Part shown: positions 1 through 64,000 of the stretch, piece by piece | Layout: each line of letters opens with the position of its first letter | Position numbering within the stretch: the stretch's first letter is position 1 | Assembly: GCA_913060495.1 (NCBI GenBank) | Contig: CAJXRP010000007.1 | Coordinates: forward strand, 62,001-126,000 | Reading direction: 5' to 3' | DNA from: an uncultured Gammaproteobacteria bacterium | Lineage (GTDB): Bacteria > Pseudomonadota > Gammaproteobacteria > Pseudomonadales > Pseudohongiellaceae | DNA: 64,000 nt | The notes under the pieces: model-generated | Seen by the model: only the letters and a program-made list of their open reading frames with translations | Told to the model about the DNA's origin: nothing | The model's database searches: none | Program-made: the position numbers and the translations under genes

Positions 1-2
1 TG

Positions 3-1295
3 GGAGATGAGCCTACTAATGATGTAAAAGGAATTTGGTCTAGCCCAGATTCACCAATGCAATGGGTCAAGCCGGATCTTCAAGTAGCAATGAATTTTCA
101 GAACTTACCGGAGGTAGAGCCGCTCACACTACTTCCTTCGAAGTATAGTGCCGATCAGCTCAGAGAGCACGCGAGGCAACTTAGTGCTGCAGAGTTTCAG
201 GGCAGAGGTCTTGGGACGAATGGTGTCGACTTGGCGGCACAGTACATTGCCGAACAGTTTCGTGCCGCCGGACTTCAGACTCTTAATGGAACTTACAGTC
301 AAGAGTGGAACCAAAGTGTTGCCGGTAAAGGCAACGTCAAGATGAGAAACATCGTCGGCATGATCCCCGGCATCAATCGTTCGCTTAGCGGTGAGCCTGT
401 AATCATTGGTGCCCACTACGATCACCTTGGCATCGATCCCCTCTCTGGTCGTCACTTTCCCGGAGCAGACGATAACGCGGCAGGCATTGCTGCATTAATA
501 GAGGTGGCAAGCCAGTTGGTGCGCGCTTTCACTCCACAGAGACCAATATTCTTCGTTGCTTTCAGCGGAGAAGAGTCTGGCTTGTTGGGCTCGGAATATT
601 TTGTAGATAATCCACCTGCTGGATTTGAATCGCGAAATTTCTACGCGATGATAAATCTCGACGCTGTAGGGCGTCTCGATGGACGGGACTTGCAGGTATT
701 TGCTACCGACAGTGCCTATGAGTGGCCTTTCATGGCGCAAGGAATCGGGTTCACCATCGGTGTGAATTCCAGCTTTCCAGTTAACACAATTGCTAGCAGT
801 GACCATGTGAGCTTCCTCAATGCAGGAATACCTGCCATCCACTTATTCAGTGGCGTGCACGAGGATTATCATCAGTTGAGTGACAGCGCCGACAAGCTCG
901 ACCTAGCTGGTTTAGCTGATGTAGCGCTTTGGCTAGAAGAGGCTGCGGTCTATCTCGCCGATAATGTCGAACCACTGCGGGTGACACTTACCGGTGCGCC
1001 GGTTCGAGTGCAATCCAGAGCTAGTGGGGAGAGATCTGCTAGCTTGGGAACCGTGCCAGACTTCGCTTTTGCAGGTGTCGGAGTTCGCATCAGTGGTGTG
1101 ACTCCAGGCGGTGCTGCGGAACTAGCTGGTTTGCAGGCTGGGGACATTTTGCTCACTTACAATGAACAAGCCATGACTGACCTGCAGGTCTACTCAAATC
1201 TTTTAAGAGAATCCGCTCCTGGCGATACCGTGCGTATAGATATTCAACGCGATACTCAGCAGTTAACGCTAGAGGCGGTCTTGCAGGCTCGCTAG
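3..1295 (+). CDS. M28 family zinc aminopeptidase with C-terminal PDZ domain (5' end outside window)
   Basis: Predicted exported zinc exopeptidase. The frame is open to the left edge of the window, so the start and any signal peptide lie outside; the first ATG at 57 is internal. Numbered from that Met, the M28 metal-site residues are visible: H120 in an AHYDH motif, D138/D139 in GADDN, E172/E173 in SGEES, D202 in NLDAVG and H268 in SGVHEDYH. A PDZ domain covers about residues 325-410 (GVRISGVTPGGAAELAGLQ). The M28-plus-PDZ order is common in exported aminopeptidases of Gammaproteobacteria and Bacteroidetes. The physiological substrate cannot be told from sequence. Confidence 0.9.
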   Translation, partial: GDEPTNDVKGIWSSPDSPMQWVKPDLQVAMNFQNLPEVEPLTLLPSKYSADQLREHARQLSAAEFQGRGLGTNGVDLAAQYIAEQFRAAGLQTLNGTYSQEWNQSVAGKGNVKMRNIVGMIPGINRSLSGEPVIIGAHYDHLGIDPLSGRHFPGADDNAAGIAALIEVASQLVRAFTPQRPIFFVAFSGEESGLLGSEYFVDNPPAGFESRNFYAMINLDAVGRLDGRDLQVFATDSAYEWPFMAQGIGFTIGVNSSFPVNTIASSDHVSFLNAGIPAIHLFSGVHEDYHQLSDSADKLDLAGLADVALWLEEAAVYLADNVEPLRVTLTGAPVRVQSRASGERSASLGTVPDFAFAGVGVRISGVTPGGAAELAGLQAGDILLTYNEQAMTDLQVYSNLLRESAPGDTVRIDIQRDTQQLTLEAVLQAR

Positions 1296-1759
1296 AACTC
1301 AGAACCATTGTGTACTAGCGAAGCGCACTAAAGAGAAATGCTACAAACAGGCAGAGCAGGGACACAGTAATCAGGTGGCGACTCATGCCCGATCTCTTCT
1401 CCGCCCATTTGTATCTCTCTTCCTCAACGAATAGACAATTCTGAGTCTTCTTAAACAGTTTCACCGGATATTCCTTTGCAATTGATAGTAGATAGCGTGT
1501 ATTACAGCGCACTATTCTGACAAGCGATGGGCCGAAAAAAGGCAAATTACAGAGCAATAATGACGAAACATGGCGATTGCTGTTTCTTCTGGCAGCGACG
1601 GGGATAGTTAGCCTTCTAGTTGCTGTAAGATATTTGTAACTATTTGTTTCTGTTTAGTAATTTAGAAAACTATTGCGATATAGTGCGCGTATAAGAAGTA
1701 GTGCTGATCTGGGGTATTGCGTATCTCAGTGACTAAAAAGCCAACCCTAAGGTATAAAT
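1296..1759. other. 464-bp intergenic region before the DUF5916 gene
   Basis: No convincing gene. A minus-strand frame at 1315-1386 could encode a 23-residue hydrophobic peptide (MSRHLITVSLLC...), with a GGAG about 12 bases upstream of its ATG. The longer in-frame extension to 1557 looks random. The AT-rich stretch at about 1630-1700 probably holds the promoter of the next gene, but I see no clear -35/-10 pair. Confidence 0.4.
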
Positions 1760-4144
1760 ATGGCCAAGTTCCATCCTCGTGTCTGTCTTTGCCTCTTACT
1801 TGTCCTGTTTTCTTTGCCGACTATGGCGCAGCAATCATTTCCTCAGCTCACGCGTATTGATGAGAGCGATGCAAATATCAACTTAGATGGCTTTGTCGAC
1901 GAAGCAGTCTGGGAGAATATTCCAGTTGTAGATGGCATGAGAGTCATAGATCCCGATACTCTGGCCGAGACGCCCTATGAAACTCACATTCGTATGTTCT
2001 ATACCGAGCGTGGAATTTACGTCTCCTCAGTTAACTACCAGCCCGCAGAAACGCTGGTAGCGCGAATGACATCGAGAGATGTACGACTTGCCCGTGATGG
2101 TTTCGTGGTCGGCATTGATGCATCAGGTGGTGGTTTGTATGGATATTTTTTGCGCATCAACCTTGGTGACTCAATGACGGATGCGTCTCTGCTGCCAGAA
2201 CGGCAAATGAATATGCAGTGGGATGGTTCGTGGAATGGCCGCACCCAGGCGTTAGATGATGGTTGGAGCGTGGAATACTTTATTCCCTGGTCTATGATGC
2301 CGTTACCGCAAGTCGATGATGTGAGAAAAATGGGGTTCTATTTCGAACGCCAAGTTGGCCATCTTGGTGGTGAAGCTTGGTCAAATCCAGCATTACCGCG
2401 CACGGTAAACCAGTATATCTCTGCTTTCGAAAAGTATGAGCTGAGGGATATCGAGCCGCGTAGACAATTAACTTACTACCCATTTGCCTCGACTGTTATC
2501 GATAACATTACCAATGAAACCGAATTCAAAGTTGGCTCAGAAATTTTCTGGCGACCAACAACAAACACTCTCCTGTCGGCAACGCTTAATCCAGACTTCG
2601 GCAATGTTGAATCGGATGACGTAGTTGTGAATCTGACTGCATTCGAAGTATTTTTCCCAGAGAAGCGTTCATTCTTTCTTGAGGGACAAGATATTTTTAA
2701 CACTTCACCACGCACCTCCGGTCGCGGCGGACCGGGTGGACCGATCTCATTACTAAACACGCGTCGTATTGGCGGTTCCGCAATATATGACGTACCAGAT
2801 GATGCAAACGTGGTGGCGACTGACTTGAGTCGTCCTACAGAGCTACTAGGAGCTGCGAAGCTTGCTGGTCAGAACGGTAACTGGCGTTATGGAGCGTTAG
2901 TTGCTTCAGAGGATGATACTGAAATTCGCGGTACTCTCGATGATGGTACGAGAATTAATTTGCAGGCCCAAGGTAGAGACTTCACCATAGCTAGAGTGTT
3001 ATATGAAGATACTGGAGCTGGTGGCCGGAGAGCCTTGGGCTGGATGGGCACAGATATTTCTCATCCTGATATAGAAGCGACTGTGAACTCGATAGATGCA
3101 CATTACTTCTCTGCTGATAACCGCTGGGTGGTCGATGGCCAGTTCATGCACAGTGATGTACAAGGAATCACCGGAACTGGCGGCTTCGCGGACGTAAGTT
3201 TTCGTCCAAAACGCGGCGTGCAGCATACACTACGTTCGACGTACATTGACGATACCCTTGATATCAATGATCTTGGATTTCTGACACGCAACGATCAGAT
3301 GAACATGGATTATAGCTACTCGCGCACCGAGTCGAATATACCGGGTCTACGTGAACGGTCTACAAGTATGTTCTTCACGAATCAATGGAACACGCAGGGA
3401 CAGCCAGTCAGGATGGGCCTGTTCTTTAATCGCAGTTATACATCTCTCGAGAACAACAGATTCGATTACAGTTTTCGTTATTTCCCGGAACGGATCGATG
3501 ATCGCTTAGGAAGAGGCACGGGCGACTTTCGGGTTCAGGGCAGATGGGGTGCAAACTTCGGCTACAGCACAAATCGCGCGGAAGCGATATCCTATACTGT
3601 AAATCTGAATCTAGATCAGGATGAGTTGGGGCCGGCTCGTACACGGGGGTCTGCAGGGGTAGTTTGGAGGCCCAATGATAGATTCTCTACAGACTTAAGA
3701 CTTGATTACACCGATAGAGAGGCACTGCTTGTACACAAGGGTGATGGTAACTATACCAGTTTCGAATCCCACCAATGGTCTCCTCGGCTAGAGACGAACT
3801 ATTTTATCTCGGCAAAGCAACAGCTGAGATTTACAGCCCAATGGACTGCCCTTAAAGCCTTTGAAGACCGTTTCTGGCGGGTCGAACCAAATTCTCGAAA
3901 TTTTCTGCAGCCGGTTGCCAATCCAGATTCTACGCCGGATGATTTCGTTATTAGCAGGCTCACGTTTCAGGCTAGATATCGTTGGGAAATTGCTCCGCTT
4001 TCAGATCTCTTTATTGTCTACACCCGTGGTAGTAATTTACCGAGAGATAGCTTCGAAACGTTCCAGCAACTGCTCGAACAATCCTGGAACGATAGAATCG
4101 TCGATACTATAGCGATTAAATTGCGTTACCGACTGGGTTCATAG
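1760..4144 (+). CDS. DUF5916 outer-membrane-type protein with N-terminal CBM9-like domain
   Basis: A 794-residue exported protein. Residues 1-23 form a signal peptide (cleavage near TMAQQ). Residues about 35-230 resemble the carbohydrate-binding family 9-like sandwich (LDGFVDEAVWENI at the start). The rest matches DUF5916, with its hallmark run TLNPDFGNVESDDVVVNLTAF followed by FFPEKRSFFLEG at about residues 275-310. The C-terminal part alternates aromatic and polar residues as a beta-barrel would. The family is widespread in marine heterotrophs and has no established function; a role in outer-membrane binding or processing of a polymer is inference. The start is supported by AAGG seven bases upstream of the ATG. 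It appears monocistronic. Confidence 0.88.
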   Translation: MAKFHPRVCLCLLLVLFSLPTMAQQSFPQLTRIDESDANINLDGFVDEAVWENIPVVDGMRVIDPDTLAETPYETHIRMFYTERGIYVSSVNYQPAETLVARMTSRDVRLARDGFVVGIDASGGGLYGYFLRINLGDSMTDASLLPERQMNMQWDGSWNGRTQALDDGWSVEYFIPWSMMPLPQVDDVRKMGFYFERQVGHLGGEAWSNPALPRTVNQYISAFEKYELRDIEPRRQLTYYPFASTVIDNITNETEFKVGSEIFWRPTTNTLLSATLNPDFGNVESDDVVVNLTAFEVFFPEKRSFFLEGQDIFNTSPRTSGRGGPGGPISLLNTRRIGGSAIYDVPDDANVVATDLSRPTELLGAAKLAGQNGNWRYGALVASEDDTEIRGTLDDGTRINLQAQGRDFTIARVLYEDTGAGGRRALGWMGTDISHPDIEATVNSIDAHYFSADNRWVVDGQFMHSDVQGITGTGGFADVSFRPKRGVQHTLRSTYIDDTLDINDLGFLTRNDQMNMDYSYSRTESNIPGLRERSTSMFFTNQWNTQGQPVRMGLFFNRSYTSLENNRFDYSFRYFPERIDDRLGRGTGDFRVQGRWGANFGYSTNRAEAISYTVNLNLDQDELGPARTRGSAGVVWRPNDRFSTDLRLDYTDREALLVHKGDGNYTSFESHQWSPRLETNYFISAKQQLRFTAQWTALKAFEDRFWRVEPNSRNFLQPVANPDSTPDDFVISRLTFQARYRWEIAPLSDLFIVYTRGSNLPRDSFETFQQLLEQSWNDRIVDTIAIKLRYRLGS

Positions 4145-4273
4145 ATTACTTCACGCTGTATTTTGGCTGCGCTTTGTAATATAAATGATAGGCTAAGTCG
4201 CTTGGACTTACCCTTAATCATTCAAAGCCGCGAGACCGGTCAATATTCTCAGGCAGGCACCTAGGTAAACCTA

Positions 4274-5308
4274 ATGCATTCTTCCCGTTTCAGCTCTAAT
4301 GTCGCTAAGGCAATCGGTGTACTACTCATGACAGCAACACTATCTACGCAGGCGCAGTCACAGAAAGTCGTTATCGCTCACCGAGGGGCTAGTGGCTACT
4401 TGCCCGAGCACACGCTGCAGGCGAAGGCCATGGCCTTCGCTATGGGTGCCGACTATATAGAGCAAGATGTTGTAATGACCAGCGATGATCAGCTAATCGT
4501 ATTGCATGATATCACTCTGGATAGAACAACCGATGTTGCAGAACGTTTTCCTGATCGCATAAGAGATGATGGTCGCTACTACGCGATTGATTTCACTCTT
4601 GCCGAGATTAGACTACTTCGAGCGAGTGAAGGCTTTGAGATTGAAAACGGTGAGAAGATGCAAGGTTATGCAAACCGATTCCCCATGGGACAATCTACCT
4701 TTAGTGTTCCGACACTGGCCGAAGAAATTGAACTGATTCAGGGCATGAACAAATCTATGGGTAAGAATGTCGGTATCTATCCAGAAATCAAAGGCCCAGA
4801 GTTTCATCGTGAAGCCGGAAAGGATATAAGCACTGCGGTTGTTAGAATGCTCAAGTCCTATGGTTACACCAGCAAGCAAGACAAGATGTTTCTACAGACA
4901 TTTAGTTTTGAAGAGCTAAAGATCATCCATGATGAGATTTTTCCCGCTGAGGGAGTCGATCTAAATCTTGTACAGCTGATCGGCGGCGAGTCTTCCTACC
5001 CTTGGATTTTTGAAGAAGATGGCATGGAAAGACTCTCGGCATATGCCGATGGAGTTGGCCCAGAGAAAGGCCTCGTGGTTTCGAGAGATTCAAAGAAGAC
5101 GAATATCTTAGTAAGCGATTTCGTCGCAAGAGCGCATGCTGCCGGCATGCAAGTTCATCCCTACACCTATCGCTTAGATCCAGGTCAGGTGCCGACTTAC
5201 GCAGATAGCTATGAAGACCTGTTAGATATTCATTTGTTTCGTGCAGATATTGATGGGGTGTTCACCGATTTTCCAGATCGCGCTGTAGATTTTCTACGAA
5301 ACAAATAA
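4274..5308 (+). CDS. glpQ: Periplasmic glycerophosphodiester phosphodiesterase
   Basis: Hydrolyses glycerophosphodiesters (deacylated phospholipids) to glycerol-3-phosphate and an alcohol. Its 344 residues are close to the roughly 358 of E. coli GlpQ. Residues 1-28 form a signal peptide, so it acts in the periplasm. The GDPD signature is complete: H36-R37 in AHRGASG, E45, E63 and D65 in IEQDVV, and H78 in VLHDITLDRTTDV; PEIKGP lies further on. No glycerol-3-phosphate transporter (GlpT) lies beside it. It is convergent with the TonB receptor gene, with only 38 bp between. Confidence 0.92.
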   Translation: MHSSRFSSNVAKAIGVLLMTATLSTQAQSQKVVIAHRGASGYLPEHTLQAKAMAFAMGADYIEQDVVMTSDDQLIVLHDITLDRTTDVAERFPDRIRDDGRYYAIDFTLAEIRLLRASEGFEIENGEKMQGYANRFPMGQSTFSVPTLAEEIELIQGMNKSMGKNVGIYPEIKGPEFHREAGKDISTAVVRMLKSYGYTSKQDKMFLQTFSFEELKIIHDEIFPAEGVDLNLVQLIGGESSYPWIFEEDGMERLSAYADGVGPEKGLVVSRDSKKTNILVSDFVARAHAAGMQVHPYTYRLDPGQVPTYADSYEDLLDIHLFRADIDGVFTDFPDRAVDFLRNK

Positions 5309-5346
5309 ACAATATTCTACCTAAGCCGCTTGCGGTGCTGTTCGAA

Positions 5347-7812
5347 TTAGAAACTGTAACGCAGGCCTAAGAATGCAGCCCTTGGTGCGCCGGCACCTAA
5401 GAAAACGGGGTTCGTTAGGTCTTCGATGATAGGCACTTCCAATTCACCCGGCTCTTCGCCCAATAAACCAAAACTCTCGTATTCTTTATCGAGGAGATTA
5501 TCTATCTTCGCGAACACTTCCAGTTTCTCATTGACGCTGTAACGCGCGCGCATGCTAATTGTCATGTAACCGGAGACGTCGCCTAGTTGATTCGATTCAT
5601 CGCCACGCAGTACTTGGCTGCCATTGCTTAGTAGGTCTAGGCCAATATTAAAGCCGTTAGTGAAACGGTAGTCGCTGGAAACTTTAAATTGGTGTTGAGG
5701 TATGCCAGGAATACGATCACCCCCGCGTACTGTTATTTCACCTTCCTCGTCTGCAAATTCGTGATTTGGGCTCAATGCCTGAAAGTTGTCTTCGAAGGTC
5801 GCATCGATGAAGCTGTAAGCTGCTAGCCAGCTGAAGGCGCGCCACTTGCCCTGCAGGCTAGACTCTATACCCGCCCTTCTAGTCTCATCCACATTTGCGA
5901 ATAGGCCAGTGGAGCGGCCAGTAGTCTGAAACAAGATGTCGTCTTTGTTCAATGTGTGAAATACGCCTAGTGTGTAGGCGATGTCCCCCAGGAAGCCCCG
6001 TGATCCCACTTCGAAGCTCTTAGCAATCACATCATCCAGTGGTGGATCGGCTAAGAATGCATTAGGCAGGCGGCATTCAAGATCTACATCATTCGGGTCT
6101 TCACCGGCCTCAATTGCAAAGGCGACAGCTAAATCGAAGACGCCCTCATTGCAGGCAAGTTCAATTGGGGTAGGGGCCCGAGAAGATTCGCTATAGGAGG
6201 CATACAAGTTATGGCTGTCGTTAGCCTGCCAGGTAATTCCAAGCGAAGGATTAATTCTAGAAAAATTGTGGCTACCATTGAGTTCTGGCCGTGAGCCTGA
6301 CTTGTCGCGCAGGACAACGTCGGTGTAGTTCCCGCGAGCAGATAATGTTAATGCCACCGTTGAGCTTAGATCCATAGTATTAGTGATATATAAACTACTG
6401 GACTCGGTCTCGGTATTTATCGAAGTCGCTTCGCTGTCAACAAATGACCCTGTCCCTAAGCCCAGTGTTAGTCTGGAAATCGGGTCGAGATTTGCGAGCT
6501 CTAAGACTGAGTTGAAATTTGATTCACCCTTATAGTAAGCGCCGCCGGCAATAAGCTGTGACGTGTAGCCAAGAAAGTTGCCGCGTACTGTCCATTGAAA
6601 ATCGGCGCCGACGCTTTCCTGATTTCTATCACTTAGATTATTAATAGCCTCATCGGAAAGAATGCCAGTACCCGAGATATCATCAGCGAAGCTCTCTAGA
6701 TTAAATGTATCATCAAGATTCATCATAGCAGCGGTCTGATTAAGAAAGTCTTCGAGAGCATCGGCATTAGCAAATTGATTGTTGCAGATGTCGTCATCAT
6801 CAAGGCCTAGTTCTTCGAGATCATCTTCTTCTATTTCATCCAGAAGTCGTGGTGCGCCGCCTAGGCTACAAACCGCAAACTCAGAACCATCGCCGTTAAA
6901 AGAATCAGTTTTATTTTTTCTGTAGAACATGTTGCCACCGAAACTGATATTCGCACTCACGTCGTGGGCATAGTCGAGGCTAACCATCTGCATATCGTTC
7001 TCGGTGATATCCGGGCCTGTGAAGATTGCTTCTCTGTCGAGTGCTAATAATTCTGTTGGTGCTGCACCATTGCCAATCAGTTCTGATACGCCTTGTTGAT
7101 AGTTGAAGTTAAGCTGTGTCGAATCCGACCTCCAGCCGACACTGCCATAGAAGTTCAGTGCCTCTGACTCTGAATGATCGCGCCAGCCATCTTCTTGGAA
7201 GCTTTCTAAGTTTGCATAGTAGCCTAGCGAGCCATTGTTTCCGCCCACCTCGACGTTTGCCGTGGTGCGACCAAAGGAGCCGGAGCTAACTTCAACGCTG
7301 CTGCCCGGTGAACTAAAACCATCTTTCATATCGATGACCAGTGAGCCACCCAAGCTGTTTAGTCCGAATAGAGGGTTGGCGCCACCAGACAGTGTGATCG
7401 CTTGCACCGCTGATTGTGGGAGTAGATCCCAGTTCACAGCATCGCCCAAAGGCTCATTGATGCGCGCACCATTCTGGTAGACCGCTAAACCCTGTGCTAA
7501 GCCGAGTAAGGGGGAGGCGGTGAAGCCACGATATTGCAGATCTGGCTGCATGGGATTGTTCTGCGCATCGTTGAGCGACACGCTGCTGAAGCTCTGCCTG
7601 AGAAAGTCTGAGATGTTTAGTGGATTTGCATTCTCTATATCGGACGCGTTGCGGTTTTGTACTGGAAAGGGAATCTTGTCCTTATCTATGCCAGCGCCGG
7701 TAGGTATTACACCGATGACGAGGACTTCCTCTGCATTCTGCGCCTGAGCCAGCGTACCTGTACCCTGAAGAGCCGTTAACAATAGAACAGAAGAAGTCGA
7801 AATTCTTTGCAT
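5347..7812 (-). CDS. TonB-dependent outer-membrane receptor with acidic loop
   Basis: An 821-residue active-transport receptor. Residues 1-24 are a signal peptide, about 45-165 the plug domain (DFLRQSFSSVSLND, LQYRGF, GLAVYQNGARINEP) and the rest a barrel ending in the aromatic terminus LRYSF. Residues about 325-380 are an unusually acidic segment (DEIEEDDLEELGLDDDD) flanked by two cysteines (C315 and C343), probably an extracellular loop. The substrate is not evident. A TonB box could lie in the segment after the signal (EEVLVIGV). No transporter or regulator is adjacent, so this may be an orphan receptor. Confidence 0.92.
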   Translation of the reverse strand: MQRISTSSVLLLTALQGTGTLAQAQNAEEVLVIGVIPTGAGIDKDKIPFPVQNRNASDIENANPLNISDFLRQSFSSVSLNDAQNNPMQPDLQYRGFTASPLLGLAQGLAVYQNGARINEPLGDAVNWDLLPQSAVQAITLSGGANPLFGLNSLGGSLVIDMKDGFSSPGSSVEVSSGSFGRTTANVEVGGNNGSLGYYANLESFQEDGWRDHSESEALNFYGSVGWRSDSTQLNFNYQQGVSELIGNGAAPTELLALDREAIFTGPDITENDMQMVSLDYAHDVSANISFGGNMFYRKNKTDSFNGDGSEFAVCSLGGAPRLLDEIEEDDLEELGLDDDDICNNQFANADALEDFLNQTAAMMNLDDTFNLESFADDISGTGILSDEAINNLSDRNQESVGADFQWTVRGNFLGYTSQLIAGGAYYKGESNFNSVLELANLDPISRLTLGLGTGSFVDSEATSINTETESSSLYITNTMDLSSTVALTLSARGNYTDVVLRDKSGSRPELNGSHNFSRINPSLGITWQANDSHNLYASYSESSRAPTPIELACNEGVFDLAVAFAIEAGEDPNDVDLECRLPNAFLADPPLDDVIAKSFEVGSRGFLGDIAYTLGVFHTLNKDDILFQTTGRSTGLFANVDETRRAGIESSLQGKWRAFSWLAAYSFIDATFEDNFQALSPNHEFADEEGEITVRGGDRIPGIPQHQFKVSSDYRFTNGFNIGLDLLSNGSQVLRGDESNQLGDVSGYMTISMRARYSVNEKLEVFAKIDNLLDKEYESFGLLGEEPGELEVPIIEDLTNPVFLGAGAPRAAFLGLRYSF

Positions 7813-7917
7813 AGATTTCTCTCTAGACTGCGTAACTAGGAGCGCTTTAACTCGCCAGGTGAATAAGACGCGGAATTATAGCAGAAGCTTACTGTCCACT
7901 TCAGCCTAACCGAAATG

Positions 7918-7951
7918 AGGCCTGATACAGGCCTAAAGGCGAGGTAGGCCT
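7918..7951. repeat. Three AGGCCT palindromes in 34 bp
   Basis: The hexamer AGGCCT occurs at 7918, 7929 and 7946 in the 200-bp divergent region between the TonB receptor and the short-chain dehydrogenase. The first two form a small inverted repeat with a five-base centre. It could be a regulatory site for either gene or chance. Confidence 0.25.
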
Positions 7952-8012
7952 TACCATCCGCACTAGATTTGATAGACTCCAACTTTACCGAAAACAGCTA
8001 GGAACCCATAAG

Positions 8013-8705
8013 ATGACGACTATTTTAATTACCGGAACGAACCGCGGCATTGGCTTGGAGTTCACACGGCAATTTCTTGCTCGCGGTGCTCGCGTTATCG
8101 CTACCTGCAGGAATATTGAGGCGGCAAGCGAGTTGAAGCAGCTACAGAGTAGCCATGATGGGCTAGAGATTCGGCAGCTAGATGTTGCCTCTACCGAATC
8201 GATGCAAGATTTTGTGAAGCAGTTGGCTGATACGCCAATCGACATCTTCATCAACAATGCCGGAGTCTATGGGCCGTCGAACGTTAAATTTGGCGAAGTG
8301 GATGCGCAGATGTGGGCTGATGTATTACAGGTAAATTCAATCGCGCCTTTGATACTGAGCCAGCTACTCATGCCGAACCTCCGGTTGGGAAAAGACAAGA
8401 AGATGTTGTACCTGACATCGAAGATGGGCTCGATCGGCGATAACAGCGGGGGAGGATCCTATATCTATCGTAGCTCCAAGACCGCGCTGAATAGCGTGAT
8501 AAAGAGTCTAGCTATAGATCTGGCAGCGGAAGGCTTTAACGCCGCTGTCCTGCACCCCGGGTGGGTACTGACCGACATGGGCGGGCCGAATGCCTTGATA
8601 GATACGAAAACTAGTGTGACAGGCATGCTAAAGGTTGTGGATGAATTGGATTCCGAGTCCTCGGGTAGCTTCTTCAACTACGATGGCAGCATCATTGCTT
8701 GGTAG
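8013..8705 (+). CDS. Short-chain dehydrogenase/reductase, C-factor/sniffer-like
   Basis: A 230-residue cytoplasmic NAD(P)-dependent oxidoreductase. The Rossmann motif TGTNRGIG is at residues 7-14, NNAG at 81-84, and the catalytic set is a Ser near 140 with Y152 and K156 (YRSSK). The compact length and the TSKMGSIGDN stretch resemble the C-factor/sniffer group of carbonyl reductases. The substrate is unknown. It is transcribed divergently from the TonB receptor and alone. Confidence 0.88.
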   Translation: MTTILITGTNRGIGLEFTRQFLARGARVIATCRNIEAASELKQLQSSHDGLEIRQLDVASTESMQDFVKQLADTPIDIFINNAGVYGPSNVKFGEVDAQMWADVLQVNSIAPLILSQLLMPNLRLGKDKKMLYLTSKMGSIGDNSGGGSYIYRSSKTALNSVIKSLAIDLAAEGFNAAVLHPGWVLTDMGGPNALIDTKTSVTGMLKVVDELDSESSGSFFNYDGSIIAW

Positions 8706-8825
8706 ATGAATTCTGTTAAGCGCAATCCACTATCTAGTGCATTGCGCTTAGCGCCCATCTTGCGAATATGATAAGGTAGGCCCCTCTTTCAGTAGCCACA
8801 GATAGTAGTCACAATCCTCTTTGAC

Positions 8826-9458
8826 ATGAATCCTTACCTACCGCGCCGTATTCTTCTCGCTTTACTTTTTCTTGCCTCGACACTGTCGGGTCAGCAAGCT
8901 GCTGCTCACGGTGGTGTAGCGTTCCAAGAAGACCTCTGTGTAATTAACATTGAATTTCTGCAGGCACACTTCACGGTGTTTCAGCCAGAGACTAGGGATT
9001 CAGATGAATTCTGTGAAGACATTCCCGACGTCTCGCGTTCGGTTTTTGTCATGGAATACTTGCACAATCTATTGCCAGAGATGCTCATCGACTTTCGTAT
9101 CATCCGCGATGTCAATGAAGTGGGAATGTATGCAGATCTGGAAGACGTTCTAGCCATCGAAGATCTCGAGGCGGCGACAGTCTACTATGAGCCCCCACGT
9201 ATTGAGCCAGGCGGCTTCTATACGGCAAGTTATGAGTTCGACGCCAAAGGTACTTACATAGGCGTTGTCACGGCAGATCACCCAACTGAAGATAGATACT
9301 ATACAGCGGTGTTCTATTTCCAGGTCGGCGGCCCCGATTATGGCACCTTGCCACTGTTTCTTGCTCTTCTGCTGGTCCTACAAACAGCTTATTGGTTGAG
9401 TAATGGCGGATGGGCTAAGCGCAAAGCGAAGCTCGCCGCAAAAAACCAGAATAGCTAG
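8826..9458 (+). CDS. Conserved membrane-anchored periplasmic protein of unknown function
   Basis: A 210-residue protein with an N-terminal signal peptide (cleavage near QQAAAHGG), a roughly 140-residue periplasmic domain, a single membrane span at about 176-193 (LPLFLALLLVLQTAYWL) and a short basic cytoplasmic tail. The first mature residues are His-Gly-Gly, a position where some copper proteins bind metal, but no other metal motif is evident. C37 and C63 could form a disulfide. I recall similar proteins in other Gammaproteobacteria but no assigned function. It has its own short upstream region and no obvious operon partner. Confidence 0.8.
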   Translation: MNPYLPRRILLALLFLASTLSGQQAAAHGGVAFQEDLCVINIEFLQAHFTVFQPETRDSDEFCEDIPDVSRSVFVMEYLHNLLPEMLIDFRIIRDVNEVGMYADLEDVLAIEDLEAATVYYEPPRIEPGGFYTASYEFDAKGTYIGVVTADHPTEDRYYTAVFYFQVGGPDYGTLPLFLALLLVLQTAYWLSNGGWAKRKAKLAAKNQNS

Positions 9459-9618
9459 TAACTCAGGCGCTTTTCTGGCCCTTTAGCCTTATCTTCAATA
9501 CTCCTATTGTCAGCATCTCTTTCAAGGTTTCAGTGAGTCGAGATTGCGCCGATAATAAGAAGGAGTAAACTCCATAAGTGTTTCCTGATTTTGGACGATT
9601 GTCGTAGGGTGATTCTAC

Positions 9619-10170
9619 GTGAATGCTAAGATTCTAAGGTTAAACAAAGCGGGTATTCCGGTAAGTTGGCTTACTCGAGAAGAGACAGCAACACTGCTGG
9701 TGAAAGACCTCGTCGTTTGGTCTCTCGGTAGTACTGTCTTCGAAATGCGTGGAGGTATAAATCGTAGCGGTGAGCAATCCGTATTGCGACTACCCAGTAT
9801 TGTGGCCTGCGACGGCAAAGTCCATGAAGACGGGTTCAACCCACCACTCGAAAATCGGTTTCTATTCAGGCGTGACAAAAACATCTGTCTCTACTGTGGA
9901 GGCCAATTTGCGCAGAATGATCTCTCTCGCGATCATGTGCAGCCTCTCTCCCGAGGAGGTATAGATGTTTGGACCAACGTCGTAACTTCCTGCAGACGCT
10001 GCAATAATCGCAAAGCCGATCGTTCTCCCGAACAGGCCAACATGGAACTCTTGGCGGTGCCCTTTGTACCGAACCAATACGAGTTTCTCTATTTCTCAAA
10101 TCACAATGTACTAGCAGACCAGATGGAGTTTCTGAGCGCGCGTTTCTCTCGTCATATCCAGCTGTCCTGA
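9619..10170 (+). CDS. HNH endonuclease family protein (GTG start)
   Basis: A 183-residue protein with a complete C-terminal HNH nuclease fold: C90-x2-C93 (CLYCGG), D105-H106 in SRDHVQPLSRGG, N120 (WTNVV) and C125-x2-C128-N-N (CRRCNNRKAD). The four cysteines form the structural zinc knuckle. The N-terminal 80 residues are a conserved extension seen in free-standing bacterial HNH proteins. No methylase, terminase or toxin partner lies nearby, so it is probably a housekeeping or orphan nuclease, not restriction or phage packaging. The GTG at 9619 is the most upstream start in frame; the ribosome-binding site is weak. Confidence 0.85.
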   Translation: MNAKILRLNKAGIPVSWLTREETATLLVKDLVVWSLGSTVFEMRGGINRSGEQSVLRLPSIVACDGKVHEDGFNPPLENRFLFRRDKNICLYCGGQFAQNDLSRDHVQPLSRGGIDVWTNVVTSCRRCNNRKADRSPEQANMELLAVPFVPNQYEFLYFSNHNVLADQMEFLSARFSRHIQLS

Positions 10171-10285
10171 TTTCTCTTTAGTGCCAGTTGCTCAATCTGG
10201 TGCGCCGTAGTAACTTCCCTAGATTAAGATTTCCTTTGGCCTCGACGAGTCATGGGCAAATGAGACCAAAGTCGCGGATCAGTTC

Positions 10286-11248
10286 ATGCACAGCCCAACA
10301 ATAAAACATACAACCGGATTCTTTCTGTCTCTCATTGCGGCAATGCTATGGGGAATGTTGCCCGTTGCCTTGAAGGAATTGCTCGTAGGGATGGATGCCA
10401 TAACTATCGTGTGGTACCGATTCCTTGTAGCTGGCGTAGTGCTGTTCGCATGGCTTACCCTGCAAAGGAAACTGCCACAGGTATTACAGCGGGGCGCTCA
10501 GATAAAATGGTTTTTCCTGTTCGCATCCATCGGACTCTGTATCAACTATTTTCTGTTCTCCTATAGTCTTAATTTTGTCAACGGCGAAACAAGCGAAGCG
10601 GTTATTCAGCTCACTACTTTGTTCCTGATCTTGGGTGGCGTCTTCGTTTACAAGGAGCCATTCTTCGCAGTTCAGAAAGTTGGCACTCTGTTAATTATGG
10701 TCGGCCTCTTACTGTTCTTTAATGATCGCCTGAGTGATCTCGTTAGCCTTGAGAATAGAGAAACCCTTGGCGTGATTATCGTCTTCTTTGCGGCGGTAAC
10801 TTGGACTGTCTATGCCTTACTACAGAAGCAATTGTTGAATAGTTTTTCTTCGGTACAAATTTTATTTCTGATCTATGTTTTTTCCAGTGTCGTTCTACTG
10901 CCTTTTATTTCCCCGCTAAGTCTTTTTAAACTCACCGAGATGCAGTTCTACCTACTGCTATTTTGTTGTTTGAATACCATTGTCGCCTATGGATGTTTCG
11001 CCGAAGCATTGAACTGTTGGGATGCGTCAAAGGTCAGTGCCGTTCTCGCATTGGCTCCGTTATTTACTATAGGTTCATTGAAGCTTGTCGTTTTCTTCCA
11101 GCCAGATTACGCCTTCTCAGATCGTCTGGGTATGCTGTCTCTATTTGGTGCTCTACTGCTCGTGGTTGGCTCAGTGCTGACTGCTCTAATGCCAGTATTC
11201 CAGCAATACCGGGCTAGTAAGCGTGCGGCCTTGGTAGACCCAGTCTAG
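10286..11248 (+). CDS. EamA/DMT-family membrane transporter
   Basis: A 320-residue integral membrane protein with about ten hydrophobic helices in two homologous EamA halves (first from about residue 12, SLIAAMLWGMLPVALKELL; second from about 157, GVIIVFFAAVTWTVYALLQ). This is the drug/metabolite transporter superfamily of the RhaT/YdcZ type, exporting small metabolites or amino acids across the inner membrane. The substrate is not predictable. It is transcribed alone between the HNH gene and the exported hydrolase. Confidence 0.88.
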   Translation: MHSPTIKHTTGFFLSLIAAMLWGMLPVALKELLVGMDAITIVWYRFLVAGVVLFAWLTLQRKLPQVLQRGAQIKWFFLFASIGLCINYFLFSYSLNFVNGETSEAVIQLTTLFLILGGVFVYKEPFFAVQKVGTLLIMVGLLLFFNDRLSDLVSLENRETLGVIIVFFAAVTWTVYALLQKQLLNSFSSVQILFLIYVFSSVVLLPFISPLSLFKLTEMQFYLLLFCCLNTIVAYGCFAEALNCWDASKVSAVLALAPLFTIGSLKLVVFFQPDYAFSDRLGMLSLFGALLLVVGSVLTALMPVFQQYRASKRAALVDPV

Positions 11249-11351
11249 CTAAGGCTTGAAATCATTGACTCAGCATCGGAAATGTTAAAGACTCACTATT
11301 CCAGTATTTTCACGTTTTTCAGCTAGATAAAAGAACAAACAATAAGAGTAA

Positions 11352-13370
11352 ATGGACAACATCATGAAACTATTCAGAAGCCTTTTCATAGCATCGGTCT
11401 CGCTACTACTCTCAATCACTTCCCTTGCAGAAATCGAGCGCATCGATATCACTAGCCGAGAGACCCTGTCAGATTCGAGCGTAAATTTCAGCTATGTATC
11501 AATCTCAGGAGTTGCGTATTTTTCCCTAGATCCCAGCGACGAAGCGAATGCCGCGATCACCGATGTTGAATACGCCCCAGTGAACGATGATGGCTTAGTT
11601 GAATATTCCGCGGATTTCCGAGTCTTGGTTCCTTCAGATTCGATTGCCAATGGCGGCTTGCTCTACAACGTGAATAATCGCGGGGGAAGTGTGTTTCCAC
11701 CGGAGCGTTCATTGCAGCATCCCTTGAGCGAGATGGGCTTCACCTATTTGGCAACAGGATGGATTAACGAATTGTCACCTCGTGCTGGGCGACTTCGATT
11801 GCACGCACCTATAGTAGCTTCTGAATCTGGGCAACAGACTATTACCGGGCAAGTTCGTTACGAGGTAAGCGTCAGCGAAGCCACAGACAAAGTGAACATA
11901 GCAGGAGGAGGCCATCTCGCCTATGAGCCAACGACTGATGGCCTGCGAGGGGCTAGTCTTACCGAACGTCTGTATCAGGATGACCCTCGAATTCCGCTAG
12001 AAAGATCACAGTTTCAATTAGAAGTCCTGGCGGAAAATGAGAGCAACCAGCCGCTAGTGAATCTTTCCGTGAACGGTGGTTTTCAACCAGGACGACTCTA
12101 TGAGCTTATCTATGAGGCGAAAGATCCTGTCCTAGCTGGAGCAGGCATGGCTGCAATTCGCGACATGGTTTCGGCTATACGCTTTGGCGACGGTGGGGCA
12201 GAACAACTCGACACACTGGACTTGCCAGAGATTGAAAATACAGTTGCTTGGGGTAACTCGCAGAGTGGGCGACTGTTAAGACAATTTGTTTACGATGGTT
12301 TTAATGAAGATTTAGACGGCCGAAAAGTTTTCGATGGCGTTATTCCGGTGATCGCAGGAAGTGGCTACGGTATGTTCAATAACCGCTTCGCTATGCCTAC
12401 TCGAACGAACGGCCAGCATTCAAATCACCTCTACCCTAACGATCTTTTCCCTTTTACCTACGGTGAGAGCACGGACCCATTTACCGGACGCACCGATAGC
12501 ATTCTCGGCAAAGCTCGGGCGAGTAATACTGTCCCGAAGGTAATGCACATTCAAACGTCGAACGAATACTGGGTACGCGGAGGTTCGTTGCCCCATACCA
12601 ATCCGCAGGGAACGGAAGACGCAGTCTTACCAGAAGAAGTGCGCTTCTACTCTATAGGAGGTTCGCAACACGGCTCTGGAAGCGGACTGCCGCGCGCTGC
12701 GACATCAGGACAGCTGCCTCCGAACCCAAACATGTGGTCACCGATCGCCGATTCATTACTCGTTGCGATGTATGATTGGGTGGCAAATGATGATGCGCCA
12801 CCGGCGTCTCGTTATCCACGTATAGCGGATGGCAGCTTGGTCCCCGCACACATTAACGGCAGAATTAATAGTCGTGCTTGGAATCGCTTGAGTGGCGTGA
12901 ATAGCCCCGATGCAATCTATACGCCTGGCTTTGCACATTATGGTGATCAATGGATGAGTGACAGGATCGTAGATCGCCATCCAATGACAACTGATAAGTA
13001 CTATAACGCCTTAGTTCCTGCGGTGAATAGCAACAATAATGATTCCGGCGAATCAACTGTGCTGCCACCCTTGACGCAGGTTCCTCTTGCGACGTTTGTG
13101 CCTTGGAATCTTCGTGCTGTAAGTACGGGAGCAGAGAAGTCGCTTGCGAGACTCTCGGGCGGTTACATTCCCTTGCCGGCAACAATGGCAGAAGCCGAGC
13201 AGTCGAATGACTCACGCACTCCTCTCGTGGCTATGTATTCATCGTTTAGTAACTATATGACGCTGTACGAGGCAGCAACCGAGAAACTTGTTAGCGAAGG
13301 CTATTTGCTTCCAGGGTTTAAGCAAACTTATATGGATATTGCGCGCAGCAATGGTTTCATGTTCGATTAG
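11352..13370 (+). CDS. Exported alpha/beta hydrolase (Abhydrolase_10 type)
   Basis: A 672-residue exported hydrolase. Residues 1-26 are a signal peptide. The sequence matches the large alpha/beta-hydrolase-domain family, with NVNNRGG at about 110-116 and the nucleophile region WGNSQSGRLLRQF (Ser305 in SQSG); a His in the QHGSGSG stretch may belong to the triad. Homologues are annotated only as hydrolases and the substrate is unknown. A second in-frame ATG at 11364 also gives a signal peptide and cannot be excluded as start. A strong hairpin terminator follows at 13403. Confidence 0.85.
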   Translation: MDNIMKLFRSLFIASVSLLLSITSLAEIERIDITSRETLSDSSVNFSYVSISGVAYFSLDPSDEANAAITDVEYAPVNDDGLVEYSADFRVLVPSDSIANGGLLYNVNNRGGSVFPPERSLQHPLSEMGFTYLATGWINELSPRAGRLRLHAPIVASESGQQTITGQVRYEVSVSEATDKVNIAGGGHLAYEPTTDGLRGASLTERLYQDDPRIPLERSQFQLEVLAENESNQPLVNLSVNGGFQPGRLYELIYEAKDPVLAGAGMAAIRDMVSAIRFGDGGAEQLDTLDLPEIENTVAWGNSQSGRLLRQFVYDGFNEDLDGRKVFDGVIPVIAGSGYGMFNNRFAMPTRTNGQHSNHLYPNDLFPFTYGESTDPFTGRTDSILGKARASNTVPKVMHIQTSNEYWVRGGSLPHTNPQGTEDAVLPEEVRFYSIGGSQHGSGSGLPRAATSGQLPPNPNMWSPIADSLLVAMYDWVANDDAPPASRYPRIADGSLVPAHINGRINSRAWNRLSGVNSPDAIYTPGFAHYGDQWMSDRIVDRHPMTTDKYYNALVPAVNSNNNDSGESTVLPPLTQVPLATFVPWNLRAVSTGAEKSLARLSGGYIPLPATMAEAEQSNDSRTPLVAMYSSFSNYMTLYEAATEKLVSEGYLLPGFKQTYMDIARSNGFMFD

Positions 13371-13402
13371 ATCGATACTCTTTTTCTCGGTCTGTTAGAC
13401 AT

Positions 13403-13438
13403 AAAAAGCCCGGCAACTATGCAGTTGCCGGGCTTTTT
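13403..13438. terminator. Strong bidirectional intrinsic terminator
   Basis: Perfect 16-bp stem (13403-13418 with 13423-13438), tetraloop ATGC, GC core GCCCGGC, with A and T runs on the two sides. It serves the hydrolase gene on the plus strand and the convergent beta-helix gene on the minus strand. Confidence 0.93.
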
Positions 13439-13485
13439 TTAATGATGATTTTTCAGCTAAAGGCTTCTAGGTTTGTACGCTAGAG

Positions 13486-14709
13486 TTAATCATCTCCAGG
13501 GATGTCGAAGGAGATTTCAGATAATCTTGGCAGGCTGCATTTATGCGGTGCAATATCATAAGAGATATCATTTGGATCTAGCCCACCTTTAAGATCCATG
13601 AAGCTCTCATTACTAGACTCGCCTAGGCAGATAATATTCTTGCCATCGCTACCTGGCTTCACAAGACCTCCCCATACAATATTTGGTGAGTTCAGTCCGC
13701 TAACGGCATGCCATGCTTTTAGTGCAGCGTGTCCGGGCACCGTTCCACCACCGTCGTAATTATTATCGTGGATGTAGATTTGTTCGGGATAGGGGTCGTA
13801 TTCTGGGTCTTCAATTGTTCGCCCGCCAAGGGCGAAGCTATAGATCATGATGTTTACGCTTTTGTTGTCGCGGAAATTATTTTCGAAGACTTCGATGTTG
13901 TCGTTCGCCAGAACCAGCAAGCCAGTTCCAGGAGGTACATTGCCGACGATATTCCCCTCCGGCGCAAAATTTTCGGTATTGTTGCCAAAGATCTCGTTAT
14001 TGAAAACCCGAGTAGCCTTGCCACCCTGTACTGGAAGATTAGGTAGATCGAAGACTAGAATGCCACCGGTATTGTTGGTCGCGATATTGTCATACACATC
14101 AGCAAAGGTAGAATTTTCGATCTCGATGCCTGCAACATTGAATTCGGCGCGAGAATTTCTCACGATGATCTGGCTAGATTGGCCTACGTAGATGCCGGCA
14201 TCGGATGCGCCGATAGCCACTGAACCTTCAATCAGCACATTCGTCGTTTGGACCGGGTAGATGCCGTAGGCTCCATTCTCTGTATGGGCGCCTCGAGTCC
14301 ATTCTGTGCGAACTCGCCGTATGGTGACATTCGTGCTTTCATTAATCTTCAGAGCATCACCGACAGTGTCTTCGATTGCTAGATCCTGAATGACGAAGTC
14401 GTCGGCACTTACTAATAAGCCTTCAGCACCCTGCGCCTGATTCTTGAAAGACAGAATCGAAGAGTCCATGCCGGCGCCTTTGATAGTTACTCCTGGAACA
14501 GTCAGCGACAGGCTGCGGGTGAATTCGTGAACGCCAGCCGGCACCTCGATAACATCACCGGGTTGTGCCTGAATAAGCTGAGCCTGAAAGGATTCCGCGA
14601 AGCTTAGGCTTGGCATGGATTCAGGGTCGTTGGCATCGCCACAGGCAGCGAGTGTCATCGAAAGTGTGCAGAAAGTGAGTAGCTTGCCTACGGGCTTTAT
14701 TATTGTCAT
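13486..14709 (-). CDS. Parallel beta-helix repeat lipoprotein
   Basis: A 407-residue lipoprotein. The N-terminus ends in a lipobox (LAAC, lipidated C23), so it is anchored in the envelope. From about residue 50 it shows successive right-handed parallel beta-helix turns (NVTIRRVRTEW, NVLIEGSVAIGASDAGIYVGQS, IIVRNSRAEFNVAGIEIENS, NTGGILVFD), the fold of pectate-lyase-like and NosD-like proteins. It resembles the conserved beta-helix repeat family of marine Proteobacteria, which lacks a proven activity. Polysaccharide binding or cleavage is possible but not shown. The gene downstream is 250 bp away on the same strand. Confidence 0.86.
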   Translation of the reverse strand: MTIIKPVGKLLTFCTLSMTLAACGDANDPESMPSLSFAESFQAQLIQAQPGDVIEVPAGVHEFTRSLSLTVPGVTIKGAGMDSSILSFKNQAQGAEGLLVSADDFVIQDLAIEDTVGDALKINESTNVTIRRVRTEWTRGAHTENGAYGIYPVQTTNVLIEGSVAIGASDAGIYVGQSSQIIVRNSRAEFNVAGIEIENSTFADVYDNIATNNTGGILVFDLPNLPVQGGKATRVFNNEIFGNNTENFAPEGNIVGNVPPGTGLLVLANDNIEVFENNFRDNKSVNIMIYSFALGGRTIEDPEYDPYPEQIYIHDNNYDGGGTVPGHAALKAWHAVSGLNSPNIVWGGLVKPGSDGKNIICLGESSNESFMDLKGGLDPNDISYDIAPHKCSLPRLSEISFDIPGDD

Positions 14710-14749
14710 TTATAGCTCCAGTTGCACTTAGCGTGAATCAATCTGTTTT

Positions 14750-15235
14750 TTATAATGCCACGAATTTATTGTTCTCAACATCTTTTCTGACCTTGTCGTG
14801 GTCGAAAACTACGCCGTTCATAGCGATGTAAATCCCAGTGGGCTTAGTTTGTGCCGCGGTCAATGCCGCTCCGATATTGAACATCGCATCGGAGTTTTTA
14901 AACAGAGCCGGGCTTAGAGCGCCGGTGAGAACAACTGTCTTGCCTGGGATGTCACTCAAGATCTTCGCGGTATTGGTCATAGTATCTGTGCCGTGGGTAA
15001 TTACGATCATGCTCTCGCTTGCCTCGCTCACGGCCTGACGAACTGTCGCTCTGTCATCGTCAGTCATCTCTAGGCTGTCCTTCTGCATCAGTGACACAAC
15101 ATCGTAGTCAAGATTTAAGCAAAGGCCAGAAAGTACTTCGATGATATTCGGAGGACCTACCTCATAGGCGCTTTTCGCGTCGAAGTAGATTTTGTCTATG
15201 GTGCCGCCTACCGTAAAAATTTTTATTAAGCTCAT
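14750..15235 (-). CDS. Single-domain asparaginase-like protein
   Basis: A 161-residue protein covering only the N-terminal catalytic half of the L-asparaginase fold. Both threonine motifs are present: GGTID with T12 at residues 10-14 and HGTDT with T83/D84 at 81-85. Full asparaginases are about 330 residues with a C-terminal domain completing the dimeric active site, which is absent here. The reading frame ends cleanly at a stop, and I recall proteins of this size in other Gammaproteobacteria, so it is probably a real short family and not a broken gene. There is no signal peptide. Activity on asparagine is uncertain. Confidence 0.85.
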   Translation of the reverse strand: MSLIKIFTVGGTIDKIYFDAKSAYEVGPPNIIEVLSGLCLNLDYDVVSLMQKDSLEMTDDDRATVRQAVSEASESMIVITHGTDTMTNTAKILSDIPGKTVVLTGALSPALFKNSDAMFNIGAALTAAQTKPTGIYIAMNGVVFDHDKVRKDVENNKFVAL

Positions 15236-15284
15236 CTATCCATTCATCTCTTTCATACTACTATTCAGTTGTTAGCCAACGTCC

Positions 15285-15800
15285 CTAGCTTCCGCGATTT
15301 ACGACCTCGTACATCCATGTGTATCCGCTAGCTACGGCATCGGCACTTGCTGCCTCGCCATCTCCATACTTGCGGCTGAATTCGTTTAGCACCGCTACTA
15401 CCTCTGGCCCGCTCATAATGCGTTGTAACCTTTGCTCATAGAGTTTGCCGTCTATACGCAGCACCACCCTGTCGTCGGCTTCGAGATAGTGAGGCCATTG
15501 TTTCCAAATAGCACCGTAGTTAGTGGTCATGTAGCCACTTACTACGAACAAACGCTGATCGAAAGTGGCGAGCCACACAGTGCGCGATTGTGCCGGCTCC
15601 ATGGTTTGGAATTCGATCGTGGAGCGGTCTTTGAGAAAGCTCCAGTCGCCAGGGGCAGCGCTAAGCGTGCCGGTTTTGAAGGGACCGCCGCTGAGAATCT
15701 CCAGAGGCCCGTCGTGAAAGCGCATACTGCCTAATAGCAGAGCGATACTAATCACCAGTACGGCGATGCTGATACCAATCCATTTCAATATTTTTTTCAA
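15285..15800 (-). CDS. Membrane-anchored hypothetical protein, possible split-barrel domain (TTG start)
   Basis: The frame extends upstream to 15848, but TTG at 15800 is the best start: it follows GAGG by six bases and gives MKKILKWIGISIAVLVISIALLL, a typical single N-terminal membrane helix. The mature 145-residue part (TVWLATFDQRLFVVSG, LEADDRVVLRIDGKLYEQ) has the strand pattern of small flavin/F420-binding split-barrel proteins, a weak fold guess only. It has a similar plan to the protein at 16674 on the other side of the MarR gene. Function unknown. Confidence 0.7.
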   Translation of the reverse strand: MKKILKWIGISIAVLVISIALLLGSMRFHDGPLEILSGGPFKTGTLSAAPGDWSFLKDRSTIEFQTMEPAQSRTVWLATFDQRLFVVSGYMTTNYGAIWKQWPHYLEADDRVVLRIDGKLYEQRLQRIMSGPEVVAVLNEFSRKYGDGEAASADAVASGYTWMYEVVNRGS

Positions 15801-16062
15801 TTTGGGCCTCGAGATAGTTTCAGTGTTGTAGGCGATAGCTTCGCACAAAAAGTCTATGAATGGATGTGATCCAAGGGTAAATAGCAGCCGTATTAATAGT
15901 CAGTATGAATGCTTTCTACAGCTTAAAGGCTCTCAAAGCATGATTTTTCTTGCTATCCCACGTCGATCTCTCCCAAAAAATCGACGTATTCATGGCTACC
16001 AGCGATCAATAATGGATCAAGGTAGCCTTTTTTTTGTCCGGTGGGTTTTGCTGGAATCCAAG

Positions 16063-16527
16063 CTAGCTATAGCGGCGCTGGTCCAAGTATTCTCTTACCT
16101 TCTTTAGCTGCTCTACCTGCAATTCGATATTTTCCTGCGGGAAGTTCTCAGCAAATTCTTGAAACAGTGGGGCGGCAGAGGCGATCGCCTCTTTCCGAAT
16201 TTTTTCGCCTTGCGCTGTAATCGTTACCTTCTTCTTTCTACCACTGAGCTCGTCCGGCTCTATCTTAACTAGGCCTTTCGCTTCAAGCTTCTTCAGGGTG
16301 TTTGTCATAGCGCCGGCAGTGACTTGGAATGCTGTCGCAAGGCGCCCAGGGGTGGCCTGTGTATCGACTCTGATGAACCAATTCAAAACGCTAAACTGTG
16401 AATTATTCAGTCCTTCGGGCAGATTTCGCTCGAATATTGCACTACTCAGCTGCGCGATGATGCCTATCTCATTGAAATAGGTAAATTGCGCTAATTCGCT
16501 TGCTTCGCTCGATTTCTGCTTAGTCAC
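16063..16527 (-). CDS. MarR family transcriptional regulator (GTG start)
   Basis: A 154-residue winged-helix repressor. Helix-turn-helix region at about 55-85 (TPGRLATAFQVTAGAMTNTLKKLEAKGLV) followed by the wing (DELSGRKKKVTITAQG). Start GTG at 16527 follows AGGAATTGAC. A perfect 14-bp-arm palindrome lies 49 bp upstream, between this gene and the divergent gene at 16674, so it very likely represses both. MarR proteins usually respond to small aromatic ligands or oxidants; the ligand here is unknown. Confidence 0.9.
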   Translation of the reverse strand: MTKQKSSEASELAQFTYFNEIGIIAQLSSAIFERNLPEGLNNSQFSVLNWFIRVDTQATPGRLATAFQVTAGAMTNTLKKLEAKGLVKIEPDELSGRKKKVTITAQGEKIRKEAIASAAPLFQEFAENFPQENIELQVEQLKKVREYLDQRRYS

Positions 16528-16575
16528 GTCAATTCCTGATAGTCGGTTCTGCGATTATAATTCGTATCCTTTAAA

Positions 16576-16607
16576 CATTAAACTATTTAATAGTAAATAG
16601 TTTAATG
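16576..16607. promoter_or_regulatory. Perfect palindromic operator, probable MarR site
   Basis: Inverted repeat with 14-bp perfect arms (CATTAAACTATTTA and its complement) around ATAG, located in the 146-bp divergent region between the MarR gene and the membrane-protein gene at 16674. Size, symmetry and AT-richness fit MarR-family operators. The repeat probably overlaps promoters for both genes. Confidence 0.75.
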
Positions 16608-16673
16608 CTAAAGTATTTGCAATTCATCGAGGTCACAAGGCATCGATAACAATTCGAAAGCGGGAGAGACTGA

Positions 16674-17081
16674 ATGAAATACTTACTTTGGGCTATCGCT
16701 ATACCTGTCGGTCTAGTGATTGCGCTACTTGTAGTACAGACACTAGCCTCGGAGCGAGTTGAGGTGATTGACCTCTACACCATGGATGAGTCGGGTGAGA
16801 CGCAGAAGACCAGGCTGTGGGTAATGGATGATGAGGGCTATCAATACCTGAGAGTAGGTGCCGATGGATCTGGTTGGTTCGATAGGATCCTTGCTAATGG
16901 AGAAATCGAAGTTGGCCGCAATGGTGTCACTGCGAGCTACACCGTGGTTCAAAGACCCGAAAAGTCACAAAAAATTAACGACATGATGCAAGAAAAATAC
17001 ACCTGGGGAGATACCTTCTTCGCGACGATGTTAGGTAGTCGCGAAGGATCGATACCGCTCGAATTGCACCCGGTAAATTAG
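16674..17081 (+). CDS. Small membrane-anchored protein, possible split-barrel/deazaflavin-like domain
   Basis: A 135-residue protein with an N-terminal membrane helix (MKYLLWAIAIPVGLVIALLVVQ) and an outward-facing domain. TRLWVMDDEGYQYLRVGADGSGWFDRI resembles the nitroreductase/deazaflavin-dependent (DUF385-like) split barrel. Redox activity on a quinone or nitro compound is a guess from that resemblance. It is transcribed divergently from the MarR regulator across the palindromic operator, so induction with derepression is expected. GGGAGAGAC before the ATG supports the start. Confidence 0.75.
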   Translation: MKYLLWAIAIPVGLVIALLVVQTLASERVEVIDLYTMDESGETQKTRLWVMDDEGYQYLRVGADGSGWFDRILANGEIEVGRNGVTASYTVVQRPEKSQKINDMMQEKYTWGDTFFATMLGSREGSIPLELHPVN

Positions 17082-17112
17082 CCACGAGGTGCACAGTAGC
17101 CTAGCCATAGAA

Positions 17113-17376
17113 CTAGATACCAATGCGGCTTAGGCTATTCACCAGCTCGCGCACTATCTTCTCCGCAACGGGGTAGTTGCTCGCGAATCGCGCCTCTAAG
17201 GCAATCATGTCATCCATGACGGTATTTTCTGAACTATCGACATCAGGATTCAACAATGAATCGATGTCCGATTGCAGCTGCTTCGCAGACCCTAGTAGTT
17301 CCTCGTCCGGGTTCTCACCCTGACCAATCTCTGCTAAGAGTTCATTGAGGAGTTGTTGTACCTTTTTTTCATTCAT
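17113..17376 (-). CDS. DUF4404 family small protein
   Basis: An 87-residue acidic, helical cytoplasmic protein. The pattern (KKVQQLLNELLAEI near the start, ALEARFASNYPVAEKIVREL then SRIGI at the end) matches the DUF4404 family of Proteobacteria, whose function is unknown. No membrane segment. It has its own upstream region and overlaps nothing. Confidence 0.8.
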   Translation of the reverse strand: MNEKKVQQLLNELLAEIGQGENPDEELLGSAKQLQSDIDSLLNPDVDSSENTVMDDMIALEARFASNYPVAEKIVRELVNSLSRIGI

Positions 17377-17620
17377 ATTCTTATCCGTTTTCCGTGGTCG
17401 ATCCCATTCTAGCTCATGTAGGGTGATCAGTTCTTTGATCTGTTGCAGTTCAGGGAGTCTCTAGTAGAGTTGTAGTCTATTGAGACTGCTATTTATAGGC
17501 CCTCCAAGAGGGATTGTAGAGATTTCTATTGAGTTTTGTTCCTGTCCCAAATACTCTCATATCACTGACAATAAATTAAAACAATATTGGCTCAATCTAT
17601 GAGCGCCCTAGGAGAACTAC

Positions 17621-18499
17621 ATGTGTGATCTAGACACCCAGAAAGATGCTGAGGAATTTCTCAATAGTAAGGGAGAGCTTAGCAGACGTAAATTTAATAA
17701 GCTGACAGCTACAGCCAGCTTAGCAATGCTTCTACCTCCAGTGGCGAATGCACAGTCGGTGACAGAGTCAGATGTGAATATCACGACTCCCGATGGTGTA
17801 GCCGATTGTTACTTCGTTCATCCTTCTAGCGGCAGTCACGCAGCAGTCATTGTTTGGCCAGATATTCTTGGTCTAAGGCCTGCCTTTCGCATGATGGGTA
17901 AGCGGCTGGCACAATCCGGCTATACGGTTTTGGTTGTGAATCCTTTCTACCGTGATGCGGTTTCGCCGGTAGTTGGCGAGGGTGCAAGTTTCGGTCAGCC
18001 TGAAATCCGCGAGATAGTGTTGCCAATGGCGCGTAACTTAAATGCACAGACTCATTTCACCGACGCGCGCACCATGGTTAGCTGGTTAGATCAGCAGTCG
18101 GCCACAGATACTAGCCGCCGAATTGGCACAACAGGTTATTGCATGGGTGGGCCAATGGTAATGCGCACGGTAGCAGCAGTGCCAGACCGCCTTGGAGCTG
18201 GTGGTACGTTTCATGGTGGCGGCTTAGCGACCGATGCAGACAACAGCCCGCATCTACTTATTCCTCAGACACAATCGGCGATGTTGCACTGCGTTGCGGA
18301 GAACGATGATGAAAGCACTCCCGAGGCTAAAGTCACTTTGGGGGAAGCCTACGCAGCAGCAGGCCTATCGGCAGAAATTGAAGTCTACGGGGGTACATTG
18401 CACGGCTGGTGTCCACCGGACTCGCAAGTCTATAACGAGGCTCAAGCTGAGCGTGCCTGGAGTCGATTGCTGAATCTATTTGAGAATAATCTAGCTTAG
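17621..18499 (+). CDS. Tat-exported dienelactone hydrolase family protein
   Basis: A 292-residue alpha/beta hydrolase of the dienelactone hydrolase family. The nucleophile is C174 in GYCMGG, as in true dienelactone hydrolases; the catalytic His is probably in LHGWCPP near the C-terminus. The N-terminus carries a twin-arginine signal (SRRKFNKL, R22-R23, then a hydrophobic stretch ending VANAQS), so it is exported folded. A periplasmic dienelactone hydrolase is unlikely to act in cytoplasmic chlorocatechol breakdown, so the natural substrate may be another ester or lactone. It is followed at once by a hairpin terminator. Confidence 0.88.
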   Translation: MCDLDTQKDAEEFLNSKGELSRRKFNKLTATASLAMLLPPVANAQSVTESDVNITTPDGVADCYFVHPSSGSHAAVIVWPDILGLRPAFRMMGKRLAQSGYTVLVVNPFYRDAVSPVVGEGASFGQPEIREIVLPMARNLNAQTHFTDARTMVSWLDQQSATDTSRRIGTTGYCMGGPMVMRTVAAVPDRLGAGGTFHGGGLATDADNSPHLLIPQTQSAMLHCVAENDDESTPEAKVTLGEAYAAAGLSAEIEVYGGTLHGWCPPDSQVYNEAQAERAWSRLLNLFENNLA

Positions 18500-18513
18500 A
18501 GCAAGCGGTTCAC

Positions 18514-18549
18514 AAAAAAAGGCGATGCCGAGAAGCATCGCCTTTTTTT
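18514..18549. terminator. Intrinsic terminator after dienelactone hydrolase gene
   Basis: Stem GGCGATGC (18521-18528) with GCATCGCC (18535-18542), loop CGAGAA, preceded by seven A and followed by seven T, so it can end transcription in both directions. It also lies at the 3' end of the convergent gene at 18568. Confidence 0.92.
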
Positions 18550-18567
18550 ATCTATCGAATTTAACTT

Positions 18568-19116
18568 TTAGCTGGAAGAGACAATTCTAAAGGTCCACCA
18601 GTGATCCGGTCGTTGCGCATCTGGTGGTGGCGTGGGATTGAACTGGCCGCCTCCGTGAGTCTGCAGTTTCGCTACGCGAGCAGCCCAAGCACGATCCATT
18701 TTTTCGGGGTCTGTCTCGCGGTTAACTACGACAGGATAGACGACACCGTTCAAACGTATTGCGCCGGATTCATCTTCTCCTACTTTTCCCGCCCAGTATT
18801 TCGACGTGCATACGGAACAGCTAAGATAGAGTTCGCCCTCAGGAGTCGACATGCAGTTGAGGTTTATCGCGTGGGGTCTTATGCCCGCCCAAATTTGCAG
18901 CTGACAAAGTGGTACTTCGTTTGCAAACGACCAATCATTCACAGGTTCGCTTGGCCGATCTCCAAATAGGAAGCCGCCGGGAGTGCGCTCGCAAGGACAA
19001 ATTGATGAATAGATTAGGAAGCCAGCAACGAGAGCGACTACTAAAGTGCCACCGGCGGCGATGAGTACATTACGGGATTTATTGTCTTTCTCGGGAAGGA
19101 TCTCTGCATCAGTCAT
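18568..19116 (-). CDS. Single-span membrane hypothetical protein with conserved cysteines
   Basis: A 182-residue protein starting at the ATG at 19116, which follows AAGGA by seven bases; the frame itself opens a little further upstream. One membrane helix at about 18-37 (VLIAAGGTLVVALVAGFLIY) is followed by CPC, then a periplasmic domain with further cysteines (PLCQLQIWAG, LNCMST, LSCSVCTSK). The CxxC in SCSVC could bind metal or form a disulfide. I do not recognise the family and no neighbour suggests a role. Confidence 0.7.
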   Translation of the reverse strand: MTDAEILPEKDNKSRNVLIAAGGTLVVALVAGFLIYSSICPCERTPGGFLFGDRPSEPVNDWSFANEVPLCQLQIWAGIRPHAINLNCMSTPEGELYLSCSVCTSKYWAGKVGEDESGAIRLNGVVYPVVVNRETDPEKMDRAWAARVAKLQTHGGGQFNPTPPPDAQRPDHWWTFRIVSSS

Positions 19117-19301
19117 GGTCAGTTCCTTTTTTATTTTCAATCGAGTATACGCCTAGAGAACGTTCAGTTAAATAGAGCGTAGTGCGAAAAATAGGCAGTA
19201 ATCTAAGGCCGCGTCATAGTGTCGCAGCGACACAGAATGCAAAGCGCTCAGTGTTATAGTAGAACTCTGCTAATAAAGAGAAAAGAAAAGAGGGCGAGAC
19301 A

Positions 19302-19388
19302 ATGATCCACTTAAGACATCTAGTATTTCTAATGATCGCACCCGTTGTAATAGCCTTGGTATGCTGGGCAATTATAGTCGCCGTTTAG
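19302..19388 (+). CDS. Possible 28-residue membrane peptide
   Basis: Short frame from ATG 19302 to TAG: MIHLRHLVFLMIAPVVIALV followed by eight more mostly hydrophobic residues. It is one membrane helix with a charged N-terminus, preceded by a purine-rich GAGGGCGAGACA. It sits alone in the 314-bp gap between two minus-strand genes (18568-19116 and 19431-20621). The coding evidence is composition and ribosome-binding site only. The rest of the gap shows nothing further. Confidence 0.35.
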   Translation: MIHLRHLVFLMIAPVVIALVCWAIIVAV

Positions 19389-19430
19389 GCGCTGCGAAAT
19401 TCTAGTGATAGACGCGCGACCTGCGAGTTT

Positions 19431-20621
19431 TTACTCCGTAGCATCGGTTGTTAGTTCGCCATTCTCCAATTCAAATAAGCTGCGTAAGATGCCGCGCCAT
19501 TCTCGGTATTGCTGCTCCATTGTTCCTGTTAGCCCATGAACTTGAGAATTCAGTTCTAGAAAGGCGGGCGCAAGTTCGTTGTTGAAGCCGGCGGCTAGAT
19601 CGCTGAACTCGCGCTCGAAAATTTTACTCCACTTGAAACGGTCATAGCGCTGGCTAAGCGATAGAAAGCCGCTAGACCCGCCATAGTCACCCCGACTTGC
19701 TTCTTGCCGTGATGTTTCGACCTCGGCTATCTGATCAATAGAATAGCGGCGCCATAGAACGTAAGCGGGCTGAATGTCTTTGTAGAGTGTTTGATAATAC
19801 TCATCTACAGTATCGATAAAAAGGTGATGGCGATACTTCATGTCGGCAACTCTGGCCATCATGGGATCATCGAGTGAAGGCAGTGTGTCGATTACTAGCA
19901 GGCCATCTTCATTCTTTCTTACCGAAGCTGAAAAAGTATCCGGCGATAGATCGCTCGCGTAAAGCATGTCGGTAACAAGATTCAAGTCGACTAGTTGCTG
20001 TTCTCCTAGACTAGTTCTCACTGCGACGAGATCGTTGGCAATGCGGTTATAAATATCTTGGAATGGGTCGATGAAGTTTATCGCATCGAAAGTATTGTCT
20101 AGAGTGAACCTTGTAGACTCCGGATATTCTTCTTGAATACTTTGATCGGCATAGACCTGGTTCAGCCATTCTCGACCGCTACTGTCGGTTGCGCGAATCT
20201 GCAATTCAAGCGTCTCGCCATCTGATTGAATGATCTGTCCTTCTATGATGAGATCGAGAGATGGATCATTCTCCGGAATTACTCGAATAGCTCCCCATTG
20301 GTTTGAATCAACGAGGGTATTCTTCAGAAGATGAGGAAGGAATTGAGTCTCCTTCTGGATGATTTCATCGAATACCCAATCACCTATTTTGTAGTCACCA
20401 GGTTCTTTCTGTTGGGTGCCGAATACCTGTACACCTACTTCTAACAATGCGCTCTCTGTTGGAATTTGTATTGCCTGGACTAGACCCACATCGCCCACTA
20501 AATTTAACGGACGCTTAACCGGTTCCGGTTCTGGCTCCCTCAACGCACAAGCAGTTAGCAGTGGTAGTACTAACAAAACTGCCAGTATTCGAATGCTCGG
20601 TATGCGCCTCGAAGAGTTCAT
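19431..20621 (-). CDS. Envelope lipoprotein of unknown function
   Basis: A 396-residue lipoprotein with lipobox LLTAC (lipidated Cys near residue 25) and a mature N-terminus rich in Glu-Pro. The first half (PLNLVGDVGLVQAIQIP, VEVGVQVFG-like strand, LDLIIEGQIIQSDGETLELQIRATDSSGREW) resembles periplasmic lipoproteins with mixed strands; the second half is long and helical (MKYRHHLFIDTVDEYYQTLYKDI). Its start codon overlaps the stop of the upstream gene in TAATG, so the two are translationally coupled and probably work together. I do not recognise a named family. Confidence 0.8.
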   Translation of the reverse strand: MNSSRRIPSIRILAVLLVLPLLTACALREPEPEPVKRPLNLVGDVGLVQAIQIPTESALLEVGVQVFGTQQKEPGDYKIGDWVFDEIIQKETQFLPHLLKNTLVDSNQWGAIRVIPENDPSLDLIIEGQIIQSDGETLELQIRATDSSGREWLNQVYADQSIQEEYPESTRFTLDNTFDAINFIDPFQDIYNRIANDLVAVRTSLGEQQLVDLNLVTDMLYASDLSPDTFSASVRKNEDGLLVIDTLPSLDDPMMARVADMKYRHHLFIDTVDEYYQTLYKDIQPAYVLWRRYSIDQIAEVETSRQEASRGDYGGSSGFLSLSQRYDRFKWSKIFEREFSDLAAGFNNELAPAFLELNSQVHGLTGTMEQQYREWRGILRSLFELENGELTTDATE

Positions 20622-21403
20622 TAGTTATCCAACACGTTGGAAAGATCAGCGCCGGACTGGTTGCAAACCTGTCCACGGCTTAAAGTTTGGATGCAGTTAA
20701 ATTCATCGAGGGGCGTCTCATATTTAGTAAATGCCTGAATAAGATTGAATGGCTCGCCGCCCTTGCTGTAGATGCTGGTAAGTAAGTTGAGCACTAGCTG
20801 GTTCGATGACACCGTGAAGCGATGCATGATGATAAGATCGTCGGGCAGATTGATTTGAAAGACTAGCTGCTGTCCATCCCAGCCGCACACCTCGACGCCG
20901 TGTTCGTTTTCGAAAGTTCGCTGCAGTTCGTATTCAACACCGCAGATCAGAGCCGCTTCGCCGGTACGTTCGATTCTTATTTCGTCTCGAGTCTGCATTA
21001 TCTCCAAGGTGCTATGCCGACTGATGTATTCTGCTAGCCGCGCTAGATCAACAATGTTCGCGCCGCGACCACGGCTGCGCGGCAGATTCACATTGCCAAT
21101 GGAAATCGGAGGAGACGATCTGCTCCGCGAAGAGCCCGGTGAGGACTGCTGCCGCGCAACAGACTCCTGGCGAATGCGCAGAGTCCTAGATAGCTCATCT
21201 TCCCAGTTGTCACTGCGCCTGAAATCCTTCTCCCAAGAGCCAGAAAAATCGAGACGCAGAGGTAGATTCAGATCGAGTTGTGGCAGGCTATCTTGGGCTA
21301 AAGCCGAGGCGCTATAAGTTAGCCAGAGTATAGCGATAATGCGGGTAAGTGGACCGATGCCACCGCCCAGCTTCCGCGCCATATTCTCAACTTTGAACAA
21401 CAT
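20621..21403 (-). CDS. Exported hypothetical protein, coupled to downstream lipoprotein
   Basis: A 260-residue exported protein with a signal peptide ending near SASALAQD. A low-complexity Ser/Arg/Pro linker (SSPGSSRSRSSPPIS) at about residues 88-102 separates an N-terminal segment (LRLDFSGSWEKDFRRSDNWEDEL) from a domain of about 140 residues with beta-sandwich-like strands and four Cys. The stop codon overlaps the start of the lipoprotein gene by one base. Envelope location and coupling suggest a two-protein complex; function is unknown. Confidence 0.78.
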   Translation of the reverse strand: MLFKVENMARKLGGGIGPLTRIIAILWLTYSASALAQDSLPQLDLNLPLRLDFSGSWEKDFRRSDNWEDELSRTLRIRQESVARQQSSPGSSRSRSSPPISIGNVNLPRSRGRGANIVDLARLAEYISRHSTLEIMQTRDEIRIERTGEAALICGVEYELQRTFENEHGVEVCGWDGQQLVFQINLPDDLIIMHRFTVSSNQLVLNLLTSIYSKGGEPFNLIQAFTKYETPLDEFNCIQTLSRGQVCNQSGADLSNVLDN

Positions 21404-21693
21404 ACGTTTCGACTCATCTACTGATTTGGTGTGTTCGAGGGCATTACGCCGCTATGCTTGCTGTTTCTTATACGTCTCATCCAGCGCAATCACTCTTCAA
21501 TCAGCTATTCTGTGATCGAGACAGCCGAAAAGAAGTAGCTACTTTAAACTACTTGGACTGGAATCGAAATAAGGCCAGCACTAGAGGCAGTCAGTGGACA
21601 TTCTGTCTGTAGGCTTTTATCCTCCTATCTCTGTCAGATGAGCTGATCAATTTAACCCAGTCAATCAATGACTCTGGGGCTAGGAGCTTCACT

Positions 21694-22560
21694 ATGCGCC
21701 GTCATCACTGTCTACAATCATTATTATTGTTTCTCGCTAGCTTAACATTGGCCGGGGCTACCTCTGCCCAGCAGGACTTCAGTGGTGTAGAAATAGTTCC
21801 TCACCATGTTGCCGGCAGTGTTTACTACCTTGAGGGTCGCGGGGGCAATATAGGGCTGTCTATTGGCGAAGACGGCATCGTTATGATCGATGATCAATAC
21901 GCACCTCTTACGGACAAAATAGTCGCGGCCATTCGCAGTCTGAATGACGGTGAAATTCGTTTCTTGATAAATACGCATGTTCACGGTGATCACACCGGTG
22001 GTAATGAGAACCTTGGTAATATGGGTGTGCTAATACTGGCGCGCGATGAGGTGCGGGTTAGGCTCGCGCAGCAAGCGCCAGAAGCCGCGTTACCGGTGCT
22101 CACGTACAGTGAATCGATGACGATTCACTTAAATGGCGAGGAGGTCTATGCCTTTTCAGTGCCGCCGGCACACACAGATGGGGATACGTTCATCTATTTC
22201 AAAGATTCAGACGTGGTGCATACCGGTGATGTATTTCGAACTACTGCGTTTCCGGTGATCGATACGAATAATGGTGGCACCTTACAAGGTACGCTCGAGG
22301 CTCTAGGAAGACTTATTGGAGTGGCTGGTCCTAACACGAAGATTCTTCCCGGACACGGCGTGGTTTCCAGTCGCGAAGATGTTATGGGTTTCCGCGATAT
22401 GGTATTAGATGTGTCTGGGCAGGTTGCCACCTTACTGCAAAGGAATATGTCTTATGAGCAAGTCAGTGCTGCCGACCCCACCGCGGCCTACAATGCACAA
22501 TACGGTGATCCAGATCGATTCCTGCGTGCGCTATACACTGAGCTTGGTGGAGAACTTTAA
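21694..22560 (+). CDS. Exported metallo-beta-lactamase-fold hydrolase
   Basis: A 288-residue periplasmic MBL-fold enzyme. Signal peptide to about residue 25. The dinuclear zinc ligands are intact: HVHGDH (HxHxDH), the His in PPAHTDGD, the Asp in HTGDVF and the His in LPGHG. It resembles periplasmic MBL-fold proteins of the class-B3-like and quinoprotein-relay groups; true carbapenemase activity cannot be claimed. The next gene begins one base after the stop, so they form an operon. Confidence 0.88.
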   Translation: MRRHHCLQSLLLFLASLTLAGATSAQQDFSGVEIVPHHVAGSVYYLEGRGGNIGLSIGEDGIVMIDDQYAPLTDKIVAAIRSLNDGEIRFLINTHVHGDHTGGNENLGNMGVLILARDEVRVRLAQQAPEAALPVLTYSESMTIHLNGEEVYAFSVPPAHTDGDTFIYFKDSDVVHTGDVFRTTAFPVIDTNNGGTLQGTLEALGRLIGVAGPNTKILPGHGVVSSREDVMGFRDMVLDVSGQVATLLQRNMSYEQVSAADPTAAYNAQYGDPDRFLRALYTELGGEL

Positions 22561-22561
22561 A

Positions 22562-23821
22562 TTGAAAACTCATTGGAAGCTGATTCTAGGTGCGCTGGTA
22601 ATCGCGCCGACATTTGTATTCGGGCAAGCGTCCCTGACTGAGGAGCTAGATGGACCAGGCCTAGTAACTGCGTTCTGGTCTGCGAACACAGATGCGGAAA
22701 TAGAAAGCAGCAAGCGTCGACTTATCGCGGCTGCAAATAACATCGACACGCTCTACCAGTGGCTAGATGCAGGTCCTGTTTTTGCGCAAGACGTTGCGCT
22801 TGGGCAGCAGGAAAGCGCGAGGATAGATCGCGATGGAATGCGCTTCCCCTTCGTCTATTTAGTGCCCGAGACTTACGACGCGACACAAAGCTACCCTGTA
22901 GAATTCATGTTGCACGGAGGCGTTAGTCGGCCGGAATGGGAGCCGGGTGGCGAATGGTGGCGACGCGGCTATGACTCATTAAAGAAGGAAGACCGGATTG
23001 TAGTCGTGCCCGCTGCATGGGACGCAGCGTTTTGGTGGTTAGATAATCAGGCGGACAATCTTCCCTCTATATTAAGAGAACTAAAGCAAAGCTATAACAT
23101 AGATGACAATCGGGTGACTTTGAGTGGCGTGTCTGATGGCGGGACCGGTGCTTATTTTTTTGCCTTCAAGCAGTCGACTGAATGGGCTGCTTTTTTACCC
23201 TATATCGGGCATCCCGGTGTACTGAGAAATTCACGAAGCGGCCCTGGCTATAAACTCTACTTCGAGAATCTGATGAGTAGGCCTCTGTATATCGTCAATG
23301 GCGAGGATGACCCTCTATATCCAGTATCATCTGTTATGCCGTTTATCAATATTCTGCAAGAAGCGAACATCGACCATGTGTTTAAAGCTATAGAAGGCGG
23401 AGGGCACAATACGAATTGGCTCCCCGACGAGCAGCCTATGATCGAGCAATTTAAACGCGATAATCCGCGCGATCCATCCCCATCAGAATTGCGCTGGGTT
23501 ACCGACCGCAGTGATCGCTACAACCGCAATCTATGGATGCGAATAGAAGAGTTGTCCACCGAAGGGCAGCCGGGGATCATGACTGTTAGTAGAGAGGACA
23601 ACACATTCACCGTGACAGCAGAATCGGTTGACGCCTTCACTCTCTTGCTAAGCCCCGAGCAGGTGGATTTTTCCCAGGAGATACGAGTAGTTGTAAACGG
23701 TCGGCCATTGTTTATTGGTGAGGTAGAGCAGGAAATGAATACGCTATTGGATTGGGCAGTTAGAGATCGCGACAAGTCATTGCTTTATACTGCGGCTCTC
23801 AGCTTGCGCATTAATCCATGA
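22562..23821 (+). CDS. Exported esterase-like alpha/beta hydrolase (TTG start)
   Basis: The frame opens at 22409 inside the preceding gene, but the likely start is TTG at 22562: GGAG lies nine bases upstream and the product then begins with a signal peptide (MKTHWKLILGALVIAPTFVFGQ). That gives 419 residues. The catalytic triad appears as Ser in GVSDGGTG, Asp in NGEDDPLYP and His in GGGHNT, the layout of PHB-depolymerase/feruloyl-esterase-type hydrolases. The start sits one base after the MBL gene stop. Substrate unknown. Confidence 0.82.
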   Translation: MKTHWKLILGALVIAPTFVFGQASLTEELDGPGLVTAFWSANTDAEIESSKRRLIAAANNIDTLYQWLDAGPVFAQDVALGQQESARIDRDGMRFPFVYLVPETYDATQSYPVEFMLHGGVSRPEWEPGGEWWRRGYDSLKKEDRIVVVPAAWDAAFWWLDNQADNLPSILRELKQSYNIDDNRVTLSGVSDGGTGAYFFAFKQSTEWAAFLPYIGHPGVLRNSRSGPGYKLYFENLMSRPLYIVNGEDDPLYPVSSVMPFINILQEANIDHVFKAIEGGGHNTNWLPDEQPMIEQFKRDNPRDPSPSELRWVTDRSDRYNRNLWMRIEELSTEGQPGIMTVSREDNTFTVTAESVDAFTLLLSPEQVDFSQEIRVVVNGRPLFIGEVEQEMNTLLDWAVRDRDKSLLYTAALSLRINP

Positions 23822-23872
23822 GCGCTGGGGCTAACAGCGCAATAGCAACGACAGGATAAATAGGAGATTATT

Positions 23873-24259
23873 TTGAAACGGAATATTCGACGCAGCATTG
23901 ATCTGTGTCTCACTGGGCTTGGCATTGGAGTCATATTTACATCGGTGCTGCTAAGCGCGTCACTTACAATTCAGGTGCAGCTGCCTTTGGCTCTCGTGGG
24001 AGTCTTGCTAATGGAGGCTGGCGTTTGGGGTTTGTCCACCAAAGTGTTTCCCAACGAAAGACGCTACATTGATCTCAGAGATGAGGGAGACTCTATCATT
24101 CAACTTATTCGGCAGCTCAACGCCGCTGCAGTGGCGCGTGAGCAAGGCGCAGATACGGAGGATCTCTTTCAAACTACACTTGATGAAATGCATGATTCTG
24201 TGAAGCGCATGGCCGAACTCGCATCCCGCGAAAGCGGTTCCCAGACCACATCAGGCTAA
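23873..24259 (+). CDS. Small two-span membrane protein (TTG start)
   Basis: A 128-residue protein. TTG at 23873 follows TAGGAG at good spacing; no ATG gives a complete protein. Two adjacent hydrophobic helices (LCLTGLGIGVIFTSVLLSA and LPLALVGVLLMEAGVWGL) are followed by a cytoplasmic helical tail. It lies 51 bp after the esterase gene and is probably the last gene of that operon. Family not recognised. Confidence 0.72.
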   Translation: MKRNIRRSIDLCLTGLGIGVIFTSVLLSASLTIQVQLPLALVGVLLMEAGVWGLSTKVFPNERRYIDLRDEGDSIIQLIRQLNAAAVAREQGADTEDLFQTTLDEMHDSVKRMAELASRESGSQTTSG

Positions 24260-24386
24260 CAACGCGTTATATTCCACTAGAGCTGCGACCATGCAGCTCT
24301 ATAGCCTCTCATCTCTCAATTTATTGCTCAGTTTTGGCGTCCTCTCAGGGTGAACATTCCGCTCGTAGTTAGTACACTCAATTCCC

Positions 24387-26573
24387 ATGAGTCAGAGAAT
24401 CCTATTAGGTACGCTTAAGGTTGACCCGCATCTGGCCGAGTTCGTCAATACGCAGTTATTGCCAGAACTTGAGCTGACTGAGTCAGATTTCTGGGCAGGC
24501 TTCGAGTTAATAGTCGAGCAATTCACCCCGCGCAATACGGCGCTGCTAGCTGTGCGTGACAAGCTTCAGAGGCAAATAGACGAATGGCACACAAGCCATA
24601 GCGCTAAATCCTTTGACACTATCGCTTATAGACAGTTTTTGCGCGATATAGGCTATTTGGTGGAGGAGGGCGATGACTTCTCCATCAATACCGAGAACGT
24701 GGATCCCGAAATAGCAGCCCTAGCAGGCCCCCAGTTGGTGGTGCCGGTCAAGAATGCACGCTTCGCCTTGAACGCGGCGAATGCCCGCTGGGGGAGCCTG
24801 TTTGATGCCATCTATGGCTCAGATGTCATAGGGGAAGAGGACGGCAGCGAGCGAGCTCAGGGCTACAACCCGCTGCGTGGACAGAAGGTCATCGCCTTCG
24901 CGAAAAATTTCCTCGATCAAGTTTGCCCACTTATAGATGCCAGCCACGAGCAAGCGTGGGCGTATCGAGTCATTAATGGTCAGCTCTTGGTAGAGATGGA
25001 TCAGGGCGTTACGATGCTGGCCGACTCAGGTCAGTTGTGCGGCTACCGTGGCGAGGCAAACGCGCCAGAATCGTTATTGATGATTAACAATGGCCTGCAT
25101 ATTGAAATTCTCATCGATCGTGATTCAGAAATCGGCAGCACCGACCCCGCTGGCGTAAAGGACATTAACTTAGAGGCAGCCCTTACAACAATTCAGGATT
25201 GCGAAGATTCCGTTGCCGCAGTAGATGCCGAAGACAAAGTTGAGGTTTACCGTAATTGGTTAGGACTAATGCGCGGAGATCTAGCGGAATCCTTCGCAAA
25301 GCAAGGTTCACAGCTAACACGGACACTCAATCCAGATCGAGAGTTTCGGGATTTGTCCGATGGAACTCTTACCTTGCCCGGAAGAAGTCTGCTACTGATA
25401 AGAAATGTCGGTCACCTGATGCGTAATAGCGCCATTCTGGATAACAACGACGAAGAAATCTATGAAGGGATATTGGATGCAATCGTCACCAGTTCAATCG
25501 CATCAATCGATATAAGAAAAACTAACAAGCTGCGCAATTCGCGAACCGGCAGTATCTACATCGTCAAACCTAAAATGCATGGACCAGCGGAGGTTCAATT
25601 TACCTGCGACATGTTCACGGCTGTAGAAAAACTTCTGGGCTTGAACACGGATACTTTAAAGATCGGTATCATGGACGAGGAGCGACGCACTAGTGTAAAT
25701 CTCAAAGAGTGCATACGCGCAGCACGCAGCCGCGTTGCATTTATTAATACTGGGTTTCTAGATCGTACTGGTGATGAAATACACACGAGTATGCACGCCG
25801 GCGTGATGGTGCCAAAAGCTGAAATGAAATCTACATCCTGGATTACCGCATACGAAGATCGCAATGTAGACATAGGCCTCGCCTGTGGATTGCAGGGCAG
25901 AGCTCAGATTGGCAAAGGCATGTGGGCGATGCCTGATCTCATGGCGAAGATGCTGAATGAAAAAATTGCACATCCAATGTCCGGCGCTAACACTGCATGG
26001 GTGCCATCGCCGACAGCGGCGGTTCTGCATGCAATGCATTATCACTACGTAAACGTCTTTGATCGTCAACTAGAGCTTACACAGCGCTCTACTGCGAAAT
26101 TGGAAGACATTCTCACCTTGCCTGTTCTCGTGGAACCTAGTGCAATGAGTGCCGATTCTGTGCAGTTGGAATTAGATAACAACTGTCAGAGTATTCTCGG
26201 CTACGTCGTTCGTTGGGTAGATCAAGGTATAGGTTGTTCTAAGGTTCCAGATATTCATAACATCGAATTGATGGAGGATAGGGCAACGCTGCGTATTTCT
26301 AGTCAGCATATCGCGAACTGGTTGCTTCACAATATTTGCACGCCGAATCAAGTTCGGGAAACGCTAGAGCGTATGGCGAAGATTGTTGATCAGCAAAATT
26401 TTCAGGAACCATTCTATCTTGCGATGGCTCCCAATTTTGAAAATTCTATCGCTTTTCAGGCAGCATGCGATCTTATTTTCGATGGTGTGAACCAACCGAA
26501 CGGCTATACAGAACCTAGATTGCATGCAAGGCGACGAGAGTTCAAGGCAGCGCAAGAGTCTTCGGCTGTTTGA
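24387..26573 (+). CDS. glcB: Malate synthase G
   Basis: Condenses glyoxylate with acetyl-CoA to malate in the glyoxylate bypass or glycolate use. At 728 residues it has the normal length of the monomeric G isoform (about 720), with the expected stretches [20 protein letters not shown] (catalytic loop region), [17 protein letters not shown] and [15 protein letters not shown]. It is cytoplasmic. No isocitrate lyase or glycolate oxidase gene is adjacent, so glyoxylate must come from elsewhere. It is transcribed alone. Confidence 0.97.
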
Positions 26574-26699
26574 CTCGCGACCTTGTGACTCGATCGAATT
26601 ATTGTCGATAGAAGCGGTGCTAAAAATACTGACAAAATACTAGTGTCTGAGGCGAAAGGTTTCCGACAGAAAAAACAGATGCATTAGATGAGGCCTAAG

Positions 26700-27935
26700 A
26701 TGAAAGGTTCGAGAATATTTTTTTGTGCAGTGTTATTAGTCTTTCCGATGCTCAGCATGCAAGCGCAGGACCTCGAGCGCCCTACAGACATATCCCTCGA
26801 AACACTTCAGTTTGGGCCGCATAATCGCTGGGCGTTCAGCCACCTTAGGGAGATGATTACAACGGTCAATATACCGCATGATAAGGGTTTTACTCGCCCT
26901 CTTGCCGGTTCTGCAGTAAAGCCGCAAGACGTGATGATTGATTGGAAAGGTTCGCAGACTAGGTTAACTGATGTGCTGGAAAGCCAATATAACGATGGTA
27001 TTTTAGTGTTGAAGGATGGCGAGACACTTATTGAAGGGTATACCGGTGCCTTAACGCAGCAACGTCCTCATGCCATGTTTTCAATGACCAAGTCAGTAGT
27101 CGGGATTATCGCTGCGATATTGGAAAGCAGAGGCATCGTTGATCTTTCGAGGCAGGTATCTTTCTATGTGCCGGAATTGGCAGGCAGTGGCTATGGAGAA
27201 GAAACACTACGTCGACTTATGGATATGCGAGACGGGACTGACTATACAGAGACTTATGCAGACATTAACTCTACGGTCCAAGTATCCGATTGCTCGGCAG
27301 GATTCTATGGAGGGAAAGCCTGCCCTGAAACTTACCCGCAATCGGTTTACGAAGTTTTAGAATCTGTCGGCCGCAATGAAAGCGTCGCCAACCAGTTTAT
27401 CTATAAGTCAGGAAACACTGATGCAGTTGCATGGGCACTTGAAGCGGCTAGTGGGGAAAAACTGTCTACATTGATTAGAGAGAATCTATGGGGAGCGATG
27501 GGAGCCGAATATGATGCTTCTATAACAGTTGATAAGGGTGGCTTCGAATATGCCAATGGTGGAATGAGCGCAACATTACGAGATATGGGTCGCTTCGGAC
27601 AGTTGGTATTGGAAAACGGTGTATTGAGGGGTGAGCAAATAATTCCGGCAGAGCATATCTCTAATATCAAGAATCATTTACAAGAGCCGGGCTGGTTAAA
27701 GGGTGATAGGGCCGACGGATTTTTCTATCGCTCTTTTTTCTGGGGAAGTGGTGGTGACGATAGTGATTTTATGGCGGCCGGTATTCATGGCCAACGCGTT
27801 TACATATCGCCAGATAACAATATGGTTGTCGTATTATTTTCAAGTTGGCCTACGGCAGGTGGAAACGGAGCAGATCATGGTTGGCAGCAATCTCTTGATT
27901 TAATTGCTGCAGTGATTGAAAAATACACGCCCTAA
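26700..27935 (+). CDS. Exported serine hydrolase, class C beta-lactamase family
   Basis: A 411-residue exported hydrolase. ATG 26700 is preferred to ATG 26688 because GAGG lies six bases before it and it starts directly with a signal peptide (MKGSRIFFCAVLLVF). The SxxK motif is S128-M-T-K131 (FSMTKSVVG), with YKSGNT as a candidate second motif; this is the penicillin-binding/6-aminohexanoate-dimer hydrolase/esterase fold. Substrate unknown. It starts a run of exported proteins that extends to 34825, with only 46 bp to the next gene. Confidence 0.85.
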   Translation: MKGSRIFFCAVLLVFPMLSMQAQDLERPTDISLETLQFGPHNRWAFSHLREMITTVNIPHDKGFTRPLAGSAVKPQDVMIDWKGSQTRLTDVLESQYNDGILVLKDGETLIEGYTGALTQQRPHAMFSMTKSVVGIIAAILESRGIVDLSRQVSFYVPELAGSGYGEETLRRLMDMRDGTDYTETYADINSTVQVSDCSAGFYGGKACPETYPQSVYEVLESVGRNESVANQFIYKSGNTDAVAWALEAASGEKLSTLIRENLWGAMGAEYDASITVDKGGFEYANGGMSATLRDMGRFGQLVLENGVLRGEQIIPAEHISNIKNHLQEPGWLKGDRADGFFYRSFFWGSGGDDSDFMAAGIHGQRVYISPDNNMVVVLFSSWPTAGGNGADHGWQQSLDLIAAVIEKYTP

Positions 27936-27981
27936 CGCACTATCTGATCACAGGGTATAAAAAATACAGAAGGAAAGACCT

Positions 27982-29859
27982 ATGCAGCTGCGTCACGTTA
28001 TTCCTCAGTTTTGCCTATTACTTTTTGTAAACTGCGCTCAGGCACAATCTAGTTTAGAAAACACTTCGACACACCCCGGCTCTATTGTCTTCCAAGAGAA
28101 TTGTAGTTCATGTCATCTTGGGGAAGACGCGCCTAGTGCCGGCCAAATAGCGCCGACAATTGAAAGTCTGCAAACCCTGACAGCTGCCTCACTCGAATTC
28201 GCAATCAATGAAGGCGTGATGTATGGCCAGGCCTCGGTTCTTTCGAACGAGGAGAAAGCCTCCATTGTCGAATACCTGGCGGCGGAAGAGGATGACTCTT
28301 GGCTAGCGGATACGATGTGCGCAGCAGGCAATAGAACTGTCGATCTCAATGACTCTGTTCATCTGGCACGTTTCGGCGTCGATGCAGGCAGCAGTCGTAA
28401 TATGAGTCGCGAGCAGGCTGGACTACAAATCTCCGACATGGAAAATTTGGAACTTCGTTGGGCGCTCGCCTTTCCTAACATAAGTGCGCTGCGCGCCTCG
28501 CCCGTAATGGTAGGTTCGACACTTTTCTTCTCCGCAACTGGTTCCAGAAAAGTCTTAGCTCTTGATGCAGAGACTGGCTGCGCTAAGTGGGTGTTCGATT
28601 CTCCCACGCGACTGCGCTCATCACTTACCTATGGCGCATTAGGTGAGGGCGGACCGAATGCTATCGTGTTCGGCGATGGGGAAGGTTTTGTTTACGCACT
28701 GGATGCCCAAAGTGGTGCGCAGATCTGGGCCAGTGATGTTCGAAGTCACGGACGCGGCGTGCGACTTACTGGGGCAATGACACTTCATGAGGATAAAATT
28801 TTCGTGCCTATCTCTGCTTCCGGTGTTTCACAGGGCGGGACTGCAACCTTCGAATGCTGCACAGGCCATGGTGAAGTTGTGACTCTGGATGCCGCCACCG
28901 GCGAGATCGAATGGGTTTATCACACGATGCAAGAGGCGGAATATACGGGAGAGGTGAGTTCTATTGGCGTTCGTCTGCGAGGGCCATCCGGTGCGCCGAT
29001 CTGGACTACCCCTACGGTAGATGCAAAACGCAATACGGTCTATGTCACCACCGGTGAGAACACCTCACACCCCGCAACTAACACCAGTGATGCCATCATT
29101 GCTTTAGACATAGATACCGGCGCCGAAAAATGGGCCTTTCAAGGCATGGTGCACGATGTCTGGAACGCAGCCTGTGGCCGAGTACAGGGGCCGAATTGCC
29201 CGAATCAGGCACCGAGCACGCTAGCAGATAAAGACTTCGGCGGCTCCGCTGTGTTGGTAGAGCGCGAAGATGGAGACATCCTGCTGGCGGGGCAGAAATC
29301 AGGAGATCTATGGGCGCTAAATCCAGACACAGGTGCGCTACTCTGGAATCAACGTATCGGTACCGGCACAACCCTAGGTGGAAACCACTGGGGCATCGCC
29401 ACCGACGGCGAGCTTGTTTTTCATCCCATCAACGACCCCGGTGCAGCGAGAGGCACCTATGTGCCGCAACCGGGTATGTACAGTTTCTTCGTGGCCACGG
29501 GCGAACCGAGTTGGAGCTTCAAAGTAGAAGCTGATTGTGCAGATCGTTCCGAGCGACTGCGCAATTGCGAATCCCGTTTGGGTCTCTCTGCCACTCCTCT
29601 GTTGATAGATGGCGCGCTTGTCAGTGCGGGAGTCGATGGCCGGCTCTATATCTTCGACAAAGCCAATGGAGACATTCTCTTTCAATACGACACCGTGAAG
29701 GAATACGAAACGGTAAACGGTGTGCCCGGCTTTGGCGGCGCGATAGACAGCCATTCAATTTCCGCCGGGGGTGGAATGCTCTTCATCGGCTCGGGGTATG
29801 GACGCATGGGTGGAACTGCAGGAAATGTATTGCTCGCATTTTCGCCAAAGAAAAACTAA
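27982..29859 (+). CDS. Cytochrome c-quinoprotein fusion (PQQ-type propeller)
   Basis: A 625-residue exported protein. After a signal peptide, a cytochrome c domain carries C41-x2-C44-H45 (CSSCH), with a candidate Met ligand in GVMYGQ. From about residue 150 an eight-bladed PQQ-type propeller follows (repeated LDAETG, LDAQSG, LDAATG, LDIDTG and LNPDTG turns). The N-terminal heme order resembles polyvinyl-alcohol-dehydrogenase-like quinoproteins. The cytochrome would pass electrons from the propeller cofactor to the respiratory chain. Substrate and PQQ occupancy are unproven. Confidence 0.85.
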   Translation: MQLRHVIPQFCLLLFVNCAQAQSSLENTSTHPGSIVFQENCSSCHLGEDAPSAGQIAPTIESLQTLTAASLEFAINEGVMYGQASVLSNEEKASIVEYLAAEEDDSWLADTMCAAGNRTVDLNDSVHLARFGVDAGSSRNMSREQAGLQISDMENLELRWALAFPNISALRASPVMVGSTLFFSATGSRKVLALDAETGCAKWVFDSPTRLRSSLTYGALGEGGPNAIVFGDGEGFVYALDAQSGAQIWASDVRSHGRGVRLTGAMTLHEDKIFVPISASGVSQGGTATFECCTGHGEVVTLDAATGEIEWVYHTMQEAEYTGEVSSIGVRLRGPSGAPIWTTPTVDAKRNTVYVTTGENTSHPATNTSDAIIALDIDTGAEKWAFQGMVHDVWNAACGRVQGPNCPNQAPSTLADKDFGGSAVLVEREDGDILLAGQKSGDLWALNPDTGALLWNQRIGTGTTLGGNHWGIATDGELVFHPINDPGAARGTYVPQPGMYSFFVATGEPSWSFKVEADCADRSERLRNCESRLGLSATPLLIDGALVSAGVDGRLYIFDKANGDILFQYDTVKEYETVNGVPGFGGAIDSHSISAGGGMLFIGSGYGRMGGTAGNVLLAFSPKKN

Positions 29860-30060
29860 ATAGCGAAACCTGATTCCATGAAAGAGTTTGTGATTCGCAA
29901 AGCGGTAGTCCTTAAAACAGAGGCTTTACGAGATTGCATCGTTGCTAGGATAAGAATTTTACTATTAATACGCTGGCAAGTTTCACTTGGAAATCGCCGC
30001 TAACAAGAGTATTTTCTGTCGATCACCTCTTAATACATAAAATAAGAATGAGGAGACATC

Positions 30061-31059
30061 ATGAAGCGCAAGATCGCATCTACCCTTGCTTTAGCAGTCG
30101 CCAATTTGCTGTTGGCTCCAATGCTGCAGGCACAGGAGTCTGAATTTCCCCGCACGGAATATGGCCATCCCGATCTACAGGGCACCTACACCTTTCGCAC
30201 ACTCACCCCTCTTAATCGTCCAACAGAACTCGCCGACAAAGCAACACTGACAGTGGAAGAGGCTGAGGAATGGGCGGCCTTTGAGAACCGACGTCAGAAT
30301 CGCGATCTCATCATCGACTCCGTCGGAGGGGCCGGTTATCCACCCGGCGTCATCTCTTACAACGAATTCTGGTACGAACGCGGCGTCGAGACGATTGCCG
30401 ATCGCCGCACTTCGCTTATTTACGATCCACCCAATGGCCGCCTTCCTCAGATGAATGCGGCGGGCTTAGAACGACGTGCGCTGGTTGCAGAGAATCGAAG
30501 GTTGAGTCTCGGCCCGGAGGCGCGCACCTTAGCCGACCGTTGTCTTATGAGTAATGGTGCTGGGCCACCGATGGTGCCGGGCGCCTATAACAATAATATG
30601 CAGTTGGTGCAGACCGAAGACCACATCATGATTTTGAATGAGATGATCCACCGTGCACGTATTATTCGTCTCGACAGCGAGCACCATACACGGCAGATCA
30701 AATGGGATGGCGACTCGGTTGCACATTGGGAAGGCGATACACTCGTCGTCCACACGCAGGATTTCTATTATTACCAGACAGCCCGGGGCGCATCTTCAAG
30801 CATGCGCGTGACAGAGCGGTTTACCCGTGTCGATGAGAATACACTGGACTATGATTTTACCGTCGAAGACCCCGAGACATGGGATGTGTCTTGGTCAGCC
30901 AAAGTGCCGATGCGCAGAACCGACATGCCGATCTATGAGTATGCCTGCCATGAGGGAAATCATGGGCTCGCGGGAATATTGGCGGGTTGGCGTCGTTACG
31001 AGGCGATGGGAATGAATGGTGATGGAACGCCTATAGCACTCGAATCACCGTCCGAATAA
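30061..31059 (+). CDS. Exported protein of unknown function, widespread family
   Basis: A 332-residue exported protein with a signal peptide ending near MLQAQES. The mature start (YGHPDLQGTYTFRTLTPLNRP) and the C-terminal half (RIIRLDSEHHTRQIKWDGDS and WEGDTLVVHT, then VTERFTRVDENTLDYDFTVEDP) form a pattern I recall as very common in multi-copy exported proteins of marine Proteobacteria and Acidobacteria, with no assigned activity. AGGAG before the ATG supports the start. A terminator follows. Confidence 0.8.
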   Translation: MKRKIASTLALAVANLLLAPMLQAQESEFPRTEYGHPDLQGTYTFRTLTPLNRPTELADKATLTVEEAEEWAAFENRRQNRDLIIDSVGGAGYPPGVISYNEFWYERGVETIADRRTSLIYDPPNGRLPQMNAAGLERRALVAENRRLSLGPEARTLADRCLMSNGAGPPMVPGAYNNNMQLVQTEDHIMILNEMIHRARIIRLDSEHHTRQIKWDGDSVAHWEGDTLVVHTQDFYYYQTARGASSSMRVTERFTRVDENTLDYDFTVEDPETWDVSWSAKVPMRRTDMPIYEYACHEGNHGLAGILAGWRRYEAMGMNGDGTPIALESPSE

Positions 31060-31076
31060 GCGCTGTATTAGCGGAG

Positions 31077-31102
31077 GGGGCGGCTAACACCGCCCCTTTT
31101 TT
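31077..31102 (+). terminator. Intrinsic terminator
   Basis: Stem GGGGCGG (31077-31083) with CCGCCCC (31090-31096), loop CTAACA, followed by six T. Ends transcription after the 30061 gene. Confidence 0.85.
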
Positions 31103-31283
31103 GTTCTTCCAGCGGCAAGCTCAATTCTCCGCCTTACTTCTGCCAGCGCTTAAGCGATTTGCAACATTTTGTACTTTTTCCGAAGTTTATTGAATATCGG
31201 GCAGGTTATTTGTCATGATAGGCCCCAGAACAATAATTAAGACAACAATAGACCACGTAGTTCATTAGAGAGGCTCTACCACC

Positions 31284-32405
31284 ATGTTTAAACTGAACCG
31301 GCTAGCCGTATTGGCGCTAGCATTCTTAGTATCTAGTTCCGCATTTTCCCAGCAGGGCAATGCCCGTGGGCCAATTGGAGAGAGCCCCTACAACATCGTC
31401 TCCCTATGGGCTGACCCATTCGCTGAAGAGGGCTACGCCTTTGGCGGCAACTCAGGTGTCTTGGCCGAATCCGCGGATAGAATCATCATTGCCCAGCGGG
31501 GTGAAACAGTTCTTCCTTATCCATTACCCGATGACTTTCTGGGGTTTGCAGGTCATGTAGGCCTGAATGTATTACGAGATACTGCGCGTCGTACTTGGAA
31601 TAACTGTCTATTCGTAGTGAATGCAGACGGCGAGCCTGTCGAAGTTTGGGATCATTTGGATTATCTGTGTGAAGGTTCAGCAGGTCCTGGTCCTCACAGA
31701 ATTCGAATCAATCCCTACGATCCAGAGAAGCGCATTTGGTTGGTGAATGAAACATTTCACCAAATTTACGTAATAGCGAACGATGGAAGCGAAGTGCTTG
31801 CGACCTACGGCGAGAAAAACGTGTCTGGCAGCGACGGCACGCATTTTGGCCGGCCACAGGATGTTGCGTTCATGGAAGACGGTCGTATCCTCATCGCCGA
31901 TGGCTTGGATAATAACCGCATCATGATCATGGATAGAGACATGAACTATCTTGGCGAATTCGGCAGTGAAGGCGAAGGCCCAGGTCAGACTAAGACAATA
32001 CACTCGGTTGCCGTTGGACCTGAAGGGCGTGTATTTGTTCTAGACCGTACTGGAAATCGAGTCAATCTTTGGAGAGCGACGGACGATCCGCTAGTGTTTG
32101 AATTCGAAAGAGCGATTGGTCAGCTTACTCTACCTTTGGATATCATCGTGAACGAAGATGATTTCTGGATTACAGACTTAGGCCCGCTGCGGTTTGTGAA
32201 TTTTGATTTCGAAGGTAATTTGAAATACACCTGGCTCGTACCACTGGCGTTGCCAGATGGTTATATAGAAGTGCATTCTTTCAGTGTTGACCCTGATGGA
32301 AATTTGTACGGTGGCGACAATCAATATGGCCGCTCGCAAAAATTTGTGCCTAAGCCAGGCGCTGATCCAGAATTGTTAATCAATCCTGCTTGGAGTGCTA
32401 GATAG
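31284..32405 (+). CDS. Exported NHL-repeat six-bladed propeller protein
   Basis: A 373-residue exported protein. Signal peptide to about SSAFSQQ. NHL-type beta-propeller repeats run through the mature part (FGRPQDVAFMEDGRILIADGLDNNRI, GEFGSEGEGPGQTKTIHSVAV, GRVFVLDRTGNRVNLW). The nearest named family is the propeller lyase of peptidyl-alpha-hydroxyglycine alpha-amidating enzymes, but the fold is shared by many binding proteins, so activity is open. A strong terminator follows at 32425. Confidence 0.82.
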   Translation: MFKLNRLAVLALAFLVSSSAFSQQGNARGPIGESPYNIVSLWADPFAEEGYAFGGNSGVLAESADRIIIAQRGETVLPYPLPDDFLGFAGHVGLNVLRDTARRTWNNCLFVVNADGEPVEVWDHLDYLCEGSAGPGPHRIRINPYDPEKRIWLVNETFHQIYVIANDGSEVLATYGEKNVSGSDGTHFGRPQDVAFMEDGRILIADGLDNNRIMIMDRDMNYLGEFGSEGEGPGQTKTIHSVAVGPEGRVFVLDRTGNRVNLWRATDDPLVFEFERAIGQLTLPLDIIVNEDDFWITDLGPLRFVNFDFEGNLKYTWLVPLALPDGYIEVHSFSVDPDGNLYGGDNQYGRSQKFVPKPGADPELLINPAWSAR

Positions 32406-32424
32406 TCCTCTAAGAATAGAACGA

Positions 32425-32460
32425 AAAAAAGCCGACCAAGTTTCCTTGGTCGGCTTTTTT
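32425..32460. terminator. Strong bidirectional intrinsic terminator
   Basis: Perfect 16-bp stem (32425-32440 with 32445-32460), loop TTTC, core GCCGACCAAG, A-rich and T-rich flanks. It separates the NHL gene from the convergent thioredoxin-like gene. Confidence 0.93.
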
Positions 32461-32490
32461 ATGGACAACTACTAGCTGTAAAAGACTAGG

Positions 32491-33627
32491 CTAGTTGTTT
32501 TCTATCTCTAGTGGAGCATAGTAACTGCCACCGGCACTCTCTACCTGCTCGCGTCTCGCGCGCCATTCAGGGCCAGCGTTACCGCCTTCCTCATACTCCA
32601 GATCCTGTCTGAGATAGTTCCAGCTTGTTGGATCCAATTCCTGTGCCATGGTCCAATACTGTTCTGCTTTCTCATCGTTATCGTTGGTGAAGTAATAGCC
32701 ACCTAAGCGAAAGGCAGGTTGCGCACGTTCGGCATCGGGGGTTCGCTGAACGATACTCTCGCGCACCTTACTCCTATCCCAGACGTATTCGCTGTCGGCT
32801 CCCTTAGCAACCCAATCACGCACGATGGGTACGTAGTCATTAGTACCCCAAGCGCCATCGAAATGTTCTTTCGCGTAGGTGCCTTCGTTGATGCGCATGA
32901 TCTTGCCTTCCTCGTCTATCCAGACGCCGGAGGGAACATTGACCAGATTGTAGAGTGAACTTATGTGATGGTTCACATCGATGATTGCTGTGTAAGTAAC
33001 GTTAGCATCATCAAAGTATGAGCCAGCAGCTTCTTCTCCGCCGGTATCTTGAGCTACAGAAATTATTTCAAAATTATCAGATTTGAGTTCTTCGTAAATG
33101 GACTGCCACACGGGCACGTCGAAACGACATCCTCACCACGAGGCCCAGGTAAGTAGTAATACCTTCTTGCCTCTAAAGTCCGAAAGACGAACTAGTTCGC
33201 CATCACGACCCATCAATTCAAAATCGGGTGCTTCGCCACCGCGCAGAAAAGACTGGCGCGTTACCGGCATGCTGCCAAAACTCCAGATGCCGTCATTGTA
33301 GTCAGTGACATAGGCTTGCTGCAGCTTGTCAGCCAGCTCTGTGACATTGAACCAAGCCTGTCCCTGTCGGGTTACAAACATGGCACTGTCGCGATCTTGC
33401 AGAACCGGAACGCACAATTCGTCTAAGCAAGCCCCTTCAGGCTTAAGAACGAAATCGTTCACTCGAGTTAGATCTTCGGGTTTAACCCAAAGATCGGTAG
33501 CGTCTGGCAGCGTTTGCTCCAGCTCCACGACACGCTCGTTATAGAGCACAGTTGTGCTCTGGGCGTTGAGCGCGCCGCTTACAAGCATAGCGGCGGTAAG
33601 GCCGACAATGCTTCTCATATTCTTCAT
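32491..33627 (-). CDS. Candidate selenoprotein: exported ResA/TlpA-like thioredoxin-fold protein with in-frame TGA
   Basis: Read through TGA at 33133-33135, this is one 378-residue protein. The start ATG at 33627 follows AAGGAG by six bases and gives a signal peptide (MKNMRSIVGLTAAMLVSGAL). A domain with C67 and C72 precedes a redoxin/TlpA domain: APDFELMGRDGELVRLSDFRG, then VLLLTWASW, residue 165 encoded by TGA, then GCRFDVPVWQ. The TGA occupies the resolving/attacking Cys position of the thioredoxin motif, so selenocysteine is the natural reading (W-A-x-x-U-G-C). The downstream part continues the fold (FEIISVAQD, VNVPSGVWIDEEGKI) and ends in a TPR-like helical tail. A gene caller would give two frames, 33133-33627 and 32491-33117. 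A nonsense mutation or sequencing error is the alternative. Confidence 0.75.
33101..33120 (-). promoter_or_regulatory. Candidate bacterial SECIS hairpin downstream of the in-frame TGA
   Basis: Counting U of UGA as 1, mRNA positions 16-35 fold as GAC, bulged G, UGCC, loop CGUGU, GGCA, GUC: a seven-pair stem with one bulge. The apical loop starts 20 bases after the UGA and has G as its second base, which fits the published bacterial SECIS geometry (loop about 16-37 bases after UGA, G in the first two loop positions). A competing smaller hairpin at positions 6-20 is also possible. Predicted by eye, not computed. Confidence 0.5.
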
Positions 33628-33883
33628 GGTGATCTCCTTGGCAGGGCTAGACTTGCCCCTTAAACGACTGAGTTGGCTACCCTTGGTCGGTAGCGGACCC
33701 AATATAACAGTTGGCTTGGGTGGAGGGTATCGTAATCTAGGATGGACCGAAGAATTAGGCGATTGAATAAACAGGAGATTCTGGCACTATTTACTGACCT
33801 ATCAGCCTGTGAACTAGTCGCCGATTTGCCTGTTAGAGGCCAAATCTAAGTGTTTGACTGATTCGCCTAAAAAAGTGAAAAAC

Positions 33884-34825
33884 ATGAAGAAACCAATGCA
33901 ATCAATTATCGCAGTTAGCTTCGCGCTCGCCGTGCTGTGCACCGTCCCTGGGGCAGCAGCGCAGGAGACCGGTGCGCGCTTGAATAAGGCGATTGAGTTG
34001 TTGGAGAACGATGAGCCGGCATTTGGACTCCTGTCGTTCGACTATTCACTAAACAATGCCCGGTCTCTTGCCAGATCGGGCTTGGATTTCATCATTATCG
34101 ACATGGAACACGCCCCATTTGATGTTGAGAGAATACGTGAGTTCCTGTTAGGTATGACCGATAAACGAGCAATAATAGAAAAGGGCAGTTTGCAGCCAAA
34201 TGTCGTGCCGTTCGTGCGTATTCCGGCAATCGGTAGCGAGGATGTATTGTCCCAGGTAAAACAGGCGCTGGATGTCGGCGCATACGGGGTGATGTTCCCT
34301 TCTGTGAACAATGCCGCGGAAGCCGAGATGGCGATTCGGGCGAGTAGATATCCGCAACTCTCTGGCGCTGATGATTATGAGCCTGCAGGGCTACGTGGAC
34401 GGAATCCTTCGAACGCAGTCTGGTATTGGGGGATAAGGGACTATCATGCAAAGGCAGATCTGTGGCCCTTAGACCCGAATGGAGAGTTGCTGGCGATCAT
34501 TCAAATTGAAACTCCCGAAGGAGTCGAGAATATTGAGGAAATTATTTCCGTGCCCGGCACCGGAGTTATTTTTATTGGCCCGGCTGATCTGAGCACAGCG
34601 ATGGGTTTTGCCAGCGCCGCTGCACCCGAGGTCGAAGCAGCTATTCAAACTGTGCTCGGCAGTTGCTTGGCCCACAATGTTCCCTGCGCCATAACAACAA
34701 ATGCTAACACCGTTGAAGCACGGCTCGAGCAGGGCTTTCGTTTTGTAACCGTTGGTCTAGACGGGGGCCTGTCAACACGAACCCAGAATGCTCTCGATCG
34801 AGGGCGCAGCGCAAGTGGTCGCTAG
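33884..34825 (+). CDS. Exported HpcH/HpaI-family aldolase
   Basis: Class II aldolase/citrate-lyase fold of the HpcH/HpaI family, which cleaves 2-keto-3-deoxy acids to pyruvate and an aldehyde. Key features: DMEHAPFD, FVRIP (substrate Arg), LDVGAYGVMFP, metal ligand Glu in IQIETPEG and Asp in GPADLS. Unusually, the protein starts with a signal peptide (MKKPMQSIIAVSFALAVL, cleavage near GAAAQE), so it should be periplasmic. ATG 33884 is chosen over the in-frame TTG at 33854, which would put ten polar residues before the signal. It closes the run of exported enzymes from 26.7 kb. Confidence 0.83.
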   Translation: MKKPMQSIIAVSFALAVLCTVPGAAAQETGARLNKAIELLENDEPAFGLLSFDYSLNNARSLARSGLDFIIIDMEHAPFDVERIREFLLGMTDKRAIIEKGSLQPNVVPFVRIPAIGSEDVLSQVKQALDVGAYGVMFPSVNNAAEAEMAIRASRYPQLSGADDYEPAGLRGRNPSNAVWYWGIRDYHAKADLWPLDPNGELLAIIQIETPEGVENIEEIISVPGTGVIFIGPADLSTAMGFASAAAPEVEAAIQTVLGSCLAHNVPCAITTNANTVEARLEQGFRFVTVGLDGGLSTRTQNALDRGRSASGR

Positions 34826-35055
34826 TGTGGGTCACTAGACTGCTGGTAACGCAGCCTGCATCTGTGTTCTTAGTAGAATCCAAGCAGTAGGCGTAACCAC
34901 GCAGCTTAAGCAAGGTAGCATGTAGGAAGAATGCCCTAGACATATCCCGGCTCAGCGACTACTTTGCATTCAGCAGCGAATGATAATGAGAGTAATCCCG
35001 CATCAGCATTGACTCGGCAGCCGAAATCCAGTGGCAGGAACTTGAGGCAGTATAA

Positions 35056-38000
35056 ATGAGAGAATTGATTTCGGAAAAGCGCCGCTGGATCGGCGGACGC
35101 GGACTTCGTTTTCTCTCGATTTATGCTCCTTTTGTTCTAATTAGCGCTCTCTCGGTAAGCGTCTTTCTCTACATGGGCTTTAGCCCCGACCGCGATCAAT
35201 TGATGGCGATCGTAGCCCTCCTCTCCGGCACATTTGTTCTCTCTGGTGTCATTTCTTGGCGCTATGCTTCTAATTTGTATGGCAAGGAAAAGCAGATTCG
35301 CACTAACGAAATTCTGCGCGAGGCTTTTATCGGCAAGACGCGCAGCGCTCTATCTGTAAAAGATTTGGAGGGCCATTATCTGTATAGCAATGAAGTCTGG
35401 AGCAAGATGGTGGGGCTGCCAGAGAAAGACATCGAAGGTAAAACAGACTTCGATTTGTTTCCCATCATGCAAGCGACTATTCAGCAACAACAAGATGATC
35501 AGATTTTACAGGGCGGAGACAGAGTAGAATTTGATGACATCCTGATCGCTGCAGATGGGGTATCAAAATTCACTGTCATGAAATTTGCCATGCGCACGCG
35601 CAGTGGCAGAATCTATGGCGTTGGTACTATCGCCCATGATGTAACTAACGTACTTTCTACAGAGAGTGCACTTAAAGATAGTGAGCATCGATTCGAAGCA
35701 CTTCTCGATATGGCGCCGAACGCAATTATTATTGCCGATGAGGCGGGGGCAATACGACTGGTGAATCGTCAGGCAGAAAACCTATTCGGTAGAGATTCAG
35801 AAAAACTACGCCAGTTAAATGTTGGAGAATTGATTCCTGAAGAAAGTTGGCAGAAGCTGAGAGATGAAAGAATAGAATTTTTGAAGTCACCCAGTACACG
35901 TGTAATCGGTGCTGAGCGAGAAATGTTTGGCCTCAAAGGGAATGGCTCCAAATTTCCTATCGAAGTTGCCATGAGTCCTGTAGAGAGTGGCGATGACTCG
36001 ATGATAATGTGCATTGTACGTGACATTACCAAGCAGGTTCAGGCGATGAGTGCACTGGAAGAAAGCACGACACAGCTGAGATTGCTAAATCGCGAATTGG
36101 AAGAGGAACGTCAGGGTCTCGAGCAGCGCGTGAATCAACGTACTGAAGAATTGAATTTGTCGCGTCAGCGGGCTGAAGAGGCTAACAAGGCAAAGAGTTC
36201 CTTCCTCGCGACTATGAGTCATGAGATCCGCACTCCAATGAATGGAGTAATTGGAACGATCGATGTTCTTAGGCAGAGTAGTCTCAAACCGCGACAGCTA
36301 GACCAAGTCGAAATCATAAAGGATTCGGCATACAGCCTCTTAACAGTCATAGACGATATCCTCGATTTCTCTAAGATCGAAGCTGGCAAGATTGAACTCG
36401 AAGCAGAGCCTGTCATCATCTCTTATCTTGCCGAGTCAATCTGCAACGCGATGTTGTCGATAGCGCGTAAGAAGCAGGTTGGCTTGCGATTCTATCTAGA
36501 CCCATATCTGCCAGATGCCATCGTGTCAGATGCTGTGCGCCTGCGTCAGATTGTAATCAATCTCGTTGGCAATGCCCTAAAATTTTCAGGCAGCACAACC
36601 CGGATTGGGCATGTGGATGCACGATTTGAGAAGCAAGGCGATAACCTTCAGATTCGTGTAATAGACAATGGCATAGGTATGCCGAATTCAGCTATTGCAA
36701 CTGTGTTTGAGCCATTCTCTCAAGCCGATACTTCGACGACTCGTCGGTTCGGTGGCACAGGTCTAGGTCTGCCCATCACCAAGCGTATTGTCGAGATGTT
36801 AGGGGGCACTCTGCAAATTGACAGTGAAGAGGGCGAGGGCAGTACTTTCACTGTAACGATACCGATTGAAGAAGTTGCGAAGCCTGGTGCCGCAACGAAA
36901 AAGAATAAGCTACAGAATACACATACTCGGCTGCTCTGCTCGAGACTCGAAGAGAATGAAGACTGGCAAAGCTATTTACGCCATGCCGGTTCTGATGTCG
37001 AAGTAGTTGAAACCCTAGAGCAGCTTTTGGCCGCTCCGAAAAGTGGCTCGGTCATAGCACTGGCTATTGAAAATGATGAAGAGGTTGCAACGTTTAAGCG
37101 CTTGCTCGGCTCTGGAGAGTCTTTTCAGCGTCTGGTGATTGTGCGTCCACTGCAAGATCATCGCGTGGAAGTGCTCGACGGGAAAATAACCCTCGTCAAC
37201 TTGAACCCCAGCACAGGAACATGCTTTCACGATGTGCAGGCTGCAATCTCTGGTAACGTCGATCATTTGCAAGACACGCAGTCGGAGAGTTTTGAGACAA
37301 AAAAGAAAATCACACGAGAAGAAGCAGAAAAGCAAGGCCGTATGATTCTTGTTGCTGAAGACAATGATATAAACCAGAAGGTAATTAAAAATCAATTGGA
37401 ACTTCTCGGTTATGCTTTTGATGTGGCAGGCAATGGACAGCAGGCGCTTGAGCTTTGGAGCGAGCGCCACTATTCATTATTGTTAACAGATCTACATATG
37501 CCGATTATCGATGGTTATGAACTAACCGCCGCGATACGTCGTCAGGAAACTAACAGTGATAGGCAATTGCCAATTGTCGCATTCACGGCAAACGCGACCA
37601 AGGGTGAGAGAAATTTGTGTATCGAAGCAGGTATGAATGACTACTTGCCAAAGCCAGTCCCTTTAGAATCACTGCAAGATAAGTTGGAGAAATGGGCTGG
37701 AAAAACCCTTGAGGAAGTGCCTCGCCCGGGGCTTGATAAAGGAGAATTTTCGCAGCCTGAGAAAGATGTCGATAGTGAAGCTTCCGAAATATACAACGAG
37801 GTTGCCAACGGATCGACGGCGCTCTCTACACTGGATGTTAATGTTTTGATCCAGTTAGTGGGCGATGATCCGGGCCTTATCGATAGCTTTCTTAGCGAAT
37901 ACCAACAGTCGGCAGAGAATGCTGCCTTGGAAATAGAAGAGGCTTACAATGGAGGGCAGTGGAAACAAGTTGGCGAGCTTGCCCACACGTTGAAATCTTC

Positions 38001-38157
38001 ATCACGATCAGTAGGTGCTTTAGCGTTAGGTGAGATTTGTGCTGAGCTAGAGTTAGCAGGGAAGAATAACGAGGAATCTCAAATCCACGGTGCAATGGCT
38101 GGGTTTTCTCAGTCGTTGCAGGCAGTTGTGGAATCAATAGGACAACGGGACAGTTAA
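35056..38157 (+). CDS. Hybrid sensor histidine kinase (2 TM, 2 PAS, HisKA, HATPase, REC, Hpt)
   Basis: A 1033-residue inner-membrane phosphorelay kinase. Two N-terminal membrane helices (about 18-40 and 48-68), PAS domains at about 90-200 and 208-325, a coiled coil at about 330-380, HisKA with H389 (MSHEIRTPMNG), ATPase with N507, DNGIGM and GTGLGLP, a receiver with E768/D769, phosphoryl Asp812 and K866, and a C-terminal Hpt domain with H977 (LAHTLKSSS). Residues about 620-735 look like a second, degenerate receiver lacking the Asp. All relay steps up to the Hpt are in one chain. The REC-EAL gene starts one base after its stop and is the likely phosphate acceptor. Confidence 0.93.
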   Translation: MRELISEKRRWIGGRGLRFLSIYAPFVLISALSVSVFLYMGFSPDRDQLMAIVALLSGTFVLSGVISWRYASNLYGKEKQIRTNEILREAFIGKTRSALSVKDLEGHYLYSNEVWSKMVGLPEKDIEGKTDFDLFPIMQATIQQQQDDQILQGGDRVEFDDILIAADGVSKFTVMKFAMRTRSGRIYGVGTIAHDVTNVLSTESALKDSEHRFEALLDMAPNAIIIADEAGAIRLVNRQAENLFGRDSEKLRQLNVGELIPEESWQKLRDERIEFLKSPSTRVIGAEREMFGLKGNGSKFPIEVAMSPVESGDDSMIMCIVRDITKQVQAMSALEESTTQLRLLNRELEEERQGLEQRVNQRTEELNLSRQRAEEANKAKSSFLATMSHEIRTPMNGVIGTIDVLRQSSLKPRQLDQVEIIKDSAYSLLTVIDDILDFSKIEAGKIELEAEPVIISYLAESICNAMLSIARKKQVGLRFYLDPYLPDAIVSDAVRLRQIVINLVGNALKFSGSTTRIGHVDARFEKQGDNLQIRVIDNGIGMPNSAIATVFEPFSQADTSTTRRFGGTGLGLPITKRIVEMLGGTLQIDSEEGEGSTFTVTIPIEEVAKPGAATKKNKLQNTHTRLLCSRLEENEDWQSYLRHAGSDVEVVETLEQLLAAPKSGSVIALAIENDEEVATFKRLLGSGESFQRLVIVRPLQDHRVEVLDGKITLVNLNPSTGTCFHDVQAAISGNVDHLQDTQSESFETKKKITREEAEKQGRMILVAEDNDINQKVIKNQLELLGYAFDVAGNGQQALELWSERHYSLLLTDLHMPIIDGYELTAAIRRQETNSDRQLPIVAFTANATKGERNLCIEAGMNDYLPKPVPLESLQDKLEKWAGKTLEEVPRPGLDKGEFSQPEKDVDSEASEIYNEVANGSTALSTLDVNVLIQLVGDDPGLIDSFLSEYQQSAENAALEIEEAYNGGQWKQVGELAHTLKSSSRSVGALALGEICAELELAGKNNEESQIHGAMAGFSQSLQAVVESIGQRDS

Positions 38158-38158
38158 T

Positions 38159-39388
38159 ATGGAGCATCAATCCGAAGGCTCACAGGCCACAACGAAAATC
38201 ATAATTGTTGATGATGACCAATTTCAATTGAAATTGCTTTCTCATCAGTTGTCCATGGTGGGCTATAAAAATGTGGTTGCGTTCGACGATGGCCAGACTG
38301 CTCTAGATCATATGGCGGGTCAGGTTCTCGATTCCACTATTGTTATCCTCGATCTAAATATGCCGAATATGGATGGTCTCGAATTCTTGCAGAAGCTACA
38401 GGAAACTGAATTTACTGGTGCTTTGTTATTGGTGAGCGGTGAAGACGAGAGAGTAGTGCAATCTGCCGAGGCATTGGCTTCTTCTTACAATCTGTGGGTG
38501 TTAGGCCATCTCAATAAACCAGTACAGCAGGAACAATTACAAAAATATTTGAAACAACTGGATGCTCAGAAAGAAAAGTCTCTAGTGGGTGAGAAGGAGC
38601 ACAGCTACGAGGCGGCTAGATTGAAGCAAGCTATAGAATCTGGAGAGCTATCCAATTTCTATCAGCCTAAGGTGTTATTAGATACTGGTGAGTTGGTTGG
38701 TGTGGAAGCGTTGGTGCGCTGGGAGCATCCCGAGGACGGTCTTATTCTGCCGGACCATTTCATAGATCTAGCCGAAGAGAATGAGTTGATAGACAGTATT
38801 GCGCAACAGGTATTAAGCAGTGCGCTTTCGGACAGTAAGCTTTGGAAGGAAGCTGGCATCAACATTACGGTTGCGGTGAATATCTCAATGTACAACCTAA
38901 ATACTAGAGACTTCATCAGTTATCTTGAGAAAGAATTGCTAGCGTCGGGTATAAACCCCCAGGATCTGATCCTGGAGGTGACTGAGTCAAAATTAATGAA
39001 GGACTATTCGCTGGTTCTGGATATGCTAACTAGGCTTAGATTGCGTCGTGTGAATCTTTCTATCGATGACTTTGGCACGGGACATTCGTCCATGACGCAA
39101 TTGCGTGATATCCCCTTTAATGAGTTGAAGATAGACCGCGGCTTCGTGCATTCCGCCTGCGACAACGCAACTCTGCACGGCATTTTTGATGGCAGCATTC
39201 AATTGGCTAAGAATCTAGGCATAAAGACAGTAGCGGAGGGTGTTGAGAACGAAGCTGACTGGAGTTTTCTAGACGGCTCAGGCTGCGATCTGGCACAAGG
39301 TTTCTTTATTGGTAAGCCTATGCGTGCCTTAGAGCTGAGGGAGTGGAAAACACAATGGGCTGAGCGTTACGAACAGATTGCGATCTAA
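38159..39388 (+). CDS. Response regulator with intact EAL c-di-GMP phosphodiesterase domain
   Basis: A 409-residue REC-EAL protein. Receiver 12-135 with acidic D18/D19, phosphoryl Asp65 (ILDLNMP) and K120 (NKPV). The EAL domain at about 155-400 has the catalytic set: E183-A-L (VEALVRW), N241 (NISMYN), E273 (LEVTES), D303/D304 (IDDFGTG), K324 (LKIDR), E360/E363 (AEGVE) and Q380 (AQGFFIG). It should hydrolyse cyclic di-GMP under control of phosphorylation, probably by the hybrid kinase directly upstream, linking that sensor to the motile/sessile decision. Confidence 0.93.
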   Translation: MEHQSEGSQATTKIIIVDDDQFQLKLLSHQLSMVGYKNVVAFDDGQTALDHMAGQVLDSTIVILDLNMPNMDGLEFLQKLQETEFTGALLLVSGEDERVVQSAEALASSYNLWVLGHLNKPVQQEQLQKYLKQLDAQKEKSLVGEKEHSYEAARLKQAIESGELSNFYQPKVLLDTGELVGVEALVRWEHPEDGLILPDHFIDLAEENELIDSIAQQVLSSALSDSKLWKEAGINITVAVNISMYNLNTRDFISYLEKELLASGINPQDLILEVTESKLMKDYSLVLDMLTRLRLRRVNLSIDDFGTGHSSMTQLRDIPFNELKIDRGFVHSACDNATLHGIFDGSIQLAKNLGIKTVAEGVENEADWSFLDGSGCDLAQGFFIGKPMRALELREWKTQWAERYEQIAI

Positions 39389-39408
39389 AGAGGCCTCCTG
39401 AGGCCTCT
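39389..39408. terminator. Hairpin between convergent genes, no T tract
   Basis: Perfect 8-bp stem AGAGGCCT/AGGCCTCT around CCTG, one base after the REC-EAL stop and 29 bp before the end of the convergent kinase gene. It lacks a T run, so termination would be weak or factor-assisted. Confidence 0.5.
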
Positions 39409-39437
39409 ATGCGCCACTTAGCCAGCTTGAGGCAAGA

Positions 39438-42400
39438 CTATGTCGGTTCGTGCAGTAAGGCTTCCAGCGCTGAGCTAAGCTCGCCTAATGAATAGGGCTT
39501 CGTAAGCAGAGGCGCATCCAAGTCGGTTCCTGACTTGTCGGCAATTATTCCCGATGGAAAGCCGGACATATAGAGTATCTTGATATTCGGAATTTTCTTT
39601 TTGACATGTTTGGAGAGTTCCGTTCCGTTCATGCCTCCAGGCATGACAATGTCGGTAACTAGCAATTCGATATCTGGGTTATTTTCGATACTCTTCATTG
39701 CCTGTTCACCATTGGTAGCGGCAATAACCTCAAAGCCCATGTCTTCTAGATAGGCAGAAGCCACCTCTAAAAGATCATATTCATCATCAACAGCGAGAAC
39801 TTTAACGCCATCGAATCGGCTTTCTTCTTTCTCCGGATCTAGCGTTTCCGTGTTTCGTTGCTGTGCCTTCTCTCGTGTCACCGGCAGGAAAATATCCAAG
39901 GTAGTACCAACCCCTGGTTCACTGTAGATTCTGATATTCCCTTCTGATTGTTTAACAAAGCCGTAAATCATAGAAAGACCAAGGCCCGTGCCTTTCCCTC
40001 TTTCCTTGGTGGTGAAGAAAGGCTCGAAGACTCGGCCTAGTGTTTCCTTAGTCATGCCCTCGCCGGTATCGGTAACGGAGATTTGCACGTAGGTGCCCGC
40101 CTGCATGTCTTCCTGCATTGCTAAGGTGTTCTCCTTAGTCAGATGCAGAACATCGGTAGTGAGGTAGAACTTGCCGCCGTTAGGCATAGCATCTCTAGAA
40201 TTAATCGCAAGGTTGAGGAATACATTCTCGAGGCCAGACTGGTCTACTAAGACGTCTGGCACGTTCGTATTCAGGTCGTACTTCATCTCGATATCTGGGC
40301 CTAGGGTTCGGGGCAGGATGTCGGCCATATCTTTGATGATGCCATTAACGTTAGTGGCTTTCGGTTGCAGCGGTTGACGACGTGCTACGGCGAGCATGCG
40401 CTTGGTAAGTTCAGCTCCACGACCCGCTGCTTTCTTCGCCGTATCCATGCGTTGATATTCGGGTGAACCTTTGTCGATCTTGCGCTGAGCCAGATCGATG
40501 TTGCCCATTATCACGCCGAGTAAATTATTGAAGTCATGGGCCATGCCTCCAGTGAGCTTGCCAATTGCATCCATCTTTTGGCTCTGCCTTAGCTGTGCTT
40601 CCAGTTTAGAGCGATCACTCACGTCATGGACAAGACAAGTAATAGTAAGCCCAGATTCAGTTTCTGTAGTGGAGATAGCGACGTCCACCGGTACTGATTC
40701 TCCATCTCCATCCAAGGCATTCATCGACATTACTTGATGTACTTGCGTGGCATCTGCACTCATCGATCGTGTCTTGATAAAACTGTCGAGCTCAATGTCC
40801 GGCAGTAGATCGAACAATTTTTTTCGCAACAATCGCCCTCGGCTCAATTTAAAAAGCTTCTCTGCCTGTTTGTTCACTAACAGAATTTTACTCAAGACAT
40901 TGGTTATGATCACAGCTTCCGGTGCCGACTCTACCAGTGAGCGAAATTGCTCTTCGCTCTCTCTCAGTGCCTTTCTTGCTTTGATCTGATCCGTTCTATC
41001 CGTAGCAATACCACCTACGGCATACACTTCGCCGCGGTCGTCTAACAGTGGAAAGCGCAGTACGGAAAAATATTGATCACCAGCGGTGCCATTCCATTTC
41101 GCCTCAAATTCCATAGGTTGCTTGTATTCGACGATTTGGCGATCTTGATCCTGGGTGATCTGATTGGTTTGATCAGGGAAAAATTTTGCCAGCGTTATAT
41201 CTTCAAAGTCTGTCTCGCTGGTTTCAGTAAAATTGCGAAAGCTTTCATTCACAAGGCTATAGTTACCCTGTAAATCTTTAACGAACATGATGCTGGGGTT
41301 CTTCTCAAAGAAACCTTCATGCAGCGAGTTACTTTTTCGCAGCTCTACTTCCTTATTACGTAATGCTACAACGATACCGGAGAATCTACGTGCTGCGAAT
41401 GCGGTAAGCAGCATAATAAAAAGAATCATGGTGCTGGTGAGAAACCAGCGTTCTGGATAAGGCCGAAGCAGGTTAATAATACCCAGTTCGTTTGCAGGAA
41501 TGCGCGAGACTACTATCCATTCTGATTCAGCAAATAGAGTAGGAAGCTGAATACTTTGGGCGTCATTCAATTGAGACGTGAATTCGCAGTTCGCCTCACC
41601 ACATACGCGAACATAGGAAAACATGTCACCGTTCAGAGAGAAGTTAGTTTGTGATGGTACGCGTAAGTTTAGCCAGACCTCCGGGTAGCGATTGGCCAAA
41701 TTTATGTCCAGTCGGTCTGGGTACATAAAAGCCCATTCGTCTTCTGGGTCGGTTGCAGATAACCAATATCCTGAGCGATTAAGTAGCCACGTATCGCGAT
41801 TAGGTCTTTGCCCAGTGGTCTTGAAGCTGGATAGAAAATCAGTTCCGCTGTAGCTAAATGCGAGCACTCCATAGCGATTCCCTTCGGAATCAAATAGTGG
41901 TGCAGCAAAGTGCATTTCCGGATCGGATAAATTACCACCGACATTGTTCAGAACCAGATCAGAGAGGAAAAGTTCACCGTCTTCTAATTGCATACCGCGC
42001 TGGAAATATAGGCTATCGCTTACACTGCCAAGTTGTTCTGTTTGCACACTCAGCGCAGTCCCAGCTTGTCGATCGTAGACGATTCGTGCCAGCTCGTTAC
42101 CATTGGAATCAGTGAGTCGAATTTCGTCATAGATAGTTCGAATGGTAGTTAGATCGGTAAAGCGATTAATGATGGGGCCGAGGAAGTCTTCGCTACCATC
42201 CATAAAATCTAAGAGTAGTTGTGCCCGGGTAAAGGTAGACACGTCAGCTTGAACGATGGCTATTTCGTTTAGCAGAGATTGCCCGAGTGAATTTACTAAG
42301 GTTCCTTCTTCTGCCGCTATCTCAGTGAGCCGTTCTTCATATTCGAAGTAAAAAAATCCACCGAAGGAAATAAGCGAAAGCAGCAGGGCAGGAGCAAAGA

Positions 42401-42464
42401 ACTGAAAGAAAATGAGGGGGCTATTTGCGTTTCGCAGTCTAGTTTTTTTAGTTTTTTGCTGCAT
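39438..42464 (-). CDS. Hybrid sensor histidine kinase with periplasmic Cache-like sensor
   Basis: A 1008-residue membrane kinase. Membrane helices at about 17-40 and 340-358 flank a roughly 300-residue periplasmic sensor with dCache-type features ([37 protein letters not shown]). PAS domains at about 385-495 and 503-620, HisKA with H643 in the HDFNN context, ATPase ([24 protein letters not shown]) and a C-terminal receiver with D893/D894, phosphoryl D938 and K989. It has no Hpt domain, so its receiver may be regulatory or pass phosphate to a separate Hpt, possibly that of the kinase at 35056. Convergent with the REC-EAL gene. Confidence 0.93.
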
Positions 42465-42637
42465 CTTTAATATCCCTATATTGACGGGAATAATATCCTT
42501 ATCTAGTAGGCAGGGAAAGCCAATATTTCGCTTCTTTCAGGGAGTGGAAGCAAGCAAGCGCATTATCGTATTCTTCGAGTTCGCAATGACTCCTGAACAA
42601 CGTTCATACTTATCTCAGCCACGAGATATCATCCAGA

Positions 42638-43831
42638 CTAGTTGGTATTTCCATTAGTAGATAGTTTTCCATCTTGATAAAGCGGAAGAATTACGTTCGC
42701 CTTGGCCGGTGATAAAATTTGTGTCCCTCTAGCGCTGTTGAAGTTACATTTTTTCGCAAACTGCAACGCAGCAGGAGAGTTTACATTAGCAGCACAGGCA
42801 GTTATGCCTTTCTTGTTTGTTAACGAGGTAAGTGAGCTGTAGAGGAATTCAACTTCCATGTCGTTCAGAAAGTTTGCATTTGTATTCAAATGCGCAAGAT
42901 CGATGACAACTTGATCAATCGGTAGGCTGTCCATCAGGGGGAGCAGATTTTCACCTTCGTGCTTTGCTGCAACAACGATTCTGAATCCTTTTATCTGCAG
43001 GCGAGATAAGACGTCACTTACCGATTCTTTCTTATTCAGAATCGATTTCTCATCAATTTCAATGGCTAGCCATTCCCGTGGCACATGGTATTGATCTGCC
43101 ATCATAGCGAGAATATCGGGGGTAGCTAGATCAGTCAAAAATGCATCGTCCAGCTGGACTGTGATCTCGGGAGTAAATTCTTGATTGGACCAAATTCTCA
43201 CGGTCTCCAAAGCGGTAGCGAGAATCATTTTACTGAGGCCTTTGCTAATCCCGCAATCTTTGGCCAGCGTAGTTAAGGAATCGGCGTCTATAACGCGATC
43301 ATCATCCATATGCCATTGAGCTCGCACTCGTAGCCGTTGAGTGTCTTCATTCTGCAGCGCCTTTATCTGAAACTCTGGCTCATACAGAACAGCTAGCCCA
43401 AATTCGAATGGAATCTGCTTAACCGTAGCTCTTACCTGAGGGGTGGAGCGTTTGGCTTTACCTAGATAGGGGCTAAGGGCGGTCTCTATTGCATCTAGAG
43501 ACATCGGTTTCGTGAGTGTGGAGCCAATGTCTAAGTTGCTCTCTTTGCCAAGAGATTGAACAGAAGAGAGCGTGCGCTGGTCCATGCCGCTCATTAGCAA
43601 GATGCCGGACCTGCATTGCTTCTTGCCTAATTCACGAATGATTTCTACGCCATCTGCGCCAGGCATGCGCAGATCCAATGCAATGACATCGGGTTTGGTT
43701 CTGTCTACAAGATTAACGACCTCAGACCCTTCTGCTACGCAGGTAACCTCAAAGCCTAGGTCTTCGGCGACTGCTTTTATGATTTCTCCGATCTCTATTT
43801 CATCATCGGCAACTAGTAAAGTGGGTCTCAT
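42638..43831 (-). CDS. Receiver protein with degenerate EAL domain
   Basis: A 397-residue protein. The receiver (1-120) is intact: D9/D10, phosphoryl Asp53 (ALDLRMP) and K108 (TKPM). The remainder aligns with an EAL domain by secondary pattern (LAIEIDEKSI, FRIVVAAKHEGENLLPL, IDQVVIDLAHL), but the catalytic residues are gone: EAL is RAQ at about 170-172 and DDFGTG is replaced by AAKHEGE. It cannot be a c-di-GMP phosphodiesterase; it may bind the dinucleotide or a partner protein. It lies 173 bp upstream of the kinase at 39438 on the same strand and is its likely partner. Confidence 0.88.
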   Translation of the reverse strand: MRPTLLVADDEIEIGEIIKAVAEDLGFEVTCVAEGSEVVNLVDRTKPDVIALDLRMPGADGVEIIRELGKKQCRSGILLMSGMDQRTLSSVQSLGKESNLDIGSTLTKPMSLDAIETALSPYLGKAKRSTPQVRATVKQIPFEFGLAVLYEPEFQIKALQNEDTQRLRVRAQWHMDDDRVIDADSLTTLAKDCGISKGLSKMILATALETVRIWSNQEFTPEITVQLDDAFLTDLATPDILAMMADQYHVPREWLAIEIDEKSILNKKESVSDVLSRLQIKGFRIVVAAKHEGENLLPLMDSLPIDQVVIDLAHLNTNANFLNDMEVEFLYSSLTSLTNKKGITACAANVNSPAALQFAKKCNFNSARGTQILSPAKANVILPLYQDGKLSTNGNTN

Positions 43832-43848
43832 CGCTATCGCATAACTCC

Positions 43849-43864
43849 AATAAAAGCTTTTATT
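43849..43864. promoter_or_regulatory. Perfect 16-bp AT-rich palindrome upstream of the degenerate-EAL gene
   Basis: AATAAAAGCTTTTATT begins 17 bp upstream of the start codon at 43831. It could be a repressor site acting on translation or transcription initiation, or chance in AT-rich DNA. Confidence 0.3.
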
Positions 43865-44123
43865 ATCAACAATTTAGGCCTGCTCTAGAGATCTGAGACT
43901 GTGTATACTACAAGCACTTTCGGGTACGATAATCCCTCTCGAGACATTCTGCCTGTCCATACGCTAGTTACACTTCACTAAAAACCCTCTAATAGTCGGG
44001 GAAAGGGGCCTCATAAACTGTGAACTAGATCACACTTTTCCAAGCGACGAAGATAAGAATTGCTTATTAGACAAATAGTTAGCTCAGGCGAGCTGAGGGG
44101 CTCTAGCAATGAAAATACTCACA

Positions 44124-44753
44124 CTAGCTTAGAGAGTGCACCGTACCACCGGCACTGTCAGCGTCAGCTTGGTCATGGGTAACTAGAAGGGTAGGCAGAC
44201 CAGCTGCGCGCAGCTTGCCGAAAACAATTTCTCGGACTTCTTCGCGAAGCGCCGTGTCTAATTTGGAGAATGGCTCATCTAAGAGAACTGCATTGGGCTC
44301 ACTGAGCAATAATCGCAACAGAGCGACCCGGGATGCCTGGCCACCGGAGAGCGTTCCTGGGTCTCGATCTTTAAAGCCAGCAAGACCAATTTCTTCCAGT
44401 CCTTGTTGGATTGCTTGATCCTTATTGAGATTCTTACCGGTTAATGCGAAACGTAAGTTTCCAGCGACCGATAGATGGGGAAATAGCAGCGGATCTTGAA
44501 ACAGTAATCCGATACGACGCCGTTCTGCTGCGAGTGAACTAATATCGTTGCCATCGACTAGAACCACTCCGCTAGATGAAAACACTTTAGGTAAGAATCC
44601 TGCTATGTAAGCTAGCAAGGAAGATTTACCGGAACCGGATGGGCCCATGATGGTGACAATTTCTCCGGGACCGACGCGACAATCGATCTCAAGCAACTGC
44701 TTGCCGTCCAGAGAAATACTTACTTCATTTAGTTCAAGAACAGAATTGCTCAT
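44124..44753 (-). CDS. ynjD: ABC transporter ATP-binding protein, YnjD-like
   Basis: A 209-residue cytoplasmic ATPase. Walker A GPSGSGKSS at 37-45, Q-loop FQDPLLFPHLSV, signature LSGGQ at 135-139, Walker B LLDEP at 157-161 and the switch His in LLVTHDQ. The first base of its ATG lies inside the stop of the permease gene (ATGA overlap), so they are coupled. Last gene of the ynjB-C-D-type unit. Substrate unproven in the family; thiamine-related compounds have been proposed by annotation only. Confidence 0.87.
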   Translation of the reverse strand: MSNSVLELNEVSISLDGKQLLEIDCRVGPGEIVTIMGPSGSGKSSLLAYIAGFLPKVFSSSGVVLVDGNDISSLAAERRRIGLLFQDPLLFPHLSVAGNLRFALTGKNLNKDQAIQQGLEEIGLAGFKDRDPGTLSGGQASRVALLRLLLSEPNAVLLDEPFSKLDTALREEVREIVFGKLRAAGLPTLLVTHDQADADSAGGTVHSLS

Positions 44754-46429
44754 CGTGTTTCAAACATCCCGCTACGATTGTGCCAAACAAATTTTGGAAT
44801 AAATAGGGCTGCCATAAACCCAAGCATCGGAAGTGAGAGTTGCACTATCGCCCAAACCGAAATCAGATTTCTACTTGCTCCAGACGTCAGTGCTATCGCT
44901 TCAGAGGTGATAGTTGTAACTCGTCCCGCTCCTAACAATTGAGTAGGCAAAAACAAGCTTATGCTAATTGCCATGCCAATCGCTACCGCCGTTAGGCAGG
45001 GTGCTAGCAATAAGGGAATGCGAATCCGCCAGAACGTTCTGAGCTGACTCGCACCTAGTGTGGACGCCACTTGTGACCAGCGTGGGTCCAATTGTCGATA
45101 CGCCTCAGAGAGTGATAAGAAAACATAAGGTAATACAAATAAAAGGTGGCCAAATATTACGAGACTTAGGTTCGCCTGCCACCCAACGAACTCTGTCATT
45201 ACGATGATGCCAAACAAGAAAACTAGTTGTGGTACTAACAGCGGTAGATACAACAACCACATTGCGGTAGATTTTTGATTACCAGATTGGCGTTCGGACT
45301 CCAGTGTTGCAATGACTAGAAGTAATGCCAATAGCGTAGCCAACACACTAATTACTAGTGTATTAAACAGCGGTGTAGATAGATCCTGCATGCTGTTCAG
45401 CCAATGCTGAATTGTCCAAGCGGAAGGCAGGGCAGAGGGGAAGCGCCAGGGACCGGCGAAGGCATTCGTTAACAGGGCTAGCAAACTACCCGCAACTACC
45501 ATCAATACGATAGGCATTGCACTTCGGCCGACTGTAAAAGCTAAACGCTCGCCGCTATCACGATTTCCCGTAGCTAACCAGAATCGCCAAAGTGCAGCAC
45601 ACAGTTTCTCAAGTGCTAGCCAGATAGCGATTGCCAGCATGCTGGTACCTAGTTGTAATAAAGCGCCGGCAGCAGCTAGAAAACGTAGGTTAAGATCCGG
45701 GTCATTAAACCAAGTCAAAATTCTAACACTTAGTGTAGGTGGAAGCGTTGGGCCAAGAATAAGCGCCACGTCGACGGTGGCGGAAGCGAACACGATTACG
45801 GCAATAACAGGTAGACGGACTAACGGATAAAGACTGGGAGCAATAACTTTAAGCCAGGCAATGGTGGGTCGATAGCCGAGGGTGCGGGCAACTTCAACCC
45901 GCTGTCGTGGCTTAAGCTGTGGTAGGGCAGAGAGGGACATTAGAAGCAGAAAGGGTACTTCTTTGACGATAAGCCCAAACAATAATGAGAACCCCCAAGT
46001 ATCATTTACTATGAGTAAGTCTGGTGGCCGTTCCCAGCCGGTCAGTCCCGGAGAAAGTATTCGACTCAACAGTCCCGAGGGTGCGATTAGGAAAGCGAGC
46101 CCGAATGCGGCTGCAGCATGTGGGAATGCAAGTAAAGGGGAGACGAGACGGCGAATCCACAGATCCAACTTACTGCCTGTTGCGCTCGCGAGATAAAGAA
46201 ATACCAGCGTCAGGGCAATCAACGGGGTTAAGACACCCGAGATAAGGCTTATTAATACGCTTCGAGTTAATCCGGGAACCTCAAATAAATCACGCCATGG
46301 GTCCAGAGAGAATTCTGTACTTCCTAGCGGCGGGAAATAGCCGAAGGCAGGGAGGCTAGCGATGAACGTTCCCAGCAAAATAGGTGCAGCTAACAGTAGG
46401 ATGAGACTATAGCTTGCCCAGCGTAGCAT
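44750..46429 (-). CDS. ynjC: ABC transporter permease, duplicated YnjC-like
   Basis: A 559-residue inner-membrane permease with about twelve hydrophobic helices. It contains two fused permease halves of the binding-protein-dependent type, each with an EAA-like loop (VEVARTLGYRPTIAWLKVIAPSLYP at about residues 178-202 and SQVASTLGASQLRTFWRIRIPLLLAP at about 453-478). Fused permeases are typical of ThiP/YnjC/iron-ABC permeases. It starts three bases after the stop of the binding-protein gene and overlaps the ATPase gene by four bases. Confidence 0.88.
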   Translation of the reverse strand: MLRWASYSLILLLAAPILLGTFIASLPAFGYFPPLGSTEFSLDPWRDLFEVPGLTRSVLISLISGVLTPLIALTLVFLYLASATGSKLDLWIRRLVSPLLAFPHAAAAFGLAFLIAPSGLLSRILSPGLTGWERPPDLLIVNDTWGFSLLFGLIVKEVPFLLLMSLSALPQLKPRQRVEVARTLGYRPTIAWLKVIAPSLYPLVRLPVIAVIVFASATVDVALILGPTLPPTLSVRILTWFNDPDLNLRFLAAAGALLQLGTSMLAIAIWLALEKLCAALWRFWLATGNRDSGERLAFTVGRSAMPIVLMVVAGSLLALLTNAFAGPWRFPSALPSAWTIQHWLNSMQDLSTPLFNTLVISVLATLLALLLVIATLESERQSGNQKSTAMWLLYLPLLVPQLVFLFGIIVMTEFVGWQANLSLVIFGHLLFVLPYVFLSLSEAYRQLDPRWSQVASTLGASQLRTFWRIRIPLLLAPCLTAVAIGMAISISLFLPTQLLGAGRVTTITSEAIALTSGASRNLISVWAIVQLSLPMLGFMAALFIPKFVWHNRSGMFETR

Positions 46430-46432
46430 CGG

Positions 46433-47665
46433 CTATCTTGCGCTGTAGCGCTGGATCCAGGCGCGTTCAAGTGCGGGGGTCCAGGAGGGGTGAGGTTCTT
46501 GCAGCTTGCGGCTCAGTTCTTCTGGGCTAGCTGTGGTCAATTCAGAACTTAACGGATCAAATTGCCCGCGCGCGGTCTCGTCTAAGTCCTCGATAGAAAT
46601 TACCGTAGTGCTGCCCATATAATTTGGATCGCTGGCTCTGGCCTGTGCTTCGATGGAGAGAAGGAAGTTCGCAGTGATCATCGCTGCGGCTTTGTGTTGT
46701 GCGTTATAGGGAATCGCCAGAAAGCTGACATTGCCGATCGTGCCGTCTTGCAATACATAGGTTCGCGTGCTCTGGGGCAACTCGCCAGTGCGAACCGAGA
46801 GTAGGGCTTCGTTTGGATTGAATGCAAGAGCGAGGGAAATCTCGCCGTCCCCCATCAGTCGCCGCAGCTCAGCCGCAGAATTTGGAAAGTATCTCCCAGC
46901 GCGCAACAGTGTTGGATGAAGTGCATCGAGGTAGTCCCACAATGCAGCGGTGACTCGCTTGAACTCCTCATCTGTAACTGGGGAGTACAGTGCAGAATCT
47001 TTATTAGAGAGCTCGAGAACCGCCTGTTTTAGGAAAGTGCTTCCCAAGAAAGCCGGTGGCCGGGGATAGGTGAATTCTCCGGGGTTTTCTCTAGACCAAT
47101 TCAAAATTTGCTCTATAGTCCGCGGCGGTTCTGTTAACCATTGCTTATCATAATAAAAAACGAGTTGAGATCTGGTCCACGGCGATTCTAAACCGTCTGT
47201 TGCTACGGTAAAGTCTTCACGCATCTCAGGAAATCGATCGGCATTGACCAAATTGAAGTTGGGTTGTTTTTCTGCCCAAGGCCCGAACAATAGCTTGTTC
47301 TCCTTCAGCGAGGCAAAGTTTTCTCCATTGATCCATAACAGGTCAATGCTACCATTCGAATCATTACGAGCCTGTCGTTCGGCGACAATCTTCGAGACAG
47401 CAGTGGCGATGTCGGAGACTTTTACATGTTGAAGGTTGATGTCAAAGCGTTCATCTAACACGCCGGCAACCCAGTTGAGATAACTATTTATTCTCGGTTC
47501 GCCACCCCAAGCATTGAAGTAAACAGTTTTCCCTCGGGCCTGTTGTTCTATTGAAGACCAATCGGAAACGTCAAGTGATTGCGCGGTTGCGAGCGGTGTC
47601 GAAAACCATATAACGAGCAGAAGGGGAATTCTAAAGATTAATAATGATGCTTTTAGCTGCGCCAT
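46433..47665 (-). CDS. ynjB: ABC transporter solute-binding protein, YnjB-like
   Basis: A 410-residue periplasmic binding protein. Signal peptide to about residue 28 (PLATAQS). The mature start VYFNAWGGEPRINSYLNWVAG and LLWINGENFASLKENKLLFGPW are characteristic of the YnjB group of extracellular solute-binding proteins. With the permease and ATPase downstream it makes a complete importer. It lies 33 bp after the radical SAM gene, so the four genes are probably one transcript. Confidence 0.88.
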   Translation of the reverse strand: MAQLKASLLIFRIPLLLVIWFSTPLATAQSLDVSDWSSIEQQARGKTVYFNAWGGEPRINSYLNWVAGVLDERFDINLQHVKVSDIATAVSKIVAERQARNDSNGSIDLLWINGENFASLKENKLLFGPWAEKQPNFNLVNADRFPEMREDFTVATDGLESPWTRSQLVFYYDKQWLTEPPRTIEQILNWSRENPGEFTYPRPPAFLGSTFLKQAVLELSNKDSALYSPVTDEEFKRVTAALWDYLDALHPTLLRAGRYFPNSAAELRRLMGDGEISLALAFNPNEALLSVRTGELPQSTRTYVLQDGTIGNVSFLAIPYNAQHKAAAMITANFLLSIEAQARASDPNYMGSTTVISIEDLDETARGQFDPLSSELTTASPEELSRKLQEPHPSWTPALERAWIQRYSAR

Positions 47666-47698
47666 TTAAGTCTCAAAGTAGTTGATGGCGTTCTGAGT

Positions 47699-48769
47699 CT
47701 ATCCATTACTTGCCAGGACACCCATACGTTGAGCTCGTCGACCTCGTCGTTTTTCATCAAGCACTGAGCCCAGTACTTCTACATGAAATTTATCGCAACC
47801 TATACAAAGGTTACTGTAGTCATCCCCTTTCGGCGTCTTGGTTGTAGATTCGGAAATAAATTTTTCTTCATCCCATCCATGGCTTAACCCCATGCGTTCG
47901 GGCCTCCCGGCATTGATAGCTTCGATTTCCGGCATGCCGGCTAGATCATCGAGGACCTCTATGAGGGGCTCTTCGGTAAGGTTGCCCAGAGGGTTAGCCG
48001 TCTTTATGCAGCACGGGTAAACATCGCCTGTAGGGTCGATGGAAACCTCGGAGCCAGCGTAGCCATGTTGCAAGAAGTTAAGGCCGCCTGACCAAGCATT
48101 GCAGAAATTGTCATCGATCGTTGCATGAGAAAGCCCATTCTCCCAAGCTCGACCGCGAGGCCAGAGCTTGCCGATCCAGGAATCTTCGCTCGCACCAAAC
48201 ATGCTAAAGATCGGACCTTTCTCCAATGCGCGCTCGTCCCTTTCTCCGTCGGCGTGTTTAACGCCAGCATCTTCTAGCATTGCTTTAACTTTTTCTGCTA
48301 GATCGTCTTTCTTGTCGCCTTCCATCCCCACATGAAAATCATCCATGCCGGAGACAGATATAGACCAGACATTGCGGCTCAATAATTCGTCGATAATCTT
48401 CGGTGTCAGCAAGTCGCCTGTGGTCTGCACCACGACTTTTATTCCACCATTGTCGCGGTATTTTTCCTGCAGTGCTTCCAATACAGGGTAGAGGATTCGT
48501 TCACGAACGGGTTCGGTTAGTACATCACCACCGGATAGAATTATTTTACCGGTCTTCTCAACATAGGTGTCGGGGTCTGCAGAATCGCTGTTAGTCTCCA
48601 GAAAGGTCATGCGTTCTGGGAGGTTGGCGATTATCTTCGGGAAATTAGTCTCAGCTTCAGCAACGACTGCTTCGAGCTCATCTCTGATGTACGGTCGAAA
48701 ACGAGACTCATAGCAATGCTTGCAGCGGCGATGGCAATGCCAGCAAAGCACATAGTAGATTGATTCCAT
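47699..48769 (-). CDS. Radical SAM protein with C-terminal SPASM-like cluster motif
   Basis: A 356-residue protein. The radical SAM cluster motif is C12-x3-C16-x2-C19 (CHRRCKHCYE), near the N-terminus. LSGGD at about 76-80 is the SAM-binding GGE-like motif. The C-terminal part carries GDVYPCCIKTANPLGNL and LCIGCDKF, the cysteine pattern of SPASM/twitch auxiliary iron-sulfur clusters, used by peptide- and protein-modifying enzymes. It is not PqqE by its motif. It leads the operon of the YnjBCD transporter. No precursor-peptide gene is apparent in the 160 bp upstream. Reaction unknown. Confidence 0.85.
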   Translation of the reverse strand: MESIYYVLCWHCHRRCKHCYESRFRPYIRDELEAVVAEAETNFPKIIANLPERMTFLETNSDSADPDTYVEKTGKIILSGGDVLTEPVRERILYPVLEALQEKYRDNGGIKVVVQTTGDLLTPKIIDELLSRNVWSISVSGMDDFHVGMEGDKKDDLAEKVKAMLEDAGVKHADGERDERALEKGPIFSMFGASEDSWIGKLWPRGRAWENGLSHATIDDNFCNAWSGGLNFLQHGYAGSEVSIDPTGDVYPCCIKTANPLGNLTEEPLIEVLDDLAGMPEIEAINAGRPERMGLSHGWDEEKFISESTTKTPKGDDYSNLCIGCDKFHVEVLGSVLDEKRRGRRAQRMGVLASNG

Positions 48770-48929
48770 TTAAATCCTTACCCCGGTTGTAGCTCAATAC
48801 AGTATGCAGGTGATTGCTCGAATAAGACCTGCTTACAGCGTAATACTTTCAGTTGAATTTGTAATTTGCGCCCTTGATGCAAGGACTCTAGAAAATGAAT
48901 CTAAAGGTCAAGATTCTAAATGTCTATGC

Positions 48930-49397
48930 TTAGTTCAATTTTCTCCAACTCAAGGTGGCGGTGGTCCTTCCGGAGTCATTCTTTAGCGAAAGTTTCAGCA
49001 CGTCATCACTAAACTCGAAATGACGTACATTATCACCACCTACCCATTCCGGGACCATGGGGGCGCCTTCGACATGGTGGATCACAAGAGCATTCTCGAG
49101 ATCGAATGACACCTTGCCCCAATAGGCAAAACCGCCCGTTATACGTTCCTCAGAATTCTGATTCCTCTCGGGTAGGTCGCGCGGCATACCCAGGCCTGAC
49201 ATATTGCCGAGTGCATCGTAGCTCAGCCGGCCTACAAAGTTCATGTCTATCGGATCACCTTCTTCCGGGAACTGGAAGTAGCTAATCAATTCGAAATCCC
49301 CTTGAAACTTCTTCTGTATTTCTTGCAATGTATCCGCCGCCTGGGAGTGTATTGGTAGCATTATAAGAATGACTGTCGATGCCAAAAATTTAAACAT
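48930..49397 (-). CDS. Exported lipocalin-like domain protein
   Basis: A 155-residue exported protein. Signal peptide to about residue 20 (IHSQAAD). The mature part has the small lipocalin-like beta-barrel pattern (QGDFELISYFQFPEEG, GRLSYDALGNMSGLGMPRD, AYWGKVSFDLENALVIHHVEG, HFEFSDDVLKLSLK). Such proteins are usually conserved hypotheticals that bind small hydrophobic ligands. It follows the malonyl-CoA synthetase gene by 29 bp and may be its operon mate. Confidence 0.75.
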   Translation of the reverse strand: MFKFLASTVILIMLPIHSQAADTLQEIQKKFQGDFELISYFQFPEEGDPIDMNFVGRLSYDALGNMSGLGMPRDLPERNQNSEERITGGFAYWGKVSFDLENALVIHHVEGAPMVPEWVGGDNVRHFEFSDDVLKLSLKNDSGRTTATLSWRKLN

Positions 49398-49426
49398 TGC
49401 TACAGGTCCTTATTGAGTTGATTAGG

Positions 49427-50911
49427 CTACAGCAGTTTTTTCAAGTCGGGTTTGGTTACTTTGCCCATCGCATTTCGAGGTAGAGCATCGATTATCTGAA
49501 TGGCCTTTGGAATCTTATAGGAAGACATCTTGCCATCGCACCAATTCTTGAGATCGGCATACTCCATTGACGTGCCAGGCTTGAGGCCGATAAAGGCCAT
49601 GACAGATTCTCCCCAGGTTTCGTCTTCGACGCCAATTACTGCGCATTCGGCTATGTCGTCATGGGTGAGCAACGTGCCCTCAATTTCCAGCGCCGATAAC
49701 TTGTAGCCGCCAGATTTTATAATGTCGATGGAAGAGCGGCCCATGATGCGGTAATAGCCATCGTCGACTACGGCAACATCGCCGGTGCAGAACCAGCCGT
49801 CGTGGAAACTTTCTTTGGTGGCTTTTTCATTAGCCCAGTACTCAAGAAACACATTGTCGCCCTTGATGCGAATCTCACCCGGCGTGTTTTCCTCGGTGAC
49901 GGGATTATTGTCTTCATCGAAGAGCTGCGCTTCTACGCCTGGAAGTGGTTGACCAACATGGCCGGCTCTACGCTCGGCGTCGTAGGGATTAGAGATGCCC
50001 ATGCCGATCTCTGTCATGCCGTAGCGCTCAAGCAAGACCTGCCCAGTCAGTTCTTTCCATTGATTGAATAATTTAACCGGGCACGCGGCGGAGCCGGAAA
50101 TATTTAGTCGCATGGGTCTGAAGCCATCGCAAATTTTCTGTACTTCACTGTCATCGATGGTGTCGAAATACTGAATTAACTTCACATAGATTGTGGGAAC
50201 AGCCATGAAGACGTTGTAAGTGCCGGCAACGATTTCCGCTGTAATCTTCGGGATATCGAACTTGGCAAACAAATGCACAGTCGCGCCAGCCCATAGGCCA
50301 CAGCTCAAAATATTAATGATGCCGTGTATATGATGTACCGGCAGGAACAGAGGTATGGAATCTTCATCAGTCCAGCTCCAGGCCTCGATCAGTGTCGTTA
50401 TCTGTGCGCGGATCGTCTTGTGCGTGCTTACAACACCCTTTGGCTTGTTCGTCGTTCCACTCGTGAACAGCATCATCGCTCGACGTTCGGGGAGAATCGT
50501 TGGCAACGTTCCAGCTACTTCCGCCATTACATCCATCGTGGAAAGTAGTTCGATATTCATCTGAGCGCAGAGTTCACGAAGTGACTCTTGGTATTTGCCG
50601 TTCGCTATCATGCGAGTGACGCTTGCACAGCTTAAATAATGTTCTAGTTCGGCAACTGCAGATGCAACATTCAAAGGAATGGCTATTCCGCCAGCTCGCC
50701 AAATACCATGCATAGTCGTTACATACTCGACGCTGGCAGGCATGAAAAACGCAATGCGTTCCTCACTCAGATCGTCGCTCCCTCTCAGGAGTCCTGTTGC
50801 GAACTTGTCGATACGCTGATTCACATCTGCGTAACTATAGGAATCATCTCCTTCGGTTAGAGCAATCTTATTGTTGGAATTGTTTAAGTGCGGAAAATTT
50901 TCTTCTGACAT
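49427..50911 (-). CDS. matB: Malonyl-CoA synthetase-type acyl-CoA ligase
   Basis: A 494-residue ATP-dependent acyl-CoA ligase of the ANL superfamily: adenylation motif LFTSGTTNKPKGV, RYGMTEIGM, WFCTGDVA, and the C-terminal hinge GRSSIDIIKSGGYKLSALEIE. The SIDIIKSGGYK form is typical of malonyl/methylmalonyl-CoA synthetases. The malonate transporter subunits MadM and MadL lie directly upstream on the same strand, which makes malonate plus CoA to malonyl-CoA the likely reaction. No malonyl-CoA decarboxylase gene is in the window. Confidence 0.88.
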   Translation of the reverse strand: MSEENFPHLNNSNNKIALTEGDDSYSYADVNQRIDKFATGLLRGSDDLSEERIAFFMPASVEYVTTMHGIWRAGGIAIPLNVASAVAELEHYLSCASVTRMIANGKYQESLRELCAQMNIELLSTMDVMAEVAGTLPTILPERRAMMLFTSGTTNKPKGVVSTHKTIRAQITTLIEAWSWTDEDSIPLFLPVHHIHGIINILSCGLWAGATVHLFAKFDIPKITAEIVAGTYNVFMAVPTIYVKLIQYFDTIDDSEVQKICDGFRPMRLNISGSAACPVKLFNQWKELTGQVLLERYGMTEIGMGISNPYDAERRAGHVGQPLPGVEAQLFDEDNNPVTEENTPGEIRIKGDNVFLEYWANEKATKESFHDGWFCTGDVAVVDDGYYRIMGRSSIDIIKSGGYKLSALEIEGTLLTHDDIAECAVIGVEDETWGESVMAFIGLKPGTSMEYADLKNWCDGKMSSYKIPKAIQIIDALPRNAMGKVTKPDLKKLL

Positions 50912-50992
50912 GCGTTCGTTACCTTTTCTTTGAGTCTTGTGCAGCTGCGAACGAAATTGATGTGCGCAGAGAATATTTTATGTGTTCAAGAA

Positions 50993-51751
50993 TTATAAGA
51001 GTGCATTAACTATGAAAAATAGAATCGAAGGACCTAATAGGCATCCTACGCCTGTATAGAACGTCGCAGTCATAGCGCCATAGGGAACAAGCTTAGGATC
51101 TGTCGCGGCAAGTCCTGCCGCAACGCCCGAAGTCGTGCCCATGAGCCCGCCGAACACCATTGCAGACTGTGGATTGTCCAAACCAATTGTCTTGGCAATC
51201 ATCGGCGTGCCAATCATTACTAAGATTGATTTGATGAGTCCTGCCGCGACGCTCAAAGCGATAATGTCTGAGTCGGCTCCTAGGGCCGATCCAGTGACTG
51301 GGCCAACGATATAAGTTACCGCGCCGGCACCGATAGTGGTGACCGAAACAGGATCGGTGTAGCCATACAATACGGCGACGACGGCTCCAACGATAAAAGA
51401 AACAATTACGCCGGCAAAAATTGAAATAATTCCAGCTAGTCCTGCTTTCTTCAATTCACTAAGTTTGACACCGAAGGCTGTTGCGACGATGGCAAAGTCG
51501 CGCATCATGCCGCCACCCATCAAACCGATGCCGCCTAGCAATGTGATGTCGGCGACGCCGGTGCTACCGCCTGTTGCCTTGCCACCAAAATAGGCAGCCA
51601 ACAATCCTAGCGCAATAGCGATAGCCGAGCCGTGGATGCGACCCTTGGTCAGCTTGTCCGCGAGGAAATAGGATATCCAAATAGTTAGCCCGACAACCGC
51701 AAAGGCGACTACGAGTGAGTTACGAACAAAGACGGTTTCGAAGATTTCCAT
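50993..51751 (-). CDS. madM: Malonate transporter subunit MadM
   Basis: A 252-residue inner-membrane protein with about eight helices and Gly-rich conserved runs (DITLLGGIGLMGGGMMRDFAIV, GAGAVTYIVGPVTGSALGADSD, FGGLMGTTSGVAAGLAATDP, TFYTGVGCLLGP) characteristic of MadM, the larger subunit of the sodium-dependent malonate carrier. Its start overlaps the stop of madL by one base (TAATG), giving coupled synthesis. It lies 81 bp upstream of the synthetase gene. Confidence 0.93.
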   Translation of the reverse strand: MEIFETVFVRNSLVVAFAVVGLTIWISYFLADKLTKGRIHGSAIAIALGLLAAYFGGKATGGSTGVADITLLGGIGLMGGGMMRDFAIVATAFGVKLSELKKAGLAGIISIFAGVIVSFIVGAVVAVLYGYTDPVSVTTIGAGAVTYIVGPVTGSALGADSDIIALSVAAGLIKSILVMIGTPMIAKTIGLDNPQSAMVFGGLMGTTSGVAAGLAATDPKLVPYGAMTATFYTGVGCLLGPSILFFIVNALL

Positions 51752-52131
51752 TATGGGCTCTCCTCACTGGATGTATCGGAGTTGCCAATCTTGCTGATGA
51801 CGGGAACCAGTGCAAAGCTGACGATTACCGCAGCGACCCCGGCTACAACAGCTAGCATGCCCCCCTCGAATGCAGCCACGACATTCTGCCGGGCCGCCAT
51901 GGCGACCACGATAGGGATATACATGGCAGACCAGAACTGAATGCCAGTCCCTGACGCCCCATCAACCAGTGCCTTGAGCTTGTCAGAATTGCTGGCGAGC
52001 ACTAGAAACAGCATGGCTATGCCCACACCACCCACATTGGCCTCCACCCCTAGAGCCACTCCAAGCACCTCGCCAATGAGCATTCCGAGTATCAAACAGG
52101 CGGAAAGTAGAGCTACACCGTAGACAATCAT
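51751..52131 (-). CDS. madL: Malonate transporter subunit MadL
   Basis: A 126-residue inner-membrane protein with four helices; length and pattern (YGVALLSACLILGMLIGEVLG, GGVGIAMLFLVLASN, FWSAMYIPIVVAMAA) match MadL, the small subunit of the malonate:sodium symporter. AAGGA precedes the ATG. First gene of the unit madL-madM-matB; its promoter must lie in the 272-bp divergent region shared with the PQQ dehydrogenase gene. Confidence 0.93.
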   Translation of the reverse strand: MIVYGVALLSACLILGMLIGEVLGVALGVEANVGGVGIAMLFLVLASNSDKLKALVDGASGTGIQFWSAMYIPIVVAMAARQNVVAAFEGGMLAVVAGVAAVIVSFALVPVISKIGNSDTSSEESP

Positions 52132-52403
52132 GTTTTATCCTTATTGTTATTGGTCATGTCGCGGGAAGCGCGTCATACGGGCTTGATGATATGACGCAGT
52201 TGGATTTAGTGCAATTTGCCTGATCAGGTGGTAAATCGGTCCTATTCGACCCGAAATAAGCCCTATTTCTGGGCATCTTAATTGACAGAAGCAGGGGGTT
52301 TATAGCTTAATTGTGCTCCGGTTTGTGAGCGGCAATTAGCTGCTGCTCCATCATTGTAACAGTAAAGAATTCAGCTATTTATCGCTAAAAAAAGGTTATT
52401 CAA

Positions 52404-54041
52404 ATGAGTAAATTTTCAAAGTCATTGTTGGTGCTATTGAGTCTGGGTCTGTTCGCATCGGCCACATTCGCGCAGAACGTGACCTCTGACATTCTAGAGA
52501 ATGCCCAGGACTATTCCGACCGTTGGGTTACCTACGGCAAGAACTACGGTGCATGGCGCTATATGCCGGACGCACAGATTACCCGTGCCACGGTGGGCAA
52601 TCTGCGCCCTGTGTGGATCAAGCAGAATGGCGTTACAGGAGGTGCCTACGAGGTAACCGCCCTAGTCAATGATGGGCGTATGTACCTAACTACCGCGAAC
52701 AGCCACCTGATCGTGGTCGACCCCCTAACCGGTGATGAGCTGTGGCGCTACGACCATGACTTCGAAAATGTAGATCTCTGCTGTGGCCCCCACAATCGGG
52801 GTGTCGGGCTTCATGAAGACAAAGTGTTCTACGGCACTCTGGATGCTCATCTATTGGCCTTCGATGCTGCTACAGGAATTCAGCTGTGGGATGCCGAAGT
52901 AGGCGATCACCGCGAGTCATTCTCAGTAACAGGCGCACCACTTGTCGTTAAAGACATGGTGTTGATCGGTGTAGGCGGCGGCGAGTACGGTATTCGCGGT
53001 TACATCGATGCCTATGACGTAAACACAGGTGAGCGTCGCTGGCGCTTCTATACCACGCCTGCCGAAGGCGAGCCTGGTAACGAAACGTGGCTAGGGGACT
53101 CCTGGAAGACAGGCGGTGCGCCAACTTGGGTAACAGGCACCTACGATCCTGAGACCGACATGGTGTTCTGGGGCACGGGTAATCCTTGGCCAGATATCAA
53201 TAACGCGGTTCGCGCTGGCGACAATCTGTATTCCAACTCCGTAATAGCACTAGATGCCGATAGTGGTGACCTGCGTTGGTATTTTCAGACTTCACCCAGA
53301 GACGAATTCGATCACGACTCCACCTCAGAGCCGATGATCATCGAAGAGATGTATAACGGTGAGATGCGCAAGATGATTGTGCAGGTTTCTCGAAATGGAC
53401 ACGTCTATGCATTAGATCGCATGGATGGCAGCTTCCTCTACGCCGGTGAGTACACGCGAGTGAACTGGGCGGAGAGAGACGAGCGCGGCAAGCCGGTGCT
53501 GAAGGAGTCGATGTATGAGCCGGCAGACACCATGGTCTTTCCTGGTCTTTACGGTGGCAAGAACTGGCCTCCAGCCTCTTACAGCCCCGATACGCATATG
53601 TTGTATATCCCAACCACTGAATGGGGTACGCGTTACATCCGCCGCGAGGGCGATGCGCGTGCGGGAACTATGGACCTAGGCGGCATCCCACAGTTCGATA
53701 CTTCGGGCACAGGATGGGTCGTAGCATTCGATATGCTCAGCGGCGAGATCGCCTGGCAGAAAGAGATGCCTGGCAACTTCAACTGGGCTGGCACCTTATC
53801 AACCGGCGGCGGATTGGTTTTCTCCGGTGCACCAGATGGCTATGTCTATGCCATGAATGATGAAACAGGCGAAGTGCTGTGGAAATTCCAGACCGGCAGT
53901 GGCGTGTATGCCCCACCAACGAGTTTTACAATCGACGGTAAGCAATACATCGGCGTAGCCTCGGGCACGCGAAACCCTGTAACACGAGCGGGTGTTGCTA
54001 CGGGGATCTCAACCGGCAACTACATTTTGTTTAGCCTGTAA
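52404..54041 (+). CDS. PQQ-dependent alcohol dehydrogenase, lanthanide-type signature
   Basis: A 545-residue periplasmic quinoprotein of the methanol/ethanol dehydrogenase family. Signal peptide to about residue 23. Eight-bladed PQQ propeller; the vicinal disulfide pair is C126-C127 (DLCCGPHNRG), and metal ligands are expected at E193 (GGGEYG) and N259 (WGTGNPWPD). The catalytic Asp302 is followed at +2 by Asp304 (DEFDHD), the extra acid that marks lanthanide-using enzymes of the XoxF/PedH type and is Ala or Ser in calcium enzymes. The downstream diheme cytochrome is its likely electron acceptor. Substrate unknown. Confidence 0.9.
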   Translation: MSKFSKSLLVLLSLGLFASATFAQNVTSDILENAQDYSDRWVTYGKNYGAWRYMPDAQITRATVGNLRPVWIKQNGVTGGAYEVTALVNDGRMYLTTANSHLIVVDPLTGDELWRYDHDFENVDLCCGPHNRGVGLHEDKVFYGTLDAHLLAFDAATGIQLWDAEVGDHRESFSVTGAPLVVKDMVLIGVGGGEYGIRGYIDAYDVNTGERRWRFYTTPAEGEPGNETWLGDSWKTGGAPTWVTGTYDPETDMVFWGTGNPWPDINNAVRAGDNLYSNSVIALDADSGDLRWYFQTSPRDEFDHDSTSEPMIIEEMYNGEMRKMIVQVSRNGHVYALDRMDGSFLYAGEYTRVNWAERDERGKPVLKESMYEPADTMVFPGLYGGKNWPPASYSPDTHMLYIPTTEWGTRYIRREGDARAGTMDLGGIPQFDTSGTGWVVAFDMLSGEIAWQKEMPGNFNWAGTLSTGGGLVFSGAPDGYVYAMNDETGEVLWKFQTGSGVYAPPTSFTIDGKQYIGVASGTRNPVTRAGVATGISTGNYILFSL

Positions 54042-54091
54042 GCATTGATCAGAAAACATTGAGCAGCATCACTAAATTGAAAGGCGAAAAC

Positions 54092-54883
54092 TTGAAATTA
54101 TCTTTTGTACAGTCACTTCCACAAGGCCTCAAAAGCATGATGGCTGCGTTCTTACTCAGCGCGATTTCAGCTTCATCGCTGGCCGGCGTTGGCGAGGGGC
54201 AAGAGCTCTATAATGCGTATTGTCAGATTTGCCACGGCATTCTAGGCGAAGGTCAGACTATGGGTAAGCCTTTGACCGATGGTCCAGCGAACCGGCTGGC
54301 TGATCAAGAACTCATCGACGTCATCACTGACGGCCGCGCGGGTACCGGCATGGTCGCTTGGGAAGGGTCGCTAAGTGAAACCGAAATCTTCGATATTGCT
54401 AGTTACATTCGCAACCTGCAAGGCAAGCCTGCCTTGAGTCTAGGTGACGACGACTCCGGTCCTAGTGACGATCCAAATGTTATCGCCGGCGCAGAGCTGT
54501 TCAATGGCTCAGCAAATTGTGCCACTTGTCACTCTTATGATGAGAAAGGCGGCAGCGTTGGTCCATCACTGGATGGTCTCGGTAGCCGATTGGATGACGA
54601 TGCACTGATGCAAGCCTTGATGAATCCATCAGCTACTATCGTTAGTGGTTTTGGAGCGAAAGAAGTGGAACAAGAAGATGGCACGATAGTCCGAGGACGC
54701 TTCCGAAATGATTCCGAGCTGGCCGTGCAAATACAGAGTGAAGACGGACGGCGCTGGGTAACTTTTTTCAAGGAGCGGGTAACTGCGGTTAGAGATTCGG
54801 ATGAGTCACTGATGCCAGATACTTTTGCTAACCTTGGTGCGAGTGAACAGCAACAGCTGTTGGCGTTCCTTAAGTCACTGTAG
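54092..54883 (+). CDS. Diheme cytochrome c, partner of PQQ dehydrogenase (TTG start)
   Basis: A 263-residue exported protein with two heme-attachment sites: C44-Q-I-C47-H48 and C143-A-T-C146-H147. TTG 54092 is favoured because AAGG lies seven bases upstream and it yields a normal signal peptide (MKLSFVQSLPQGLKSMMAAF); TTG 54059 is in frame but follows the dehydrogenase stop without a ribosome-binding site. The C-terminal segment (VEQEDGTIVRGRFRNDSELAVQI) resembles the heme-binding domain seen beside quinoproteins. It lies 50 bp after the dehydrogenase gene and should carry its electrons to the oxidase. Confidence 0.85.
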   Translation: MKLSFVQSLPQGLKSMMAAFLLSAISASSLAGVGEGQELYNAYCQICHGILGEGQTMGKPLTDGPANRLADQELIDVITDGRAGTGMVAWEGSLSETEIFDIASYIRNLQGKPALSLGDDDSGPSDDPNVIAGAELFNGSANCATCHSYDEKGGSVGPSLDGLGSRLDDDALMQALMNPSATIVSGFGAKEVEQEDGTIVRGRFRNDSELAVQIQSEDGRRWVTFFKERVTAVRDSDESLMPDTFANLGASEQQQLLAFLKSL

Positions 54884-55003
54884 ACATAATAATTAGAAGC
54901 GCGTTGCCTGCGTAGAGGTTGAAGCCAGGCATCGTGTAATCTTCAAGAACAAAGCGTAGTAGTCTGCAAAATGTAGGCAAATATTTGTATAAACCATCGG
55001 GGA

Positions 55004-55024
55004 AAGCTCAGCTGAGCTTCCTCG
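55004..55024 (+). terminator. Probable terminator after the cytochrome gene
   Basis: Perfect 16-bp palindrome AAGCTCAGCTGAGCTT at 55004-55019, followed by CCTCGTTTATTTT. It lies 36 bp before the MscS start, so it separates the two units; the T run is interrupted. Confidence 0.45.
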
Positions 55025-55055
55025 TTTATTTTCTCTAGAACATAAAGGTAATATT

Positions 55056-55865
55056 ATGGAATTTGATGCCGCCGAACTAACCGCTATGGCGATCCCCTAT
55101 GGCGTAAAGCTAGTCTCTGCACTAGTCACACTGATTGTGGGTTTGATGATTGCAAATGTACTGGTCTCACTCACGAAGAAAGTAATGACCAAGAGTGAGG
55201 TCGATCCATCGCTTAACAGCTTCCTGGGAAGCATGGTCGGCATGATATTAAAGGTGCTGGTCTACATCACCGCCCTTAGTGTACTCGGCGTAGAGATGAC
55301 TTCCTTTGTCGCGATTCTCGGTGCCGCAGGTCTGGCCGTGGGTCTTGCCCTATCCGGTACGCTGCAGAATTTTGCGGGTGGCGTGATGATTCTGCTCTTC
55401 AAGCCCTATAAAATAGGTGATGTGATCGAAGCGCAGGGCTATGTTGGAGCAGTAAAAGAGATTCAGATTTTCGTTACGGTCCTAACGACGCCAGATAACA
55501 AGACGATACTGATTCCAAATGGACCACTCGCCACGAGCTCGATAGTCAATTTCTCCACACAGCCGACACGTCGCGTAGATTGGGAATTCGGAATCGCATA
55601 CGGTGATGACGTTGACAAGGCCTATGAGGCCCTCAATAAATTGATCGCTGCCGACGAACGCATTCTGAAAGATCCAGAGCCTTTCATGGCATTAAAGACT
55701 CTCGGCGATAGCGCAGTAGTTATCGTGGTTAGGGCCTGGGTTAAGGCTCCTGATTATTGGGGCGTGTTCTTTAAGATGAACGAAGACGTCTATAAGACAT
55801 TCGCCGATTCGGGTCTGTCATTCCCATTTCCGCAAATGGATGTGCATGTAAGCAAAGAATCTTAA
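55056..55865 (+). CDS. Small-conductance mechanosensitive channel, MscS family
   Basis: A 269-residue inner-membrane channel of typical MscS size (E. coli 286). Three N-terminal helices, with the pore helix TM3 at about 83-110 (FVAILGAAGLAVGLALSGTLQNFAGGVMIL), then the beta domain (YKIGDVIEAQGYVGAVKEIQ) and the cytoplasmic cage (TPDNKTILIPNGPLATSSI). Opens under membrane tension to release osmolytes on hypo-osmotic shock. It lies on its own after the cytochrome terminator. Confidence 0.95.
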   Translation: MEFDAAELTAMAIPYGVKLVSALVTLIVGLMIANVLVSLTKKVMTKSEVDPSLNSFLGSMVGMILKVLVYITALSVLGVEMTSFVAILGAAGLAVGLALSGTLQNFAGGVMILLFKPYKIGDVIEAQGYVGAVKEIQIFVTVLTTPDNKTILIPNGPLATSSIVNFSTQPTRRVDWEFGIAYGDDVDKAYEALNKLIAADERILKDPEPFMALKTLGDSAVVIVVRAWVKAPDYWGVFFKMNEDVYKTFADSGLSFPFPQMDVHVSKES

Positions 55866-55880
55866 ACGGCTCGGTATTCT

Positions 55881-56867
55881 CTAGAACAGGAAGAACAGAA
55901 TTCCTGCGAATAGCAGAATGCCGAAACTAAGAGTAAAGCCATATAGAACAGTTGTTGTTAAATATTTCAGCAGGGTTATGCCATAACCCTGCTGAAAATA
56001 ATTTTTTAGGCTAAGGAAAAGATAGATCCACAACCAAAAATATAGAGCAGTTCCCAGGTAATCGAATAGAGAGCTAATGATCGGTATCTGACCCTCCTCA
56101 ACCAAGCCGATAAGAGTTGTAAAAAACACAATCAAGATTAAGAATGCATGATTGTGTAGTGTCAGCACAAGGTGTTCTACATAGAAGTGCCCCGTCCGGA
56201 TATAGATTAGCTTCTGTATTAGCGCTAACAAGGGGATCATCAACAAAATAAAAATAGTTATGTATTCCAAATAACCTCGCGTAAATGCGGCGGGGTTTTC
56301 CATAAGCATATTTAAATTTGTTTCTGCCTGTGCTCTCATTGCGCTGCGCAGGTTTGCATTCGTTTGCTCGTCAAAGAACGGTAAATTGATACCATCTATA
56401 AAAGAGAAAATGGCCTCCAAGCCATTGTCTCCCTCTTCATCGGAATCGCCCTCGATAGTGAGAAGTGATAGTTCGTCTCGGGGCGCGCTGACTGCTGCCG
56501 AATCTTCCTCGCCATTCGCACTGAGCACTCCTTCTATCGATCGGATAGAAGTGTAGAAGCTGACAAGTAAAAAGAATGAAACGCTGATCACTAAGAACAG
56601 TCGCAGCGGAGGGCTATAGCGTGTGCGTCGGCCATTGAAATATTCCTGACATAGATAGGCAGGCTTGGTGAGTAAGTAATATAAAGTCCGATAGGCGCGA
56701 CCATCCAATTCGAATAAGGATTGAACAGCCTCTCGGCTAAGCTTGAAGAAGGGCCTACGTAATTCTTTCGCTTCCTGGCCGCAATTCCCGCAGTAATTGC
56801 CTGTCAGTGGTTCACCGCAGTTAAGACAGGTTTTCGTAGTTTCGTTGAGTGTTGGGGGATTATCCAT
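55881..56867 (-). CDS. DUF3667 zinc-ribbon membrane protein
   Basis: A 328-residue protein. N-terminal zinc ribbon CLNCGEPLTGNYCGNCGQ (two CxxC pairs, residues about 14-31) is followed by the DUF3667 core (REAVQSLFELDGRAYRTLYYLLTKPAYLCQEY) and several membrane helices, including one at about 90-105 and a cluster from 200 onward. Function unknown in the family. A perfect 15-bp inverted repeat (55965-55997) lies inside the gene near its 3' end. The upstream gap of 458 bp holds its promoter. Confidence 0.85.
   Translation of the reverse strand: MDNPPTLNETTKTCLNCGEPLTGNYCGNCGQEAKELRRPFFKLSREAVQSLFELDGRAYRTLYYLLTKPAYLCQEYFNGRRTRYSPPLRLFLVISVSFFLLVSFYTSIRSIEGVLSANGEEDSAAVSAPRDELSLLTIEGDSDEEGDNGLEAIFSFIDGINLPFFDEQTNANLRSAMRAQAETNLNMLMENPAAFTRGYLEYITIFILLMIPLLALIQKLIYIRTGHFYVEHLVLTLHNHAFLILIVFFTTLIGLVEEGQIPIISSLFDYLGTALYFWLWIYLFLSLKNYFQQGYGITLLKYLTTTVLYGFTLSFGILLFAGILFFLF
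55965..55997. repeat. Perfect 15-bp inverted repeat within the DUF3667 gene
   Basis: Arms TTTCAGCAGGGTTAT (55965-55979) and ATAACCCTGCTGAAA (55983-55997) with a three-base GCC loop, within the coding sequence for YFQQGYGITLL. The minus-strand mRNA would form a strong hairpin. Codon constraint does not demand this symmetry. Confidence 0.6.
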
Positions 56868-57325
56868 AGCTCGACATTATGCCCTATGTTGTGGAAGGTC
56901 GATCTTCTCTTTCTATCGGTTGCCAAGAAAGGAGCTGAATAGCGCATCTAGTGGCCATAGCTGACCAAAATAATTTGAGACGGAGGAATAAGGGAGAGGT
57001 GTAGAGTGAATTATTGCTTCTAAAGCATTCCCACCCCACAAATTCAAAGAATTTGGGGGCAGGAATTCTCAAGGAGCACCTCGGTACAGAGTGAGGCGTG
57101 GCGACTGTACCGGAGTGATTGCAAAACAGGAAGCATTCATCATCTTGTGTTGCGAGGCAGACGATACCACCATATGTAGTTTTTCTCAATAGGATTTTGC
57201 TAGGCTGAATGCTCGAAACAGTTTCTGGCAACGCTAATACTGCACTCTTTTTTACTTTTTCTTCAATATAGTAAAGTAATAACTTTATTATATCGAATAA
57301 ATTGGAGAAATGAATTCAGGAGAGA
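56868..57325. other. 458-bp intergenic region between DUF3667 and M48 protease genes
   Basis: No convincing gene. A 115-residue minus-strand frame (56884-57231) would start at TTG without a ribosome-binding site and its translation is irregular. An AT-rich segment at 57250-57305 contains a small inverted repeat TAAAGT/ACTTTA at 57272-57287. The promoter of the DUF3667 gene must lie here. Confidence 0.5.
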
Positions 57326-58111
57326 CTAGTTTAGGAAGCAGTCAGGGTTCAGGCCCCGGCTTTTTGCGGAATCTCGTAAGGCGTTTGCAGGAGGCATAAG
57401 GCGCCTCAGTTCAGCCATGCGCGATGCAGGTGAGGGGTGAGTAGAAAGCAACTCAGGGGGTCTGGGCCCACCGTCCGCGCTCATATTGACCCAGAGGTTT
57501 ATGCTCTCTTCGGGATTAAACCCTGCTTCTGCCATAAGGATTACACCGATAGCATCTGCCTCGCTCTCCTGGGTTCTGTTAAACGGCAGGAAGATGCCAT
57601 AGCGTGCGCCTATGTCGAAAACCTGCAGCGCGGTATCCGATGCACCTAGGATCTGTGCCGCAGCGGCACCCACGTTGCGCAGAGCCGATTGGCTTGCACG
57701 CTCATTACTGTGGTTAGCCAATACGTGTCCAACTTCGTGCGCCATCACTGCAGCTAATTGATGTTGATTAACCGCGACGCCGAAAAGTCCGTTGTAAACA
57801 CCAATCTTGCCGCCCGGAAGAGCGAAGGCGTTAGCCTGTTCGTTGTCGAATACTGTCACTTCCCATTCGAAGCGGGTTTGATCTTCGCTGTCTAGTGCGG
57901 CTACAACATAGTTGGCGACGCACTGCACATACTGAAGCTCTCTGTTATTAGTGGTTGCAGGTATTTCCGCCTGCATCTCGCGATAGCTGCGAATACCTTG
58001 CTCGGCCATGTCGGCATCAGAGTAGAGTACAACCTGACGTCTATCTAAAGGGGAGCTCGTGCAGGCGGCGAGTGATAAAAGGAGTGTAAGGACTACGCTA
58101 AATATTCTCAT
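57326..58111 (-). CDS. M48-family zinc metalloprotease lipoprotein
   Basis: A 261-residue outer-membrane/periplasmic protease. Start ATG 58111 gives a lipoprotein signal with C17 (SLAACTSS); the frame opens 21 codons upstream, but that extension is implausible before a signal. The metal site is H125-E-V-G-H129 (AHEVGH), with a third ligand in ESEADAIG. Like LoiP/YcaL/BepA it probably degrades misfolded envelope proteins. The active-site neighbourhood, including LPGGKIGVYNGLF, is complete. Confidence 0.88.
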   Translation of the reverse strand: MRIFSVVLTLLLSLAACTSSPLDRRQVVLYSDADMAEQGIRSYREMQAEIPATTNNRELQYVQCVANYVVAALDSEDQTRFEWEVTVFDNEQANAFALPGGKIGVYNGLFGVAVNQHQLAAVMAHEVGHVLANHSNERASQSALRNVGAAAAQILGASDTALQVFDIGARYGIFLPFNRTQESEADAIGVILMAEAGFNPEESINLWVNMSADGGPRPPELLSTHPSPASRMAELRRLMPPANALRDSAKSRGLNPDCFLN

Positions 58112-58216
58112 GACTAGTAGACAACTCTCATCCATATGTAACGGATAGCAGGACCAAAAGGGATGTATGGCCAATAGTTTGTGTGAGAAGTATAGCGCAG
58201 ACCCGAGTCGATCTAA

Positions 58217-58774
58217 CTAAAAATTACATTCCTGCGCTTCTAGCTGAACACGAATTTCATCACCCTGCTCGTCGACGATTCGTTCGAAGCAATTTCCCTC
58301 TAGATCACGCAGTAGCCGGCGCCCACTGGCAACAGCGGCGGGAGTAGTGCGGGATTCGGACTGATCCACATAGACTATCTCGCGAGTTCGAGTTGTTGGT
58401 GCATTTCTGTAGACAACCGTCTCGACGTTTCGCGTGGTGTGTCTGGGATAACTAAACAGGGAACCTAATACCAGTCCACCAAGAAAACTGCCTGAATCGT
58501 AGCGTCTATGTCGTGAAGAGTAGTTTCCATAGGAGAAATTGAAGCCGCTACCATAGCGTCTGTTGTAGTTTCCGTAGTTCCGATTGCGCGAGCCGTAGTG
58601 ATAAGAATTCACGCGCCGATTTCCACGGTAGTTGTTTCGGTATCTGTTGCTATGCTGACTAAACCCAGAATCACCATAGCCGCGGCGATGGTTGCGGTTA
58701 TCTGCCGATGCCGCCTGACTGACTACCAGTGCACCGATTATGGAAAGGCCTAACAATACTTTCTTCGCAATCAT
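58217..58774 (-). CDS. Exported Arg/Tyr/Asn/Gly-rich protein
   Basis: A 185-residue protein with a signal peptide (MIAKKVLLGLSIIGALVVSQ). ATG 58774 is preferred over 58783 because of the spacing from AGGTG. The segment at about 25-95 is low complexity, rich in Arg, Tyr, Asn, Gly and Ser (repeats like GNRRVNSYHYGSRNRNYG), strongly basic. A short hydrophobic stretch (GSFLGGLVLGSLFSYP) may span or associate with the membrane, and the C-terminal part (GRRLLRDLEGNCFERIVDEQGDE) is more regular. No function can be assigned; wall or nucleic-acid binding would be guesses. Confidence 0.75.
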   Translation of the reverse strand: MIAKKVLLGLSIIGALVVSQAASADNRNHRRGYGDSGFSQHSNRYRNNYRGNRRVNSYHYGSRNRNYGNYNRRYGSGFNFSYGNYSSRHRRYDSGSFLGGLVLGSLFSYPRHTTRNVETVVYRNAPTTRTREIVYVDQSESRTTPAAVASGRRLLRDLEGNCFERIVDEQGDEIRVQLEAQECNF

Positions 58775-58889
58775 AACATTCACCTACTTCACAAAATGAA
58801 TAAATAACGAACAGAATAAAAACTCGTCTATGGTGAGAATACACCGAGAGAATGAATACAAGCTGAATGGGCAAAGTCAGCAAAGCCCG

Positions 58890-59783
58890 CTACGAAGGAA
58901 GGGAAAGCTTATCCATGATTATGTCGTATAGAGCTTTGGTGGCAGGGCCAGAGGCCTGTTGGTTGGACAGCATCAAATTCATTTGAACAATTCTATCCAA
59001 TTCCGTTTCTACAGGTATTCTGTGTAGGCTTCCGCGTGCAAGTTCATCTTCAATCCAATTCAGCGGAACAAATCCAAAGACCAGACCAGACTGCAGCAAT
59101 TTGATGCTGGTGGAAAAGTGGCTGACGGTCCAGCGTTGTTCAGCCTGGAGCCACCCGGCATCTTGTTCGCGGTGTGTGCCAGTATCTCTTAGTACGACTT
59201 GGCGCATGTTTCGCAGCTCCATCTCTGAAACATTCTCTCTGCCTTTAACCAGCGGATGGTTTGCGGCGGCGACGGGAATCATCTTTACCTGCAATAAGGG
59301 TGCGCCTCTAAAACCCATGGGTATGTTGGAGCCTATTACCAGGTCAGCGCTTTTTTCGATGAGTGCCTCGGTGGTGCCGGAGAGGCTAGTCTCAAGAACG
59401 CGAATGCGTGTGTGTGGAAACTCCTGGGAAAATTCTTCGAACGCGCAGATTAAAGAACCAACTTCTACTAACACATCAACTGCAATAGAGACTTCGGACT
59501 CAAAGCCTAGGGCGAGTGAGTTCGCCACCGCTTCGGCCTGACTTGCTTGATCTAGCAGATGTTCTGCATGGCGATATAGAACCTGACCTGCATCGGTCAT
59601 TACTGCTTTGCGCCCCTCTTGGACGAGCACGGGCTGAGGCAGTTGCTCATTTAGGCGCGCGATTCCATAGCTAATAGAGGACTGGCTCTTATTCAGTGCC
59701 TCCGCTGCCATGGCGTAGGAGCCGCTATCGATCACGGTTTTAAAGACCAGCCATTGCTCAAGCGAGACGCGAGGATTCTTCAT
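58890..59783 (-). CDS. LysR family transcriptional regulator
   Basis: A 297-residue LTTR. N-terminal helix-turn-helix (VSLEQWLVFKTVIDSGSYAMAAEALNKSQSSISYGIARLNEQL) followed by a substrate-binding domain. ATG 59783 is chosen because it begins at the usual LTTR N-terminus; the frame opens 13 codons earlier. It is divergent from the azoreductase-pirin pair with 111 bp between, the classical arrangement, so it probably activates that operon, perhaps in response to quinones or electrophiles. Confidence 0.9.
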   Translation of the reverse strand: MKNPRVSLEQWLVFKTVIDSGSYAMAAEALNKSQSSISYGIARLNEQLPQPVLVQEGRKAVMTDAGQVLYRHAEHLLDQASQAEAVANSLALGFESEVSIAVDVLVEVGSLICAFEEFSQEFPHTRIRVLETSLSGTTEALIEKSADLVIGSNIPMGFRGAPLLQVKMIPVAAANHPLVKGRENVSEMELRNMRQVVLRDTGTHREQDAGWLQAEQRWTVSHFSTSIKLLQSGLVFGFVPLNWIEDELARGSLHRIPVETELDRIVQMNLMLSNQQASGPATKALYDIIMDKLSLPS

Positions 59784-59894
59784 ATATCTACTTATTAGAT
59801 GTATAAGCGGCAAAAATAGCACTAATCAATCGAATAATATGCTCTATGATCTGCTCAATCAAGGAATTAACAGATTCGACACTGGAGAAAGAGC

Positions 59895-60518
59895 ATGAAA
59901 AACGTACTACGAATTACCACAAGCATATTGGGCGAGGGCAGCGTGAGTTCCGAATTGATGGATGACTTGCTAGTTAAGCTGAGCGCCCGGGAATCGTTTG
60001 ATGTCACAGAGCGAAATTTCACCGATGAGGCAATCCCTCATTTAGATGGGCCCTGGTTGAATGCGCTTTCCACGGCGGAGGAGGATCGTAGCGCCGAGCA
60101 GCAAGCTAAAGTTGCATTCTCAGATACACTGATTGCTGAGCTGCTAGAGGCAGATACTCTGGTGATTGCACTGCCCATGTATAACTTCTCGGTTCCCTCC
60201 ATGTTGAAGGCGTGGGTAGATCATATAGCTAGAGCGGGAGTCACGTTCAAATATACCGAGAACGGCGCAGTCGGTTTGTTAGAAGATAAAAAGGTGTATC
60301 TCGTTGCCACAATGGGGGGGATGCATGAGGGAGGTGTATCGGACTTTCTTCGGCCCTTCATGAAACAGATCATGGCATTTATTGGATTAAATGATGTGCA
60401 GTTTATTACGGCGGACGGTTTGAACATGGGACCAGAGCGAAGAGAGCAGGGCATAGCCAAGGCAAGGAATGAAATAGCGAATAGTGTGAACGCTAGCTTA
60501 GAGGAGGTAGCAGCATGA
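59895..60518 (+). CDS. azoR: FMN-dependent NADH:quinone/azo reductase
   Basis: A 207-residue flavodoxin-like reductase. The pattern matches AzoR: start RITTSILGEGSVSSELMDDLL, the catalytic-loop stretch LVIALPMYNFSVPSMLKAWVDH, GVTFKYTENGAVGL and VATMGG. It reduces quinones and azo compounds by two electrons with NADH, protecting against electrophilic quinones. Its stop overlaps the pirin start by four bases (ATGA), so the two are coupled. Confidence 0.93.
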   Translation: MKNVLRITTSILGEGSVSSELMDDLLVKLSARESFDVTERNFTDEAIPHLDGPWLNALSTAEEDRSAEQQAKVAFSDTLIAELLEADTLVIALPMYNFSVPSMLKAWVDHIARAGVTFKYTENGAVGLLEDKKVYLVATMGGMHEGGVSDFLRPFMKQIMAFIGLNDVQFITADGLNMGPERREQGIAKARNEIANSVNASLEEVAA

Positions 60519-61372
60519 ACAAGCAAAGAAAGTTTCGTGAACTAGAAGAGGTGTTGGTCGCGCAGGCTACCAGCGACGGTGATGGTGTGCAGTTGAAGCG
60601 TGTCTTCGGCGGAGCCGATCTCGCACGATTCGATCCCTTTCTTATGCTGGACGAGTTTGGTTCGGATAAGGCCGCGGACTATATCGGTGGTTTTCCACCT
60701 CATCCCCATCGTGGCTTTGAAACTGTAACGTACATGTTAGAGGGACAGATGGAGCACCGTGATCATATGGGTAATATAGGCCGACTCGGTCCCGGGGATG
60801 TGCAATGGATGAAGGCCGGCGCTGGAGTTATTCATTCAGAAATGCCGAAGCAGGAAGAGGGGTTGATGCACGGTTTTCAGCTGTGGGTAAATCTGCCTGC
60901 TGCCGAAAAGATGACACCTGCTTCCTACAATGACATCGATGCGAATTCGATTCCAAGCTATGAGCTTAACGGTGTCGCTATTAAATCGATAGCGGGTGAA
61001 TTGAAGGTAGACGGCACCAAGGTATCGGGAGCGGTGACTGGACTAAGCACCGACCCCGCCTACTTGGATATGAGTTTTGATAGTGATCGAGAAGTTGTGG
61101 TCGATGTGCCCGATGGCTACACAACACTTGTTTATGTATACAAGGGTTCAGCGGTTATTGGCGATAGTGATTACCAACTAACAAAAGGGAAGATAGCGCG
61201 GCTATCGCGCGAGGGCGAGCTGCTTATTTCTGCTAGTGGTGCTACTAGATTACTGCTGATTACCGGCAAGCCAATTGGTGAACCTATTGTGCAGCGTGGT
61301 CCTTTTGTAATGAATACCATGGATGAGATTCATCAGGCAATTCGCGATTATAGCGAGGGCACGTTGGTGTAG
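60515..61372 (+). CDS. Pirin family protein
   Basis: A 285-residue bicupin of the pirin family. The iron ligands are visible: H63 and H65 (PPHPHRGFETVTYMLEGQ), H107 and E109 (AGVIHSEMPKQ). Bacterial pirins such as YhaK have quercetinase activity or respond to redox stress; the coupled azoreductase and divergent LysR gene suggest a quinone- or flavonoid-linked stress response. Followed by a strong terminator. Confidence 0.92.
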   Translation: MNKQRKFRELEEVLVAQATSDGDGVQLKRVFGGADLARFDPFLMLDEFGSDKAADYIGGFPPHPHRGFETVTYMLEGQMEHRDHMGNIGRLGPGDVQWMKAGAGVIHSEMPKQEEGLMHGFQLWVNLPAAEKMTPASYNDIDANSIPSYELNGVAIKSIAGELKVDGTKVSGAVTGLSTDPAYLDMSFDSDREVVVDVPDGYTTLVYVYKGSAVIGDSDYQLTKGKIARLSREGELLISASGATRLLLITGKPIGEPIVQRGPFVMNTMDEIHQAIRDYSEGTLV

Positions 61373-61402
61373 CTGAGGTCGATTGAATGGCTTAGTAAAC
61401 AG

Positions 61403-61426
61403 GACGCTGTGCATCTGCACAGCGTC
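61403..61426 (+). terminator. Intrinsic terminator after the pirin gene
   Basis: Stem GACGCTGTGC (61403-61412) with GCACAGCGTC (61417-61426), loop ATCT, followed by TTTCTTATT. Confidence 0.88.
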
Positions 61427-61440
61427 TTTCTTATTGCAGT

Positions 61441-61944
61441 CTACTGATATTGAACAGGATGAGTCGTAATCATGATTCGGCTTTCCATGTAGGTAATAGT
61501 GTCGCCATCTATGCTGCGAAACCAATGAGGCGTGCCGGGCTGAAGTACTAGCACATCTCCTGCGGTAACCTGCCGTGCAAGTCCACCGACGATGCCATGC
61601 TGTGTGCGCACGATGTTAGGATCGCTCGATTCCGCTAACGGTAATATAAGTTTTCCACCTGTAACGAAAGTCCCGCTTCCTTCCAATACGCGGTAGATCT
61701 CCATGCTCCATGGATGAATGATCGCATACTGTTCCACCGCGCTGCTGCGACGACGAACTGAAACCCCAGGAGATATTGTTACCGACCAGCCACCAGCGGA
61801 AGCAGATGATGCAGCAGCTCTATCCAGTTCCGCTTCAATCTCTGCGCCGGGTTTGAATATTGCGGGTGGAGCACCGGAGTCTTGAGCTTGGGACGTAAAG
61901 CCGAGTCCGGAAAAAATAAATGCGGCGAGTAGTAGGCGTTTCAT
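61441..61944 (-). CDS. Exported cupin-domain protein
   Basis: A 167-residue exported single cupin. ATG 61944 follows GGAG by six bases and begins a signal peptide (MKRLLLAAFIFSGLGF). The conserved cupin half-motifs are degenerate but visible: HPWSMEIYRVLEGSGTFVTGG and GDVLVLQPGTPHWF. Mostly a small-molecule or metal-binding fold; activity unknown. Convergent with the pirin gene across the terminator. Confidence 0.82.
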   Translation of the reverse strand: MKRLLLAAFIFSGLGFTSQAQDSGAPPAIFKPGAEIEAELDRAAASSASAGGWSVTISPGVSVRRRSSAVEQYAIIHPWSMEIYRVLEGSGTFVTGGKLILPLAESSDPNIVRTQHGIVGGLARQVTAGDVLVLQPGTPHWFRSIDGDTITYMESRIMITTHPVQYQ

Positions 61945-62126
61945 GGTGAGCTCCATTGTTATTTTTTTAGGTGAGATCGCTTCCCAACCTTTATAACACA
62001 GCCTCGGCCCAACACGGAATTCGCAACATTGAGTCTAAGCGAGGATCAGCGGACGAAAAAAACCTTCGAAGCGAGATCACGGAGGACCTTGCCATCGAAG
62101 GCTTGTCTTTGCGTACTGCGGCGTTT

Positions 62127-62888
62127 TTAAGGCTTCTTAAATACTAGGAAGAAGCGATCTGTCATATTCGGAATCTCTCCTACTTCCAAGCTTAGATCGT
62201 CGCTCTCTTCGAAGAACATATCAGATGCTCTATCGAGTACAAAGCCAGCAGCCTGAACTTGTAGGATTACATCCACCGGGTCCTCACGGCGACCTAGTGT
62301 TTCTGTTTCTTCCTTCATATGGCGTCGTGTATGGTCCACCACAACATAGCTGCCACCCGACTTGAGGGTATCGAAAACTTTAGCATTGATGCGGCCATTC
62401 CCTGCTTCGCTGAAATTATGGTATTCGCGAAAGTGCAGAAACAAGTCTGCGCTGGCAACACCAAAATCAAACTCGCCTCGTTCATAGGCTTCTGTTGCGC
62501 CGCCGTAGCTATCCCCGACTGCGACCGGATGAATCATTCCGAACAGTTCCATGTCGATCCAGTCACCCCAGGAATCGAGAACGCCCTGATTGTCGACGGT
62601 GTAAAGCTGTCCGTTGTCTCGCAGTACTGGGCCTAGAATCTTCGTGTAGTAGGCTTGGCCAGCAGGCAAGAACTCGATAACTGTCATATCGTCTTCGAGA
62701 CCGATGAAGTCTAATGCTGCTATAGGATCGCGGTCAGCGTCCCTCTGTAGCTCCGCGTCTGTCCGATGCTCCATTCCCATTACATTCTGCACTTTTTGTT
62801 GCAGGGGAGTTAGGCTCTGTGCGTTAACTAGCATCGGTGAAAGTAGCGAAAGCGCCGCTACGAGTAGACTTGGCTTGATCATGTTCAT
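62127..62888 (-). CDS. Exported methyltransferase-like protein
   Basis: A 253-residue protein with a signal peptide (MNMIKPSLLVAALSLLSPML, cleavage near NAQS). The mature part resembles class I SAM methyltransferases of a group commonly annotated in marine and alpha-proteobacteria (ALDFIGLEDDMTVIEFLPAGQ at the motif I position, VVVDHTRRH near the middle). Motif I reads EFLPAGQ, not E-x-G-x-G-x-G, and SAM is not available in the periplasm, so catalysis is doubtful. AGGA precedes the ATG. Confidence 0.78.
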   Translation of the reverse strand: MNMIKPSLLVAALSLLSPMLVNAQSLTPLQQKVQNVMGMEHRTDAELQRDADRDPIAALDFIGLEDDMTVIEFLPAGQAYYTKILGPVLRDNGQLYTVDNQGVLDSWGDWIDMELFGMIHPVAVGDSYGGATEAYERGEFDFGVASADLFLHFREYHNFSEAGNGRINAKVFDTLKSGGSYVVVDHTRRHMKEETETLGRREDPVDVILQVQAAGFVLDRASDMFFEESDDLSLEVGEIPNMTDRFFLVFKKP

Positions 62889-63026
62889 AGTGATTCCTGA
62901 AATAAGTTAAAATTCTCTACTAGTTCGGCAGCTTAATACTTGACCGAATTAGTAGGGTATTCTAGCTTATTACTCAGGATGTTTGCGAGAGAAATTACCG
63001 TCTTGAGGGCAATGAGACGCAGTTAG

Positions 63027-63653
63027 CTAGCTCGCCTCTGGTTTTTTGAGGACAATAAACGCGGCTTGTTTCTTCCGGTTCCATTCTAGGTCAAGTTCAA
63101 AGCCGGTGTCGCTAAAATAGCCCTTCAAGGTCTCACGCTCTAACACGTTCACATAAGGTAACTTGCCAAAAATCTTTCCAACTAGCAGTAAAATCCTCCA
63201 GTGCGAAAACGAATCAGCCAGACAAACGGTGGAAGTTACAAATACACCGCCTGGCTTTAATAGTTGATAAACAATCTTGATGGCCCGTTCTGGGTCTTCC
63301 AATAAGTGCAGAATATTGTGCGCCATAACAACATCGAATGAAGAATCGGCTGCTTCAAAGTCTTCCAGCGTGGAGCACTGAAATTGTATATTGCCAATGT
63401 CTGCATCTGCTGCCTTGTTCCTCGCTATCTCAATCATATTTGGAGAAATATCCGTCGCTATTATATTTCCTACAAATGGCGCGTGATGAAGAGCCGTAGT
63501 GCCAGTCCCGCAGCCAAATTCAAAAACCTGTGAATCTGTGTCGAAATAACGTTGAGTCGTTTCCAGCTTTTCCTTGTAGGTTTCTTCATCTCCTACTGGG
63601 GACTTCGCGTAACTCTCCGCTCTCTTGTCCCAAAAATCTACCGCCTTCACCAT
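63027..63653 (-). CDS. Cytoplasmic class I SAM-dependent methyltransferase
   Basis: A 208-residue methyltransferase with no signal peptide. Motif I is intact (VFEFGCGTGTTALHHAP), then D-I-S acidic loop (IATDISPNMIEIA) and FDVVMAHNILHLLEDP. This is the common methyltransferase-11 fold; substrate unknown. Its length and motifs contrast with the exported relative just upstream. Confidence 0.88.
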   Translation of the reverse strand: MVKAVDFWDKRAESYAKSPVGDEETYKEKLETTQRYFDTDSQVFEFGCGTGTTALHHAPFVGNIIATDISPNMIEIARNKAADADIGNIQFQCSTLEDFEAADSSFDVVMAHNILHLLEDPERAIKIVYQLLKPGGVFVTSTVCLADSFSHWRILLLVGKIFGKLPYVNVLERETLKGYFSDTGFELDLEWNRKKQAAFIVLKKPEAS

Positions 63654-63774
63654 AGTTTTCTCCCGGTTGATCTAACTAGAAATGGGTGAAGTAATTCACC
63701 ATCACAAAACATAGACGCCTCAACAACAATTTTGTTACACACAGCAGCAAGCCTACAGAAAGTTGAGGGTACGA

Positions 63775-64000
63775 TTACTCAGGTAGTCTGGCCTTCATGT
63801 CAATATAGGCACTATGAATCAATTCTTTGATTGCTGCAGAATCAGTGTCATTGTCTGGTCTAATCTTAACATGGCGCATACGTTTGCCTGACCCTTCAAG
63901 AAAAGCGTTTGGGTCATCAATAAATGCACCCATGTAGAAACCAACATTGACATGAGACTTGAAAACATTGACGTAGCCGAATGCGGCTCCGTCAACGCAG
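63775..64000 (-). CDS. DUF1801 domain protein (5' end outside window)
   Basis: The last 75 codons of a minus-strand gene running off the right edge, ending TAA at 63775. The translation (AAFGYVNVFKSHVNVGFYMG, GSGKRMRHVKIRP, AAIKELIHSAY) matches the DUF1801/YdhG-like family of small proteins, some described as iron-chaperone-like. Complete families of this type are about 110-150 residues, so the N-terminal third or more is missing. Confidence 0.82.
   Translation of the reverse strand, partial: CVDGAAFGYVNVFKSHVNVGFYMGAFIDDPNAFLEGSGKRMRHVKIRPDNDTDSAAIKELIHSAYIDMKARLPE

Follow-up and report, generated by a model that had tools for sequence, protein, structure and literature searches.

When two open reading frames of the same phase are parted by a single TGA codon, do they represent two genes, the remains of one, or one intact gene in which the TGA is read as selenocysteine (Sec)? 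This question is raised by the minus strand at positions 33627-32491 of the 64,000-nucleotide stretch of DNA that was analysed (hereafter, the window), which derives from an uncultured gammaproteobacterium of the Pseudohongiellaceae. The first-pass annotation of this DNA had described two such minus-strand frames with one TGA at a redox motif, and both the translation and the list of open reading frames, in which they figure as two entries (33702-33133, 189 aa, and 33117-32491, 208 aa), confirm this description. The two frames are almost certainly one selenoprotein gene, in which a hairpin would direct the insertion of Sec at UGA 165 and whose product, probably exported, would consist of three parts. 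At the level of sequence, this reading draws on a TGA codon and a hairpin that are both conserved, on the presence of the Sec machinery, on purifying selection either side of the TGA and on a predicted fold.

The reading frame and its TGA codon

Starting from an ATG at 33627, itself preceded at a distance of six bases by the Shine-Dalgarno-like sequence AAGGAG (33634-33639), the frame extends over 378 codons plus a stop and would encode a UGC-containing, TlpA/ResA-like selenoprotein (32491-33627; this and all features below lie on the minus strand). Its sole in-frame TGA is codon 165 (33135-33133), read here as Sec, in the context TWASW-TGA-GCRFDVPVWQ, and no other internal stop interrupts it. 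The redox motif claimed for this position was of the thioredoxin/TlpA type: the TGA does sit at the active site, but the site is UxC and not CxxC. At five places in the window, a single in-frame stop is flanked on each side by 100 or more open codons, and two of these stops are TGA; since only one of the five, codon 165, falls in a redox motif by our reading, its placement there is more than chance would provide.

Codon 165 in relatives

The read-through protein was used as a query against 119 genomes of the host's taxonomic family. Thirty-three long copies were retrieved from 32 of these genomes, and all 33 keep TGA at codon 165. The host genus comprises 66 of the 119 genomes by our own count, including all 32 carriers, and no long copy was found in the 53 family genomes of other genera; the weaker matches listed in this search are other thioredoxin-like stretches, devoid of stops. 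One carrier, G086, has two copies, the second of which (C48:28165-29169) also contains the TGA, is 55% identical and stands beside the main one. Decay of the copy in G102 was considered and rejected, its extra TAA being the natural terminator near the end. In G113 (C92:8892-9288), only gene fragments were seen, one with several stops, apparently the remnants of a copy that has decayed; the genome itself has retained selA.

At the level of the phylum, an E-value of 1e-40 or better was reached in two of 398 genomes, namely the source genome and G257, and the codon is TGA in each. When one genome per species was scanned, the best 80 of 268 relatives were kept (L050-L129); their record titles point to Pseudomonadales, Vicinamibacterales, Hydrogenedentota, Planctomycetaceae, Rhodothermaeota and others. 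Codon 165 was read in 111 loci altogether (L019-L129, some genes being present twice): 109 have TGA and two, L110 and L120, have TGC. The TGA recurs over many separate assemblies. Besides, among the 120 listed of 769 protein-database matches, 66 are C-terminal stubs starting past residue 165; of the 54 listed homologues that span the site, 53 have Cys and one (P0021) has Leu. The comparison of homologues at residue 165 that the first-pass annotation had proposed thus aligns the in-frame TGA with a conserved Cys, as is expected of a selenoprotein.

Selection and Sec/Cys switches

The dN/dS ratio was tried on nine ortholog pairs, each including the source gene. Four pairs gave values for both halves, ranging from 0.019 to 0.055 upstream of the TGA and from 0.024 to 0.046 downstream, and a fifth gave 0.058 for the upstream half alone; the remaining pairs returned no dS estimate, probably from saturation. 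These ratios indicate that purifying selection acts on both sides of codon 165. A quick tree was also built from 95 rows, 66 Sec and 29 Cys forms (27 of the 53 Cys proteins and the two loci), with the residue-165 column masked and with the inclusion of L049, which has a very long branch and an odd composition, and of L123, which is short. This tree needs eight changes between Sec and Cys, six of them forced by well-supported branches, as compared to an average of 25 for shuffled labels. On this unrooted tree, the identity of residue 165 thereby appears to have switched several times within the family, whether from Sec to Cys or the reverse.

The selenocysteine machinery

The source genome (3.6 Mb in 45 contigs, with a completeness of 100 according to the tool's figure) was searched for sel genes, another check put forward with the initial claim. 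All components score above their cut-offs: selA with 571.8 bits (cut-off 268), selB with 387 (242), selD with 286 (125) and tRNA-Sec with 66.9 (gathering threshold 47), ARAGORN assigning to the latter the anticodon tca (UCA). Contig C2 carries selA, selB and tRNA-Sec together. Taken with the Cys and TGA found at residue 165 of homologues, these genes support the selenoprotein interpretation.

The distribution of selA is broader than that of the gene. It exceeds the cut-off in 77 of the 119 family genomes. Within the host genus, we count it in 27 of 32 genomes that carry the gene and in 33 of 34 that do not; selA is therefore not predictive of the gene, yet nearly always accompanies it. In the five carriers where the profile search did not find selA, tRNA-Sec is above the cut-off in four and selB in three, and one of the five, G102 (85% complete), has none of selA, selB and tRNA-Sec above the cut-off. 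In G257, both tRNA-Sec and selB are. Outside the genus, co-occurrence was followed for 30 loci in 29 genomes: selA is above the cut-off in 24 of the 27 genomes with a Sec form, present in G528 as a fragment just below it and not found in two, and the two genomes with a Cys form are divided, one with selA and one without.

As for selD, it occupies the C-terminal portion of a longer frame of 757 aa (L010:256-2529), the start of which resembles, by eye, an NAD(P)/FAD oxidoreductase. This arrangement can be likened to the Ndh-SelD fusions described in PMC2398784, the N-terminal part being judged by eye.

A candidate SECIS hairpin within the coding sequence

Downstream of the TGA lies a 4-bp hairpin, UGCC-CGUGU-GGCA (33104-33116), a candidate SECIS apical hairpin that begins 16 nt past the TGA and whose loop begins 20 nt past it (bases 20-23 paired with 29-32, TGA being 1-3). 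The bacterial SECIS model asks for a loop of 3-9 nt with a G in its first two positions, a stem of 4-16 bp, a distance of 16-37 nt from the UGA and a minimum free energy of at most -7.5 (PMC13188914). The candidate has a 5-nt loop with G second, a 4-bp stem and a distance of 20 nt, and the 54 nt formed by the TGA and its downstream region (33082-33135), folded as RNA, reach -15.9 kcal/mol. This fold is only moderately better than those of shuffled sequences (z -1.90, with 10 of 200 shuffles as good), so that folding energy alone constitutes weak evidence; in windows of 45 and 48 nt, a competing fold is preferred over the UGCC/GGCA hairpin.

Comparative data are more telling as to the conservation of the stem than as to its covariation. 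In an RNAalifold analysis of 82 distinct sequences, UGCC/GGCA is the only stem found, and each of 77 distinct 45-nt sequences allows all four pairs. Three of these pairs are invariant and one varies from C-G to U-G; covariation hardly tests the hairpin, since three of its four pairs never vary. A fifth, closing pair is available in 24 of the 77 sequences (C-G in 21, U-A in three) and absent in 53, including the source gene. It displays one kind of double change, in three sequences, a result equalled by 48 of 500 shuffles; the U-A rows concerned (L088, L093 and L118) form one clade, and neither of their codons differs from the C-G form in the amino acid encoded.

The strongest RNA evidence for this candidate hairpin is synonymous constraint. 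Among 30 orthologues of the genus (L019-L048), sites were scored if their majority residue has synonymous codons and occurs in 20 rows or more. Of 284 such sites, only five use a single codon throughout: D170, V171, P172, V173 and E179. Four of the five, codons 170-173, are consecutive and lie under the hairpin; the chance of finding those four among five random sites is 1.9e-8, for orthologues that are related and sites that were named post hoc.

The same region can be considered from the protein side. The 82 distinct Sec forms have P or S at residue 172, V or G at 173 and Q at 175, and the 53 Cys forms have A, P, G or K at 172, seven different residues at 173 and Q, E or D at 175, in samples that come from different sources and whose members are related; at residues 170, 171 and 174, no clear difference in freedom was seen between the two sets. 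Only four sets of residues 171-173 occur among the Sec forms, and these go with the sequence of the hairpin loop: VPV with CGUGU (56 sequences) or AGUUU (one), LPV (four), and L-S/P-G with AGGUU (17), CGGGU (three) or AGGCU (one). On balance, we favour the view that the bases coding for the helix that follows Sec double as the SECIS hairpin, in such a way that the RNA constrains the protein. If so, the release from this constraint could be studied repeatedly, given the several changes between Sec and Cys in the family.

Weighing the alternatives

Decay would make of TGA 165 a true stop brought about by a nonsense mutation in a pseudogene, and the multi-stop fragments of G113 do suggest that this gene can decay. 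Against this stand the persistence of the TGA, common to the 33 long copies of the genus and to 109 of 111 loci (some of them, by record title, from other phyla), the low dN/dS of the downstream half in the four pairs out of nine where it could be computed and the lack of any other internal stop, which together make decay extremely improbable. The gene callers' version, with an N-terminal fragment protein and a separate 208-aa protein from a GTG at 33117, fits the 66 stubs among the 120 listed database matches; but this GTG falls in the helix following the active site and lacks an immediately preceding Shine-Dalgarno-like sequence, in contrast to the ATG at 33627 with its AAGGAG, the cut would divide a thioredoxin fold, and the Cys relatives are single proteins. 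Two genes are thus very unlikely here.

Some bacteria reassign TGA, and the codon could in principle be read as Trp or Cys, or be read through without SelB. The complete Sec system of the genome argues against such a reading, as does the synonymously constrained hairpin located where a SECIS belongs; moreover, TGA is a normal stop too in this genome, since it terminates five of the 47 long window ORFs checked. Little room is left, in our estimation, for this third possibility. A last alternative accepts the selenoprotein and concerns only its function, which would be that of a selenol peroxidase rather than of a disulfide oxidoreductase. We consider such a peroxidase possible, if rather unlikely. 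On all the sequence evidence gathered, the source gene is a genuine selenoprotein gene, and the function of its protein is one that we infer.

Family placement

The protein matches PF00578 with 59.2 bits (cut-off 26), with UGC at residues 165-167. Its best NCBIfam match is NF041054 (WAxxUGC_long), with 253.5 bits and an E-value of 3.6e-75, and its WASWUGC motif (residues 161-167) fits the WAxxUGC of that model, whose cut-off of 300 is missed. The ResA-like WAxxUGC family to which the first-pass annotation had pointed does exist, as NF041054 ('ResA-like WAxxUGC motif-containing protein'), but the source protein, alike in motif, scores under its curated cut-off. So do nine of the ten relatives scanned, only the Cys form L110 (317.7) passing it. 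With the ResA model NF002854, the score is 77 bits for a cut-off of 170. The motif of selenocysteine peroxiredoxins, PxxxTxxU (PMC13188914), is not matched either, residue 158 being L and residue 162 being A. In comparison with ResA, TlpA and CcmG/DsbE, which have CxxC, the source protein has UxC, and it further differs by an extra N-terminal CxxxxC domain and a helical tail.

UGC-containing proteins are already known in the selenoprotein literature. The 2008 survey of GOS data by Zhang and Gladyshev includes a "Prx-like (UGC-containing)" entry under pfam00578 with 46 selenoprotein sequences, in a row that ends in 855, taken as the number of Cys forms (PMC2398784), and a UGC-containing selenoprotein of the TlpA disulfide reductase family figures in a review of 2026 (PMC13188914). 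The source protein has in common with these the UGC motif, a pfam00578/TlpA-like domain (cd02966) and the existence of both Sec and Cys forms; the available portions of the two sources give its domain, its motif and counts, and the match is accordingly one of description, not of sequences. On the basis of domain and motif, the gene is hence filed with the UGC-containing selenoproteins already published, and not under NF041054. Our literature search retrieved nothing on WAxxUGC, on a ResA-like selenoprotein or on selenoproteins of Pseudohongiella, and the term UGC is absent from the available part of the main text of PMC5029168.

Predicted architecture and proposed mechanism

A probable signal peptide, recognized by eye in the sequence (residues 1-22; 33562-33627), suggests that the source protein is probably exported. 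This need not hold for every relative, since the start of L107 has no obvious signal peptide by eye and that protein may stay in the cytoplasm. The N-terminal domain (residues 23-122; 33262-33561) contains the pair C67-xxxx-C72, which is found at the expected place in all 111 loci; it matches no Pfam family above the cut-off and gave no convincing sequence match in the PDB, where seven hits to a kinase fusion (E 0.26-0.29) were taken as chance. Then come the predicted thioredoxin-fold domain of ResA/TlpA/DsbE type (residues 126-278; 32794-33252), with Cys167, the partner Cys of the UGC motif (33127-33129), invariant in 54 aligned sequences, and a C-terminal helical region (residues 285-364; 32536-32775), considered TPR-like from model helices and weak TPR matches. 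The VIA-align structure comparison ran on this protein and barely tested residues outside 125-280.

In the mechanism that we propose, UGA 165 would be decoded as Sec by SelB and Sec-tRNA(UCA), under the direction of the UGCC-CGUGU-GGCA hairpin located inside the coding sequence, 16 nt past the UGA. The resulting protein would combine the C67/C72 domain, a ResA/TlpA-type thioredoxin fold with Sec165-Gly-Cys167 as its active site, and the TPR-like tail. The selenolate of Sec165 could attack a disulfide or peroxide substrate, Cys167 would resolve the intermediate as a Se-S bond, and this bond might be re-reduced by C67/C72 or by a partner protein.

The neighbourhood of the gene was also considered. 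Of nine neighbouring genes of the window looked for in L050-L129, most are retained in L050-L055 and some in L057 and L059, beyond which only single matches were found, in L058, L092, L111 and L124. A neighbouring cluster is shared by at most eight of the 58 loci L072-L129, and the neighbourhood names no functional partner; three larger clusters were discarded as the gene itself or antisense frames, according to their positions in L072.

Significance and further selenoprotein candidates

An apparent pair of truncated genes is thereby turned into one intact selenoprotein, in a little-studied family whose genes tend to be halved by gene finders. With stubs making up 66 of the 120 listed matches and the NF041054 cut-off being missed, a family that covers several phyla by record titles stays hidden from annotation. 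As its Sec and Cys forms can be compared in parallel, the family also lends itself to studying to what extent an intragenic RNA signal limits the encoded protein.

The source gene may not stand alone in its genome. PF00578 has 17 matches there, five of them with one TGA, and in the four AhpC/TSA-family genes other than the source gene, this TGA falls in a redox-like motif and a hairpin is predicted downstream of it: L134 (C8:67500-69500), L135 (C5:176000-178200), L136 (C8:85300-87000) and L137 (C37:1-2200). Their motifs are GG-U-TMQC, W-U-PYC (twice) and W-U-PPC, and a G is present in the first two loop bases in three of the four, L136 having a 3-nt loop without G. These genes likely encode additional selenoproteins, and the organism probably makes several. 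SelW (PF10262) had no match in the source genome. Finally, elsewhere in the window (35056-39388), a hybrid histidine kinase is directly followed by a response-regulator/EAL protein.
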